Part shown: one piece after another, positions 1 through 37,557 of the stretch
How positions within the stretch are numbered: position 1 is the stretch's first letter
How the letters are laid out: every line of letters begins with the position of its first letter
Assembly: GCA_945867665.1 (NCBI GenBank)
Contig: CAMBIR010000014.1
Location: forward strand, 1 to 37,557
Origin: an uncultured Bacillota bacterium
GTDB lineage: Bacteria > Bacillota_I > Bacilli_A > RF39 > UBA660
Direction: 5' to 3'
Length of the DNA stretch: 37,557 nt
Program-made: the position numbers and the translations under genes
The notes under the pieces: model-generated
What the model saw: the letters and a program-made list of their open reading frames with translations, nothing else
Database searches by the model: none
Told to the model about the DNA's origin: nothing

Positions 1-55
1 GTTCAGTGTATCAGTAAGCATTTCTGTTCTTTTGTTGTTGCCTACTATATTAACT
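1..55. repeat. Terminal direct repeat, left copy (circular genome overlap)
   Basis: These 55 bases are identical to 37503-37557. The portal reading frame continues in phase from the right end into the left end, so the repeat is most simply the overlap of a circular assembly. A real 55-bp phage terminal redundancy is less likely, because the cut falls inside an essential gene. Confidence 0.95.
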
Positions 56-234
56 GTGCTATCACTTACAGCAAAGTTTGCTAGTTTGTTAGCAAATATA
101 CTCGTAAAATTAATTTCATCAATTGCTCGGTATTCTTGAGCAAATTTGTCGTTCATTGTCATTTCAGTGTTATTAGTTTCAGTTTTAACACCAAACAAAG
201 TTTTTAAAATCCAATTGAATAAAGTTTTTAACAT
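1..234 (-). CDS. Portal protein, N-terminal part (continues from the right end)
   Basis: This is the first 78 codons of the portal gene; the rest is at 36294-37557. The ATG at 232-234 follows the ribosome binding site AGGAGGT by a short gap, and the sequence begins MLKTLFNWILKTLFGV. Joining both parts over the circular overlap gives about 480 residues, a normal length for an SPP1-like portal. The portal forms the ring at one capsid vertex through which DNA is packaged and which binds terminase and connector. The GIY-YIG endonuclease gene lies between it and terL. Confidence 0.9.
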   Translation of the reverse strand, partial: MLKTLFNWILKTLFGVKTETNNTEMTMNDKFAQEYRAIDEINFTSIFANKLANFAVSDSTVNIVGNNKRTEMLTDTLN

Positions 235-274
235 CACATAACCTCCTCGTTATTGTCCTTTTTTCTTCCAAATT

Positions 275-925
275 TTATTTATGATACTTAAATATATAAC
301 CACCTGTTGTTTTTCTTTTCCCTTTGCATACTCTTGAAATATGTGTCCCAATAATACCTAATTCCTTTTCTATTCTTGATATACTTTCCCAGGTTTTTAT
401 AAAATTTCCATTAATATCATATTGGTCTATTTTTTTCATTAAAGTTTTTCCATAATTTGTTATTTTTCCTTTTTTTGCAAGGCTTATTTTTCTTTTGTGT
501 TCTTCTGTTAGATGTTTCCCATAAGTAGGTGCTAAAATTCCTTTTTTCCCATACATAGGATTTTTATCACCTTTATACATTCCAATTTTTGTTTTACTCA
601 TTTTTTCTTTGCTTTCTTTAGTATGATGGTATCCTACAGTAACTCCACCACCATCACAAGAATTATAACCTTTTGATGGATTAGTTGTATCATATTTTTT
701 TATTAATTCATATTCCTTTTTACACGCTTCTTCTTTTGTTAGATTTTCATACAAAATAATATGTTCAAAATTATCCCACCCGTATTTATCTATTGCATTT
801 TTAAAATGACCATTTTTATATCCTTTTCCTTTTCTCCACCTTTGTTCTGGTTTTTGACAAGTTATTCCTATATATTTTTTTCCATTTACATTATTTATGT
901 GCATATATACGGCAAAGTATTTCAT
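275..925 (-). CDS. GIY-YIG homing endonuclease with C-terminal DNA-binding repeats
   Basis: The N-terminus has the GIY-YIG nuclease core: an early tyrosine, the segment KKYIGIT, a downstream arginine (QRWRKG) and a glutamate/asparagine region ending GYNSCDGGG. Behind it is a lysine-rich NUMOD3-like linker (HTKESKEKMSKTK; HLTEEHKRKIS) and a NUMOD1-like helix-turn-helix (IDQYDINGNFIKTW...GGYIFKYHK). It is a free-standing selfish endonuclease between terL and the portal gene. I start it at the Met at 923-925, behind GGTG; an in-frame Met at 937 is possible. It carries its own promoter (942-970). Confidence 0.9.
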   Translation of the reverse strand: MKYFAVYMHINNVNGKKYIGITCQKPEQRWRKGKGYKNGHFKNAIDKYGWDNFEHIILYENLTKEEACKKEYELIKKYDTTNPSKGYNSCDGGGVTVGYHHTKESKEKMSKTKIGMYKGDKNPMYGKKGILAPTYGKHLTEEHKRKISLAKKGKITNYGKTLMKKIDQYDINGNFIKTWESISRIEKELGIIGTHISRVCKGKRKTTGGYIFKYHK

Positions 926-941
926 AATTATCACCATAATA

Positions 942-970
942 ATTATATCATATCTTTAGTTTTTTGTCTA
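942..970 (-). promoter_or_regulatory. Promoter of the first GIY-YIG gene
   Basis: TAGACA, a 17-nt spacer, then TATAAT with an upstream TG (extended -10), read on the minus strand. The -35 overlaps the terL stop codon. The leader is only about 10-20 nt and contains ATAATTAT twice around the GGTG ribosome binding site. Confidence 0.6.
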
Positions 971-2488
971 CTGACCCTTTATTCTATAATATCTTTCTAA
1001 AGCATATCTTACCGCCGAAATATGATGGTCATCTCCATCAGGGAAAGCACTAATATAATTCCCATCTTTGTCTTGTTCATATTCATAAGTTGCGAACTCT
1101 TCGGCTGTATATGGGCATCTCTCTTGGTCTATTACTATTTTTGTAAGACTTGCTAACCACTTCATGCTATATTCTAAACTTCCAGGTCCTTTCTTTGCAC
1201 CTTTCGTTAAATAACCATAAGCCTTTAAGTCTGCAATGCTTTTAGGTTCTGCACTATCGCAAGTTATAAGTTCACCTTTCCAAGGTTCTAACATTTCCCC
1301 GAGTTTTTCATTTGATATTTTACTTCCGTGTAATTCTTCGAATATATATAATATTCTTTTATCATTATCAAATGCCATACCATTAAAAGCAACGGGATCA
1401 ATCCAACCAAAATCAAGTCCATAAAAGAATTGGTCAAAACTTTCTATTTCCTCATCAGTTATCTCACGAAGTTCTACATTTTCAAATACATTTCCACCTG
1501 TTCCAGTTTCTTCACCAAGATAAACATTTCGCCATTGCCTTTCATTGACTGATTTCATGTACTCGGCTTCATCAAAGAACTTGCTACCAAGCCATTCTCT
1601 AGGAACATCTAAATATGTACTCCTATGTACTAATCTATCAGCTTTAGGTATTCTTTTTTCTTTGTTTACAAAATGCTGTGAAGAAGTTGGTGTATTGTAA
1701 ACACGCAACATGATAAAATCTTCCCCGCCACGAATAACCGACCTGTCAATAGTTCCGACTTCATTCATTCCATTCATTTGGTCGAATTCTTCATAAACAA
1801 CTATTCCTATGTATTTGCCCTTTGGTGGCTTAATTGATTTAATTTTAACTGGGTCATCAGCACCACGAAAATATATTATTTGCCCTGTATTTTCGTTTTT
1901 AATTTCTAATGGACTTTTAGTTGCTTTCCAGTGCTTTCCAACTTCTGGATATGTTTCTGCAAGTTTATCAATTCCCCATTGCATTTGTGAGAAAACACTA
2001 TCTTTTAAAGTGTTTCCAACTTTACGGATAAGCAAAGCACACATATTTTCATTGTTTTCTAGTATTTCTGCAACAAGCTCACTCCAGAAAGATGATTTGA
2101 TAGAGCCACGACCACCCTCTAACCAATACTCATAGTGTTTTCGCTCTTCTATGTCTCGGTATAAATCAACAAAGGCTTTTCCTATGTCCTTTGCTGGTAT
2201 GTATATTACTCGTTTTTCTTCTTCAACTTCATCTTTGATTTTGTCTGGATTTTGCCCAGCAGTATCTCGCAAAACTTCAAAGGCTTTTACATTGCCTTCG
2301 TTTGCTTGTTTTATCATTGCCTCGACCATGCTATCAAGACTTTGCCCTAATTTTTCTTCTACGACTTTTTTGAATAACTTCTTCTCTTTTTGCACTTTAT
2401 TACTAGCAATTGCACCTTTTCTGGCTATTTCGTTGCGTTCTTGTTGCGTTCTATCTGCTAAAGACACTAGATTGTCTATGTTAGCCAC
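968..2488 (-). CDS. terL: Terminase large subunit, with small-subunit-like N-terminus
   Basis: This is the DNA-packaging motor: ATPase plus headful or cos nuclease. Visible are Walker A GGRGSIKSS (residues 125-133), Walker B IGIVVYEE (about 227-234), coupling motif YNTP (about 264), and RNase-H-type nuclease residues in GLDFGW (D359), ITCDSAEP (D415) and the C-terminal DGDDHH. The first 90 residues are unusual: a polar helix-rich segment with ARKGAIASNKVQKEKKL, of the kind seen in phage small-terminase or DUF5681-like proteins. No separate terS gene is visible, so the N-terminus may supply that function. It starts at GTG behind GAGGTGG. Its promoter is at 2523-2551, so it opens the late operon. 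Confidence 0.93.
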   Translation of the reverse strand: MANIDNLVSLADRTQQERNEIARKGAIASNKVQKEKKLFKKVVEEKLGQSLDSMVEAMIKQANEGNVKAFEVLRDTAGQNPDKIKDEVEEEKRVIYIPAKDIGKAFVDLYRDIEERKHYEYWLEGGRGSIKSSFWSELVAEILENNENMCALLIRKVGNTLKDSVFSQMQWGIDKLAETYPEVGKHWKATKSPLEIKNENTGQIIYFRGADDPVKIKSIKPPKGKYIGIVVYEEFDQMNGMNEVGTIDRSVIRGGEDFIMLRVYNTPTSSQHFVNKEKRIPKADRLVHRSTYLDVPREWLGSKFFDEAEYMKSVNERQWRNVYLGEETGTGGNVFENVELREITDEEIESFDQFFYGLDFGWIDPVAFNGMAFDNDKRILYIFEELHGSKISNEKLGEMLEPWKGELITCDSAEPKSIADLKAYGYLTKGAKKGPGSLEYSMKWLASLTKIVIDQERCPYTAEEFATYEYEQDKDGNYISAFPDGDDHHISAVRYALERYYRIKGQ

Positions 2489-2522
2489 ACCACCACCTCG
2501 CTCCAGTTATATTTCATAAAAA

Positions 2523-2551
2523 ATTATAACATACAAATAAAAAAATGTAAA
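2523..2551 (-). promoter_or_regulatory. Late promoter upstream of terL
   Basis: TTTACA, a 17-nt spacer, TATAAT preceded by TG (extended -10), on the minus strand. It sits between the early-operon terminator (2557-2590) and terL, so it marks the early/late boundary on this side of the circle. Confidence 0.7.
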
Positions 2552-2556
2552 TTATA

Positions 2557-2590
2557 GCAAAAAAAGAACTATTGGCGTGTTAATAGTTCT
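2557..2590 (-). terminator. Rho-independent terminator ending the early operon
   Basis: AGAACTATT pairs with AATAGTTCT (perfect 9-bp stem, 8-nt loop) and is followed on the minus strand by seven T. It overlaps the 3' end of the ERCC4-type nuclease gene. Confidence 0.9.
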
Positions 2591-3039
2591 ATAATTTTTT
2601 CCCCGCATTCTGATTTTTTGGTAAAGGTAAATTGGCAATTGTAGTCTTCTGTGTTGTTTTCTATTGTGTAAAGCATTTTTGCAAGAGTGCTTCCTTTTGT
2701 CGCTTTAGGGGACTTTTTAAGTCGCCAGTTGTACCAAGTGTATAAGTCATTTATGCAAGTTACTTTTTCATCTTGAATTAAAATTATAAGTTTTATGTTG
2801 CATTGTTTAGATAATTGAAGTTCACGTTTGAAACGTTCATGTTGCGAAGTCAGGTCGCCGATTAATTCTTGAATGTCTTTCTTTAAGTCAATGCAGACGT
2901 CTTGTTTTGTTGGTAAAGTAAAGTCGCCAACTAACATTTTTGTTCTTATAAGTTGTATTCCTTGCTTCTCAAAATATTCCCTTATATGAGTGTTTTTGTC
3001 AATTTTATTTCGTGTGTCCTCTATAATGTGGGTAATCAT
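2569..3039 (-). CDS. ERCC4/XPF-type nuclease
   Basis: A 156-residue protein with the ERCC4 nuclease layout: EDTR (residues 7-10), a histidine-rich turn, an isoleucine/leucine strand, VGDF (37-40) and IDLKKDIQEL, which matches the family's V/ID-x-K-K-x-x-x-L core. The XPF/Mus81 fold cuts branched DNA. Phage versions are single-domain and probably process replication or recombination intermediates, or package-ready DNA. It is the last gene of the early operon, abutting the metalloprotease gene (stop and start adjacent). Confidence 0.8.
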   Translation of the reverse strand: MITHIIEDTRNKIDKNTHIREYFEKQGIQLIRTKMLVGDFTLPTKQDVCIDLKKDIQELIGDLTSQHERFKRELQLSKQCNIKLIILIQDEKVTCINDLYTWYNWRLKKSPKATKGSTLAKMLYTIENNTEDYNCQFTFTKKSECGEKIIELLTRQ

Positions 3040-3360
3040 TTAATTATCTCCCTTAAAATAATCTTCTACAATTTTGTGTATGATATCGTGACTGTTTGCT
3101 GATATATCACACAATACTTCTTCATCTGGTTTTATATCTCTTGATGTTAGATATTCTCTAATATAAACGTGAGTTAATTCGTGATATAAAGTCTTTTTTT
3201 TCTTCTCAATAGGTAAATCTTTGTCAATCCACACTTCTTGCGTTTGAAAATGGCTTTGCCCATAATAATATCCATCTTGCTCATCAACTTGATAATCCCA
3301 AAATTCTTGTTGTGATACTTCTTTTATAATATATTCTACGTTATTCATTTTAAATTTCAT
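3040..3360 (-). CDS. ImmA/IrrE-like or SprT-like metalloprotease
   Basis: A 106-residue protein with a zinc-binding HELTH motif in LYHELTHVYIREYL and a downstream acidic helix (DEEVLCDISANS) that can supply the third ligand. ImmA/IrrE-type peptidases in mobile elements cut repressors; small stand-alone versions are common in phage early operons. The start has GAGG eight bases upstream. No partner repressor gene is seen in this genome, so a host target is possible (inference). Confidence 0.75.
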   Translation of the reverse strand: MKFKMNNVEYIIKEVSQQEFWDYQVDEQDGYYYGQSHFQTQEVWIDKDLPIEKKKKTLYHELTHVYIREYLTSRDIKPDEEVLCDISANSHDIIHKIVEDYFKGDN

Positions 3361-3379
3361 TTAATCAACCTCATTTTCA

Positions 3380-3637
3380 TTATTCATCCACCTTTACAAC
3401 TAAATCAGCTTTTATTAAGTCATATAATATATTTTTGGCTCTTTTTACACTTTTAGCATATTCTTTACTAAAACCATAACTGTTATCGTCAATACTTATT
3501 TGTATTTCTCTATCATTTTCATATATACATAAGTTTATAAAATTATAGTCATCATCATAACATTCACTACTTGGGTTATGCACCATTCCATACTTTTCCA
3601 ACTCTTTCAAATCCACATTATCTCTTATTTTAAGCAT
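3380..3637 (-). CDS. Hypothetical early protein
   Basis: An 85-residue acidic protein starting MLKIRDNVDLKELEKYG behind AAAGGA. A longer in-frame start at 3682 would overlap the upstream gene and lacks a ribosome binding site. Asp/Tyr-rich middle with predicted beta strands, helical C-terminus (SVKRAKNILYDLIKADLVV). No family recognised. Confidence 0.7.
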   Translation of the reverse strand: MLKIRDNVDLKELEKYGMVHNPSSECYDDDYNFINLCIYENDREIQISIDDNSYGFSKEYAKSVKRAKNILYDLIKADLVVKVDE

Positions 3638-3653
3638 AATATCAGTCCTTTCT

Positions 3654-3971
3654 TTAATCTTTTGGCATTTGATATACAACAATTGATAATTCTTGTATTT
3701 CAGTTTTTGTAGGTATCATATCTAAATTAAAACTTGTTTTATCTTTTATATTTTCTTTCAATTCATATTCATACCCCGTTGTTATTATTGTCGGTTTTAA
3801 TATATTTTGTATTTCATCTAATACTTCTAATGCTCTTTCAATAGTTGAATAAGTACCTAATAATTCATAATAACAACTGCTATTTTCATATAATTCAGGT
3901 ATATAATTCGCTATTATTTGTTTATTATTTTGGTAATTAATGCTAATTTGATTAATTTTTACTAAATTCAT
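3654..3971 (-). CDS. Hypothetical early protein behind the HNH gene
   Basis: About 105 residues starting MNLVKINQISINYQ; a GTG start at 3989 is also open. Neither start has a good ribosome binding site. The only strong one (AGGAGGAG) lies inside the last codons of the upstream HNH gene and leads into its terminal Met-Thr-Tyr-stop. The HNH insertion may have displaced the original site, leaving translation to depend on reinitiation (inference). Function unknown. Confidence 0.6.
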   Translation of the reverse strand: MNLVKINQISINYQNNKQIIANYIPELYENSSCYYELLGTYSTIERALEVLDEIQNILKPTIITTGYEYELKENIKDKTSFNLDMIPTKTEIQELSIVVYQMPKD

Positions 3972-3996
3972 CTTATCTTGACTACGCACCCAAAGT

Positions 3997-4557
3997 TCAA
4001 TAAGTCATCTCCTCCTCTCTTAAATATTTAAAAGAATGTCCACATGTTTTTTTAAATTTTCCTTGGCAAACTTCAGTTATATGAGCATTTTTGTTATTTA
4101 GGTCTTTTTTTGCTTCTTTTAATGAATTGTATATTTTATTATCATCTCGTATTATTTTTTTCTTATTAATCTCATGGCAATATTTACAATCGCTATAAGG
4201 AACTTTTAAAACTTCATGCATATGTTTTTTTTGTTCTTTATGAGTTGCCCATTCTAAATTTGAAATTTTATTATTTAATTTATTTCCATCTTTATGATTA
4301 ATGGTTTTTTTATTTAAAGGATTATTAATAAATGTCAAAGCAATAAGTCTGTTTACTCTATATGTTTTTGCAATACCATTTTTTGATAATCTCACTTGAT
4401 AATATCCACTATGATTTTTATTAAATTTTAATACTTTGCCTTTTTGTATATATGAATTAGTTCCATTTTTTCTAACATGGTCTAAACTTCTAATTCTACC
4501 TAGATTACTGGCTTGATATAAGCTTTCATAATTAGGAATGTCTTTCCATAACTCCAT
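3997..4557 (-). CDS. HNH homing endonuclease (NUMOD4 + HNH + NUMOD1-like)
   Basis: A 186-residue protein beginning MELWKDIPNYESLYQASNLG, the NUMOD4 DNA-binding signature. The HNH core follows (TINHKDGNKLNNKISNLEW), with a C-terminal helix-turn-helix-like part (YNSLKEAKKDLNN...GHSFKYL). I chose the Met at 4555-4557, which has AAAGGA upstream. It is a free-standing homing endonuclease between small early genes. Unlike the other four endonucleases here it shows no promoter of its own and only 4 nt separate it from the preceding gene, so it is read with the operon. Confidence 0.88.
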   Translation of the reverse strand: MELWKDIPNYESLYQASNLGRIRSLDHVRKNGTNSYIQKGKVLKFNKNHSGYYQVRLSKNGIAKTYRVNRLIALTFINNPLNKKTINHKDGNKLNNKISNLEWATHKEQKKHMHEVLKVPYSDCKYCHEINKKKIIRDDNKIYNSLKEAKKDLNNKNAHITEVCQGKFKKTCGHSFKYLREEEMTY

Positions 4558-4561
4558 TTTA

Positions 4562-4879
4562 TCAGTCCTTTCTATTTCCATTTCTCATTATTTCCATTAC
4601 TTTTTTACCATCTAATTTAACATCAATTTTTACTGTTGTATTATTCCAACCTAATTCATTTATTTGTTGGTTTATTGCTTGTAATAAAAGCATACTAATA
4701 TCGTTTACATCATCTAAATATACACTTTCCATTTCTTTATCAAATGTAATTGTTTTAGCACCAATAAAACCAAATGTGTCATTATTAAATTTATTTTTTG
4801 AATAAACTATTTGATTATCATTTGTTTCAATATCTAAATACCAACCTAATTCTTCAAATAACTCTCTAGCACTTTTCAT
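4562..4879 (-). CDS. Hypothetical early protein
   Basis: A 105-residue protein starting MKSARELFEELGW. It is a mixed alpha/beta sequence with ITFDKEMESVYLD and a helical part LLQAINQQINELGW. Sequences of this kind are common as unnamed proteins in gut Bacillota phages. No catalytic motif. It sits between two small early genes with a weak ribosome binding site (GGAG, long spacing). Confidence 0.65.
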   Translation of the reverse strand: MKSARELFEELGWYLDIETNDNQIVYSKNKFNNDTFGFIGAKTITFDKEMESVYLDDVNDISMLLLQAINQQINELGWNNTTVKIDVKLDGKKVMEIMRNGNRKD

Positions 4880-4882
4880 ATT

Positions 4883-5230
4883 TTAATCATTCTCCTTTAA
4901 ATTGTTAATTTCATCTATTAGTTCATTGATTTTTATTCTTAAAATTTCTTCATTTTCAGTAGGTTTATATAGTTCACCATAATGTGTCATTTTAATACTA
5001 TCACATCTTGCTATTTTTTCTATCTTCTTTGGTTCTTCGATTATTTCTACTGTGTCGTTTAAATCTTCAAATACTAAACATTCTTCAAATATTTCATTTA
5101 ACTCATCACATCTATAACAAATCCCTTTCGTTTTTTGTCTATAATATAAATGTCCTTTATACATAAATTTTTCAGGTAATTCCTTACCCTCTGCTATTTT
5201 ATTTAATAAATCTATTATTTTAATTTTCAT
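4883..5230 (-). CDS. Hypothetical early protein (MKIKIIDLLNKIA family)
   Basis: A 115-residue protein. The Met at 5228-5230 is correctly spaced from AAAGGAG, whereas the longer start at 5239 would touch it. It begins MKIKIIDLLNKIAEGKE and ends in a Glu/Asn-rich helix. It has two CxxC-like cysteines (ICYRCDEL) and a FEDLNDTVEIIEEPKKIEKI segment. I recall this layout from many phage hypothetical proteins of low-GC Gram-positive hosts. Function unknown. It overlaps the next gene by 11 nt, suggesting coupled translation. Confidence 0.7.
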   Translation of the reverse strand: MKIKIIDLLNKIAEGKELPEKFMYKGHLYYRQKTKGICYRCDELNEIFEECLVFEDLNDTVEIIEEPKKIEKIARCDSIKMTHYGELYKPTENEEILRIKINELIDEINNLKEND

Positions 5231-5603
5231 TATTAACATCTCCTTTTGCTTTTTGTAATTCTTTAAAATATTTTAGCCAACAATCTTTATAAATGTCATT
5301 GCAATTGTTTTCACAATATTCATCACTATAAAATATATTTTGTGCTTTATCTTCTTTTGAATTATCTTCAAAACTAAAATTTAAAGGGCATTCTTCTTTG
5401 AAAAACGAAAAGTTTAATATTGTATTTATCAATTTTTCACTTTCATCTAATGCTTGTTCTAAATTGTTTCGTTCTTCACATACTTGATTAAAAGTATTTA
5501 CTAACAATTGATAAAAACTTAATTCTTCTTTATTATCTTTTAATAGATTTTTTATGTTATTATTTGTTTCTTTCACATATTTCTTGTATTCTTTTAAATT
5601 CAT
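5220..5603 (-). CDS. Hypothetical coiled-coil protein with Cys-rich tail
   Basis: 127 residues from the Met at 5601-5603, behind AAGGA. Long helical heptad-like N-terminal half (EERNNLEQALDESEKLINTI), then a cysteine cluster (YCENNCNDIYKDCW) that may bind a metal. No family recognised. It sits in the early operon between the DnaB-N-like and MKIKIIDLL-type genes. Confidence 0.65.
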   Translation of the reverse strand: MNLKEYKKYVKETNNNIKNLLKDNKEELSFYQLLVNTFNQVCEERNNLEQALDESEKLINTILNFSFFKEECPLNFSFEDNSKEDKAQNIFYSDEYCENNCNDIYKDCWLKYFKELQKAKGDVNNEN

Positions 5604-5685
5604 TTTGCCAAATCCTTCCTTAAACACCATTTTTAGCCCCATAGAACAATGTTTTATGTTTTATTGATAATTTATACGTTTTTTA

Positions 5686-6198
5686 TCAAACATTTCTTAA
5701 ATCGCCTATTTTTTCATAAAAATTATATAATGTAATTTCATCATGAGATAATTTTAAAGACAGCTTTAATATTTCATCTTTTTGCTGTTGTTCTTTAAGT
5801 TCCTTTTGGTGTTCTTTGTTGTACTTTAAAAGTTCCTCCTGATACAATTTAAAATTTTTAATTGTTGGGAAACAAAGTTGTATCAAATTATCAAACGCTT
5901 TTCTTAATTCGTAAACATTGCCCTTTTTGCATTTGTGGCACATAAGCACATAATCAATTGTCCCGTAAATGTCATAGAATGCTTTGAAATATTTGAATAG
6001 CCTTTTGCGTGTGTAAAAGTCATCCTCGGTTAAAATCAATTCTTTCATTAGTTCGGGCTTTTGTAGCAAACAACTTAATATATTTTCTTCTAAATCGCCC
6101 ACACTTTGGCAATGATTTGCAGCTTCTTCGCACTCCCAGCCAATATCTTCCACGTCCACGTTTTCAATTATTTCCATTTTTGTTTTAGTTTCTTCCAT
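5686..6198 (-). CDS. DnaB N-terminal-domain-like replication protein
   Basis: 170 residues. Residues about 33-95 match the helical N-terminal domain of DnaB-type replicative helicases: DLEENILSCLLQKPELMKEL, then DDFYTRKRLFKYFKAFYDIYG and ID. The RecA-like motor domain is absent. The rest is a charged helix (YNKEHQKELKEQQQKDEILK). In DnaB this domain makes the trimeric collar and binds primase, so the protein could recruit or load the host helicase, or partner the DUF927 motor across the origin region. Its start has AGGGA upstream. Confidence 0.7.
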   Translation of the reverse strand: MEETKTKMEIIENVDVEDIGWECEEAANHCQSVGDLEENILSCLLQKPELMKELILTEDDFYTRKRLFKYFKAFYDIYGTIDYVLMCHKCKKGNVYELRKAFDNLIQLCFPTIKNFKLYQEELLKYNKEHQKELKEQQQKDEILKLSLKLSHDEITLYNFYEKIGDLRNV

Positions 6199-6213
6199 AA
6201 TTTACATCCCTTT

Positions 6214-6408
6214 TTATTCTTCTATAAATACGTTGCCTGATGAAATTTGAGTAATTTCTATTATTTTAATCTGTTCTTTGTCTTTTAATACTTTAAAAAC
6301 ATCATTAATATCGCCAGCAATAACATATCTTTCAAATTTGCCTGCTTGGTTTAAATCAAAAACACCCTTTTCTTGTTTTTTTTCAAAAATAACTTTATAT
6401 ATTTCCAT
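6214..6408 (-). CDS. Small hypothetical protein
   Basis: 64 residues starting MEIYKVIFEKKQEKGVFDL behind AAAGGAG. Predicted beta-alpha-beta fold (IYKVIFEK, YVIAGDINDVFKVLKD, IKIIEITQIS). It is the first gene downstream of the probable origin. No function can be assigned. Confidence 0.65.
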   Translation of the reverse strand: MEIYKVIFEKKQEKGVFDLNQAGKFERYVIAGDINDVFKVLKDKEQIKIIEITQISSGNVFIEE

Positions 6409-6465
6409 ACTTTACACTCCTTTAAATTGTTATTTTTTAATACTTTTTATATACTTTTTTAATTG

Positions 6466-6788
6466 TCTACCATAAAATCTACCATAAAGACCACCATTTA
6501 TCTACCATAAAATCGCTCGCAAACGCCCTATTTTAGGAGAGTCTATCAGTCTATCATATTTTTCGGGGGGTATATTATATATATAAATTTATTTTTTATT
6601 TTTTATTATTTTACATTTTATTTACAATATATTTACATTGTTATTTTTTATTTTTTGTATATAATATATACTCCTATTTTATGATAGACATGATAGACTT
6701 TATTAATAAATATAGATAAATAGGGACTTTAAGCAATTTTTAAATGATAGTTTTTCGATAGATTTACGATAGTTTTTTGGTGGTCTTT
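6466..6788. other. Probable replication origin: iterons, AT-rich core, flanking inverted repeat
   Basis: This 379-nt gap holds no ORF. On the left TCTACCATAAA occurs three times (6466, 6478, 6501) and TCTATCA twice (6542, 6550). On the right the same family occurs inverted: TGATAGA at 6682 and 6691, ATGATAG at 6744, CGATAG at 6756 and 6768. Between lies a nearly pure A+T stretch (about 6571-6670) after a run of six G. An 11-bp perfect inverted repeat, AAAGACCACCA (6486-6496) and TGGTGGTCTTT (6778-6788), brackets it. Helicase-type genes flank it. Confidence 0.65.
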
Positions 6789-8542
6789 TATATATCTTTG
6801 ATATTAATAGTTACATATAGCCCTTTACTACCATAAACTTTAGTATTATTAAAATATCTTCCTTGCGAATTTTTTTCTAAAAGTCCTTTGTTAGCCCACG
6901 CTCTTTTTAAACTATCAAACTCAAAACCACCCTTTTTTAATTCTCTTTCAAGAATCGATTTATTTATTTTGCAATAATAATCAGTAACCATTCCCCAAGA
7001 CTCGCCGTTATTATTTTCTTCAAATCTTTTTTTATTTGCAGAAATTATATTTAATAAATACTCATAAGCACTTCGCCAAGTTTCAATTTCGTCTCTATCA
7101 TTTATAAAGCTTCTAACATCATCAATTACTAATTCTTCTTCACCCTTAAACAAACATTCTTGGCTTAACTTGTTAGCAATCATTACACTTGCAATGCAAA
7201 TGGCTTGTTTTTCGGTCGCTTTTGAATTATTTACAATATTTTTATAATACTCGCTGAACATTTCTCTAATTCTATTTGGCTCATTTTTGAATATTTCCTG
7301 AATATATTTAATATAAATCTTTCCAGCAAATCCATAATTGTTTTTAATTAAGTTAACGACTGAATTACCATGCGTTATAAGAATTTCATTGCACTCTATA
7401 TCTAGAATTCTGTTATAAGTCTGTTCGCCGAAGTTACTCTTTGCCAATTTATCATTGTTCGTAAATAGAAAATTATTATTCCAAGTTTTAACTTCTTTTA
7501 TTTCATTTTCTTTAGTGGCACGTCCACGTTCTTTTCCATTACATAAATCCATTACAAGGCTGTCTAATTGTATTTCTTTGCTGTGCTTAATAATTTGCAA
7601 CTCGTCGCAGAACATTGTTATATTCTTTAGGAAGCTTGCCGTTCTTACATAGAAATTGGTTGTATTATTAGTGCTAAAATGTAGATGTCCGCTTGATGGG
7701 TCACCCCACGAACTCATAGCAACCATGCAGGCAACTGTCTTACCAGTTCCAGATTTAGCACTCCAAAGATTTACTATATAAGGCATTATATCCATTTTTT
7801 CTAACAACGGGCTAGCAAATGTTACAGCCATTATTATTTGAATAAATTTATTTTTTCTTAATTCTTTAACCAAACCCATCCATTTGTTAAAATCGCCTTT
7901 TTCTTGCAAACTTTCGTAAATTGTTTTATAAGTGTCCTCGCCGTCAAAAAATGCTGTCTTGTCATAAGGTATAAAAGAGTCATTATTCCAACCGATGCAA
8001 GATACACTATCTTTTCTGGGAATAATATTAATGTTTTTATTTATGATTTCGTTTAAATAAGCAACCATTCCTTTTGCGTTTTCACTCGTAACTTCAACAC
8101 CTATATCGCTTAAATAAACTATTTTATTAGCCATTGAAATCTGTTGTTTATCAGCAATGTAATATCTCCATTTACCCTCTTTTTTAAAGGCAATTTTTAT
8201 TTTTTCACGCCCGTTGTTTACGTTTACATATTTTTCAACTGGAATTATTGGATGATAGCAAATTATTTCACTATCTTTAAAAACGCCTTTATCGTTGCAG
8301 GTATAACTACCTGCGTCTAGTCCTTCCAAAGGAATATCCACCGCTTTTATTTCATTATCATAACTAATTTTTTTCTTCATAGTTTTTTGCCAAACATTAA
8401 AAAGCTTATTGAAATCACGCTTGCATTTTAATTCATCAGCCAATTGCCTTAATTCCACTTCTTTTTCGGCTTGCTCTATATCATTAGTCATTGAAAACAA
8501 ATCTATGAAAGTTCTTTTATCTAGCAATTCCTCTTTTGTCAT
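6788..8542 (-). CDS. DUF927-type replicative helicase/ATPase
   Basis: 584 residues. The central DUF927 motor shows Walker A SAKSGTGKT (residues 261-269), the SSWGDP segment typical of the family, FSTNNTTNF and Walker B MFCDELQ (about 310-316). The N-terminal 200 residues hold a beta-rich unknown region, and the C-terminus (NGESWGMVTDYYCKINKSI...YVTINIKDI) looks like a winged-helix tail. DUF927 proteins are phage and plasmid helicases of replication modules. It lies between an AbrB-like gene and the iteron region, so it is the best candidate for the replicative motor. No polymerase or primase gene is seen. Confidence 0.85.
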   Translation of the reverse strand: MTKEELLDKRTFIDLFSMTNDIEQAEKEVELRQLADELKCKRDFNKLFNVWQKTMKKKISYDNEIKAVDIPLEGLDAGSYTCNDKGVFKDSEIICYHPIIPVEKYVNVNNGREKIKIAFKKEGKWRYYIADKQQISMANKIVYLSDIGVEVTSENAKGMVAYLNEIINKNINIIPRKDSVSCIGWNNDSFIPYDKTAFFDGEDTYKTIYESLQEKGDFNKWMGLVKELRKNKFIQIIMAVTFASPLLEKMDIMPYIVNLWSAKSGTGKTVACMVAMSSWGDPSSGHLHFSTNNTTNFYVRTASFLKNITMFCDELQIIKHSKEIQLDSLVMDLCNGKERGRATKENEIKEVKTWNNNFLFTNNDKLAKSNFGEQTYNRILDIECNEILITHGNSVVNLIKNNYGFAGKIYIKYIQEIFKNEPNRIREMFSEYYKNIVNNSKATEKQAICIASVMIANKLSQECLFKGEEELVIDDVRSFINDRDEIETWRSAYEYLLNIISANKKRFEENNNGESWGMVTDYYCKINKSILERELKKGGFEFDSLKRAWANKGLLEKNSQGRYFNNTKVYGSKGLYVTINIKDI

Positions 8543-8544
8543 AA

Positions 8545-8700
8545 TTATTTCCTTTCCTTGATTGGTATTAATTTTATGTATTCTTTGTAGACTTCCATAT
8601 AAAATCTGTTCCCATTTTGCTCAATAAAAAATTTTGGAATGATTATTCTATTAAGTTTCTTATCAGCATTTTTTTGGAAAACTAATTTTTGATTTCCCAT
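8545..8700 (-). CDS. Small AbrB/SpoVT-like DNA-binding protein
   Basis: A 51-residue protein (MGNQKLVFQKNADKKLNRI...). The part RIIIPKFFIEQNG followed by FYMEVYKEYIKLIPI matches the swapped-hairpin AbrB/SpoVT fold: a proline-containing IP turn, then two strands ending LIPI. The start is well set by AGGAGGTGCAAAT-ATG. The DUF927 gene follows after 2 nt. The upstream palindrome (8726-8748) overlapping the -10 box makes autoregulation plausible. Confidence 0.7.
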   Translation of the reverse strand: MGNQKLVFQKNADKKLNRIIIPKFFIEQNGNRFYMEVYKEYIKLIPIKERK

Positions 8701-8725
8701 ATTTGCACCTCCTATTTTTATCACA

Positions 8726-8759
8726 CCTTAATATTACCATATTTAAGGTTCAAAAACAA
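8726..8759 (-). promoter_or_regulatory. Promoter with palindromic operator before the replication genes
   Basis: TTGTTT (8754-8759), 17-nt spacer, TAATAT (8731-8736) on the minus strand. CCTTAA (8726-8731) and TTAAGG (8743-8748) form a palindrome across the -10 element, a fitting site for the AbrB-like protein or another repressor. Confidence 0.5.
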
Positions 8760-8770
8760 GTGTTTTTTTC

Positions 8771-8799
8771 ATAAAAAAAGAACTCTTTTACAAGTTCTT
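8771..8799 (-). terminator. Terminator after the SSB-like gene
   Basis: AAGAACT and AGTTCTT pair (7 bp, 8-nt loop) and are followed on the minus strand by eight T. It separates the recombination block from the replication block. Confidence 0.85.
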
Positions 8800-8809
8800 A
8801 TTTTTTTAA

Positions 8810-9418
8810 TTAAAACGGTAAATCTTGCATTGTTATTGTAACGCCGTTGCCAAATACTTCCTCGGCACTTGTAGTTTTGCTTTCATTTTTTTTCATATAA
8901 TTTTCATATTCAACATAAGAGCCGTCAAGTAATTTAACGCTATCAGATACTTCAATATCTTTTAACTTGTCAAGACTTCTAAATTTAGTTAATCTAACTT
9001 TAATTCCTTTAGTTCCGTCTTGCTTTTCATATTCTTCATATTGAAATACGCCACACACTTTTTTGCCTTTTAATTTTGTTTCGTCCCAATCCCATTTGTA
9101 GCCTTGGTTACTATTTTCAACTACTGTTAAAAATCCTTTAAAATAAGCAATATTATCTCCTGTGTAAGAAAGATACTTAACTGCATTGTTATTCCATTTT
9201 CTATCAATTCTAGTATCATTTTCATACATCTTTCTAAAATAATCTTTAAATTCTCCACTTGCTATATCAACTGATACCTTAAAAGTATCTTTTCCACTTT
9301 GTTCATTATGATTTACTCGTGCGTCCATAATTACGCACTCATAAGCTCCAATAGGTAGACCTCTAAAGTCGTCCATTCCCTTTGCTTCAATTTTGTCAAA
9401 ATCTTTTATTATTTCCAT
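8810..9418 (-). CDS. DUF669-type single-stranded DNA-binding protein
   Basis: 202 residues starting MEIIKDFDKIEAKGMDDF. It has the DUF669 layout: LPIGAYECVIMDARV, a strand with GKDTFKVSVDI, WNNNAVKYLSYTGD and KLKGKKVCGVFQYEEY. The acidic/hydrophobic C-terminal tip (MQDLPF) resembles the DIPF tip of SSB proteins that recruits partners. DUF669 proteins sit with phage recombination exonucleases and Sak4-like ATPases, as here. Strong AAAGGAGGAA site. The GIY-YIG gene has inserted directly upstream. Confidence 0.8.
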   Translation of the reverse strand: MEIIKDFDKIEAKGMDDFRGLPIGAYECVIMDARVNHNEQSGKDTFKVSVDIASGEFKDYFRKMYENDTRIDRKWNNNAVKYLSYTGDNIAYFKGFLTVVENSNQGYKWDWDETKLKGKKVCGVFQYEEYEKQDGTKGIKVRLTKFRSLDKLKDIEVSDSVKLLDGSYVEYENYMKKNESKTTSAEEVFGNGVTITMQDLPF

Positions 9419-9422
9419 TGTT

Positions 9423-10199
9423 TTATTCCTCCTTTATATACTTCCAATGTAATTTTTGACCATTATATTTTCCTGCACTTTTTCTTTTTCCTAAACAAAC
9501 TTGTCCTATACCATATTTATCGGCTTTAGTATCTTTTGATGCTAAACTTATACTTTCATAAATTTTATTTGTTTCTATACAAATAACTTTTTTTGAAAAT
9601 CCACCTTTTTTACCTTTACTGCTTTCGCTAATTTTCTTTTTAGTTTCATCTGATAAGTGTTTCCCATAATTTCTATGATTTTTTCCACTATGTGTTTCAC
9701 TTAATCTTTTCCTTAATATAGGATTTTGCATTGCTTTTTTTGTAGCCTCACTAATTTTCTTTTTTTGCTCTTTAGTTCTTTTTTTATTATGTTTTCCTTT
9801 ATTAGATTCGCTTATTTTTTTTCTTGTTTCCAAACTCGCCTTTTTTCCTAAATGAGCAATTCTGTTTTTTTCTTTGCTTTCTTCAGTCGGTTTTACTCCA
9901 ATTGTACCTTCACCGCCTTGTGAAACATTGTAGCCTTTTTGCTTATTAGTGCTATCATATAAAGCTATTAGTTCAATTTCTTTATTGCAGGCTTCATTCT
10001 TGTTTAAATTTTTGTATAATATTTCATGCTTAATATTTTGCCAACCATATTTTTTAATTGCTCTTTTCATTAATGTTTGATGTGCATCATAACCCAAACC
10101 ATTTTTCCATCTTTTTTCGGGTTCTTGTTGTGTTATCCCAATATAAACTTTATTATTAGGAAAAGTATGTTTATATACATAATAATTATGTTCTTCCAA
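9423..10199 (-). CDS. GIY-YIG homing endonuclease with NUMOD3 repeats and NUMOD1
   Basis: 258 residues. GIY-YIG core: YYVYKHTFPNNKVYIGIT, arginine in EKRWKNG, KYGW, and GYNVSQGGEG. A basic stretch follows with three NUMOD3-like repeats (TRKKISESNKGK, QKKKISEATKK, TKKKISESSKGK) and a NUMOD1-like C-terminus (ICIETNKIYESISLASKDT...LHWKYI). It starts at TTG, eight bases after AAAGGAGG. It separates the nuclease-ATPase gene from its SSB partner. It has its own promoter (10316-10344) and a structured leader (10206-10309). Confidence 0.92.
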   Translation of the reverse strand: MEEHNYYVYKHTFPNNKVYIGITQQEPEKRWKNGLGYDAHQTLMKRAIKKYGWQNIKHEILYKNLNKNEACNKEIELIALYDSTNKQKGYNVSQGGEGTIGVKPTEESKEKNRIAHLGKKASLETRKKISESNKGKHNKKRTKEQKKKISEATKKAMQNPILRKRLSETHSGKNHRNYGKHLSDETKKKISESSKGKKGGFSKKVICIETNKIYESISLASKDTKADKYGIGQVCLGKRKSAGKYNGQKLHWKYIKEE

Positions 10200-10205
10200 T
10201 ACTCA

Positions 10206-10309
10206 CACCTCCTTTTGCCATTTATTTAAGCAAAAAGGACTTATACAAGCATTGGCATTTATGTCGAGTAAGCACCAATGCTTATATAAATCCTCTTTAC
10301 TTACTCGAC
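10206..10309 (-). promoter_or_regulatory. Structured leader of the GIY-YIG gene (overlapping stems, SD hairpin)
   Basis: Minus-strand RNA reads GUCGAGUAAG (10309-10300), then a 19-nt arm (10293-10275), then CUUACUCGAC (10272-10263), then the partner arm (10255-10237) and five U. The long stem is complete only in minus-strand RNA, where its two imperfect pairs are G-U. The 10-bp stem is perfect and crosses it. Further down, CCUUUUUGC can pair with GCAAAAGG, which contains the ribosome binding site. Confidence 0.75.
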
Positions 10310-10315
10310 AATATA

Positions 10316-10344
10316 ATTATAACATATTTTTAAAATTCTTTCAA
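10316..10344 (-). promoter_or_regulatory. Promoter of the second GIY-YIG gene
   Basis: TTGAAA, 17-nt spacer, TATAAT with extended TG, on the minus strand, inside the 3' end of the nuclease-ATPase gene. The expected start (about 10309) coincides with the first base of the structured leader. Confidence 0.7.
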
Positions 10345-11754
10345 TACTTTAATAACTTCATATAAATCATTATCAATATATTGTTCATCATCATAACTTC
10401 CCATAGGTGTTCTTGCTGTGCTGTTTGGAGATTTAGTTTCAAAAACATATTTTCCGTCATTATTTTTAGCAATTAAAACTGTATCAAAATATTTTTCAAG
10501 ACCAATTTTATTTAATTTTTTTCCATTTGTTAATAATCTTGTAAATCCCTCATCATCAGTTTGCGTATGACCTATAAAGATAACTGTTATATCATCTCTT
10601 AAATCTGGAACAATATTTACCAAATTGAATATACAACTTGCTAAATCAATCCATTTATCAAAGTTTTTGTCTTTGCTTCTTCTCATTTCATCAGCAATCA
10701 TTATTGAATTGATAGTATCAATAACTATATAGTGAATATCTTCTCTTTTTTCACTAATTCCTTGCATACATTTTGCAATTAATTCTCCATCATTGGTTTT
10801 AAAATAATTTTTGTTTTCTTCATTAAAATCATTTTTCCAACCTTTATAATTTAATCCTTTTTTATCACAATCTATGTAATATAATTCATTTTTGGGTATA
10901 TTTCTAAGTGATACTGTTTTACCACTCGCTGGTTCTCCCATAACCAAAATCATTTTAGCCATTTTATTAGCCCTCCTTAATTTTAATATTTTTTCAACTT
11001 CATTTTTTAAATATGGTGTTTGTATTATATTATAGTTTTTTTCTTTTTCACTTAAATACACTATAAACATATTATCACTAATTGGTATATGTGCGTATTC
11101 TTCTAAAAAGTATCTATAAATACTTAATTGTATTTTATAGTGTTCAAAAGTAATATCTTTTATATCTTCTAATGGCTGTAACATTTTCTTTACATAAGAT
11201 GGAGTGCTTTTCCACCCTTTTAAATCAGTGTTGGTTTTAATATCGGCTAATACTACTTCATTATTGATCGTATCATAGAATAATAAATCAATTGCACTGG
11301 CAATATCAAAATCAGGTATTCCACATAATATTTCATCACCAATTAGAATGTATCTGTTTTTATAGTCATTTATAAAATCAATTGCCATTTGTTTTAAATG
11401 TTCTATATCTTCAATTTTATAATATTCTGGATATTCTTCTAATTGTGATAAATCAAATTTATATTCACGATTTGCATAATTATCTTGTAACCATTCATGA
11501 ATCGCAGTTCCTTTTAAGCAACTATATTCGCCTTTTCTTTTCCATTCATTAATAACTTCAAATTGACTTATACCATTTTTATCTGCTACTTTTTGTGATA
11601 GTGTATCACTATCAAATTCATTTTCAAATTGACTTATATACTTTGTAACACTTACACCAACTTTTTTATCTTTATATGTATAATAATGCCCGTTTTCAAA
11701 AAACTTATATTTGTCAAACACCTTTAACTTTTGTTTGACTTCTTCAAGTGTCAT
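10330..11754 (-). CDS. PD-(D/E)XK exonuclease fused to Sak4/RecA-like ATPase
   Basis: 474 residues from the Met at 11752-11754, behind AAAGGA. Residues 1-264 are a Cas4/RecB-type nuclease: GTAIHEWL (about 82), acidic AIDLLF (D156), VVLADIKT (D171-x-K173) and IQLSIYRY (QxxxY). Residues 265-474 are a RecA-fold ATPase of Sak4/AAA_24 type: GEPASGKT Walker A, YIVIDT Walker B, VIFIGHTQ. Such nucleases resect DNA ends and Sak4 with SSB anneals strands; here both are one chain. A full ribosome binding site lies inside the frame before Met265, so a separate ATPase is probably also made. It overlaps no partner gene; the RHH gene ends 1 nt upstream. Confidence 0.85.
   Translation of the reverse strand: MTLEEVKQKLKVFDKYKFFENGHYYTYKDKKVGVSVTKYISQFENEFDSDTLSQKVADKNGISQFEVINEWKRKGEYSCLKGTAIHEWLQDNYANREYKFDLSQLEEYPEYYKIEDIEHLKQMAIDFINDYKNRYILIGDEILCGIPDFDIASAIDLLFYDTINNEVVLADIKTNTDLKGWKSTPSYVKKMLQPLEDIKDITFEHYKIQLSIYRYFLEEYAHIPISDNMFIVYLSEKEKNYNIIQTPYLKNEVEKILKLRRANKMAKMILVMGEPASGKTVSLRNIPKNELYYIDCDKKGLNYKGWKNDFNEENKNYFKTNDGELIAKCMQGISEKREDIHYIVIDTINSIMIADEMRRSKDKNFDKWIDLASCIFNLVNIVPDLRDDITVIFIGHTQTDDEGFTRLLTNGKKLNKIGLEKYFDTVLIAKNNDGKYVFETKSPNSTARTPMGSYDDEQYIDNDLYEVIKVLKEF
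10960..10977 (-). promoter_or_regulatory. Internal ribosome binding site and start inside the nuclease-ATPase gene
   Basis: On the minus strand AGGAGG (10977-10972) is followed after 9 nt by ATG (10962-10960), which begins MAKMILVMGEPASGKT in the same frame. The site is used as codons Arg-Arg in the long protein. The second frame over it reads tandem stops (TAATAA), as at an ordinary gene boundary. Confidence 0.7.
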
Positions 11755-11755
11755 C

Positions 11756-11872
11756 TTACTTTTTCCTTTCAATTAAAAGCATTCTAATATATGCTGTTAA
11801 TGTAAGACCTTTTAATTTTGCTTCCTCTTCAAGTTGCTTTTTTAGTTCTTCATTAATTGTAATATGTAACAT
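11756..11872 (-). CDS. Ribbon-helix-helix (CopG/Arc-like) regulator, 38 residues
   Basis: A tiny protein: MLHITINEELKKQLEEEA then KGLTLTAYIRMLLIERKK. The strand HITI, helix A, turn KGLT and helix B are the RHH fold. AGGAGG lies six bases before the start. Its stop is one base from the start of the nuclease-ATPase gene, so the two are coupled. Its promoter contains an inverted repeat in the spacer, which suggests autorepression. Confidence 0.8.
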   Translation of the reverse strand: MLHITINEELKKQLEEEAKLKGLTLTAYIRMLLIERKK

Positions 11873-11895
11873 TTCATACCTCCTTTACAATTAAA

Positions 11896-11924
11896 ATTAT
11901 AGCATAGTTTTAATACTATATCAA
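11896..11924 (-). promoter_or_regulatory. Promoter and operator of the recombination operon
   Basis: TTGATA, 17-nt spacer, TATAAT with extended TG, minus strand. The spacer holds ATAGT (11904-11908) and ACTAT (11915-11919), a perfect inverted repeat suited to a dimeric RHH protein. Confidence 0.7.
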
Positions 11925-11972
11925 TACTTTTTTTATATTTTTTGCATACTTTTTGAATATATTTTTTTAAAT

Positions 11973-11996
11973 TAAAAAAGGACTAAAATTAGTCCT
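11973..11996 (-). terminator. Terminator before the recombination operon
   Basis: AGGACTAAAATTAGTCCT is an 18-bp perfect palindrome followed by six T on the minus strand. It overlaps the 3' end of the gene at 11989. Confidence 0.85.
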
Positions 11997-12231
11997 CTTC
12001 TTTATAATAACCCGTAATGTAGTTCCATACCATTTCTTTTTGAGCTTGAGAAATATTTGGGTTTGCAAATACATACCACTGATACAACTGTCTGTCATAA
12101 GAATTGCTATTTTTGAAAAAATAATTTATATTGCTGGAATTCTTCCAAAAATCTTTAATGCTGTAAAATTGCATTTCTTTCTTTATAAAATCACACGCTT
12201 TATACCACTCTTTTAATTCTTTTTTTGTCAT
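11989..12231 (-). CDS. Hypothetical early protein
   Basis: 80 residues, rich in Trp/Tyr/Asn (KEWYKACDFIKKEMQFYSIKDFWKNS), mostly helical. No recognised family. Its start overlaps the upstream HNH-like gene by 4 nt, so the two are translated together, and it is closed by a strong terminator. Confidence 0.65.
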   Translation of the reverse strand: MTKKELKEWYKACDFIKKEMQFYSIKDFWKNSSNINYFFKNSNSYDRQLYQWYVFANPNISQAQKEMVWNYITGYYKEED

Positions 12232-12650
12232 AATCTTATCCTATCTCTTATATAACTTTCTTTTATAAGTAAATTTCCTTTTTTAGTTCTTGTTGAACAA
12301 TGTTCTTTTTCAAAATATTCTAGTAATGTTCTTATACGTCTTAAACTGTCTAATGTGAGTTTTCTTTTAATATTTTCATCAATAAGTTCACTTGTTATCA
12401 AATAAAATATTTCAGGGTCATATTGCTTTATTAGGTGCAAATAATCGTGTGATGTATCTTGTCTTAATATTGCTCCGTTCCAATAAAGATAGCCCTCACT
12501 AGGAATATGCAATTCTTTGCAATCTTTACGAGCAAAAATTAAATGGTGAAAAGAAAGCTGCTCTTTTCTTTTGAAAGAAAAGCCCATAAAATCATATCCA
12601 AGTTTTTTTAAATTAAAATCATTTATCATTAGATTCGTTATTGCACGCAT
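12228..12650 (-). CDS. HNH-like phage protein (degenerate)
   Basis: 140 residues from the Met at 12648-12650; the Met at 12665 is followed by AGGAGG, which is the ribosome binding site. It has FHHLIFARKDC, then WNGAILRQDTSHDYLHLI, resembling phage HNH-type proteins with HH, NGA and H positions. The cysteine pairs and full His-Asn-His spacing are not clear, so activity is uncertain. The C-terminal helix region (LTLDSLRRIRTLLEYFEKEH) is long. It overlaps the small membrane-protein gene by 32 nt. Confidence 0.6.
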   Translation of the reverse strand: MRAITNLMINDFNLKKLGYDFMGFSFKRKEQLSFHHLIFARKDCKELHIPSEGYLYWNGAILRQDTSHDYLHLIKQYDPEIFYLITSELIDENIKRKLTLDSLRRIRTLLEYFEKEHCSTRTKKGNLLIKESYIRDRIRL

Positions 12651-12744
12651 TATCTTCCTCCTCATACCTAGAATTTAATTTGCATAAAAAATAGGCGAAT
12701 AAGCCTAGTAAAATCATAATAATAATACCTAGGAATTCGCCCAT
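12619..12744 (-). CDS. Small single-pass membrane protein
   Basis: 41 residues: MGEFLGIIIMILLGLFAYFL as membrane segment, then a charged tail (RYEEEDNACNNESNDK). GGAG lies nine bases before the ATG at 12742-12744. It is too short to be caught by usual length limits. It overlaps the next gene. Its role is unknown; early-expressed small membrane proteins can block superinfection (speculative). Confidence 0.6.
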   Translation of the reverse strand: MGEFLGIIIMILLGLFAYFLCKLNSRYEEEDNACNNESNDK

Positions 12745-12885
12745 TTTAATCATCTCCAATTTACAAGAAAGTGCTAAAACTTGTTAGTAAAGAATTTATA
12801 AAACAAAAAATATATTTTTAAAGGGGGTTTTAATCGCACTTTTTTAAATAAGGGTTTGACCTTACTCTTTAAATATATCATTTTT

Positions 12886-13083
12886 TTAGTTATTTTTCAA
12901 GTGCTTTAATTCTTCCCTCAATTTGCCATTTAAACGTCTGTGTTGTTCTTCAATCTTTTTTAAATTATCATTTTCTAAAAATAATCTGTCATTTTCTTTT
13001 GAAAGCTCGGACAGCTTTTTTATAATATCTATCCCGTCAATATAAATTACTCCATCTATTTCTTCTACTCTAATTCTTTTCAT
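12886..13083 (-). CDS. Small coiled-coil protein
   Basis: 65 residues: MKRIRVEEIDGVIYIDGIDI then a heptad helix (SKENDRLFLENDNLKKIEEQ). GAGG before the start; overlaps the upstream gene by 14 nt. Function unknown. The 141 nt downstream (12745-12885) hold no gene, only a weak TAAGG/CCTTA hairpin near 12850. Confidence 0.65.
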   Translation of the reverse strand: MKRIRVEEIDGVIYIDGIDIIKKLSELSKENDRLFLENDNLKKIEEQHRRLNGKLREELKHLKNN

Positions 13084-13339
13084 TTCGTGCCTCTTTTAAT
13101 ATATTTAAAACTTCTTTTTCTCTATTTATTGCTATATTGCATTTATCGTAAATTCCTTGACTATCATTTTCACAAAATGTAATCCCCTTTTCTAAAGTTT
13201 CTGTTGCCGTATCAATTATCGTTTGTTTCTTTTGAATTTTCTTTTCGTACATATTAATCATTTGAAGCACTTGTCTAAAATCAACTCTGTTATTTTCATC
13301 TATTATAAATTCTATTTCTTCCGTTTTATTTTTCTTCAT
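13070..13339 (-). CDS. Hypothetical coiled-coil protein
   Basis: 89 residues from the Met at 13337-13339, behind AAAGGA. It has a helical, Lys/Glu-rich central part (VLQMINMYEKKIQKKQTIID) and a C-terminal helix. Both ends overlap neighbouring genes by 14 nt, which suggests coupling in a tight early block. No family recognised. Confidence 0.65.
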   Translation of the reverse strand: MKKNKTEEIEFIIDENNRVDFRQVLQMINMYEKKIQKKQTIIDTATETLEKGITFCENDSQGIYDKCNIAINREKEVLNILKEARNEKN

Positions 13340-13598
13340 TTTCAATCCTTTTTAATTGCCTTTCTATTTTTTGTTCCATTTCTTCTTTTATCTCTTCTAG
13401 TGTGATTTCATTGTCATAAGCAAATTGAAGCATTAGAACAAAGTTATCTGCTATCTCACTTACTAGGTTATCTGATAACTTATCATTATCATAAACTTCG
13501 TGTAGTTCATCTTGCAGTTCTCTAAACTCCTCACACAATTTATTTCTTTGTGTTTTAGGATCATAATGATTAAATATTGTCAATAATTTTTCTTTCAT
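13326..13598 (-). CDS. MazG-like NTP pyrophosphohydrolase
   Basis: 90 residues, all helical. RNKLCEEFRELQDELHEVY supplies the paired E-x-x-E metal ligands, and VSEIADNFVLMLQFAYDNEIT supplies the E-x-x-D on the next helix. This is the pattern of MazG/HisE-like all-alpha pyrophosphatases, which clear unusual NTPs or lower (p)ppGpp-related stress in phage infection. It is short for the family, and single-domain phage versions of this size exist. Confidence 0.75.
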   Translation of the reverse strand: MKEKLLTIFNHYDPKTQRNKLCEEFRELQDELHEVYDNDKLSDNLVSEIADNFVLMLQFAYDNEITLEEIKEEMEQKIERQLKRIENEEK

Positions 13599-13609
13599 AA
13601 TTTCTCCAT

Positions 13610-13828
13610 TTAAATTTGCTCTTCAATAGGAATATGCCTGTAATTATCTTGCATATCTCTTTCTAAATCTTCGTATTTTTCTTCTAAATTGCCTATCTCT
13701 ACCAATAAATCTTCAATGATAGATAATACATCATTTTGTTCTAAATAAAATTTATCCTCTATTTTAATTCCATATTCATTTAAAGTTTTTGATTTTATTT
13801 TATTTGCTAATTCTTTATTTATTATCAT
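13610..13828 (-). CDS. Hypothetical acidic helical protein
   Basis: 72 residues, very acidic (DLLVEIGNLEEKYEDLERDM), N-terminal basic helix (NKELANKIKSKTLNEYG). Overlaps the zinc-ribbon gene by 14 nt. Ribosome binding site AGAGG at long spacing. Function unknown. Confidence 0.6.
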   Translation of the reverse strand: MIINKELANKIKSKTLNEYGIKIEDKFYLEQNDVLSIIEDLLVEIGNLEEKYEDLERDMQDNYRHIPIEEQI

Positions 13829-14012
13829 TTTTCTTCATTTCCTCTCTTAATTTATATTCAAATTCTAATTTAGGAGTTCTATATATCCAATGCCCACAAT
13901 AATTGCATAATATTCTATCAACATAAACTGGAATTACTTTTGTATGTCCACATTTACATTTTGATTTTATATCAGCGATTGCATCGTGATATTTTGCTGG
14001 TTCTTCTAACAT
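13815..14012 (-). CDS. Small zinc-ribbon protein
   Basis: 65 residues with CKCGHTK (C19, C21) and LCNYCGHW (C36, C39), a four-cysteine zinc ribbon with an unusual CxC first knuckle, followed by a basic helix (YKLREEMKKNDNK). Small zinc ribbons in early operons often bind nucleic acid or RNA polymerase; the sequence does not say which. Confidence 0.65.
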   Translation of the reverse strand: MLEEPAKYHDAIADIKSKCKCGHTKVIPVYVDRILCNYCGHWIYRTPKLEFEYKLREEMKKNDNK

Positions 14013-14197
14013 TTCTTGTTGCTCTCCTTATTCATTTTTTTAATTCTTTCCTTTGTGTCAACCTTTTTCTTTAACTCTTCCCTGTATGCGTTTAATTTAT
14101 ATTCTGTAATTAAATAATGAATAATAAATGCTATAACAATTAATGCTATTATCATTTTAAATATCATTTCAATTACATATAAAGTGTGTGGTCTCAT
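14006..14197 (-). CDS. Small membrane protein
   Basis: 63 residues from the Met at 14195-14197 (MRPHTLYVIEMIFKMIIALI); AGGAG lies at the correct distance, within the 3' end of the upstream RHH gene. One membrane segment (about residues 9-28), then a strongly basic cytoplasmic tail (YREELKKKVDTKERIKK). An upstream in-frame Met at 14257 would overlap the RHH gene by 59 nt. Confidence 0.6.
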   Translation of the reverse strand: MRPHTLYVIEMIFKMIIALIVIAFIIHYLITEYKLNAYREELKKKVDTKERIKKMNKESNKKC

Positions 14198-14198
14198 T

Positions 14199-14372
14199 CT
14201 ATCTCCTAAATAATTCATTTTTTGCATTTTCAAAATTTTCTTTGTTAATTCTCTCACGAACAGATTTCAATATATATATTGACATTGGCTCGTTCTGATT
14301 TTCTGCGTGTTCTTTCAATTCTTCTTTAAATTCTTTTTGAATTCTTATTTGTATTTTTTCTTCTTTTTTCAT
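14199..14372 (-). CDS. Ribbon-helix-helix (CopG/Arc-like) regulator, 57 residues
   Basis: MKKEEKIQIRIQKEFKEELK then HAENQNEPMSIYILKSVRER: a strand (KIQIRI), helix A, turn with NEPMS, helix B, as in Arc/CopG proteins. AAGGAG before the ATG. It overlaps the upstream gene at ATGA. It lies second in the early operon and may repress the early promoter at 14585-14613 (inference). Confidence 0.75.
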   Translation of the reverse strand: MKKEEKIQIRIQKEFKEELKEHAENQNEPMSIYILKSVRERINKENFENAKNELFRR

Positions 14373-14554
14373 TTGCTCTCCTTAATTGCTAATAATATTG
14401 CAAACATTATTAAGTTTGCCAAGAAACAATACCCCCAAGCATAATATTTGCTTAAATCTTCAAATCTAGTAACAATTCCCATTAATAATGAAATAGCCAT
14501 TGCTGCTAAATTTAAGCCTATAAGTAAGTTTCCAATTTTAATTTTCTTTTTCAT
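14369..14554 (-). CDS. Small two-pass membrane protein, first gene of the early operon
   Basis: 61 residues from the Met at 14552-14554 (MKKKIKIGNLLIGLNLAAMA), behind AGGAG. Two hydrophobic segments (about 8-27 and 38-56). It is the first gene after the early promoter, where phages often place membrane proteins that change host membrane or superinfection properties. No family recognised. Confidence 0.65.
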   Translation of the reverse strand: MKKKIKIGNLLIGLNLAAMAISLLMGIVTRFEDLSKYYAWGYCFLANLIMFAILLAIKESK

Positions 14555-14584
14555 TTTTTTGCTTATCTCCTCTCTACAATTAAA

Positions 14585-14613
14585 ATGATACCACTTTGTA
14601 CTTACATTGTCAA
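14585..14613 (-). promoter_or_regulatory. Main early promoter
   Basis: TTGACA (consensus), 17-nt spacer, TATCAT on the minus strand, about 30 nt before the first early gene. It is one of the strongest-looking promoters in the window. Confidence 0.8.
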
Positions 14614-14632
14614 TACAAAAATTCAACATAAA

Positions 14633-14713
14633 TGCAATTTTTGCACATTTGTTAAATTACCCATTTTTAGCCAAAATAAAAATAGTTTGTATTTTCTAGT
14701 ACAATTGCACTAG
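14633..14713. promoter_or_regulatory. Two palindromic operator candidates upstream of the early promoter
   Basis: TGCAATTTTTGCA (14633-14645) is a perfect palindrome with a central T. CTAGTACAATTGCACTAG (14696-14713) is a near-perfect 18-bp palindrome. Both contain CAATT and GCAC. They lie 20 and 83 bp upstream of the -35, fitting binding by a dimeric regulator. The rest of this gap (14555-14899) is covered by the small-RNA cassette. Confidence 0.45.
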
Positions 14714-14782
14714 TTAATGTAAAACTCTTTAATTTGATATGTTTATTCATTAAAATTAAGTATGTTTGAACTGAAACAAAAT

Positions 14783-14809
14783 AAAAATACCTATTTACTA
14801 GGTATTTTT
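14783..14809. terminator. Bidirectional terminator ending the late region
   Basis: AAAAATACCTA and TAGGTATTTTT form an 11-bp stem with a 5-nt loop and T runs on both strands. It follows the last late gene (HNH, 14900) and precedes the early promoter. Confidence 0.85.
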
Positions 14810-14849
14810 CATTAGGTGCAGCCCAAAAATGTGTAAATACATCTAAGCC
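14783..14849 (-). ncRNA. Candidate small RNA between promoter and terminator
   Basis: The promoter at 14856-14884 would start a transcript near 14849 that ends at the terminator about 67 nt later. No ORF lies within. It has a small hairpin ATGT-attt-ACAT. Alternatively the promoter simply feeds the early operon by read-through. Confidence 0.4.
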
Positions 14850-14855
14850 AATACA

Positions 14856-14884
14856 ATTATATCAAAAAAGTAAGAATTAGGCAA
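14856..14884 (-). promoter_or_regulatory. Promoter of the candidate small RNA
   Basis: TTGCCT, 17-nt spacer, TATAAT with extended TG, minus strand. Confidence 0.6.
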
Positions 14885-14899
14885 TTATTTGAATAGCAC

Positions 14900-15319
14900 C
14901 TATTGAATTTTTTTTCTAGGATTATTACACTTAAAAATATTCCGCCTATTTGGATTTAACACATAAGAATGTATTTGATTTTCACCATTAGTACACCATT
15001 CTAAATTTTTATAATAATTGTTTAATTTATTTCCATCTAAGTGATTTACTTGTGGTTTATTTTCTGGGTTAGGTATAAATGCTTGTGCTACTAATCTATG
15101 TGCCTTTTTTTCGTAAATTTTATTATCTTTTCTGATAGCATAATGATTATATCCTTTTTTATCAATTCTTGCTTTCAATATTTTTACTTGCTTTCTTAAA
15201 CTCTTAACTCTCCCATAATTTGATATTTTGTATAAATTCTCAAAATTTTCAATATCTTTCCAAATTTCATGTGGTAAATCCTTGACATTTAGCCATATAT
15301 CGCTATTTATTTCCACCAT
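14900..15319 (-). CDS. HNH homing endonuclease (NUMOD4 + HNH)
   Basis: 139 residues from the Met at 15317-15319, behind GGGAGG. NUMOD4 is seen as EIWKDIENFENLYKISNYG, and the HNH core as HRLVAQAFIPNPENKPQVNH then LDGNKLNNYYKNLEWCTNGEN. No C-terminal NUMOD1. It is the last gene of the late region, behind the endolysin, where an insertion does no polar harm. It has its own promoter (15378-15406) and a pseudoknot leader over its ribosome binding site (15326-15372). A longer frame to 15376 would start inside the leader. Confidence 0.9.
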   Translation of the reverse strand: MVEINSDIWLNVKDLPHEIWKDIENFENLYKISNYGRVKSLRKQVKILKARIDKKGYNHYAIRKDNKIYEKKAHRLVAQAFIPNPENKPQVNHLDGNKLNNYYKNLEWCTNGENQIHSYVLNPNRRNIFKCNNPRKKIQ

Positions 15320-15325
15320 AATTGC

Positions 15326-15372
15326 ACCTCCCGAATAAGTGTTAGAGAGAGTAATTCGGGCACTCTCTCTAA
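15326..15372 (-). promoter_or_regulatory. H-type pseudoknot leader overlapping the HNH ribosome binding site
   Basis: In minus-strand RNA UUAGAGAGAGU (15372-15362) pairs with ACUCUCUCUAA (15352-15342): 11 bp, perfect. The 9-nt loop GCCCGAAUU contains CCCGAAU, which pairs perfectly with AUUCGGG (15336-15330) five bases after the stem. The GGG of that strand is the first half of the ribosome binding site GGGAGGUG. Stem and loop lengths (11 bp; 1, 1 and 5 nt linkers; 7 bp) fit a classical pseudoknot, with the 5-nt linker tight. Confidence 0.8.
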
Positions 15373-15377
15373 TCATA

Positions 15378-15406
15378 ATTATATCAAAGAATTAAAATTT
15401 ATACAA
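15378..15406 (-). promoter_or_regulatory. Promoter of the third-region HNH gene
   Basis: TTGTAT, 17-nt spacer, TATAAT with extended TG, minus strand, inside the 3' end of the endolysin gene. The expected start (about 15371) is the first base of the pseudoknot. Confidence 0.7.
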
Positions 15407-16247
15407 TTTTAATTTGTATTTCATCAATTTCAGAACCCAAATTACCAGCCATACCTGTTTTCAAATCATTTATATTATAATCTGAAACCCAATCGAGCCA
15501 TCTGTTTTCTTTCAATAAATGTACTCTATACTCTATTTTGTGATTATCGCTTTTTATAGCAATACCATCTATTGCTTTTCCTTTAATTCCAGAATAACCA
15601 TTAGAAGTATCATCCCATTTAGTAACTTCACTTAACCATTTGCCATTTTTAATATGACTCCTTATTCTAATTATGGAATTATCAGATATTTTTGCTTTAA
15701 TTCCACCAATTGTATGATTTCTATTTCCAGCATAAGAATTATCGTTTACTACTATTGGCAAAAATTTTTTCTTTGTATTATCATACGTTTGATATAAAAC
15801 GTTAATATCTGCTTTGCTTTCAAAATACACAGGTTTTTTTAGATATGGTTCAGGATTAATTCTTTTAGAACTAGAATAGCCTTTTGCAACCTCAAAATGA
15901 AGATGCCTAGCAGTTGAATTTCCACTATTACCCATTATTCCAATAATAGTGTTTTCATCTACATTTTGACCTTTTTTAACTGGAATTCCTTTTTGTAAAT
16001 GTGCGTATCTTGTAAATATACCATTTGGATGCTTAATATAAACATAATTGCCCCAAGATTTTACACCTTTTGCACCTTTAATATTATCTAAACCATCTTG
16101 AATTTCATAAACAACACCTTTGCAATTAGCATAAACCTTGTTATCTTCTTCATTTCTAGACCAACCCATATCTAAGCCTTTATGAATTAATGGTTTATAT
16201 TTTTGCGTAATTCTTTTAGAACTTCTATTTATAACTCTATCTTCCAT
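15399..16247 (-). CDS. Endolysin: M23 endopeptidase with cell-wall-binding domain
   Basis: 282 residues. The M23 zinc endopeptidase covers about residues 15-135: H22 and D26 in HKGLDMG, H83 in RYAHLQ, and HLHFEV (H115, H117), the complete LytM-type metal and catalytic set. It cuts peptide cross-links of peptidoglycan. The C-terminal 120 residues show repeated W/G/I patterns (IGGIKAKISDNSIIRIRSHI, GIKGKAIDGIAIKS, GNLGSEIDEIQIKI), resembling clostridial hydrophobic (ChW-like) wall-binding repeats. No signal peptide, so holin release is expected; the holin gene lies 1 nt upstream. Confidence 0.9.
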   Translation of the reverse strand: MEDRVINRSSKRITQKYKPLIHKGLDMGWSRNEEDNKVYANCKGVVYEIQDGLDNIKGAKGVKSWGNYVYIKHPNGIFTRYAHLQKGIPVKKGQNVDENTIIGIMGNSGNSTARHLHFEVAKGYSSSKRINPEPYLKKPVYFESKADINVLYQTYDNTKKKFLPIVVNDNSYAGNRNHTIGGIKAKISDNSIIRIRSHIKNGKWLSEVTKWDDTSNGYSGIKGKAIDGIAIKSDNHKIEYRVHLLKENRWLDWVSDYNINDLKTGMAGNLGSEIDEIQIKIV

Positions 16248-16248
16248 A

Positions 16249-16506
16249 TTAATTCTCCTTGTTTTTAATTGTTTTTACTAAATCGGCAACTCCACCAGCA
16301 CTCATTGTAGCACTTAAACATAATACAAAAGCCTGTAGTAAACTTGTTTCAATTTTGCAGAAATAGCAAATTAAAGCACTAAATACGCCGATTAATACAT
16401 TCTGCATTGGAATATATTTATTTGGCACTTTGGAAACAAATAATTTTGTTATAGCACCAAAAATATAAGTTACAATTCCAATAATTATCATGTAAGTAAT
16501 TTCCAT
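16249..16506 (-). CDS. Holin
   Basis: 85 residues with membrane segments at about 4-24 and 35-70 around a loop (SKVPNKYIPMQN) and a charged C-terminus (LVKTIKNKEN). The layout VSKVPNKYIPxQN...GVFSALICYF...SAGGVADL is that of phage holins in low-GC Gram-positives as I recall them. Directly upstream of the endolysin. Start behind AAAGGAG. A -10-like element (16528-16536) follows the large RNA's terminator. Confidence 0.85.
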   Translation of the reverse strand: MEITYMIIIGIVTYIFGAITKLFVSKVPNKYIPMQNVLIGVFSALICYFCKIETSLLQAFVLCLSATMSAGGVADLVKTIKNKEN

Positions 16507-16527
16507 TTTATCACTCTCCTTTTAAAT

Positions 16528-16536
16528 ATTATAACA
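16528..16536 (-). promoter_or_regulatory. Extended -10 promoter of the lysis genes
   Basis: TGTTATAAT on the minus strand between the terminator of the large RNA and the holin. No good -35 hexamer (TTTTAA at 17 nt). Part of a 15-bp block shared with 32124-32138. Confidence 0.5.
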
Positions 16537-16551
16537 CAAAATAACGCAAAT

Positions 16552-16576
16552 TAAAAAAACAGCCATTTAAGGCTGC
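16552..16576 (-). terminator. Terminator of the large noncoding RNA
   Basis: CAGCC and GGCTG pair around the loop TTAAAT and are followed by seven T on the minus strand. The terminator at 32154-32180 has the same loop and one compensated base pair. Confidence 0.85.
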
Positions 16577-17093
16577 AATTAGTAAAATAGTGTTATAACA
16601 TTTCCAGCCACCTCGCATTTTATCGTGGCAATTAAGCAATGAGCGACATTGCAAGCTAACATTTCATGAAGAGTTCCCTTTCTCTCTGTTATAAGCACCA
16701 TAGAATAGATATAAACTCGACTTTAACGAACTTTTTAAACGACCATACTTAATATGGTATATCTACTCTATGCCACCTATAAAGTGGCTGGTGACAATAG
16801 TCATCCACGGGTTTACTCCTACAAATCTATTTAGTATAACTAAATGCTTCAGAGTAAATAGTGTCTTATAGACACCATATCAAATAAATATAGTTTCTGG
16901 TGCAAGGATACCCTTGATAATCGTTTCCTTTAAATACAAATCGCTTCCCACACTAGATATTGTGTACTTAAATATCTTTACTTGTATTATTATTCACTAA
17001 TCTGCAGTTCGTGAAATTATCAATGTACCGATTATATTTATTTGATATGCTATCTATAAAAGATGGCATAAATATAAATAATATTTAGTAACC
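16552..17093 (-). ncRNA. Large structured noncoding RNA (ROOL/GOLLD-class candidate)
   Basis: About 540 nt with promoter, terminator and no ORF. Helices on the minus strand include a 15-bp stem between 16758-16772 and 16699-16713, whose only imperfect pair is G-U in this strand; TTTACTC/GAGTAAA (16852-16858 with 16812-16818); hairpins GTGTC-GACAC, ATTTAG-CTAAAT, ACCATA-TATGGT, GCAATG-CATTGC; and two separate GCCAC/GTGGC hairpins. Length, density of helices, phage setting and adjacency to a tRNA match ROOL or GOLLD RNAs, which form large homo-oligomeric cages. The match to a named family is inferred from these features, not from a consensus search. It lies between the tRNA-Cys and the lysis genes. 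Confidence 0.65.
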
Positions 17094-17099
17094 AATAAT

Positions 17100-17128
17100 A
17101 TTGTAACATAAAATGAAATTAAAATCAA
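17100..17128 (-). promoter_or_regulatory. Promoter of the large noncoding RNA
   Basis: TTGATT, 17-nt spacer, TACAAT with extended TG, minus strand, starting 4 nt after the tRNA 3' end. Confidence 0.6.
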
Positions 17129-17131
17129 TAT

Positions 17132-17206
17132 TGGAGGACTTGGTGGAGAATTGCACCCACGCTCAAACTTTTGCAGAGTTTTGCCTTTCTACTTGGCTAC
17201 AAGTCC
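17132..17206 (-). tRNA. tRNA-Cys (GCA), degenerate D- and T-loops, CCA encoded
   Basis: Acceptor GGACTTG/CAAGTCC is a perfect 7-bp stem followed by T-CCA. D-stem GCC/GGC, anticodon stem AAACT/AGTTT and loop CTGCAAA give anticodon GCA (Cys). The D-loop AAGTAGAAA lacks the usual GG pair. The T-arm is GTGGG/TCCAC with an 8-nt loop beginning TGC instead of TTC. The elbow contacts 18-55 and 19-56 should therefore be weak. It may be a divergent working tRNA or a mimic. Confidence 0.8.
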
Positions 17207-17229
17207 ATTTAAAGAAGAAATTAATCTTC

Positions 17230-17586
17230 TTATTTAACAATCCAGCAATACTCGGCTTGTCTTTCACGGCAATCGAAACTATCATAAATAACACCATATT
17301 TAGAACAAACAATATGCCCAGTCATTGTTATAAGAATAACATTATCGTTGTATTTTGCAGATACTTCTCCGACCGATAAATTATATGTAGGCACTCTTTC
17401 ATATCGTTCATCTAAAAAATCAAGTATAAAATCTCTATCGTCTAACATAGTTCCTTTTAGCCTTGCTTTGTTGCTTAAATATTGGTATGTATCATCCCAA
17501 CTATTGCCTGTTGCAAGGCTTATTGACCTTATTGCACAATCGTTCTCAAATAAGCCTAAAGCATTGTTATTATAAAATTTATACAT
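17230..17586 (-). CDS. Cysteine-protease-like phage protein
   Basis: 118 residues. NDCAIRSISLATGNSWDDTY places a cysteine (C17) at a helix start in the way of papain-like or C39-like folds. The matching histidine and acidic residue are GHIVC (H91) and VIYDS (D102). I recall similar small proteins near the lysis genes of gut Bacillota phages, with no proven role; peptide release or wall processing is possible. Its ATG overlaps the upstream stop codon (TAATG), so translation is coupled. Confidence 0.6.
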   Translation of the reverse strand: MYKFYNNNALGLFENDCAIRSISLATGNSWDDTYQYLSNKARLKGTMLDDRDFILDFLDERYERVPTYNLSVGEVSAKYNDNVILITMTGHIVCSKYGVIYDSFDCRERQAEYCWIVK

Positions 17587-18095
17587 TAAAATTCACTTAT
17601 CTTACGTGCGGTTTTTCTAACCTTTTCAATTTTATCTTGGCTATCGGCTTCTTGCATTATTAAATAAGTAAAATCTTCAAGGCTTTGTAGCATTTTATCA
17701 AAAGATTTTTCAGTTTCTCTATCATTTCCATAAGTATCTCTACCCTCTGAATAATCTCCGTAGTGTTCGCCCATTTCTTCAATCATATCGTATCCACGGT
17801 AACGACCTCTCCCAGTTCCAGGGACACCTCTTCTTCCGTAAGAACCATCCATATATCTACCACGGCTATCTCTTGAACGGCCACCACTATAATTATCATA
17901 ATCTCTATACATCATATTCTCCTCCTTTTTTTTCCAATATTCTTCATTTTCAATATCTTTATGAATATCTATTAATTTATAAAGCAATTCTACATTAGCA
18001 ACTTGTAAGCCACTTTCAGTAATTTGCTTAATAAGTTTTTCTACTTCTTCTTTTGTTTTTGGAATTAAATCTAATTCTTTTTTTTCTTCTTCCAT
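17586..18095 (-). CDS. Low-complexity Arg/Gly/Tyr-rich phage protein
   Basis: 169 residues: acidic helical N-terminus (KTKEEVEKLIKQITESG), middle of about 60 residues rich in Arg, Gly, Tyr and Asp (SGGRSRDSRGRYMDGSYG), helical C-terminus (KSFDKMLQSLEDFTYLI). The middle looks disordered and like condensate-forming or RNA-binding RGG/YGR segments. It lies with virion-associated genes. Function unknown. Confidence 0.65.
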   Translation of the reverse strand: MEEEKKELDLIPKTKEEVEKLIKQITESGLQVANVELLYKLIDIHKDIENEEYWKKKEENMMYRDYDNYSGGRSRDSRGRYMDGSYGRRGVPGTGRGRYRGYDMIEEMGEHYGDYSEGRDTYGNDRETEKSFDKMLQSLEDFTYLIMQEADSQDKIEKVRKTARKISEF

Positions 18096-18107
18096 AATCC
18101 ACCTCTA

Positions 18108-18572
18108 TTAACATCTTTTAGTTATTGAGAAGTTAGCATTTTGAAGAACTGGGATTTGTGTAACAACTGGTGTACCAGGTAAAGCAGCACCTGTCACAAC
18201 ATTAGGTACAGATTGTACTGTTAATGTTGAATCACCACGACAACAAACATTAATTAACTTATCAAACGAAACATTAACATAATCTCCAGCAGTTGCAACT
18301 TCTGCGATAGCAGTACTTCCAGGAATTAAAATTCCGTCTTGAAAAAGTCCAAGGGCGACAGTCCCCACCGTTGCCGATGTAACATTGGCATTAAAAGACA
18401 CTTTATATATTCCACCCTCTAATATTTTGTAAATAGGTGAACCCTTGTCATGTTGTAACCATCCGTTGCAATAACAATTAGCACGTCTAGTCCTTATATC
18501 ATCATCTGTAAAAGATACTGTGCTAGAATTAGATGTTAAAATTTCTATATTTTCATTAACACTTTGTATCAT
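18108..18572 (-). CDS. Beta-rich virion surface protein candidate
   Basis: 154 residues: Cys-containing N-part (RRANCYCNGWLQHDKGSPIY), then alternating strands (GIYKVSFNANVTSATVGTVA, LGLFQDGILIPGSTA, YVNVSFDKLI) typical of a jelly-roll or TNF/BclA-like head. Several cysteine pairs. In structural neighbourhoods such proteins are decoration or receptor-binding subunits. Strong AAAGGAATG start region. The call rests on fold pattern only. Confidence 0.6.
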   Translation of the reverse strand: MIQSVNENIEILTSNSSTVSFTDDDIRTRRANCYCNGWLQHDKGSPIYKILEGGIYKVSFNANVTSATVGTVALGLFQDGILIPGSTAIAEVATAGDYVNVSFDKLINVCCRGDSTLTVQSVPNVVTGAALPGTPVVTQIPVLQNANFSITKRC

Positions 18573-18598
18573 AATATCATTCCTTTCTTATAAATTAT

Positions 18599-18628
18599 TT
18601 AAAAAAGAGATAGGGCTTTCCTATCTCT
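18599..18628 (-). terminator. Terminator in the structural region
   Basis: AGAGATAGG and CCTATCTCT form a 9-bp stem with a 5-nt loop, then six T on the minus strand. It stands directly after the three-way-junction element. Confidence 0.85.
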
Positions 18629-18634
18629 AAAAAT

Positions 18635-18675
18635 AGTAAGCACTTGTAATCAAGTTCCTGTATTCAGGTCTTACT
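18635..18675 (-). other. Compact three-way-junction element
   Basis: AGTAAG/CTTACT closes two tetraloop hairpins, ACTTG-(4)-CAAGT and CCTG-(4)-CAGG, each linked by one base. All 15 pairs are Watson-Crick. It overlaps the stop codon of the gene at 18674 and is followed by the terminator. Confidence 0.7.
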
Positions 18676-19456
18676 AAAAATTTCCACAGTTATTAAATCC
18701 CGAAAATGTATTGCAACAATTTGTAGGGAAGTTAACTGGAGTTGGTCCGTTTACAACATAAGCAGGTTCAGGGCATTTAGGTCCTAATTGGCTTATTAAG
18801 TAAGCGTTTTGTGCTTCTTGACTGGCTTTTAATCTTAAAGCGTTGATTTCGTTTTGTTGAGCAGTGATTTGAGCGTTCTTATCTTCTATTCTATTAGCCA
18901 CAATTTCATCATGTAAGGCTCTATAATTAGCATTGACTGTGTCTACAATATCACGAGTATTCATATTCATTGTGTTTTGTAAAGCACAAGTATTAGTTGC
19001 TAGATTATAATTAACTCCTTGAATATCGCTTCTTAAATTACAACAACAGCTTGCTAAATCACTTGATAAGTTATTAATAGCATTTCTAGTTTCATAACCA
19101 TTTGTCATAATTGAATTATTAACACCAGCAAAACCATTTAATAGGCTTGTATTCATAGCATAGAAACCATCACATAATCCATTTTGAATGTATCTACTTT
19201 GTGCTGTTAAATCACCAAAGCCATCGCTAAGTTGTCTTTGGATTGTTGCAAAATCAGAAGCTAATATGTAATTATCGGCAACAGAACCATTACCACCACC
19301 AAAGCCGTTACCATTTCTACCCCAGCCCATAAAGGCGAAGATTAAGAAAATAATAACCCACCATGCTCCATTATCGCCAAACATTCCATCATTGTTTCCG
19401 TTTCTTCCAGATAATAGAGCAACATCAGAAGCAGTTAATCCACTTTCTCCTCTCAT
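18674..19456 (-). CDS. Conserved gut-phage structural protein with Gly-rich membrane segment
   Basis: 260 residues. N-terminus with a hydrophobic segment (WWVIIFLIFAFMGWG) in a Gly/Asn-rich frame (NGNGFGGGNGS), then a long amphipathic helical region (SDFATIQRQLSDGFGDLTAQ), a CCC cluster (SCCCNLRSDIQG), a coiled coil (AQITAQQNEINALRLKASQE) and a Cys/Pro-rich tail. I recall many similar unnamed proteins in gut phages beside tail-fibre and lysis genes. Probably virion- or membrane-associated. Confidence 0.7.
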   Translation of the reverse strand: MRGESGLTASDVALLSGRNGNNDGMFGDNGAWWVIIFLIFAFMGWGRNGNGFGGGNGSVADNYILASDFATIQRQLSDGFGDLTAQSRYIQNGLCDGFYAMNTSLLNGFAGVNNSIMTNGYETRNAINNLSSDLASCCCNLRSDIQGVNYNLATNTCALQNTMNMNTRDIVDTVNANYRALHDEIVANRIEDKNAQITAQQNEINALRLKASQEAQNAYLISQLGPKCPEPAYVVNGPTPVNFPTNCCNTFSGFNNCGNF

Positions 19457-19522
19457 ATAAAATCTCCTTTCTTATATTTAAAATACTTGGGAATTGCAAA
19501 ATTATATTAAAAACCAAATATT

Positions 19523-19747
19523 TTATTTAAACATATCTTTAAAATTATTAAATTCTTGGTCAAAATCTTTTCCTTGACTTTTCATATAATTTCTAGCAAA
19601 ATTTTCAACACCTTTCGTGTCGCCTTTGTTTGCCATATCAATTAAATTTTTAAATATGGGATTGTTATTTTGCGATAGCATTTTCATTGCCATATCTTTT
19701 GGATTACTAATTCCCATCATTCCTTTTATCATATTTAAAGGGTTCAT
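19523..19747 (-). CDS. Small Met/Asn-rich helical protein
   Basis: 74 residues: MNPLNMIKGMMGISNPKDMA then helices with FKNLIDMANKGDTKGVENFA. GGAGGA start. Often found beside the Gly-rich structural protein in related phages (from memory). Function unknown. Confidence 0.65.
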   Translation of the reverse strand: MNPLNMIKGMMGISNPKDMAMKMLSQNNNPIFKNLIDMANKGDTKGVENFARNYMKSQGKDFDQEFNNFKDMFK

Positions 19748-19750
19748 AAA

Positions 19751-20191
19751 TTAATCCTCCTTTTTAGTTTTTAATTTGTTTTTAATATCTTTTAACTCTT
19801 TTTTTAAATCTTCTAAATCGTCTTTTAAATCATCAATTTCACTAAATCCTAATTTTTCAAGTCTTTTATCTATATCTTCAATGGTTGCAAATTTCATATC
19901 TTCTTTTTGCGTTTTAGGTTCATAAATAGTTATTTTACTTGTTCCGTCTTGTTGTAATTGTTTAGTAATAATAGCACTACCATTTGTAAGTGGAAAATAA
20001 CTTATAGAGCCGTCTAAAGGTATATCAATTGCTTTTACAACATCAATACTATCTACTTGCTTACCATATAGGCTATTTTGCCTATTTAAAGCCATTTGTG
20101 GTGCATTTTGTGGTTGTATAGGCATTTCCATTGGTTGAGGTCTATTCATTTGTTGTGTACCATAATATTGGTTTAAATATGGGTTATACAT
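19751..20191 (-). CDS. Structural-region protein with Pro/Gln-rich N-terminus and coiled coil
   Basis: 146 residues from the Met at 20189-20191, behind AAAGGA. Disordered Pro/Gln/Met-rich start (MNRPQPMEMPIQPQNAPQMA), a small beta domain (AIDIPLDGSISYFPLTNGSA), and a C-terminal coiled coil (DIDKRLEKLGFSEIDDLKDD). The middle resembles small virion-associated domains. Probably a minor virion protein; not proven. Confidence 0.65.
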   Translation of the reverse strand: MYNPYLNQYYGTQQMNRPQPMEMPIQPQNAPQMALNRQNSLYGKQVDSIDVVKAIDIPLDGSISYFPLTNGSAIITKQLQQDGTSKITIYEPKTQKEDMKFATIEDIDKRLEKLGFSEIDDLKDDLEDLKKELKDIKNKLKTKKED

Positions 20192-20208
20192 AAATATCAT
20201 TTCCTTTC

Positions 20209-20262
20209 TTAACAAAATAAAAGAAGAATAATAAATAAATCGTGCTTTTTATCACTATTCAT
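20209..20262 (-). CDS. Micro-protein, 17 residues, hydrophobic
   Basis: MNSDKKHDLFIILLLFC with a strong AAAGGAGGAG site before the ATG. Charged N-terminus and hydrophobic end would place it in the membrane. It ends 17 nt before the next gene start and may instead be a leader peptide. Confidence 0.4.
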   Translation of the reverse strand: MNSDKKHDLFIILLLFC

Positions 20263-20323
20263 TTAAAATTCTCCTCCTTTCACGCAAATCAAGAAATCTC
20301 TTGTTTACGATTTAAGTATATAA

Positions 20324-20356
20324 TAAAAAAAGAGCAGAAACCTTTAAAGTTTCTAC
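20324..20356 (-). terminator. Terminator after the HTH regulator gene
   Basis: GTAGAAAC pairs with GTTTCTGC (8 bp, one G-U in the minus-strand RNA), then TC and seven T. Confidence 0.8.
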
Positions 20357-20601
20357 CCAAAAACTATACATTTTATAATCTTATTTTTAATTTTTCTAAT
20401 AATTTTATTGACATTACTCTCGCAAGTCCCAAGTTCTATTGATATAGCAACTATTGTCATGTCTTTTCTTCTCATTTCTAAAACTTGCTTTTCAATAGGC
20501 TTTAATCTTGCGTTAGCCATAAAGTATTCATATTCTTTGTCGGTAAATTGAAAATCAAAATGTTTATTTTTTTCTCCTAGCAATTCTGCGAGTTTTTGCA
20601 T
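20353..20601 (-). CDS. Sigma-region-4/LuxR-like helix-turn-helix regulator
   Basis: 82 residues. The C-terminal half LKPIEKQVLEMRRKDMTIVA then ISIELGTCESNVNKIIRKIK is a sigma-70 region-4-type HTH: helix with LEMR, turn, recognition helix SNVNKIIRKI. The N-terminus (FTDKEYEYFMANARL) resembles the linker of phage late regulators. It sits alone behind a promoter in the late region and may control late transcription. Confidence 0.7.
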   Translation of the reverse strand: MQKLAELLGEKNKHFDFQFTDKEYEYFMANARLKPIEKQVLEMRRKDMTIVAISIELGTCESNVNKIIRKIKNKIIKCIVFG

Positions 20602-20656
20602 TTTTCTTCCTTTTAGTTCTTGATACTCTAGTTACTTTTTGATATGCTCTTCCCAT
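20564..20656 (-). CDS. Very basic micro-protein, 30 residues
   Basis: MGRAYQKVTRVSRTKRKKNA then KTRRIARRKK: 15 of 30 residues are Lys or Arg. Its ATG overlaps the upstream stop (TAATG), its end overlaps the HTH gene, and its codons contain that gene's AAGGA site. Such charge suggests nucleic-acid binding. It could also be a coupling leader for the HTH gene. Confidence 0.5.
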   Translation of the reverse strand: MGRAYQKVTRVSRTKRKKNAKTRRIARRKK

Positions 20657-20853
20657 TATTTATCAATCCCTGTTTGATTAATTGTTGAACTATTTATATC
20701 GCTTACTTCTTGTTCTACGGTTTCAGTCACAAAATCATATTGGTTTATATACCATATCCAAACAACATTTGTACCTACTAAAGCAACAATTAATATAATT
20801 ATAGTCCAGAACATTTTTTTAATAATACTACTTGCTAAACTTTCTTCTTTCAT
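20656..20853 (-). CDS. Small single-pass membrane protein
   Basis: 65 residues: MKEESLASSIIKKMFWTIII with membrane segment about 13-38, then an acidic Gln/Asp/Ser tail outside (TVEQEVSDINSS). I recall the pattern EESLA-SIIK...ALxGTNxxWI in many gut Bacillota phages next to lysis and tail genes. Possibly a spanin-like or holin-accessory protein; not established. Confidence 0.65.
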   Translation of the reverse strand: MKEESLASSIIKKMFWTIIILIVALVGTNVVWIWYINQYDFVTETVEQEVSDINSSTINQTGIDK

Positions 20854-20876
20854 ATTATCCCCTCCTTTTGCCGACT

Positions 20877-20904
20877 ATTATAATACTTCATGTGAAAATG
20901 TCAA
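20877..20904 (-). promoter_or_regulatory. Internal late promoter
   Basis: TTGACA (consensus), 16-nt spacer, TATAAT (consensus), minus strand, feeding the membrane protein, micro-protein and HTH genes. Confidence 0.75.
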
Positions 20905-20906
20905 TT

Positions 20907-21203
20907 TTAATCCTTAATTGGTAATTTTGCAAACTTTGGTTCTATGTCATGCTTTATAAATGAATTGCCGCCAAGTTCTGTATAACTTTCAAACATATCG
21001 TACCAAGTTTCTTTTATGTTTTTAGGGACACTTCCTAATTCAGAATAAACATAGTATTGATTGAGCAAATTACTTTTTAAAATGTTTCTTAAAGCCTTAT
21101 TTTGTACGTTATCCCTATCTTTGTATCCTTTTAACAATTTTATTAAATAACCAATTATAAGACCAGTAATAGTGCTTAATGTTGTTGTTAAAATAGTACT
21201 CAT
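20907..21203 (-). CDS. Holin-like/minor membrane phage protein
   Basis: 98 residues: one N-terminal membrane segment (TTTLSTITGLIIGYLIKLLK), basic loop, then a soluble helical domain (KALRNILKSNLLNQYYVYSE, TWYDMFESYTELGGN, KFAKLPIKD). The combination of an N-terminal anchor with YxELG-N and LP at the end is a widespread phage family often called holin-like. With a clearer holin at 16249, an anti-holin or accessory role is possible. Confidence 0.6.
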   Translation of the reverse strand: MSTILTTTLSTITGLIIGYLIKLLKGYKDRDNVQNKALRNILKSNLLNQYYVYSELGSVPKNIKETWYDMFESYTELGGNSFIKHDIEPKFAKLPIKD

Positions 21204-21224
21204 TTTTTTATCCTTTCTAAATTT

Positions 21225-21253
21225 ATTCTATCATGGTTTTATCATTTTGCCAA
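21225..21253 (-). promoter_or_regulatory. Internal late promoter
   Basis: TTGGCA, 17-nt spacer, TAGAAT with extended TG, minus strand, upstream of the gene at 21203. Confidence 0.5.
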
Positions 21254-21256
21254 ATA

Positions 21257-21760
21257 TTAAGCAATTCTCTTCCAATAAGCGACTACTTGATATGGTTGTA
21301 AGTTGTTATGAGGTTGTGAGCCACCAACTATTCCAGTCACTAATGGGGCTCTATTCTGTTCAAAACTATCTTCTAATTTAGCATAAGTACCATTAATTGA
21401 GCCACTATTTCCTGTAATGGCTTGGTTTCTGTTGCCGTCATTAGTAATAAAATATTCATCATGTTCATGTGATGGTATTTCAGCAACTGTTAAAGTATGT
21501 GTTTTTTCTCCGCCTGTTTTTCCTATGATATTAAAATCAGTATCGTTACTATCAATACCTACTGGTGTCATACCTACAAGTGTACGTTCCCAAGTAAAGC
21601 CTAAATAATTACTGAAGTCTGTATTTGTAAAATCTATAAATCCTCTACCAATAGGAAAAATATCGTTATAAATATTATATATTCCATCTTCAATATGTTT
21701 CATTTTTTCGGCAGTGGCGATTGTTTCGCCATTAACCCAATTTTGACGTTCATAAGCCAT
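21257..21760 (-). CDS. Tail collar/baseplate receptor-binding protein
   Basis: 167 residues. N-terminus MAYERQNWVNGETIATAEKM then HIEDGIYNI is the short anchor used by many Bacillota phage fibres. The rest is a phage tail-collar-like domain: GKTGGEKTHTLTVAEIPSHE, a loop of Asn/Gly/Ser, and the closing PHNNLQPYQVVAYWKRI. It probably forms the tip that meets the host surface. The HNH gene separates it from the tail-hub gene. Confidence 0.85.
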   Translation of the reverse strand: MAYERQNWVNGETIATAEKMKHIEDGIYNIYNDIFPIGRGFIDFTNTDFSNYLGFTWERTLVGMTPVGIDSNDTDFNIIGKTGGEKTHTLTVAEIPSHEHDEYFITNDGNRNQAITGNSGSINGTYAKLEDSFEQNRAPLVTGIVGGSQPHNNLQPYQVVAYWKRIA

Positions 21761-21773
21761 AAAAATTCCTCCT

Positions 21774-22472
21774 TTAATTTATTTTATAATTAATTTTAGA
21801 CCCTTTTTTTAAATTATCTTTTGCTTTTAATAATTGCAAATTAGTATAATGATTTAATTTTATCAGTTCTTCTTCGGTTTTAGCATATTTTAATGGTTTT
21901 TTATGGTCTATATGTATTGGTTCTATACCATCCCATTCATATCCATAATTATCTTTAAATGTTTGTAATAAATATTTATTAAAATATTCAAAATCGCATC
22001 CTAATATTTCTTGTGTACGTTTACTTTTATATACGCCTTTTTCATTAAAAGCCTTAATAATTAAACTTCTAATCGTTGTTTTTAATTTAAAAATAGGGTC
22101 GTTTTTTCTTTTATTAATTTTATATATTCTATTATACTCTCTGTATTTTTCTTTATTTTTTAAATAGTATTCTTTTTTTGATTTAACTATTCTTTCCTTA
22201 TTTTTTTGATAATATTTTCCCCTTCTTTCAATTTCTTTTTCTATATTGTTTTTTCTATATACAAGGGTTTTCTCTATTATTTCTTTTCTATGATTTAAAT
22301 AATACTTATGTTGTTGCCCTTTTATTTTATCTTTATGTAATTTGTTATATTCTCTCATTCTAGCATTAATACAATCTTTGCAAATGCTATTATAGTTATG
22401 AGTATCTTTTCTTAAACTAAATCTTTCTATTGGCTTTTCTTTTTTACATTTATTACAAATTTTAACATCCAT
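21774..22472 (-). CDS. HNH homing endonuclease with N-terminal zinc ribbon
   Basis: 232 residues. N-terminal zinc knuckles KICNKC and SICKDC (C6, C9, C31, C34) bind DNA in this endonuclease class. A long basic helix follows with repeated YYxKNKE units (GKYYQKNKERI, EYYLKNKEKY). The C-terminal HNH is PIHIDHKKPLK...HYTNLQLLKAKDN. It lies between tail hub and collar genes, both of which are complete, so it is free-standing. It has its own promoter (22488-22516). Confidence 0.88.
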   Translation of the reverse strand: MDVKICNKCKKEKPIERFSLRKDTHNYNSICKDCINARMREYNKLHKDKIKGQQHKYYLNHRKEIIEKTLVYRKNNIEKEIERRGKYYQKNKERIVKSKKEYYLKNKEKYREYNRIYKINKRKNDPIFKLKTTIRSLIIKAFNEKGVYKSKRTQEILGCDFEYFNKYLLQTFKDNYGYEWDGIEPIHIDHKKPLKYAKTEEELIKLNHYTNLQLLKAKDNLKKGSKINYKIN

Positions 22473-22487
22473 AATACCACCATACTA

Positions 22488-22516
22488 ATTATATAATGTA
22501 TTGTTTATTTCGTCAA
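22488..22516 (-). promoter_or_regulatory. Promoter of the tail-region HNH gene
   Basis: TTGACG, 17-nt spacer, TATAAT on the minus strand, about 15 nt before the start codon. Confidence 0.65.
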
Positions 22517-22567
22517 ATTTTGTTTTATATAAGCCATTATTTATCATTCCTTTCCATTTTTTAAACT

Positions 22568-24949
22568 TTAAATTGTAGTATAGCCAAGAATATTTAATTG
22601 TAATATTGCTAAACCTGTATCTTTTTGTATTCTATCGCTATCTCCACTAGGCATACTATCGCTAGTTTGAAGTAATAAAATATTATGCCCTTTTTTTAAA
22701 TATGCTGATATATCTGTTCCATTAATCGTATCTACTTGCCCAATTGATTGTTTACTTGGTGTCCAACCACTATTTCCAAACGCTGGTATAACGTCAATAT
22801 CAGATTGATTAACTATTATTTCAACATTAGAACAATCAACTGTATAACTTTTGCCATCTTTATATTTATATAAGTTAATATTCTTTGCGTATCCAGCAAC
22901 ATTAGTATCTTCATAAGTCCATTCTGCCGTTGAATGCTTGACAATTGGTATAGCACTGATTATTTTAAAATTGTCTGGTATATATATATCTAAAAATGTA
23001 TCTTTGTATATTACAATTGGGTTACCAGAAGAAGTGTAACCATTTGTTCCAAAACCTAATTTTTGATAACTTGCTAATTGCCCTGATGAATTAAAAAATA
23101 AATTTGTTAAAACACCACTTGCATTAATTAAATCTTTCTTATTTTCCTCAGTTCCGATTGTTATCTTCATTTTCTCCGTGGTTACATTAAACTCAGCAGA
23201 ATTGAAGTTTATTGCTTTACTAGCATTTATTAACACTTCACCAGTCGACTTAGTATTAATGCTCGCTATCAATGCGTCGCCGTTATCAAGTATCTCACGC
23301 TTGCTTTCAATAAGAACTTCATCAGTTGCAATTTTAATTGAACTTTGAACGTCAACTTGCGTTGCAAATGTACTTGTATATTCATTTTGTGTTAAATATT
23401 CCACGTTCAAATGTAACGTTTCATAATTTGTATATATTTTATAGTCGCCTTCGGGAACTTCTATTATAAAATCTTTTAAATCTATTGTATAAGGTGTTTC
23501 TAAAACATATTTATTTCCTTTGTCATCTATTCCTATTTTCTTTGTGATACTACATTTTCCATCAAGATATTCAAATGTATCGTGTACTGTGCCAATTTGA
23601 TATAGATTTTTCATATCATCTAGTATATATTCTCTATACACTTCATTATTTTGTTCAACTATAATTTTAAAATTATTGACTTTAAATTGTCCAATTATTA
23701 TATTCCCTATAATTGGCAATTCCATATAACCATACATGTCAAGTTTATGCAAATTTCCTTTATAACTATTTGTTATATTTACAAAGCCAACGCCACTAGC
23801 AGTGCTTGATATATCTACTACTTTATTAGCAAGTGCATTTATTTCTTTTTGCTGTTTGTCAACAATCAGTGAAACATTATTAATTCTTCTATCAGTTTTA
23901 TCTGCTTTAGTATAATCAGTTTCAGTTTCCTCCGGCATATCAGTATGAATATTCTCTACAAGCCCTTGAGTAACTTCAAGTTCATCATTAAGCATAACAC
24001 ACGAATAAGTGTTATCTCCAATTTCTACATTGTATCTATCACACAATTCTAAGTAAGCAATTCCTGTACTTGCAAAATCATTTATATAGTATTCTAACCC
24101 ATCAAGTTTATTTAATATTTCTGGAAGATAATCACTTCTATCATTCCAATTCATTATTTGATTGTCGACTATTTTTAACTCGCATAGTCCATTTGCTTGT
24201 ACGCTTTCTTCATCTTGCAAATAGACATTATCACTTTCAGCAGAACGACTTAATACAATTGAATTTACAGGTCCATTTTTTTGTCCAAAATTTACATTAA
24301 TATCTTTTAAATATTCTTCATCAATTGTATCAACAGCATTGTTAGAAATATATCTTAATTCCAACTCATCATTTTCATTTAAGCAAATTGTACTTGCTGT
24401 TACTTGAGCCAATTCATCTAATATATCTCTGTATGTATAATCAAGCCCAACATATAATTCTTGTTTTATCATTCTGCTATAATTGACAAAATTATCATTC
24501 GCATTTTTAAATTGTAGCCCCAATTTGTTACATAAGGCTTTCAAATAATCTCTAACACTTATTGGATAAGCAACTCCTAAATCTTCATTTTGTTTCATTG
24601 AATAAAGCATTTTGTCATAGCAAACAATTTTATAACTATCATAATCTTCTTGTTTTTCGCTTGAATAAACAACATAATTCCCAAAATCTAAATATTCAAA
24701 TTTTCCATCTACTAAAACACCAAATTTATAATTTATACTTGTTCCAATTGGAATGTCAATATTGCTATCTACATCAAGCTGTTTCATTACTGACTTTAAA
24801 ATTGAACCTTGAAAGGTGGGAGTAACACCATTCAAATTTTCACTTGTTAGTGTTTGTGTTACTCCATTTAATTTATAAGTAATAATGCTATCTAGTTGTC
24901 TACCAAAAGAACCAATTTCTTCTTTAAATCTATTAGTATGTACTTTCAT
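22568..24949 (-). CDS. Tail hub protein (Tal/prophage endopeptidase-tail type)
   Basis: 793 residues. The first 350 have the Tal/gp27-like hub layout: a strand-rich start (RFKEEIGSFGRQLDSIITYK), YKIVCYDKMLYSM, VRDYLKALCNKLGLQF, YTYRDILDELAQVTAST and ELCDRYNVEIGD. A helical linker (DRRINNVSLIVDKQQKEINA) and a long beta-rich C-terminus follow that can carry receptor or wall contacts. It makes the ring-to-fibre transition at the tail tip. Start ATG behind AAGGAGGG. It overlaps the preceding gene by one base. Confidence 0.85.
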   Translation of the reverse strand: MKVHTNRFKEEIGSFGRQLDSIITYKLNGVTQTLTSENLNGVTPTFQGSILKSVMKQLDVDSNIDIPIGTSINYKFGVLVDGKFEYLDFGNYVVYSSEKQEDYDSYKIVCYDKMLYSMKQNEDLGVAYPISVRDYLKALCNKLGLQFKNANDNFVNYSRMIKQELYVGLDYTYRDILDELAQVTASTICLNENDELELRYISNNAVDTIDEEYLKDINVNFGQKNGPVNSIVLSRSAESDNVYLQDEESVQANGLCELKIVDNQIMNWNDRSDYLPEILNKLDGLEYYINDFASTGIAYLELCDRYNVEIGDNTYSCVMLNDELEVTQGLVENIHTDMPEETETDYTKADKTDRRINNVSLIVDKQQKEINALANKVVDISSTASGVGFVNITNSYKGNLHKLDMYGYMELPIIGNIIIGQFKVNNFKIIVEQNNEVYREYILDDMKNLYQIGTVHDTFEYLDGKCSITKKIGIDDKGNKYVLETPYTIDLKDFIIEVPEGDYKIYTNYETLHLNVEYLTQNEYTSTFATQVDVQSSIKIATDEVLIESKREILDNGDALIASINTKSTGEVLINASKAINFNSAEFNVTTEKMKITIGTEENKKDLINASGVLTNLFFNSSGQLASYQKLGFGTNGYTSSGNPIVIYKDTFLDIYIPDNFKIISAIPIVKHSTAEWTYEDTNVAGYAKNINLYKYKDGKSYTVDCSNVEIIVNQSDIDVIPAFGNSGWTPSKQSIGQVDTINGTDISAYLKKGHNILLLQTSDSMPSGDSDRIQKDTGLAILQLNILGYTTI

Positions 24950-25329
24950 TATGCCCTCCTTTTAGTAGATATGAAAGATATTTGAAATCCCTCGTTTTTA
25001 ATATGTCCTATAATTCCTTTATTAACAACTTCGTAATCGCCAGTATATGTAGTCATTGTTGTCATTGCTTTTTTGTTAGGGTCATAATATTGTACTGTTT
25101 GTCTTGAACTATCAAGAATTGGTGTTAATAGTTCTAATTCGCTTTTAGTTAATTTCCTGAATTGAACTACTATTTTAGGGAATATGCCAACTAAAGTTCC
25201 ACTTTGAGTTCCAGCCAAATTTCTTCCACTATCGCTACTCCATAATTTATTATAACTATAAGTGGCTTGAACTATATATTTGCCAAGATTAATGTTATTT
25301 ACTATTAAACTATTTTTATCTATAAACAT
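24949..25329 (-). CDS. Minor tail protein (Dit-like position)
   Basis: 126 residues, beta-rich: MFIDKNSLIVNNINLGKYIV, KIVVQFRKLTKSELELLTPI, QTVQYYDPNKKAMTTMTTYT and GFQISFISTKRR. Lying between tape measure and tail hub, it holds the place of the distal tail protein but is shorter than typical Dit. I recall similar short proteins in this phage group (DUF6711-like). It probably joins the tube to the hub. Confidence 0.7.
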   Translation of the reverse strand: MFIDKNSLIVNNINLGKYIVQATYSYNKLWSSDSGRNLAGTQSGTLVGIFPKIVVQFRKLTKSELELLTPILDSSRQTVQYYDPNKKAMTTMTTYTGDYEVVNKGIIGHIKNEGFQISFISTKRRA

Positions 25330-25337
25330 ATAACCAC

Positions 25338-26975
25338 CTACCTATTAAATGCGAAGTCGTTAGTATTATTTACTTTTTGTAATTCTCTACTAATTACTCG
25401 CCCATTCATTGTATTTGTAATATTTGCATTGATTGTAACATATCTACCAATTGCCTCTCCTAACAATTGCATTTGTTGACTATCAGTTAAAGGTATAACA
25501 CCCTCGGCTCTATTTTCGCCACCAATTGCTTGTCCGTAGCCTATTGGCACTCCTCTACCGGGTTGATTAATAATACCACCTTTTGCAAGTTTAGGTATTC
25601 TAGGTATCTTAATATTATTCATAGTCCAATTCTTGCCAGTTATTTTACCAGCAGCAACTATCAAACCTCTTATTGGCAATATAAAGGAATTGAACCCGTT
25701 AATAACAGCATTTAACACACTTATTATTATATTTCCTATGCCTTTCATTGCCGAATTTATACCATTTTTAAAGTCGCCTTTAAATATTTTTATTATACCA
25801 TCTAATATTTGTTTTACACCTCTAAAAAGTCCTTCAAATAAATCTAAACTATTTCTTATAACTCCGCTTATTGATTTTCCGACTAATCCAAAATTATCTT
25901 CTAGCCATTGACAAATATTTAGCATAAATCCTTTTATTTTTTCCCAATTAGATATTATCAAGCCAACTATTGCTGCAATAGCACCGCCAACAGCAACAGG
26001 CCATGCCCCAAATATTATAGCAACTCCAGCAACAGCAATACCTATTCCAGTTATTATTTTTCCAAAATTTTCAAAACTAGGGTCTTGCAAATATTTAATA
26101 ATACTTTTTATTCCATAAATAACTCCAGCAATTGCTAAGCCTATGCCTAAAGATTTAATTCCTTTTAAACCTAATTTCCAAGCCAATATCCCTACATTAA
26201 CTCCAGCAAAAACTGATAATATTAAATCTTTATTATTTACTATCCATTTTAGCCATTGTGGAACTTCTCCTTGAATGCCAATTAAATCAATATTTGGAGC
26301 AGTAATATCAGCACCACCACCACTTTTTGTGTCTTGCAAAACATTCATTTCATCAAAACTAGCAGTAGTTTTTTGTAGTTCTTCATTTAACCCTTTTGCA
26401 CCTTTTTGAGCATTTTTGAAAGCGTCTGCAGTTTTAAATAAATTCTTGCCAGTCCAAGCCTTTGCTATGTAATTAACATATTGTAATAACTTAACGACAG
26501 CATTTAAAATCCATTCTACAATTGGTTTTAATGTATATGCTAGTGCGTATTTAATATAATCAATGTTGTTTTTCATACCATCTTCATATTGTGAGATAGT
26601 ACTCATTGCACTTCTAACAGCCATATAAGCAGAGCGAACCCCAAATATTGCCAAGCCCCATTTTGCGACTTTTTTTACGGTTTTAGTTAAGCCTTTGTTG
26701 ACATTATCTATTCCGGCTTGAACTCCACTTAAATCAAGTTTGCCCATTTGTGCCTGCTCTTGGTTTAATTTTGTTTGCTTTTTTCGTAAATTATCAAGTC
26801 TAATTTCAAGTCTTTCATAATCGGCTTCAAGTTTTTGAGTGTCGCCTACTTCAAAACCCATATCTGCTTGTTTTAACTTATCTTCAATTTCTTGCATTTG
26901 ACTTTCAACATAATCTATTTGTGCATCAAATGATTTTGTATTTAAATCACAGCCAATTACAACTTTTCCATCCAT
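25338..26975 (-). CDS. Tape measure protein
   Basis: 545 residues: N-terminal coiled coil (VESQMQEIEDKLKQADMGFE, YERLEIRLDNLRKKQTKLNQ), then hydrophobic Gly/Ala/Ile segments (IGIAVAGVAIIFGAWPVAVG) and a C-terminal PKLAKGGIINQPGRGVPI motif common in tape measures. By the usual scale of about 0.15 nm per residue it predicts a short tail of about 80 nm (estimate). It sets tail length and enters the host membrane at ejection. No lysin motif is visible. Confidence 0.9.
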   Translation of the reverse strand: MDGKVVIGCDLNTKSFDAQIDYVESQMQEIEDKLKQADMGFEVGDTQKLEADYERLEIRLDNLRKKQTKLNQEQAQMGKLDLSGVQAGIDNVNKGLTKTVKKVAKWGLAIFGVRSAYMAVRSAMSTISQYEDGMKNNIDYIKYALAYTLKPIVEWILNAVVKLLQYVNYIAKAWTGKNLFKTADAFKNAQKGAKGLNEELQKTTASFDEMNVLQDTKSGGGADITAPNIDLIGIQGEVPQWLKWIVNNKDLILSVFAGVNVGILAWKLGLKGIKSLGIGLAIAGVIYGIKSIIKYLQDPSFENFGKIITGIGIAVAGVAIIFGAWPVAVGGAIAAIVGLIISNWEKIKGFMLNICQWLEDNFGLVGKSISGVIRNSLDLFEGLFRGVKQILDGIIKIFKGDFKNGINSAMKGIGNIIISVLNAVINGFNSFILPIRGLIVAAGKITGKNWTMNNIKIPRIPKLAKGGIINQPGRGVPIGYGQAIGGENRAEGVIPLTDSQQMQLLGEAIGRYVTINANITNTMNGRVISRELQKVNNTNDFAFNR

Positions 26976-26986
26976 AAAATCACCTC

Positions 26987-27586
26987 CTATTTTTTAAATC
27001 CAATGATTTCATTTAATTTATTCATGCTTTCTTCTTGTTCTTTAGTAAGTTCAACTTCCTTTTTAGTGCTTTTTAAAGCCACCATTTCTTTTGCTTTTGC
27101 CAGTCTTTCTCGCTCTTTATTATCTTTAATTTGTGATAAATCGAAAGTTCTTAAATTTCTAACTCTATTTAATACACAGCAATTGCCCAATTCACTATTT
27201 GATAGCCCTTCTAAAAGTGTATAAAACTTCCACCAGTGCATTTTTTCGGTCGTAAGGTCTATTCTATAATCACTCATAAAACTAGCTTCTATATAGTCCA
27301 TATCCTCACTAAAATCCATATCAATTTCAGTATTATTATCAACACCACTTGTATCTTTATTTAATGTTAGATATTTTATTGCTAATTCAAGAAGTTTATC
27401 CCAGTCTTGCGGATTATCTAGTCCCTCATCTCCAAATAACTTATAAATAATTGCCAAAGGTCTTTCTGTATTCCCTATGCTATCATCTTGTGCTATATTA
27501 TTGCACTCAATAGCAACTCTAAAATCGGTATTAATCTTATACTTTTTATCACCAATTTTTACATATTCTGGATTATTCAAGTACAT
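26987..27586 (-). CDS. Gp15-like tail assembly chaperone
   Basis: 199 residues from the Met at 27584-27586, behind GAGG; a longer frame to 27649 would overlap the upstream gene by 77 nt. Gp15 family features: VKIGDKKYKINTDFRVAIEC, AIIYKLFGDEGLDNPQDWDK, DYIEASFMSDYRIDLTTEK with MHWWKFYTLLEGLS, and a Lys/Glu C-terminus. It overlaps the preceding chaperone gene by 14 nt, as tail chaperone pairs do, but by overlap rather than by an evident frameshift. Confidence 0.85.
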   Translation of the reverse strand: MYLNNPEYVKIGDKKYKINTDFRVAIECNNIAQDDSIGNTERPLAIIYKLFGDEGLDNPQDWDKLLELAIKYLTLNKDTSGVDNNTEIDMDFSEDMDYIEASFMSDYRIDLTTEKMHWWKFYTLLEGLSNSELGNCCVLNRVRNLRTFDLSQIKDNKERERLAKAKEMVALKSTKKEVELTKEQEESMNKLNEIIGFKK

Positions 27587-28067
27587 TGTCCTCTTTCTTA
27601 TTTGAATACTTAGATTTAATCTTTTTAGTAATATCATCCATAGTAACATTTAATTGTGGAGCAATTTGTTTCTCAATTAATTCATCAATTTCACTTAAAG
27701 TAGTCCATCTCAACTTTCTACCATTTAATAACTTTTGAACTCCATTTTCACCCAAGAATATATTATATATCTCAACTTGTTCTTTATAAAAATTGTTAAG
27801 TGCTTTTAACTTTTCTTCTTCATTTGAACTCATCAGTTTATTGCCTTTATGGTCTTGTTTTTTTTCAATTATTGCAAATTGATTTTTAAGGTTTTGTCTA
27901 CTCTTTTTTAATCTTTCAATTATCTCTTGATATTTAAAAGGCAACTCTATATCTTCCAAATCGAACTCTAAATATTCCCCTGTGCTATTTCCCTTTTCAT
28001 CAACTATTTCCAACTTTAATATATTTTCATTTTTTAATCCTATTTTTTGAACTGTATTGTCTGTCAT
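27573..28067 (-). CDS. Tail assembly chaperone (first of the pair)
   Basis: 164 residues: IGLKNENILKLEIVDEKGNS, FDLEDIELPFKYQEIIERLK, then helices to NGRKLRWTTLSEIDELIEKQ and a charged end (KSKYSNKKEDNVLE). Position between tail tube and Gp15-like protein and the helical make-up fit the chaperone that coats the tape measure. I saw no convincing slippery site joining it to the next gene. Confidence 0.7.
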   Translation of the reverse strand: MTDNTVQKIGLKNENILKLEIVDEKGNSTGEYLEFDLEDIELPFKYQEIIERLKKSRQNLKNQFAIIEKKQDHKGNKLMSSNEEEKLKALNNFYKEQVEIYNIFLGENGVQKLLNGRKLRWTTLSEIDELIEKQIAPQLNVTMDDITKKIKSKYSNKKEDNVLE

Positions 28068-28092
28068 ACTTAATTCCTCACTTTCCTAATTA

Positions 28093-28124
28093 AAAATAAA
28101 AGGTTAGGGCTATTCACCCTAACC
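28093..28124 (-). terminator. Terminator after the tail-tube gene
   Basis: GGTTAGGG and CCCTAACC form an 8-bp stem followed by TTTTATTTTT on the minus strand. It probably lowers expression of the chaperone and later tail genes relative to the abundant tube protein. Confidence 0.85.
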
Positions 28125-28134
28125 CTCAATGGTC

Positions 28135-28632
28135 TTATTTTCCTACTTTTGGAGCAAATGTTGGAACATCTCCAGCAAATGTTACTTCTCCCTCAACAGG
28201 TTCTCCATTAAAATATAAATCATATTCTAGTACTGCATTATCTCCACCCTTTTGAGTAATTGCTATCATACCATCACTCATTTTAGCAGGATATTTTCCT
28301 TCAGATGTACCATTCCAACGGTCAATTTCAAGAATGTGTGTAACATAATTTAATTTATCGCAACCTTTGTGAGCAAACTCGAAACATGGGTCGCCTTTGT
28401 AAATCTTTTGTGATACACTACCTTGCTTTTGGTTAGAAGTATGGTCATTTCTTGCATTATCTTCTATAATCCATTTTTCTGTATCAACCTGTGGATTATA
28501 AGCAATTGCAAATTCAGTAATACCAACACCAAGTATAGCCCAATTTGGTGTTCCTTCGCTTGGAGTTGTATCTAAATAAGTTAACCATTGACTTCTGTCA
28601 ACTTTAGTAATTCCACTTGGTACTAATGCCAT
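28135..28632 (-). CDS. Major tail (tube) protein
   Basis: 165 residues: MALVPSGITKVDRSQWLTYL, then strands with WAILGVGITEFAIAYNPQVD, EKWIIEDNARNDH, SQKIYKGDPCFEFAHKGCDK and LEYDLYFNGEPVEGEVTFAG. This is the pattern of tail-tube proteins of SPP1/Listeria-type siphoviruses. It forms stacked hexamer rings round the tape measure. Strong AGGAGGAA start and a downstream terminator fit high expression. Confidence 0.85.
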   Translation of the reverse strand: MALVPSGITKVDRSQWLTYLDTTPSEGTPNWAILGVGITEFAIAYNPQVDTEKWIIEDNARNDHTSNQKQGSVSQKIYKGDPCFEFAHKGCDKLNYVTHILEIDRWNGTSEGKYPAKMSDGMIAITQKGGDNAVLEYDLYFNGEPVEGEVTFAGDVPTFAPKVGK

Positions 28633-28635
28633 ATT

Positions 28636-28833
28636 TTATTCCTCCTCTTTTCTAAAAATTTTCTTTGGTTCTTCTTTGCCAAAGTTTTGAATATCTTTAA
28701 ATGTAAGAGGTTCAATAAAACCTTTTTCGTTAAGATTAACCAAATCTTCTTTAGTTTCAACCTTAATTTCATCACCAGCTTCATACCAAGTTCCTTTATA
28801 AGAACATAATACTTTTGCTTTTATTGGTTTCAT
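28636..28833 (-). CDS. Small head-tail region protein (SH3-like)
   Basis: 65 residues: MKPIKAKVLCSYKGTWYEAG then DEIKVETKEDLVNLNEKGFI, a small beta barrel pattern, and a charged C-terminus (EEPKKIFRKEEE). Its tail resembles the tail of the small protein at 30379 (VEEPKKSFRKEN), which suggests a shared binding motif. Role in assembly unknown. Confidence 0.65.
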   Translation of the reverse strand: MKPIKAKVLCSYKGTWYEAGDEIKVETKEDLVNLNEKGFIEPLTFKDIQNFGKEEPKKIFRKEEE

Positions 28834-28834
28834 T

Positions 28835-29278
28835 TTAACCCTCCCTATAAACTATTTGTAATTGAATGTCAAACACAGCAGTTTTCCCACTTGCGTCAGC
28901 GCTATTAAAAGTCCCTTGATTTAAACATTCAATACTTTCTATATTATCAATTTCAGGCAAAATGCCATTATCATTATTAGAATTTATTATTTTTTGGAAT
29001 GCTTCAAAAAAGCCTATGTTTTTAAGATTGCTTAATCGGTCGCTAGAATATGGATTTCTACTTCTAAATGAATACACATCTCGGCAAATTTTAGTTCCAG
29101 TTAGCCAAGTTTCCACTTCACTAGCAGTCGGTATTTTATCAAGAGAATAATTATTAACATCTATTCCTAAAAAGTCGGCATTTATTTTTTTATACTTGCT
29201 ATTTAATTCTTCAAGTATAGATTCTAAATACTTGCCAAGTTTAGCAATTCTAGTATCATTAACATCAATAATAGCCAT
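28835..29278 (-). CDS. Minor capsid 3-like/tail terminator protein
   Basis: 147 residues: IAKLGKYLESILEELNSKYK, PTASEVETWLTGTKICRDVY, RLSNLKNIGFFEAFQKIINS and a closing beta strand (TAVFDIQLQIVYREG). These match the Minor_capsid_3 family, which by gene order is the tail terminator that joins tail tube and head. It touches the minor capsid 2-like gene with one base of overlap. Confidence 0.75.
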   Translation of the reverse strand: MAIIDVNDTRIAKLGKYLESILEELNSKYKKINADFLGIDVNNYSLDKIPTASEVETWLTGTKICRDVYSFRSRNPYSSDRLSNLKNIGFFEAFQKIINSNNDNGILPEIDNIESIECLNQGTFNSADASGKTAVFDIQLQIVYREG

Positions 29279-29628
29279 TATTTGCCTCCTTTATTAACGT
29301 AATTTTGCACTTCGGCAACTACATCTTGTATTTCAGCACTTACCATACGTTTGTCCCAATAAGGTCCTGTGCCTGGTGTTGTATAATTAGTAACTTTATG
29401 ACTTCCGTCTTTTCTTTCACCATAATATTGGTAACCGGCATATTCTTGCTCATAAGTTATGCTATTACTATCAATAGTAACATTTTCTCTTAATATTCCA
29501 TTATCTTTAGGAACATATTTGTCCATATACCTATAACAAGTGTTTGTGAAAAACTTTTGTACTTTGCCATTTGGCTCAATACCTAAATTTGCCTTTATAA
29601 CACTTGTAGGTTGCATTTTTACTGGCAT
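29278..29628 (-). CDS. Minor capsid 2-like (head closure/tail joining) protein
   Basis: 116 residues: NGKVQKFFTNTCYRYMDKYV, PKDNGILRENVTID, YEQEYAGYQYYGERKDGSHK and GPYWDKRMVSAEIQDVVAEV. The YVP-G-LR and Y-Y-G...PGTGPYWDKR pattern is that of Minor_capsid_2 proteins (HK97 gp10-like). Stop and start overlap its neighbours, so the connector genes are translated as a block. Confidence 0.85.
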   Translation of the reverse strand: MPVKMQPTSVIKANLGIEPNGKVQKFFTNTCYRYMDKYVPKDNGILRENVTIDSNSITYEQEYAGYQYYGERKDGSHKVTNYTTPGTGPYWDKRMVSAEIQDVVAEVQNYVNKGGK

Positions 29629-29975
29629 TACTTACCACCTATATGAATATGCTTGTTATTGCCAAATACATTATTATTTAAAGAAGTGATATTGTAATAC
29701 GGAATGTTTAAATCTTTTAAATCATTCTCACTAACAATGTCCTCATATTTGCCTTGAACTAAAATATCTTCTATTGCAAAATTATTGTAGTCTAGGTTAG
29801 GATTTAAGTCATAAGGTATTCTAATTTGAACATCGTTTGCTTCGGCGTAACCTTTATTTAAACTTGAACCCTTGCCACCAAACCACCATATATTTTTATA
29901 GAAATATTTTTCCCATGTATCTTCGTGATTTCTAACAACTTTGTGATACACAGTTAAACTTGAATTAACTAACAT
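29628..29975 (-). CDS. Minor capsid 1-like (head completion) protein
   Basis: 115 residues from the Met at 29973-29975, behind AGAGGTG; an upstream Met at 30011 lies deep in the previous gene. Beta-rich sequence: SLTVYHKVVRNHEDTWEKYF, NIWWFGGKGSSLNKG, ANDVQIRIPYDLN, EDILVQGKYEDI. This is the Minor_capsid_1 pattern with the characteristic VQIRIP and VxG strands. It follows the head-tail connector gene, overlapping it by 11 nt. Confidence 0.85.
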   Translation of the reverse strand: MLVNSSLTVYHKVVRNHEDTWEKYFYKNIWWFGGKGSSLNKGYAEANDVQIRIPYDLNPNLDYNNFAIEDILVQGKYEDIVSENDLKDLNIPYYNITSLNNNVFGNNKHIHIGGK

Positions 29976-30360
29976 CTGCACCTCTATATAACACAGGAAC
30001 ATCATCAACAATCAAATTAGATAAATATGTATCAATAATATCTTCTAATTCATTATTTTTAGCCTCTGTAATAGACTTTTGTGGTGTTCCGTATGAAATA
30101 CTATATCCATCAGTACTTTCGCTTGAAATAGCCTTGTTTTGTGTGTCATATGAACTATAACTATTCAAAGTTGTAATCATATTATAAACACACAATTTAA
30201 CTTCTTTATATTCTTGCCCTTTATCAACTAATCTTCCAAACGTTCTTTCATCAATTTTCATTCTGGCATTAAATTCTAATAAATTAAAAGGCATTTCATC
30301 AAGAGTTCCACCTAGAGCTTTATACTCTTGATAAGTTAGATATTGTCCTTCAAACTCCAT
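29965..30360 (-). CDS. Head-tail connector (adaptor) protein
   Basis: 131 residues: MEFEGQYLTYQEYKALGGTL, FNLLEFNARMKIDERTFGRL, YKEVKLCVYNMITTLNSYSS, KSITEAKNNELEDIIDTYLS. Helical HK97 gp6/SPP1 gp15-type adaptor that sits under the portal. Strong AAGGAGG site. It lies two genes after the capsid gene, as expected. Confidence 0.8.
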   Translation of the reverse strand: MEFEGQYLTYQEYKALGGTLDEMPFNLLEFNARMKIDERTFGRLVDKGQEYKEVKLCVYNMITTLNSYSSYDTQNKAISSESTDGYSISYGTPQKSITEAKNNELEDIIDTYLSNLIVDDVPVLYRGADVS

Positions 30361-30378
30361 TAAAATGCCTCCTTATCT

Positions 30379-30498
30379 CTAATTTTCTTTTCTAAAAGAT
30401 TTTTTAGGTTCTTCAACCTTTTTAACTTCTTTTACTTCTTCCTTTTTAGGTGTTTCAACCTTTTTAATAGGTTTGTGTTCCATTCCTATTACTCTCAT
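30379..30498 (-). CDS. Small Lys/Glu-rich protein after the capsid gene
   Basis: 39 residues: MRVIGMEHKPIKKVETPKKE then EVKEVKKVEEPKKSFRKEN. AGGAGGTG lies at good spacing. Repeated KKVExPKK units. It is too short for usual gene-length limits. The charged tail matches the end of the protein at 28636. Possibly a head-assembly or decoration peptide; not known. Confidence 0.6.
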   Translation of the reverse strand: MRVIGMEHKPIKKVETPKKEEVKEVKKVEEPKKSFRKEN

Positions 30499-30511
30499 TT
30501 ATAACACCTCC

Positions 30512-31393
30512 TTATGATGCTTTGTATGAAATATAGATACCAGCAGTTTTGTTGTTAAATACATCAACTAAACCATATTTTCTATATTTAGAAATGTATG
30601 CGTCAGCATCTGCATTTAATTCTGGTGGAATTGCATCTGATACAACATGTTTATCAAATTTGATAATTGCAGGTTTGTGGATAATCATAAAGTTAATATC
30701 TTTACCAGCAACATCTTTCTTAAATCCACCCATTTCTTCACTACTTGATTTTCCATCTAATAAGTCAATTTTAGTATAGAAACGAGTTTGTGGAACAGCA
30801 ACTGTTTTAGCAAACTTTCCTAATACTTCTCTTGATTTACTAGTATCTAGTGCCATAACACTATTTAATAATGTTGGTGTAGCATATAATATTCTATTTT
30901 CTGCTGGAACTTGGTCTTCGTCCATTTTTGTAACACCTTTTAATAATGCAGCTAAGAACTCTTCACCATTTGCATAGCTTTCTCCTGATTCATTTGCTAC
31001 TGAAATACCTTCTTTTCCAGCAATTGTAGCGAATGTAAATGCGTCTCCTTCTGGTGCTACTTGGTAAGTTTGTAATGAATTTTGAGCGATTAAGTAAGTA
31101 TCTCCCATTGTTTCTTCATTATCCATTGTATCTAGAGTAATTTTTGTTCCTCTATCATAATTAAATGTAGCGGTTTTCCATTCAACAGTTACACTGTTAT
31201 TTGTATAACCACTATTTCTTGAATAATCTCCTAATCCACTAACTCCTACTTGTCTATAAAGGATTTCTTTTGCATTTGCTCCTTCTCTAGCAAGTGAAGC
31301 TGGGCTAGTTAAATCATTTGTTAAACTCTCTTTTTGATATTTTTCATCAACAAGACGAGTGTATTTTTTTGCTAATGCGATTACGTTAGCCAT
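30512..31393 (-). CDS. Major capsid protein
   Basis: 293 residues: MANVIALAKKYTRLVDEKYQ at the start, then SPASLAREGANAKEILYRQV, SVTVEWKTATFNYDRGTKIT, LDTMDNEETMGDTYLIAQNS, a spine helix (GEEFLAALLKGVTKMDE) and the closing A-domain strands (INFMIIHKPAIIKFDKHVVS, YRKYGLVDVFNNKTAGIYIS). HK97 fold of the group with a separate GP20-type scaffold. Strong AGGAGG-type region upstream. It is the main head protein. Confidence 0.92.
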   Translation of the reverse strand: MANVIALAKKYTRLVDEKYQKESLTNDLTSPASLAREGANAKEILYRQVGVSGLGDYSRNSGYTNNSVTVEWKTATFNYDRGTKITLDTMDNEETMGDTYLIAQNSLQTYQVAPEGDAFTFATIAGKEGISVANESGESYANGEEFLAALLKGVTKMDEDQVPAENRILYATPTLLNSVMALDTSKSREVLGKFAKTVAVPQTRFYTKIDLLDGKSSSEEMGGFKKDVAGKDINFMIIHKPAIIKFDKHVVSDAIPPELNADADAYISKYRKYGLVDVFNNKTAGIYISYKAS

Positions 31394-31415
31394 TTAAAAT
31401 CATTCCTCTCTTTTC

Positions 31416-31991
31416 TTATTTTTTTGGTTCTAATCCCAATAGTTCCCTATCGTGATTTTCTTTTGCAAGTCCAGTATTTACATCTCCTGTTGGTGGAGTT
31501 GATACTCCAGGATTAGGATTACTAAATATTCCGTCCTTGTCTTTTGTTAGTTCCTCAAATAAATCTTTTGCAGATTTTCCAGCATTATTGCTATCTTTTA
31601 AAGAACTCTTAATATCGTTGATTATAGCATTTTTTGTATAATCATTAACAAATTTTTTATCTCCAATTGCATTTAATATGTTAGCAGTTAAGCTATCATC
31701 TAAAGCCTTTTGCTTTTCGGCTTCAATTCTTTTAGTTTCGTTTGCTTCATATTCTGCAATTTTCGATTTAAGACTTTCTATTTCATCAGATTTTGGTGCT
31801 TTATTAACTTGTTCTTTTAAATCATCAATAGTCGCTTTTAAATCTTCATTTTCTTTTTTCATATTATTTTCAACTTTTTCAGTTTCTGTTTTAACACTTT
31901 TACCGTGTTCGGCTAAAATAGATTTAATTTCTTCTTGTGATAATTTAACCTTATTTTCACCAATTTCTAAATTCTCTAAAAAATCTTTCAT
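31416..31991 (-). CDS. Capsid scaffolding protein (GP20-like)
   Basis: 191 residues: MKDFLENLEIGENKVKLSQE, a long charged coiled coil (ENDLKATIDDLKEQV-type; ESLKSKIAEYEANETKRIEA), then FVNDYTKNAIINDIKSSLKD and a flexible end with NPNPGVSTPPTG. The order and features are those of Phage_GP20 scaffolds, placed directly before the capsid gene. It guides head assembly and is removed. Confidence 0.88.
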   Translation of the reverse strand: MKDFLENLEIGENKVKLSQEEIKSILAEHGKSVKTETEKVENNMKKENEDLKATIDDLKEQVNKAPKSDEIESLKSKIAEYEANETKRIEAEKQKALDDSLTANILNAIGDKKFVNDYTKNAIINDIKSSLKDSNNAGKSAKDLFEELTKDKDGIFSNPNPGVSTPPTGDVNTGLAKENHDRELLGLEPKK

Positions 31992-32115
31992 ATAAATATC
32001 TCCTCCCTCGATTTTTTCAAGTGGTCTACTCCACCAAGAATTTAATATTTAAACCATCTTAAGCAATCAATGGTTGTAGCCATATTTCAGGTATTTGTAT
32101 TTTATACTTTTACCT
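31992..32115 (-). promoter_or_regulatory. Structured 5' leader of the scaffold-capsid operon
   Basis: About 120 nt from the promoter start to the scaffold gene. At the extreme 5' end AGGTA pairs with TACCT; then AACCAT/ATGGTT; then GTGG-agtaga-CCAC; then a strong GGGAGGAG site. A 5' hairpin like this can protect an abundant mRNA. No ORF is supported in it. Confidence 0.5.
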
Positions 32116-32121
32116 AAAAAA

Positions 32122-32150
32122 AGTATAACACAAAATAAAAAATGTGTCAA
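32122..32150 (-). promoter_or_regulatory. Strong promoter of the scaffold-capsid operon
   Basis: TTGACA (consensus), 17-nt spacer, TATACT, minus strand. It lies just after the terminator of the noncoding RNA at 32161-32381. Confidence 0.8.
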
Positions 32151-32153
32151 AAA

Positions 32154-32180
32154 CACAAAAAAACAACCATTTAAGGTTGC
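32154..32180 (-). terminator. Terminator of noncoding RNA A
   Basis: GCAACC and GGTTGT pair around TTAAAT, followed by seven T on the minus strand. It is a near copy of the terminator at 16552-16576. Confidence 0.85.
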
Positions 32181-32381
32181 TTAAAATCAAACTAGCTGGG
32201 GTATGTTATCCAAATACACTTCACATACATTAAAATCTATAATAGTCTTTCTAATGTGTCAAATTATACTCAATTATTATATTTTTTAATAAGTGGTTGG
32301 GCTCGAACCAACATTCAATTTTAGGTTGACAGCCTATTATCTACTCATAAGGTCGCCCAGAGTAGCCCCAAGATTAAATGC
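32161..32381 (-). ncRNA. Noncoding RNA A: about 220 nt, tRNA-like module without acceptor stem
   Basis: Bounded by its own promoter (32388-32416) and terminator. On the minus strand: closing helix UUGGGG/CCCCAG (32371-32366 with 32201-32196), CTACTC/GAGTAG, an anticodon-like hairpin TAGG-CTGTCAA-CCTA (reads GUC, Asp) at 32322-32336, and a perfect T-arm GTTGG-TTCGAGC-CCAAC (32296-32312). The strand after the T-arm pairs locally (TTATTA/TAATAA), not with a 5' acceptor strand. So it mimics part of a tRNA. I know no family with this layout. Confidence 0.6.
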
Positions 32382-32387
32382 AATTTA

Positions 32388-32416
32388 ATTATATCACATT
32401 AATTTATTTTTTGCAA
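32388..32416 (-). promoter_or_regulatory. Promoter of noncoding RNA A
   Basis: TTGCAA, 17-nt spacer, TATAAT with extended TG, minus strand. The same -35 (TTGCAA) and spacing occur at noncoding RNA B. Confidence 0.65.
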
Positions 32417-32431
32417 TCATCATCTCCTAAA

Positions 32432-32638
32432 TTATTTAATTAATCTTCTATGTAATTCTTCTAATAACTGTTCATCAGTTGCTTCGTGCAATTTAATATA
32501 ATTTTGTATAGGTTTTTCTTCATACATAATTAAAACCATATCACACATTTCTTGAGTTGTTGCAGGAAATATTCCTACAACTTCCCAATTATTAAAGTTT
32601 TCTATATCACTTGCACAAACATATTTATATTTTTTCAT
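32432..32638 (-). CDS. Hypothetical small protein
   Basis: 68 residues: MKKYKYVCASDIENFNNWEV then VGIFPATTQEMCDMVLIMYE and a helical end. Small alpha/beta fold. It belongs to a cluster of small genes between minor capsid and scaffold genes. Function unknown. Confidence 0.6.
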   Translation of the reverse strand: MKKYKYVCASDIENFNNWEVVGIFPATTQEMCDMVLIMYEEKPIQNYIKLHEATDEQLLEELHRRLIK

Positions 32639-32654
32639 AACCTCACAAACCTTT

Positions 32655-32843
32655 CTATTTATTTAATTTACTCATTATTCTTTTAAAATTATCGTTTGGA
32701 ACAATTAAAGGTTCTTCTTTTTCAGTTCCAACTTTATCAACATATTCTTTTAAATTTTCTTCATATTCTTTATCACTTATGTCCATTTTAGGTAAGTTAA
32801 ATTTACTCAAAATATTTCTTATAATTCTTTTAATTATTTTCAC
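32655..32843 (-). CDS. Hypothetical small basic/acidic protein
   Basis: 62 residues: basic amphipathic N-terminus (MKIIKRIIRNILSKFNLPKM), acidic middle (SDKEYEENLKEYVDKVGTEK), basic end. The N-terminus could bind membrane or nucleic acid. One base separates it from the gene at 32845. Function unknown. Confidence 0.6.
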   Translation of the reverse strand: MKIIKRIIRNILSKFNLPKMDISDKEYEENLKEYVDKVGTEKEEPLIVPNDNFKRIMSKLNK

Positions 32844-32844
32844 A

Positions 32845-33108
32845 TTACCCCTCCAAACTTATTTTATATTCTTCCCAACTTACAATTTGATTTATATAAA
32901 GTGGGTCTTTAAGAACATTATCTTCAACTTTAACTTTATACATTTTGTTTTTAAAAGGAACTATATAATAACCACTACTTCCATATTGCCATAAATTAGA
33001 GTCTATTTTTTGATAATAATTAGGATAATCGTCTTGATGTTGTCGTTCCAATTTTTCAACAATTTCTTCTCCAAAAAAATCTATTGCTTTTTTATTGCTA
33101 AAATCCAT
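32845..33108 (-). CDS. Hypothetical small protein
   Basis: 87 residues from the Met at 33106-33108, nine bases after GGAGG; the TTG at 33117 would be too close. FFGEEIVEKLERQHQDDYPN, WQYGSSGYYIVPFKNKMYKV: a compact beta-rich protein. The ATG overlaps the stop of a 15-codon leader ORF. Function unknown. Confidence 0.6.
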   Translation of the reverse strand: MDFSNKKAIDFFGEEIVEKLERQHQDDYPNYYQKIDSNLWQYGSSGYYIVPFKNKMYKVKVEDNVLKDPLYINQIVSWEEYKISLEG

Positions 33109-33155
33109 TACAAACAACCTCCAAACTTATCTTCTATCTTTTTGCGTAAACGCAT
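33108..33155 (-). CDS. Possible 15-residue leader peptide
   Basis: MRLRKKIEDKFGGCL with GTGGTGA upstream. Its stop overlaps the ATG of the next gene (TAATG) and its codons contain that gene's GGAGG site. It fits translational coupling, but it is too short to be sure. Confidence 0.3.
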   Translation of the reverse strand: MRLRKKIEDKFGGCL

Positions 33156-33174
33156 TATTACTCACCACTTTCTT

Positions 33175-33549
33175 TTAATTAACTTCCAATGTACAATTAG
33201 AAACATAAGGACAATAACAATTAAAATGTTTATTACTATTTGTCCAAATATGAATAATGCCATTTTCATCTATGTCTAAATGTAAATCACACATTTCTGT
33301 TGAACCTTTTATATATTTATCCCAAACAGGTTGGAAATCAATAACATCACTATAAGTTCCTATTAAATAATATTCACATTTTTGCTTTTCTCTATCATAT
33401 TCAGTATGTCCTATAACATACATCATTCTATAACCACTATCATGTAATTTTCGTTGTTGAATGATATATATCCCTTTAAATAATGGTAATTTTTTATCCA
33501 TTTCTAACTTTATACATTTATCTAACAATGCTTTTGCATTTTTATTCAT
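33175..33549 (-). CDS. Hypothetical protein
   Basis: 124 residues from the Met at 33547-33549, behind AAGGTGA. Helical start (MNKNAKALLDKCIKLEMDKK), then strands (GYRMMYVIGHTEYDREKQKC, EYYLIGTYSDVIDF, DLHLDIDENGIIHIWT) and a Cys-containing end (NCYCPYVSNCTL). Possibly metal-binding. No family recognised. Confidence 0.6.
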   Translation of the reverse strand: MNKNAKALLDKCIKLEMDKKLPLFKGIYIIQQRKLHDSGYRMMYVIGHTEYDREKQKCEYYLIGTYSDVIDFQPVWDKYIKGSTEMCDLHLDIDENGIIHIWTNSNKHFNCYCPYVSNCTLEVN

Positions 33550-33559
33550 CTTACTCACC

Positions 33560-33964
33560 TTACCAATCATAATCTTCATCATAATCTTCTTCTAAATCTA
33601 AGTCATAAATGTTAGCAATATATTGTTTAACTTTTTCCCATCTTTTTTCTTTATCTTTTAATTTATCATCAAGTTCTTTTATTTGTTCCTTTTTATTTTC
33701 AATTTCTTTATTTAATTCATCAATTTCAACTTCTTTGTTATATTTTAATATTCTTTTCATTGTTGTAGGGTCTAATTCTATGCTTTGCTTTTGCCCATTA
33801 TGTTGGCAAATTATAGTATCAGTATATCCGTGTATAATGTGTTCACTTGTGCCATCTAAAAATCTTTCTTCACTAATGTTAATATTACTTTCAATACTAC
33901 TTAAAAAACCCTCTCTATATATCATATCTTTGTCATTGTATATTATTAATTTTAAATTTTCCAT
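33560..33964 (-). CDS. Hypothetical protein with coiled coil and acidic tail
   Basis: 134 residues: beta-rich first half (MENLKLIIYNDKDMIYREGF), a coiled coil (DELNKEIENKKEQIKELDDK) and an extremely acidic end (DLDLEEDYDEDYDW). Such tails can mimic DNA or bind basic proteins. It lies 2 nt after the RHH gene and may be its partner or another operon member. Confidence 0.6.
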   Translation of the reverse strand: MENLKLIIYNDKDMIYREGFLSSIESNINISEERFLDGTSEHIIHGYTDTIICQHNGQKQSIELDPTTMKRILKYNKEVEIDELNKEIENKKEQIKELDDKLKDKEKRWEKVKQYIANIYDLDLEEDYDEDYDW

Positions 33965-33966
33965 TT

Positions 33967-34113
33967 TTACTCACCCTTTTTCCATTTTTCAATTTTCTCT
34001 TTAATTGCTTCAAGTATAAAATCTTTTATTGTCTTACCTTGTTTCTTTGCAACTTCTTCAATATGTTTTAAATATTCTTCCGTAAATTGCAACGGATATG
34101 TTTTAATTTTCAT
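33967..34113 (-). CDS. Ribbon-helix-helix (CopG/Arc-like) regulator, 48 residues
   Basis: MKIKTYPLQFTEEYLKHIEE then VAKKQGKTIKDFILEAIKEK: strand KTYPLQF, helix A, turn QGKT, helix B. AGGAGG upstream. It is the first gene after a strong promoter whose spacer carries short tandem repeats, so it probably represses itself. It is the third RHH gene in this genome. Confidence 0.8.
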   Translation of the reverse strand: MKIKTYPLQFTEEYLKHIEEVAKKQGKTIKDFILEAIKEKIEKWKKGE

Positions 34114-34135
34114 ATTATACCTCCTAACTAAATAC

Positions 34136-34164
34136 ATTATAACTCACTTACTTACTAAGGTCAA
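34136..34164 (-). promoter_or_regulatory. Promoter with tandem repeats before the RHH gene
   Basis: TTGACC, 17-nt spacer, TATAAT, minus strand. The spacer reads as repeated AGTA/AGTG units (AGTAAGTAAGTGAG), a fitting operator for stacked RHH dimers. Confidence 0.75.
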
Positions 34165-34177
34165 CACTTTTTCACAC

Positions 34178-34204
34178 AAAAAAAAGAAAAGATTTCTCTT
34201 TTCT
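34178..34204 (-). terminator. Terminator of noncoding RNA B
   Basis: AGAAAAGA and TCTTTTCT form an 8-bp stem with a 4-nt loop, then eight or more T on the minus strand. Confidence 0.9.
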
Positions 34205-34426
34205 AATTTAAAATGATAACGACTATCCTTTTACTAATCGTTATCTCCGCCTAATTAACACTTGGTCAATAGGCAATGCCGACATTGTGTCGAACTCGGG
34301 GTTGCTCAAGTGTACGTTAGAACAATAATTAAATCAATTTAGTAGATAAAACCGCACGCTTCCTAGGCCGCCCTCGTTAGTATTAACTTAATAATACATT
34401 TCCTTTTATATTATCCACAGATTGAC
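34178..34426 (-). ncRNA. Noncoding RNA B: about 250 nt, structured, unrecognised
   Basis: Promoter 34433-34461 and terminator bound a stretch without ORF. Minus-strand helices: ACACTTG/CAAGTGT (34307-34313 with 34258-34264), inside it GCAA/TTGC and CGACA-caa-TGTCG (34280-34292); and GATAACGA/TCGTTATC (34215-34222 with 34238-34245). A GC-rich block (GGGCGGCCTAGGAAGCGTGC) stands out in this AT-rich genome, which suggests selection on the sequence. I recognise no known family. Confidence 0.6.
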
Positions 34427-34432
34427 AATTAA

Positions 34433-34461
34433 ATTATACCACACCTATTTCATTTTTGCAA
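34433..34461 (-). promoter_or_regulatory. Promoter of noncoding RNA B
   Basis: TTGCAA, 17-nt spacer, TATAAT with extended TG, minus strand, overlapping the 3' end of the gene at 34434. Confidence 0.65.
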
Positions 34462-34625
34462 TTATCAATTGCTTTTATAGTTAATGCGTATTCATCATTT
34501 ACTGGTATGTATAATTTTTTCCCTTTTAGAAGTTCTTCAATATCTTCTTTTGTAATTTCAATTTCATAAGCACCATATAATTTGTCATATTCTTCGCTTT
34601 CTTCTAATATTTCATATTCTTTCAT
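34434..34625 (-). CDS. Hypothetical small acidic protein
   Basis: 63 residues: MKEYEILEESEEYDKLYGAY, EITKEDIEELLKGKKLYIPV, NDEYALTIKAIDN. A small beta-alpha fold. It follows the minor capsid gene by one base, so it belongs to the late operon. Function unknown. Confidence 0.6.
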   Translation of the reverse strand: MKEYEILEESEEYDKLYGAYEIEITKEDIEELLKGKKLYIPVNDEYALTIKAIDNCKNEIGVV

Positions 34626-34626
34626 A

Positions 34627-35859
34627 TTAACCTCCTAATTTCTTTTTAGATATTCTTCTATAATTTGGAACACTTGCTCTAGTATATAATTTGTTAGGTA
34701 GCCCACTAACACTACATAATTGTTTGTATTTTGTTGTTAATTGTGTAATTTTTGTTTGACTTTGTAATACCAATTCATTATCTTCACTTGCTCGTGCTAG
34801 TATTTGTGTGTCTTTTGCTTCACGAATAGCACTTTCAATTTTTCGTTGAAGTTGTGTTAATTCGTATTGAGTATATTCTTTACCATCAAATATTGTTTTT
34901 TTGTTAGCATTATCAATTATTTCTTTCAATTGCTTATCACTATATTGTGGTTTGGATACACCTAAAACTATACTAAATATATAATGGTAGCAATTATATT
35001 CACTTATACTTCTTCTATCATGCCCATCAAATTCAGGTTCAAATACCATACCAGTATAATCAATTGCTTTTCTATCATTTTGGAAGTTTTCAAATTCTTC
35101 ATTACTAAATTGTCGCCCTTGAACCATTTGATGGTCGGGTGCAGGATTTTGATGAACTGATATTTCTATTCCGTCGCTATTAAATTCTTCTCCAAATAGT
35201 TGTTGACTTTCGTTTGATACTTGCCTTATGCTATCAAGTATATTTTGTCTAATAGAAGTATCTAATCTTCTTGAATAGCCACTCTCATATTCTATTTTCC
35301 TCACTCCTGATGATGACAATTGTTTTAAAGTGCTTCGCATACTTTGCTGGTAAGTTTCTTTGCCTTGACTAATAGCAACTATACATCTATCTATTACTTC
35401 ATTGTATGTTTGGTTTATATCTAATAATAAGGGATTTCCATTACTGTCTAAAAGCCTAAAACCTGTGCTTTTAGCAATGTTTTTAAACTCTGCACCACTT
35501 ATACTATAAACACTAGAAACAAGCCTTTGAAGTGCTTTATTCTCGTTATAAATAGGTGTTTCAAGCCCACGGCTTTTGTAATAAACATCAGCAAAACCAA
35601 TGTTCTCTTTTGCAACCTTTTCTAGTATTGCTTTCAAGTCTTTAACAGACAAGCCACTGATTTTAGATAACTCATCTAATAAGTCTTTAATTGTAGTATT
35701 ATATTTTAATTGCTGGCCTAAGGCATAAGCCTGTGATGGTGTTAAATCTTTAAATTGCTTGATAACATTTCCTAATTCTTCTAATACTTTTGTGTTATAA
35801 TCTTGGAATCTTTTATCAAATACACTTAACAACTTTTCTTGCAGTTCTTCATTTATCAT
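34627..35859 (-). CDS. Phage minor capsid protein (Phage_min_cap2/MuF-like)
   Basis: 410 residues. Helical N-terminal half (LTPSQAYALGQQLKYNTTIK, SGLSVKDLKAILEKVAKENI), then the conserved centre (NQTYNEVIDRCIVAISQGKE, GVRKIEYESGYSRRLDTSIR, ISVHQNPAPDHQMVQGRQFS) and CYHYIFSIVLGVSKPQYSDK. These match Phage_min_cap2, the minor head protein encoded directly after the portal in this phage group. It is thought to join portal and shell or to be ejected with DNA. Confidence 0.88.
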   Translation of the reverse strand: MINEELQEKLLSVFDKRFQDYNTKVLEELGNVIKQFKDLTPSQAYALGQQLKYNTTIKDLLDELSKISGLSVKDLKAILEKVAKENIGFADVYYKSRGLETPIYNENKALQRLVSSVYSISGAEFKNIAKSTGFRLLDSNGNPLLLDINQTYNEVIDRCIVAISQGKETYQQSMRSTLKQLSSSGVRKIEYESGYSRRLDTSIRQNILDSIRQVSNESQQLFGEEFNSDGIEISVHQNPAPDHQMVQGRQFSNEEFENFQNDRKAIDYTGMVFEPEFDGHDRRSISEYNCYHYIFSIVLGVSKPQYSDKQLKEIIDNANKKTIFDGKEYTQYELTQLQRKIESAIREAKDTQILARASEDNELVLQSQTKITQLTTKYKQLCSVSGLPNKLYTRASVPNYRRISKKKLGG

Positions 35860-36108
35860 TTAATCACTTCCTATTTTGTCTATTCTTTTTCGCATTTGCA
35901 AATATTCTTTACCTGCTGGTGTTTCAAAATAATTATTGCATAAATCTATTACACAATTAACCACCCCATTTGTAACTTTTTGAACAAGTTCTATGGTTTC
36001 TTCTGGTTGTACTCTATTTATAATACAATGATTAGCAAAATTATGTTTTGTTTCATCACTCATGCTTTTAACAATATCAGCATTCGTTATATTAATATGT
36101 TTTATCAT
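35860..36108 (-). CDS. Hypothetical phage protein between portal and minor capsid
   Basis: 82 residues: MIKHINITNADIVKSMSDET, HNFANHCIINRVQPEETIEL, VQKVTNGVVNCVIDLCNNYF, EYLQMRKRIDKIG. Helical. GGAGG before the ATG, which adjoins the stop of the NUMOD1 remnant. Function unknown. Confidence 0.65.
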   Translation of the reverse strand: MIKHINITNADIVKSMSDETKHNFANHCIINRVQPEETIELVQKVTNGVVNCVIDLCNNYFETPAGKEYLQMRKRIDKIGSD

Positions 36109-36354
36109 TTACTCCTCCACCTTATATGCCATTTGTTCTATTTGCTCTTTAAATAACCACTTAAAACCGCCTGCTGTCTTATTTTTTCCTCTAACACATT
36201 GACTTATGTTTTTTCTACTAATTCCCATTTTTTCTTCAACTTCTACGGCTGAATTCCATTCTTTTATTAAATTATTATTAATATCTAATTGTACTAATGG
36301 TTTATTTTTATGTTTTTTACAATATTCTCTAACAGCATTCCTTTGTTTTTCTTG
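36109..36354 (-). pseudogene. NUMOD1 remnant of a homing endonuclease (no start codon)
   Basis: An 81-codon open frame follows a TGA at 36355-36357 and has no ATG start upstream of the motif. It reads NKPLVQLDINNNLIKEWNSA, then KMGISRKNISQCVRGK and KTAGGFKWLFKE, a typical NUMOD1 DNA-binding domain, as in the C-termini of the intact endonucleases. The nuclease domain is missing. It overlaps the last codons of the portal gene in the -1 frame, and its end contains the next gene's GGAGG site. Confidence 0.75.
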
Positions 36355-37557
36355 TCATCTTTGTTATCATCTTGCTTATCTTTGTTATTATCAGTATTAT
36401 CTTCTTCATCATTAAGCAACTTATCAACACTAGGTGTTTCCTCTTTTATCTTTTGGATTGCTTTTTTACTTTGTTCTTCAGTTTCGTTTGGTATAATCCA
36501 TCTTCTTAATTCAACATCGCTTATTACTCCTTGACTATAACCTTGAATATAATGATTAAATTCTTCTTGTGTGTCAGTCAATAATGAATAGTCCCAATTA
36601 AATGCAAGTTCATAATCACCCAAAGGACTTAAGTTATATCTATTTGCTAAAACATTACAAGCATAGATAAAATCTTCCATTCCTTTTTCAAAGTTCTTGC
36701 GAATATCATTAACTAAAGTAAATGTATCGTACATTGCTCGGCGAATTTCAGTAGCTGTTGCGTTTGAACTTTCCATGTCAGTTAAGAAACCTTTACTAAC
36801 GCCAATTTCTTTTTCAAGCCTTGTATAAAGTTCTTGTAATCTAGCATAATAAGAACTCTCTCTTATTGCTGGGCTAAATTCTTTAAAGAAGTCATCACTA
36901 TCGCTTCTAAATGTTTTAAATAAGCCATTTTTAGGTAGTCTAGTGTTACCTTGACTGTCTTTATCAAACATTGATACATCTACGCCAACAAAAGCCTCTT
37001 TTAATGCAAATTCACGGGCTATTTGTTTTAAGCATTCTTTTATTTCAGCAATTGTATGTTCACAGCCAAATGTGATAGGTACGCCATATTTATCATTTCC
37101 AATTCTATTATTAATAGGCGATTTAATATAACCAAATAGAACTCTATCAACATTCATTATTCTTTCTTCTGGATTAATACTAGCCCATTCAGGAATTAAA
37201 TTAACATCAATTTCGCTTCCTTGTTGGTCGGTATATTTTTGTCGCATTATTATTACGTTATTTTCAATAGTATAATTTACCCATCTAAAATAAGTATCAC
37301 TTATAGAGCCACTTGTAATTGTCTTTTGTTCTGCTAACAATGTAGCTCCTGTTATCTTTTCACCACTTATTTGGTCTATTGTAAGCCTGTCTTGTTCAAC
37401 TAATGTATATAATAGCTTTCCATTATCAATATATGGAACAATACAAACCCCACCATAGCCAAGTTGCATTCCAACTATCTTTTTGCCTCTAGCCATTGCT
37501 AGGTTCAGTGTATCAGTAAGCATTTCTGTTCTTTTGTTGTTGCCTACTATATTAACT
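36294..37557 (-). CDS. Portal protein, main part (continues at 1-234)
   Basis: The frame is open through the right edge and resumes at 1-234; the full protein is about 480 residues. Visible are KKIVGMQLGYGGVCIVPYID, VNYTIENNVIIMRQKYTDQQ, RNKYG-type segments (NNRIGNDKYGVPITFGCEHT) and a crown helix with VSKGFLTDMESSNATATEIR followed by TFTLVNDIRKNFEKGMEDFI, the SPP1/DUF935-like portal pattern with T-ATEI. The C-terminus is very acidic/lysine-rich (DDEEDNTDN-type). It binds terminase and adaptor. Confidence 0.9.
   Translation of the reverse strand, partial: VNIVGNNKRTEMLTDTLNLAMARGKKIVGMQLGYGGVCIVPYIDNGKLLYTLVEQDRLTIDQISGEKITGATLLAEQKTITSGSISDTYFRWVNYTIENNVIIMRQKYTDQQGSEIDVNLIPEWASINPEERIMNVDRVLFGYIKSPINNRIGNDKYGVPITFGCEHTIAEIKECLKQIAREFALKEAFVGVDVSMFDKDSQGNTRLPKNGLFKTFRSDSDDFFKEFSPAIRESSYYARLQELYTRLEKEIGVSKGFLTDMESSNATATEIRRAMYDTFTLVNDIRKNFEKGMEDFIYACNVLANRYNLSPLGDYELAFNWDYSLLTDTQEEFNHYIQGYSQGVISDVELRRWIIPNETEEQSKKAIQKIKEETPSVDKLLNDEEDNTDNNKDKQDDNKDDKKNKGMLLENIVKNIKINH
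37503..37557. repeat. Terminal direct repeat, right copy
   Basis: Identical to 1-55. It is the overlap of the circular sequence and should be counted once. Confidence 0.95.

Follow-up and report, generated by a model that had tools for sequence, protein, structure and literature searches.

The non-coding region behind the tRNA-Cys gene of the window (the whole stretch of 37,557 nucleotides of DNA that was analysed) was found to consist of two tandem copies, A and B, of a module in which a hairpin (HP1) is followed by a long stem (P) enclosing a variable insert, and then by a second hairpin (HP2). Judging from sequence comparison, this anatomy, i.e. a frame of HP1, P and HP2 with co-varying complementary loops and exchangeable inserts, is very probably correct. 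The best explanation of the whole, to which we would give a probability of about 0.4, is a modular frame that acts as a clamp and presents interchangeable RNA baits or effectors. If this is true, a phage non-coding RNA can be a chassis with interchangeable cargo, and not one fold per family. It would also bear on two unexplained facts, namely that phages retain tRNA genes and that large ornate RNAs lie beside them.

The region behind the tRNA-Cys gene

The initial annotation had described a large structured non-coding phage RNA next to a tRNA gene, with about 540 nt free of open reading frames (ORFs), many helices, and its own promoter and terminator. The fold, the absence of ORFs, the phage genes and the tRNA-Cys all agree with such an RNA, and the region carries what appear to be the marks of a stand-alone phage non-coding transcript. 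The features of the region are as follows.

17132-17206, minus strand: tRNA-Cys (GCA), upstream of the RNA (ARAGORN and Rfam tRNA model, 50.3 bits)
17100-17128, minus strand: promoter-like TTGATT-N17-TACAAT with extended -10 TG (consensus scan)
16860-17067, minus strand: module A, with HP1, stem P, insert A and HP2 (read from the sequence and from insert homology)
17049-17067, minus strand: HP1 of A, GCCATC-TTTTATA-GATAGC (sequence; row 1 of alignment A2)
17033-17048, minus strand: stem P 5' arm of A, ATATCAAATAAATATA (inverted repeat I1, perfect partner of 16892-16877)
16893-17032, minus strand: insert A, a multi-helix domain of about 140 nt (homologous to the inserts of loci L068 and L109)
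16877-16892, minus strand: stem P 3' arm of A (inverted repeat)
16860-16876, minus strand: HP2 of A, GTGTC-TATAA-GACAC (row 1 of A2; loop complementary to the HP1 loop)
16688-16788, minus strand: module B, with HP1, stem P, insert B and an HP2 remnant (match to covariance model R1 at 16672-16795)
16772-16788, minus strand: HP1 of B, GCCAC-TTTATAG-GTGGC (alignment A2)
16758-16772, minus strand: stem P 5' arm of B, CATAGAGTAGATATA (inverted repeat I2; 15 bp with 16713-16699, single G-U)
16714-16733, minus strand: T-arm-like hairpin, AAGUUCG-UUAAAGU-CGAGUU, at the 3' end of insert B (T-arm scan)
16699-16713, minus strand: stem P 3' arm of B (inverted repeat; R1 match)
16688-16698, minus strand: HP2 remnant of B, GUGC-UUAUAAC kept and closing strand lost (row 2 of A2)
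16559-16576, minus strand: intrinsic terminator GCAGCC..GGCUGU followed by T7, the RNA end

No minus-strand ORF of at least 60 amino acids was present in 16552-17206, and the tRNA-Cys is probably a unit separate from the RNA downstream of it. The minus strand (577 nt) folded at -150.7 kcal/mol, compared with -116.6 +/- 5.9 for shuffled sequences (z -5.8; 0 of 100 shuffles reached this value), far beyond what composition would give. The plus strand of the same region folded almost equally well (z -5.7), and folding energy alone therefore does not decide the strand; the G-U polarity of the module family, described below, does. The predicted terminator was located (one site, 0.3 expected). The candidate promoter, for which transcription would be expected to start near 17093, is also present in the sequence and plausible, but promoter-like sites were not more frequent in the region than by chance (7 found, 7.4 expected in the consensus scan).

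The window is of phage origin, as indicated by genes for terminase, portal, minor head protein, endolysin and holin. The gene downstream of the RNA is the holin (phrog_1299, E 1.9e-6).

Another neighbour of the region, a 118-aa protein encoded upstream of it at 17230-17586 (minus strand), belongs to phrog_3754, whose function is unassigned, and has relatives at 42 IMG/VR loci. The stretch 3' of this gene is highly variable among the loci, being occupied by a tRNA-Cys, a module or unrelated genes, and usually no homology was found between relatives downstream of the conserved gene. At one locus a RAGATH-18 RNA (L064:2906-2966) adjoins a relative of the 118-aa gene. Five further minus-strand ORFs of the window (275-937, 3997-4581, 9423-10199, 14900-15376 and 21774-22472) have, by eye, the look of GIY-YIG or HNH homing endonucleases.

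Two tandem modules

The 15-bp long-range stem with one G-U pair that had been noted earlier is formed exactly by 16772-16758 and 16713-16699, and is the stem P of module B. It is more than a chance repeat because it is the stem P of a strongly covarying module family, in which the single G-U was kept in 36 of 37 modules. The modular, framed-insert layout was thus found in the window; module B matched model R1 with 53.3 bits (E 1.1e-6), being itself among the 37 modules from which R1 was built, and has a degenerate HP2.

The frame of module A scored only 16.6 bits with R1 (filters off). Its membership is supported by the layout of HP1 and HP2 and by an insert nearly identical to the framed inserts of L068 and L109. 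The near identity of insert A with these two inserts extends over the parts outside the helices, and pairing was kept by double changes at 11 of the 61 pairs of the A3 fold (frame and insert), seven of these lying inside the insert. Stem P of module A is perfectly paired, and its sequence is strongly unlike the stem P of L068 and L109. One and the same insert is thus found in more than one frame. A search of IMG/VR for an exact 26-nt stretch of insert A gave the two framed copies, L068 and L109, only, and no relatives of the insert were found in cultured phages.

Extent of the family

BLAST searches of the region against relatives gave mostly AT-rich chance matches; two weak ones, in loci L008 and L018, led to the family. 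Against phages sharing the 118-aa gene a few short matches were obtained, on both arms of the 15-bp stem. No sequence relatives of the whole region were found in cultured phages, where the short module gave only matches with E 0.3 or worse, on Staphylococcus phages.

When IMG/VR was scanned for the 5' arm of stem P alone (pattern TATAGGTRGCATNGAGTAGATA), 61 stretches were found, and all 61 had a matching 3' arm about 50-200 nt downstream. Seven further loci came from metagenome-assembled genomes (MAGs), mostly of rumen and pig-gut Bacilli and Clostridia, and a second type of frame was represented by 34 stretches. In 1.7 Mb of scanned sequence, a length that includes both strands, a structure descriptor recovered about 90 distinct modules, whereas 271 kb of shuffled sequence yielded none. 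The modules are carried by rumen and gut phages and by Bacilli and Clostridia MAGs.

In the family, HP1 is a hairpin of about 6 bp with the loop UUUAUA, joined without linker to stem P. The latter has about 14-16 bp and encloses an insert of 16-245 nt, and HP2, a hairpin of about 5 bp with the loop UAUAA(A), follows its 3' arm.

The modules are intergenic: at 58 of 69 loci there is no ORF of 70 aa with which the overlap exceeds 30 nt. Most flanking genes have the same orientation as the modules. Intrinsic terminators followed the last module at 21 of 70 loci (0.3 expected). For promoters taken in bulk there was no clear enrichment (32 found, 24 expected); a nearly identical extended -10 promoter, TTGC..AAATTAAAGTGATATAAT, resembling in form the candidate of the window, recurs at several loci some 70-125 nt upstream of the modules. 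The modules often have genes for minor head protein, portal, scaffold and terminase as neighbours.

Modules form arrays of up to five. The locus L112 has four modules detected by the model (222-904), one recognised by eye (1-135) and a terminator, and four tRNA genes lie directly upstream of the array on the same contig. A tRNA gene within 300 nt was found at 4 of 71 fetched loci, as against about 2% for random positions, and at a few more on whole contigs; a general adjacency of modules to tRNA genes was rejected on this count.

Covariation and strand polarity

Covariation in related phages, a check named in the initial annotation, was strong in the frame. In an alignment of 37 modules, 97% of pair cells were standard and double changes were seen in 17 of 30 pairs, values that none of 500 shuffles reached. 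Since some of these modules had been selected by a pairing descriptor, the free base in modules found via the 5' arm alone is a cleaner test. This position paired in 52 of 55 modules (A-T in 28, T-A in 24).

The strand polarity was assessed in HP1, where 52 G-U and 3 A-C combinations were counted, both being scored alike. This excess indicates that the selected molecule is the RNA of this strand.

In diverged modules, detected with the covariance model, both loops change and yet stay complementary (UUAAUA/UAUUAA, UAUUAA/UUAAUA, UUUCAA/UUGAAA, UUAAU/AUUAA, UUAUG/CAUAA and others). The model's own alignment has gaps in the diverged loops, and a count made on it gave no information; loops delimited by their hairpins, by hand, were used instead. 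With these, the covariation of the HP1 and HP2 loops in 15 diverged modules gave a permutation p of 5e-5 with G-U pairs and 1.5e-4 with Watson-Crick pairs only.

The frame can also be drawn in an alternative fold, a 25-bp rod that contains the same loop pairs and is 94% paired. A G-G mismatch in the rod (A2 columns 21 and 58) is invariant, being present in 37 of 37 modules. In the two-hairpin fold both of these Gs are normally paired, within HP1 and HP2; in the window they lie at the base of HP1 and HP2 of both modules.

Inserts

The same frame encloses dozens of unrelated inserts; only eight related pairs of inserts were found among 91 modules. Two inserts contain whole tRNA-Trp (CCA) genes (L101:1717-1792 and L108:5856-5931), and matches to the tRNA model span the inserts of L103 (42.4 bits), L123 (28.8), L100 (26.7) and L094 (18.6), stem P serving as the acceptor stem in some of the tRNA-matching inserts. 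T-arms of the tRNA type were detected in 12 of the 91 inserts, where shuffled sequences would predict 0.13; the opposite strand had none. The majority of inserts show no recognisable tRNA likeness. Inside the modules of the window the Rfam tRNA model matched no cloverleaf, and only insert B has a T-arm-like hairpin.

Proposed function and alternatives

In the proposed mechanism, the frame would act as a clamp, fastening the two ends of the insert through pairing either within one molecule or between identical copies. The clamp would stabilise the RNA and offer the insert as a bait or effector that can be exchanged. For tRNA-like inserts, the likeliest target would be host machinery that recognises the tRNA elbow, for example the tRNA nucleases of phage defence or tRNA-handling enzymes, for which the inserts are perhaps decoys. 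The fast turnover of inserts might be due to differences between hosts. A role directed at tRNA would account for only some of the family, because no likeness to tRNA is recognisable in most inserts. A broader proposal, tentative and less probable than the clamp itself, is that gut phages carry a general RNA chassis in which tRNAs, tRNA mimics and numerous further structured RNAs are exchanged as effectors or decoys against hosts, the frame being self-closing or self-assembling.

The main rivals to the clamp are assembly into homo-oligomers, which we consider unlikely, and a conformational switch, which seems more doubtful still. In an assembly, HP1 would kiss HP2 of the next molecule, giving rings, chains or cages in which the insert is displayed or enclosed. 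That the loops of HP1 and HP2 co-vary would be expected if identical copies paired with each other, just as it would if each molecule paired with itself. Head and packaging genes are often found next to modules, and two phages carry both a module and a ROOL RNA. Such bridging would be analogous to phi29 pRNA and to the bridges of ROOL, whose conserved kissing loop proved to be intermolecular (PMC12286853). However, HP2 of module B in the window is without a closing strand, and arrays of several different modules are unlike a single repeated subunit.

The 25-bp rod is nearly as well kept as the two-hairpin kissing form, raising the possibility that the frame works as a switch and not as a clamp. 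It would alternate between the two folds and control processing, transcription or the response to a ligand. Both folds are maintained (97% paired in the kissing form, 94% in the rod) along with the G-G mismatch. However, stem P and the loop pairs are common to the two folds, much of the support for the rod is therefore not independent, and the type of downstream gene is inconsistent.

Unrelated contents between conserved ends, copies that stand both in tandem and scattered, and the occurrence of insert A in two frames might also be expected of a MITE-like mobile DNA element with terminal inverted repeats instead of a functional RNA. This reading is improbable and was judged against on strand polarity, G-U being far above A-C on one strand; in addition, the hairpins and loops co-vary, many copies have terminators, and the modules are sense to the flanking genes at most loci, features that a transposon would not require.

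Whichever role applies, the family comes with a covariance model, about 90 natural combinations of frame and insert, and well-defined mutants (swaps of loops or of inserts), with which roles in RNA stability, assembly or counter-defence are directly testable. A compact natural frame that takes inserts of 16-245 nt could also serve as an RNA scaffold.

Relation to known RNAs

The region had been proposed to be a member, or a new relative, of the ROOL and GOLLD RNAs. Its size, phage origin, neighbouring tRNA-Cys and kissing loops are all as in those RNAs, and the covariance-model search suggested in the initial annotation was carried out with both Rfam models. The ROOL model (RF03087) gave no match in 16400-17260, even at E up to 10, and none in the whole of the window's own genome. 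In each of two related phages that bear modules, the same model detected a true ROOL (L172:1501-2087 on the minus strand and L171:1501-2115 on the plus strand); the two scores were 136 and 131 bits. The GOLLD model (RF02032) likewise gave no match in the region at E up to 10, nor in the window's own genome or the control genomes, a search that has no positive control.

The ROOL identity was therefore refuted on sequence and secondary structure, as the model works elsewhere in the set and is silent here, and descent as a new relative is unsupported by homology, the region being two tandem copies of an unrelated module. In L172 the modules (3263-3051), nine tRNAs (2818-2096) and the ROOL (2087-1501) follow one another on one strand. 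Since ROOL and modules are separate RNAs within one genome, ROOL can be a neighbour of the module RNA but is not the module RNA. Even a diverged member of either family is highly improbable, given tandem small modules in place of one 600-nt fold.

The modules resemble ROOL in being phage-encoded, of similar total length and without ORFs, in having kissing loops, and in the possibility of lying in the same island, as in L172. ROOL itself assembles into an octameric cage made of RNA only. The modules differ in that ROOL is one continuous fold of about 600 nt, whereas the module family has a frame of about 70 nt repeated around unrelated inserts. GOLLD is also phage-encoded and found near tRNA islands (PMC12286853), as the modules may be, but differs in architecture and in the absence of a model match (again with no positive control).

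Some inserts are tRNAs (RF00005), or have a D-arm and a T-arm with stem P as the acceptor stem. Unlike a tRNA, however, the module has an acceptor stem about 8 bp longer, capped by HP1 and HP2, and many inserts are not tRNA-like.

Bacterial Y RNA (YrlA), which acts with Ro60, combines a long conserved stem with an interchangeable module that mimics tRNA. The modules share this plan but had no Rfam match to it, and no Ro60 gene was found. TROVE/Ro60 genes were absent from all 28 genomes and records searched (the host genome and 27 phage contigs), while the control was positive in Deinobacterium, making a Ro60/Y RNA system unlikely; this candidate was rejected.

In phi29 pRNA, two hairpins with complementary loops lie at a three-way junction. 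The complementary-loop hairpin pair of the modules is similar, but there was no Rfam match, module copies stand in tandem with unrelated inserts, and their location varies.

With all 4227 models of Rfam 15, only tRNA was found in the window, at gathering scores and also at permissive E-values, and the module loci gave only tRNA and unrelated neighbouring RNAs. The literature search found nothing resembling the module, the 2017 catalogue of 224 candidate RNAs being compared only through Rfam; Rfam 14 states that 253 families were taken in from the database of the group behind that catalogue. Judged from these limited searches of Rfam and the literature, the architecture, a conserved frame with interchangeable contents, appears to be new.

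Two other structured RNAs were observed beside modules. Skipping-rope RNA (RF02924) is structured and has a pseudoknot (PMC7779021); it is a separate RNA with a fold other than that of the module. A copy (L094:3656-3739) immediately precedes a module, from which it is separated by a run of T. Between minor head and scaffold genes, a GP20-b RNA (RF03003; L008:1250-1313) is found at a distance of about 35 nt from a module.
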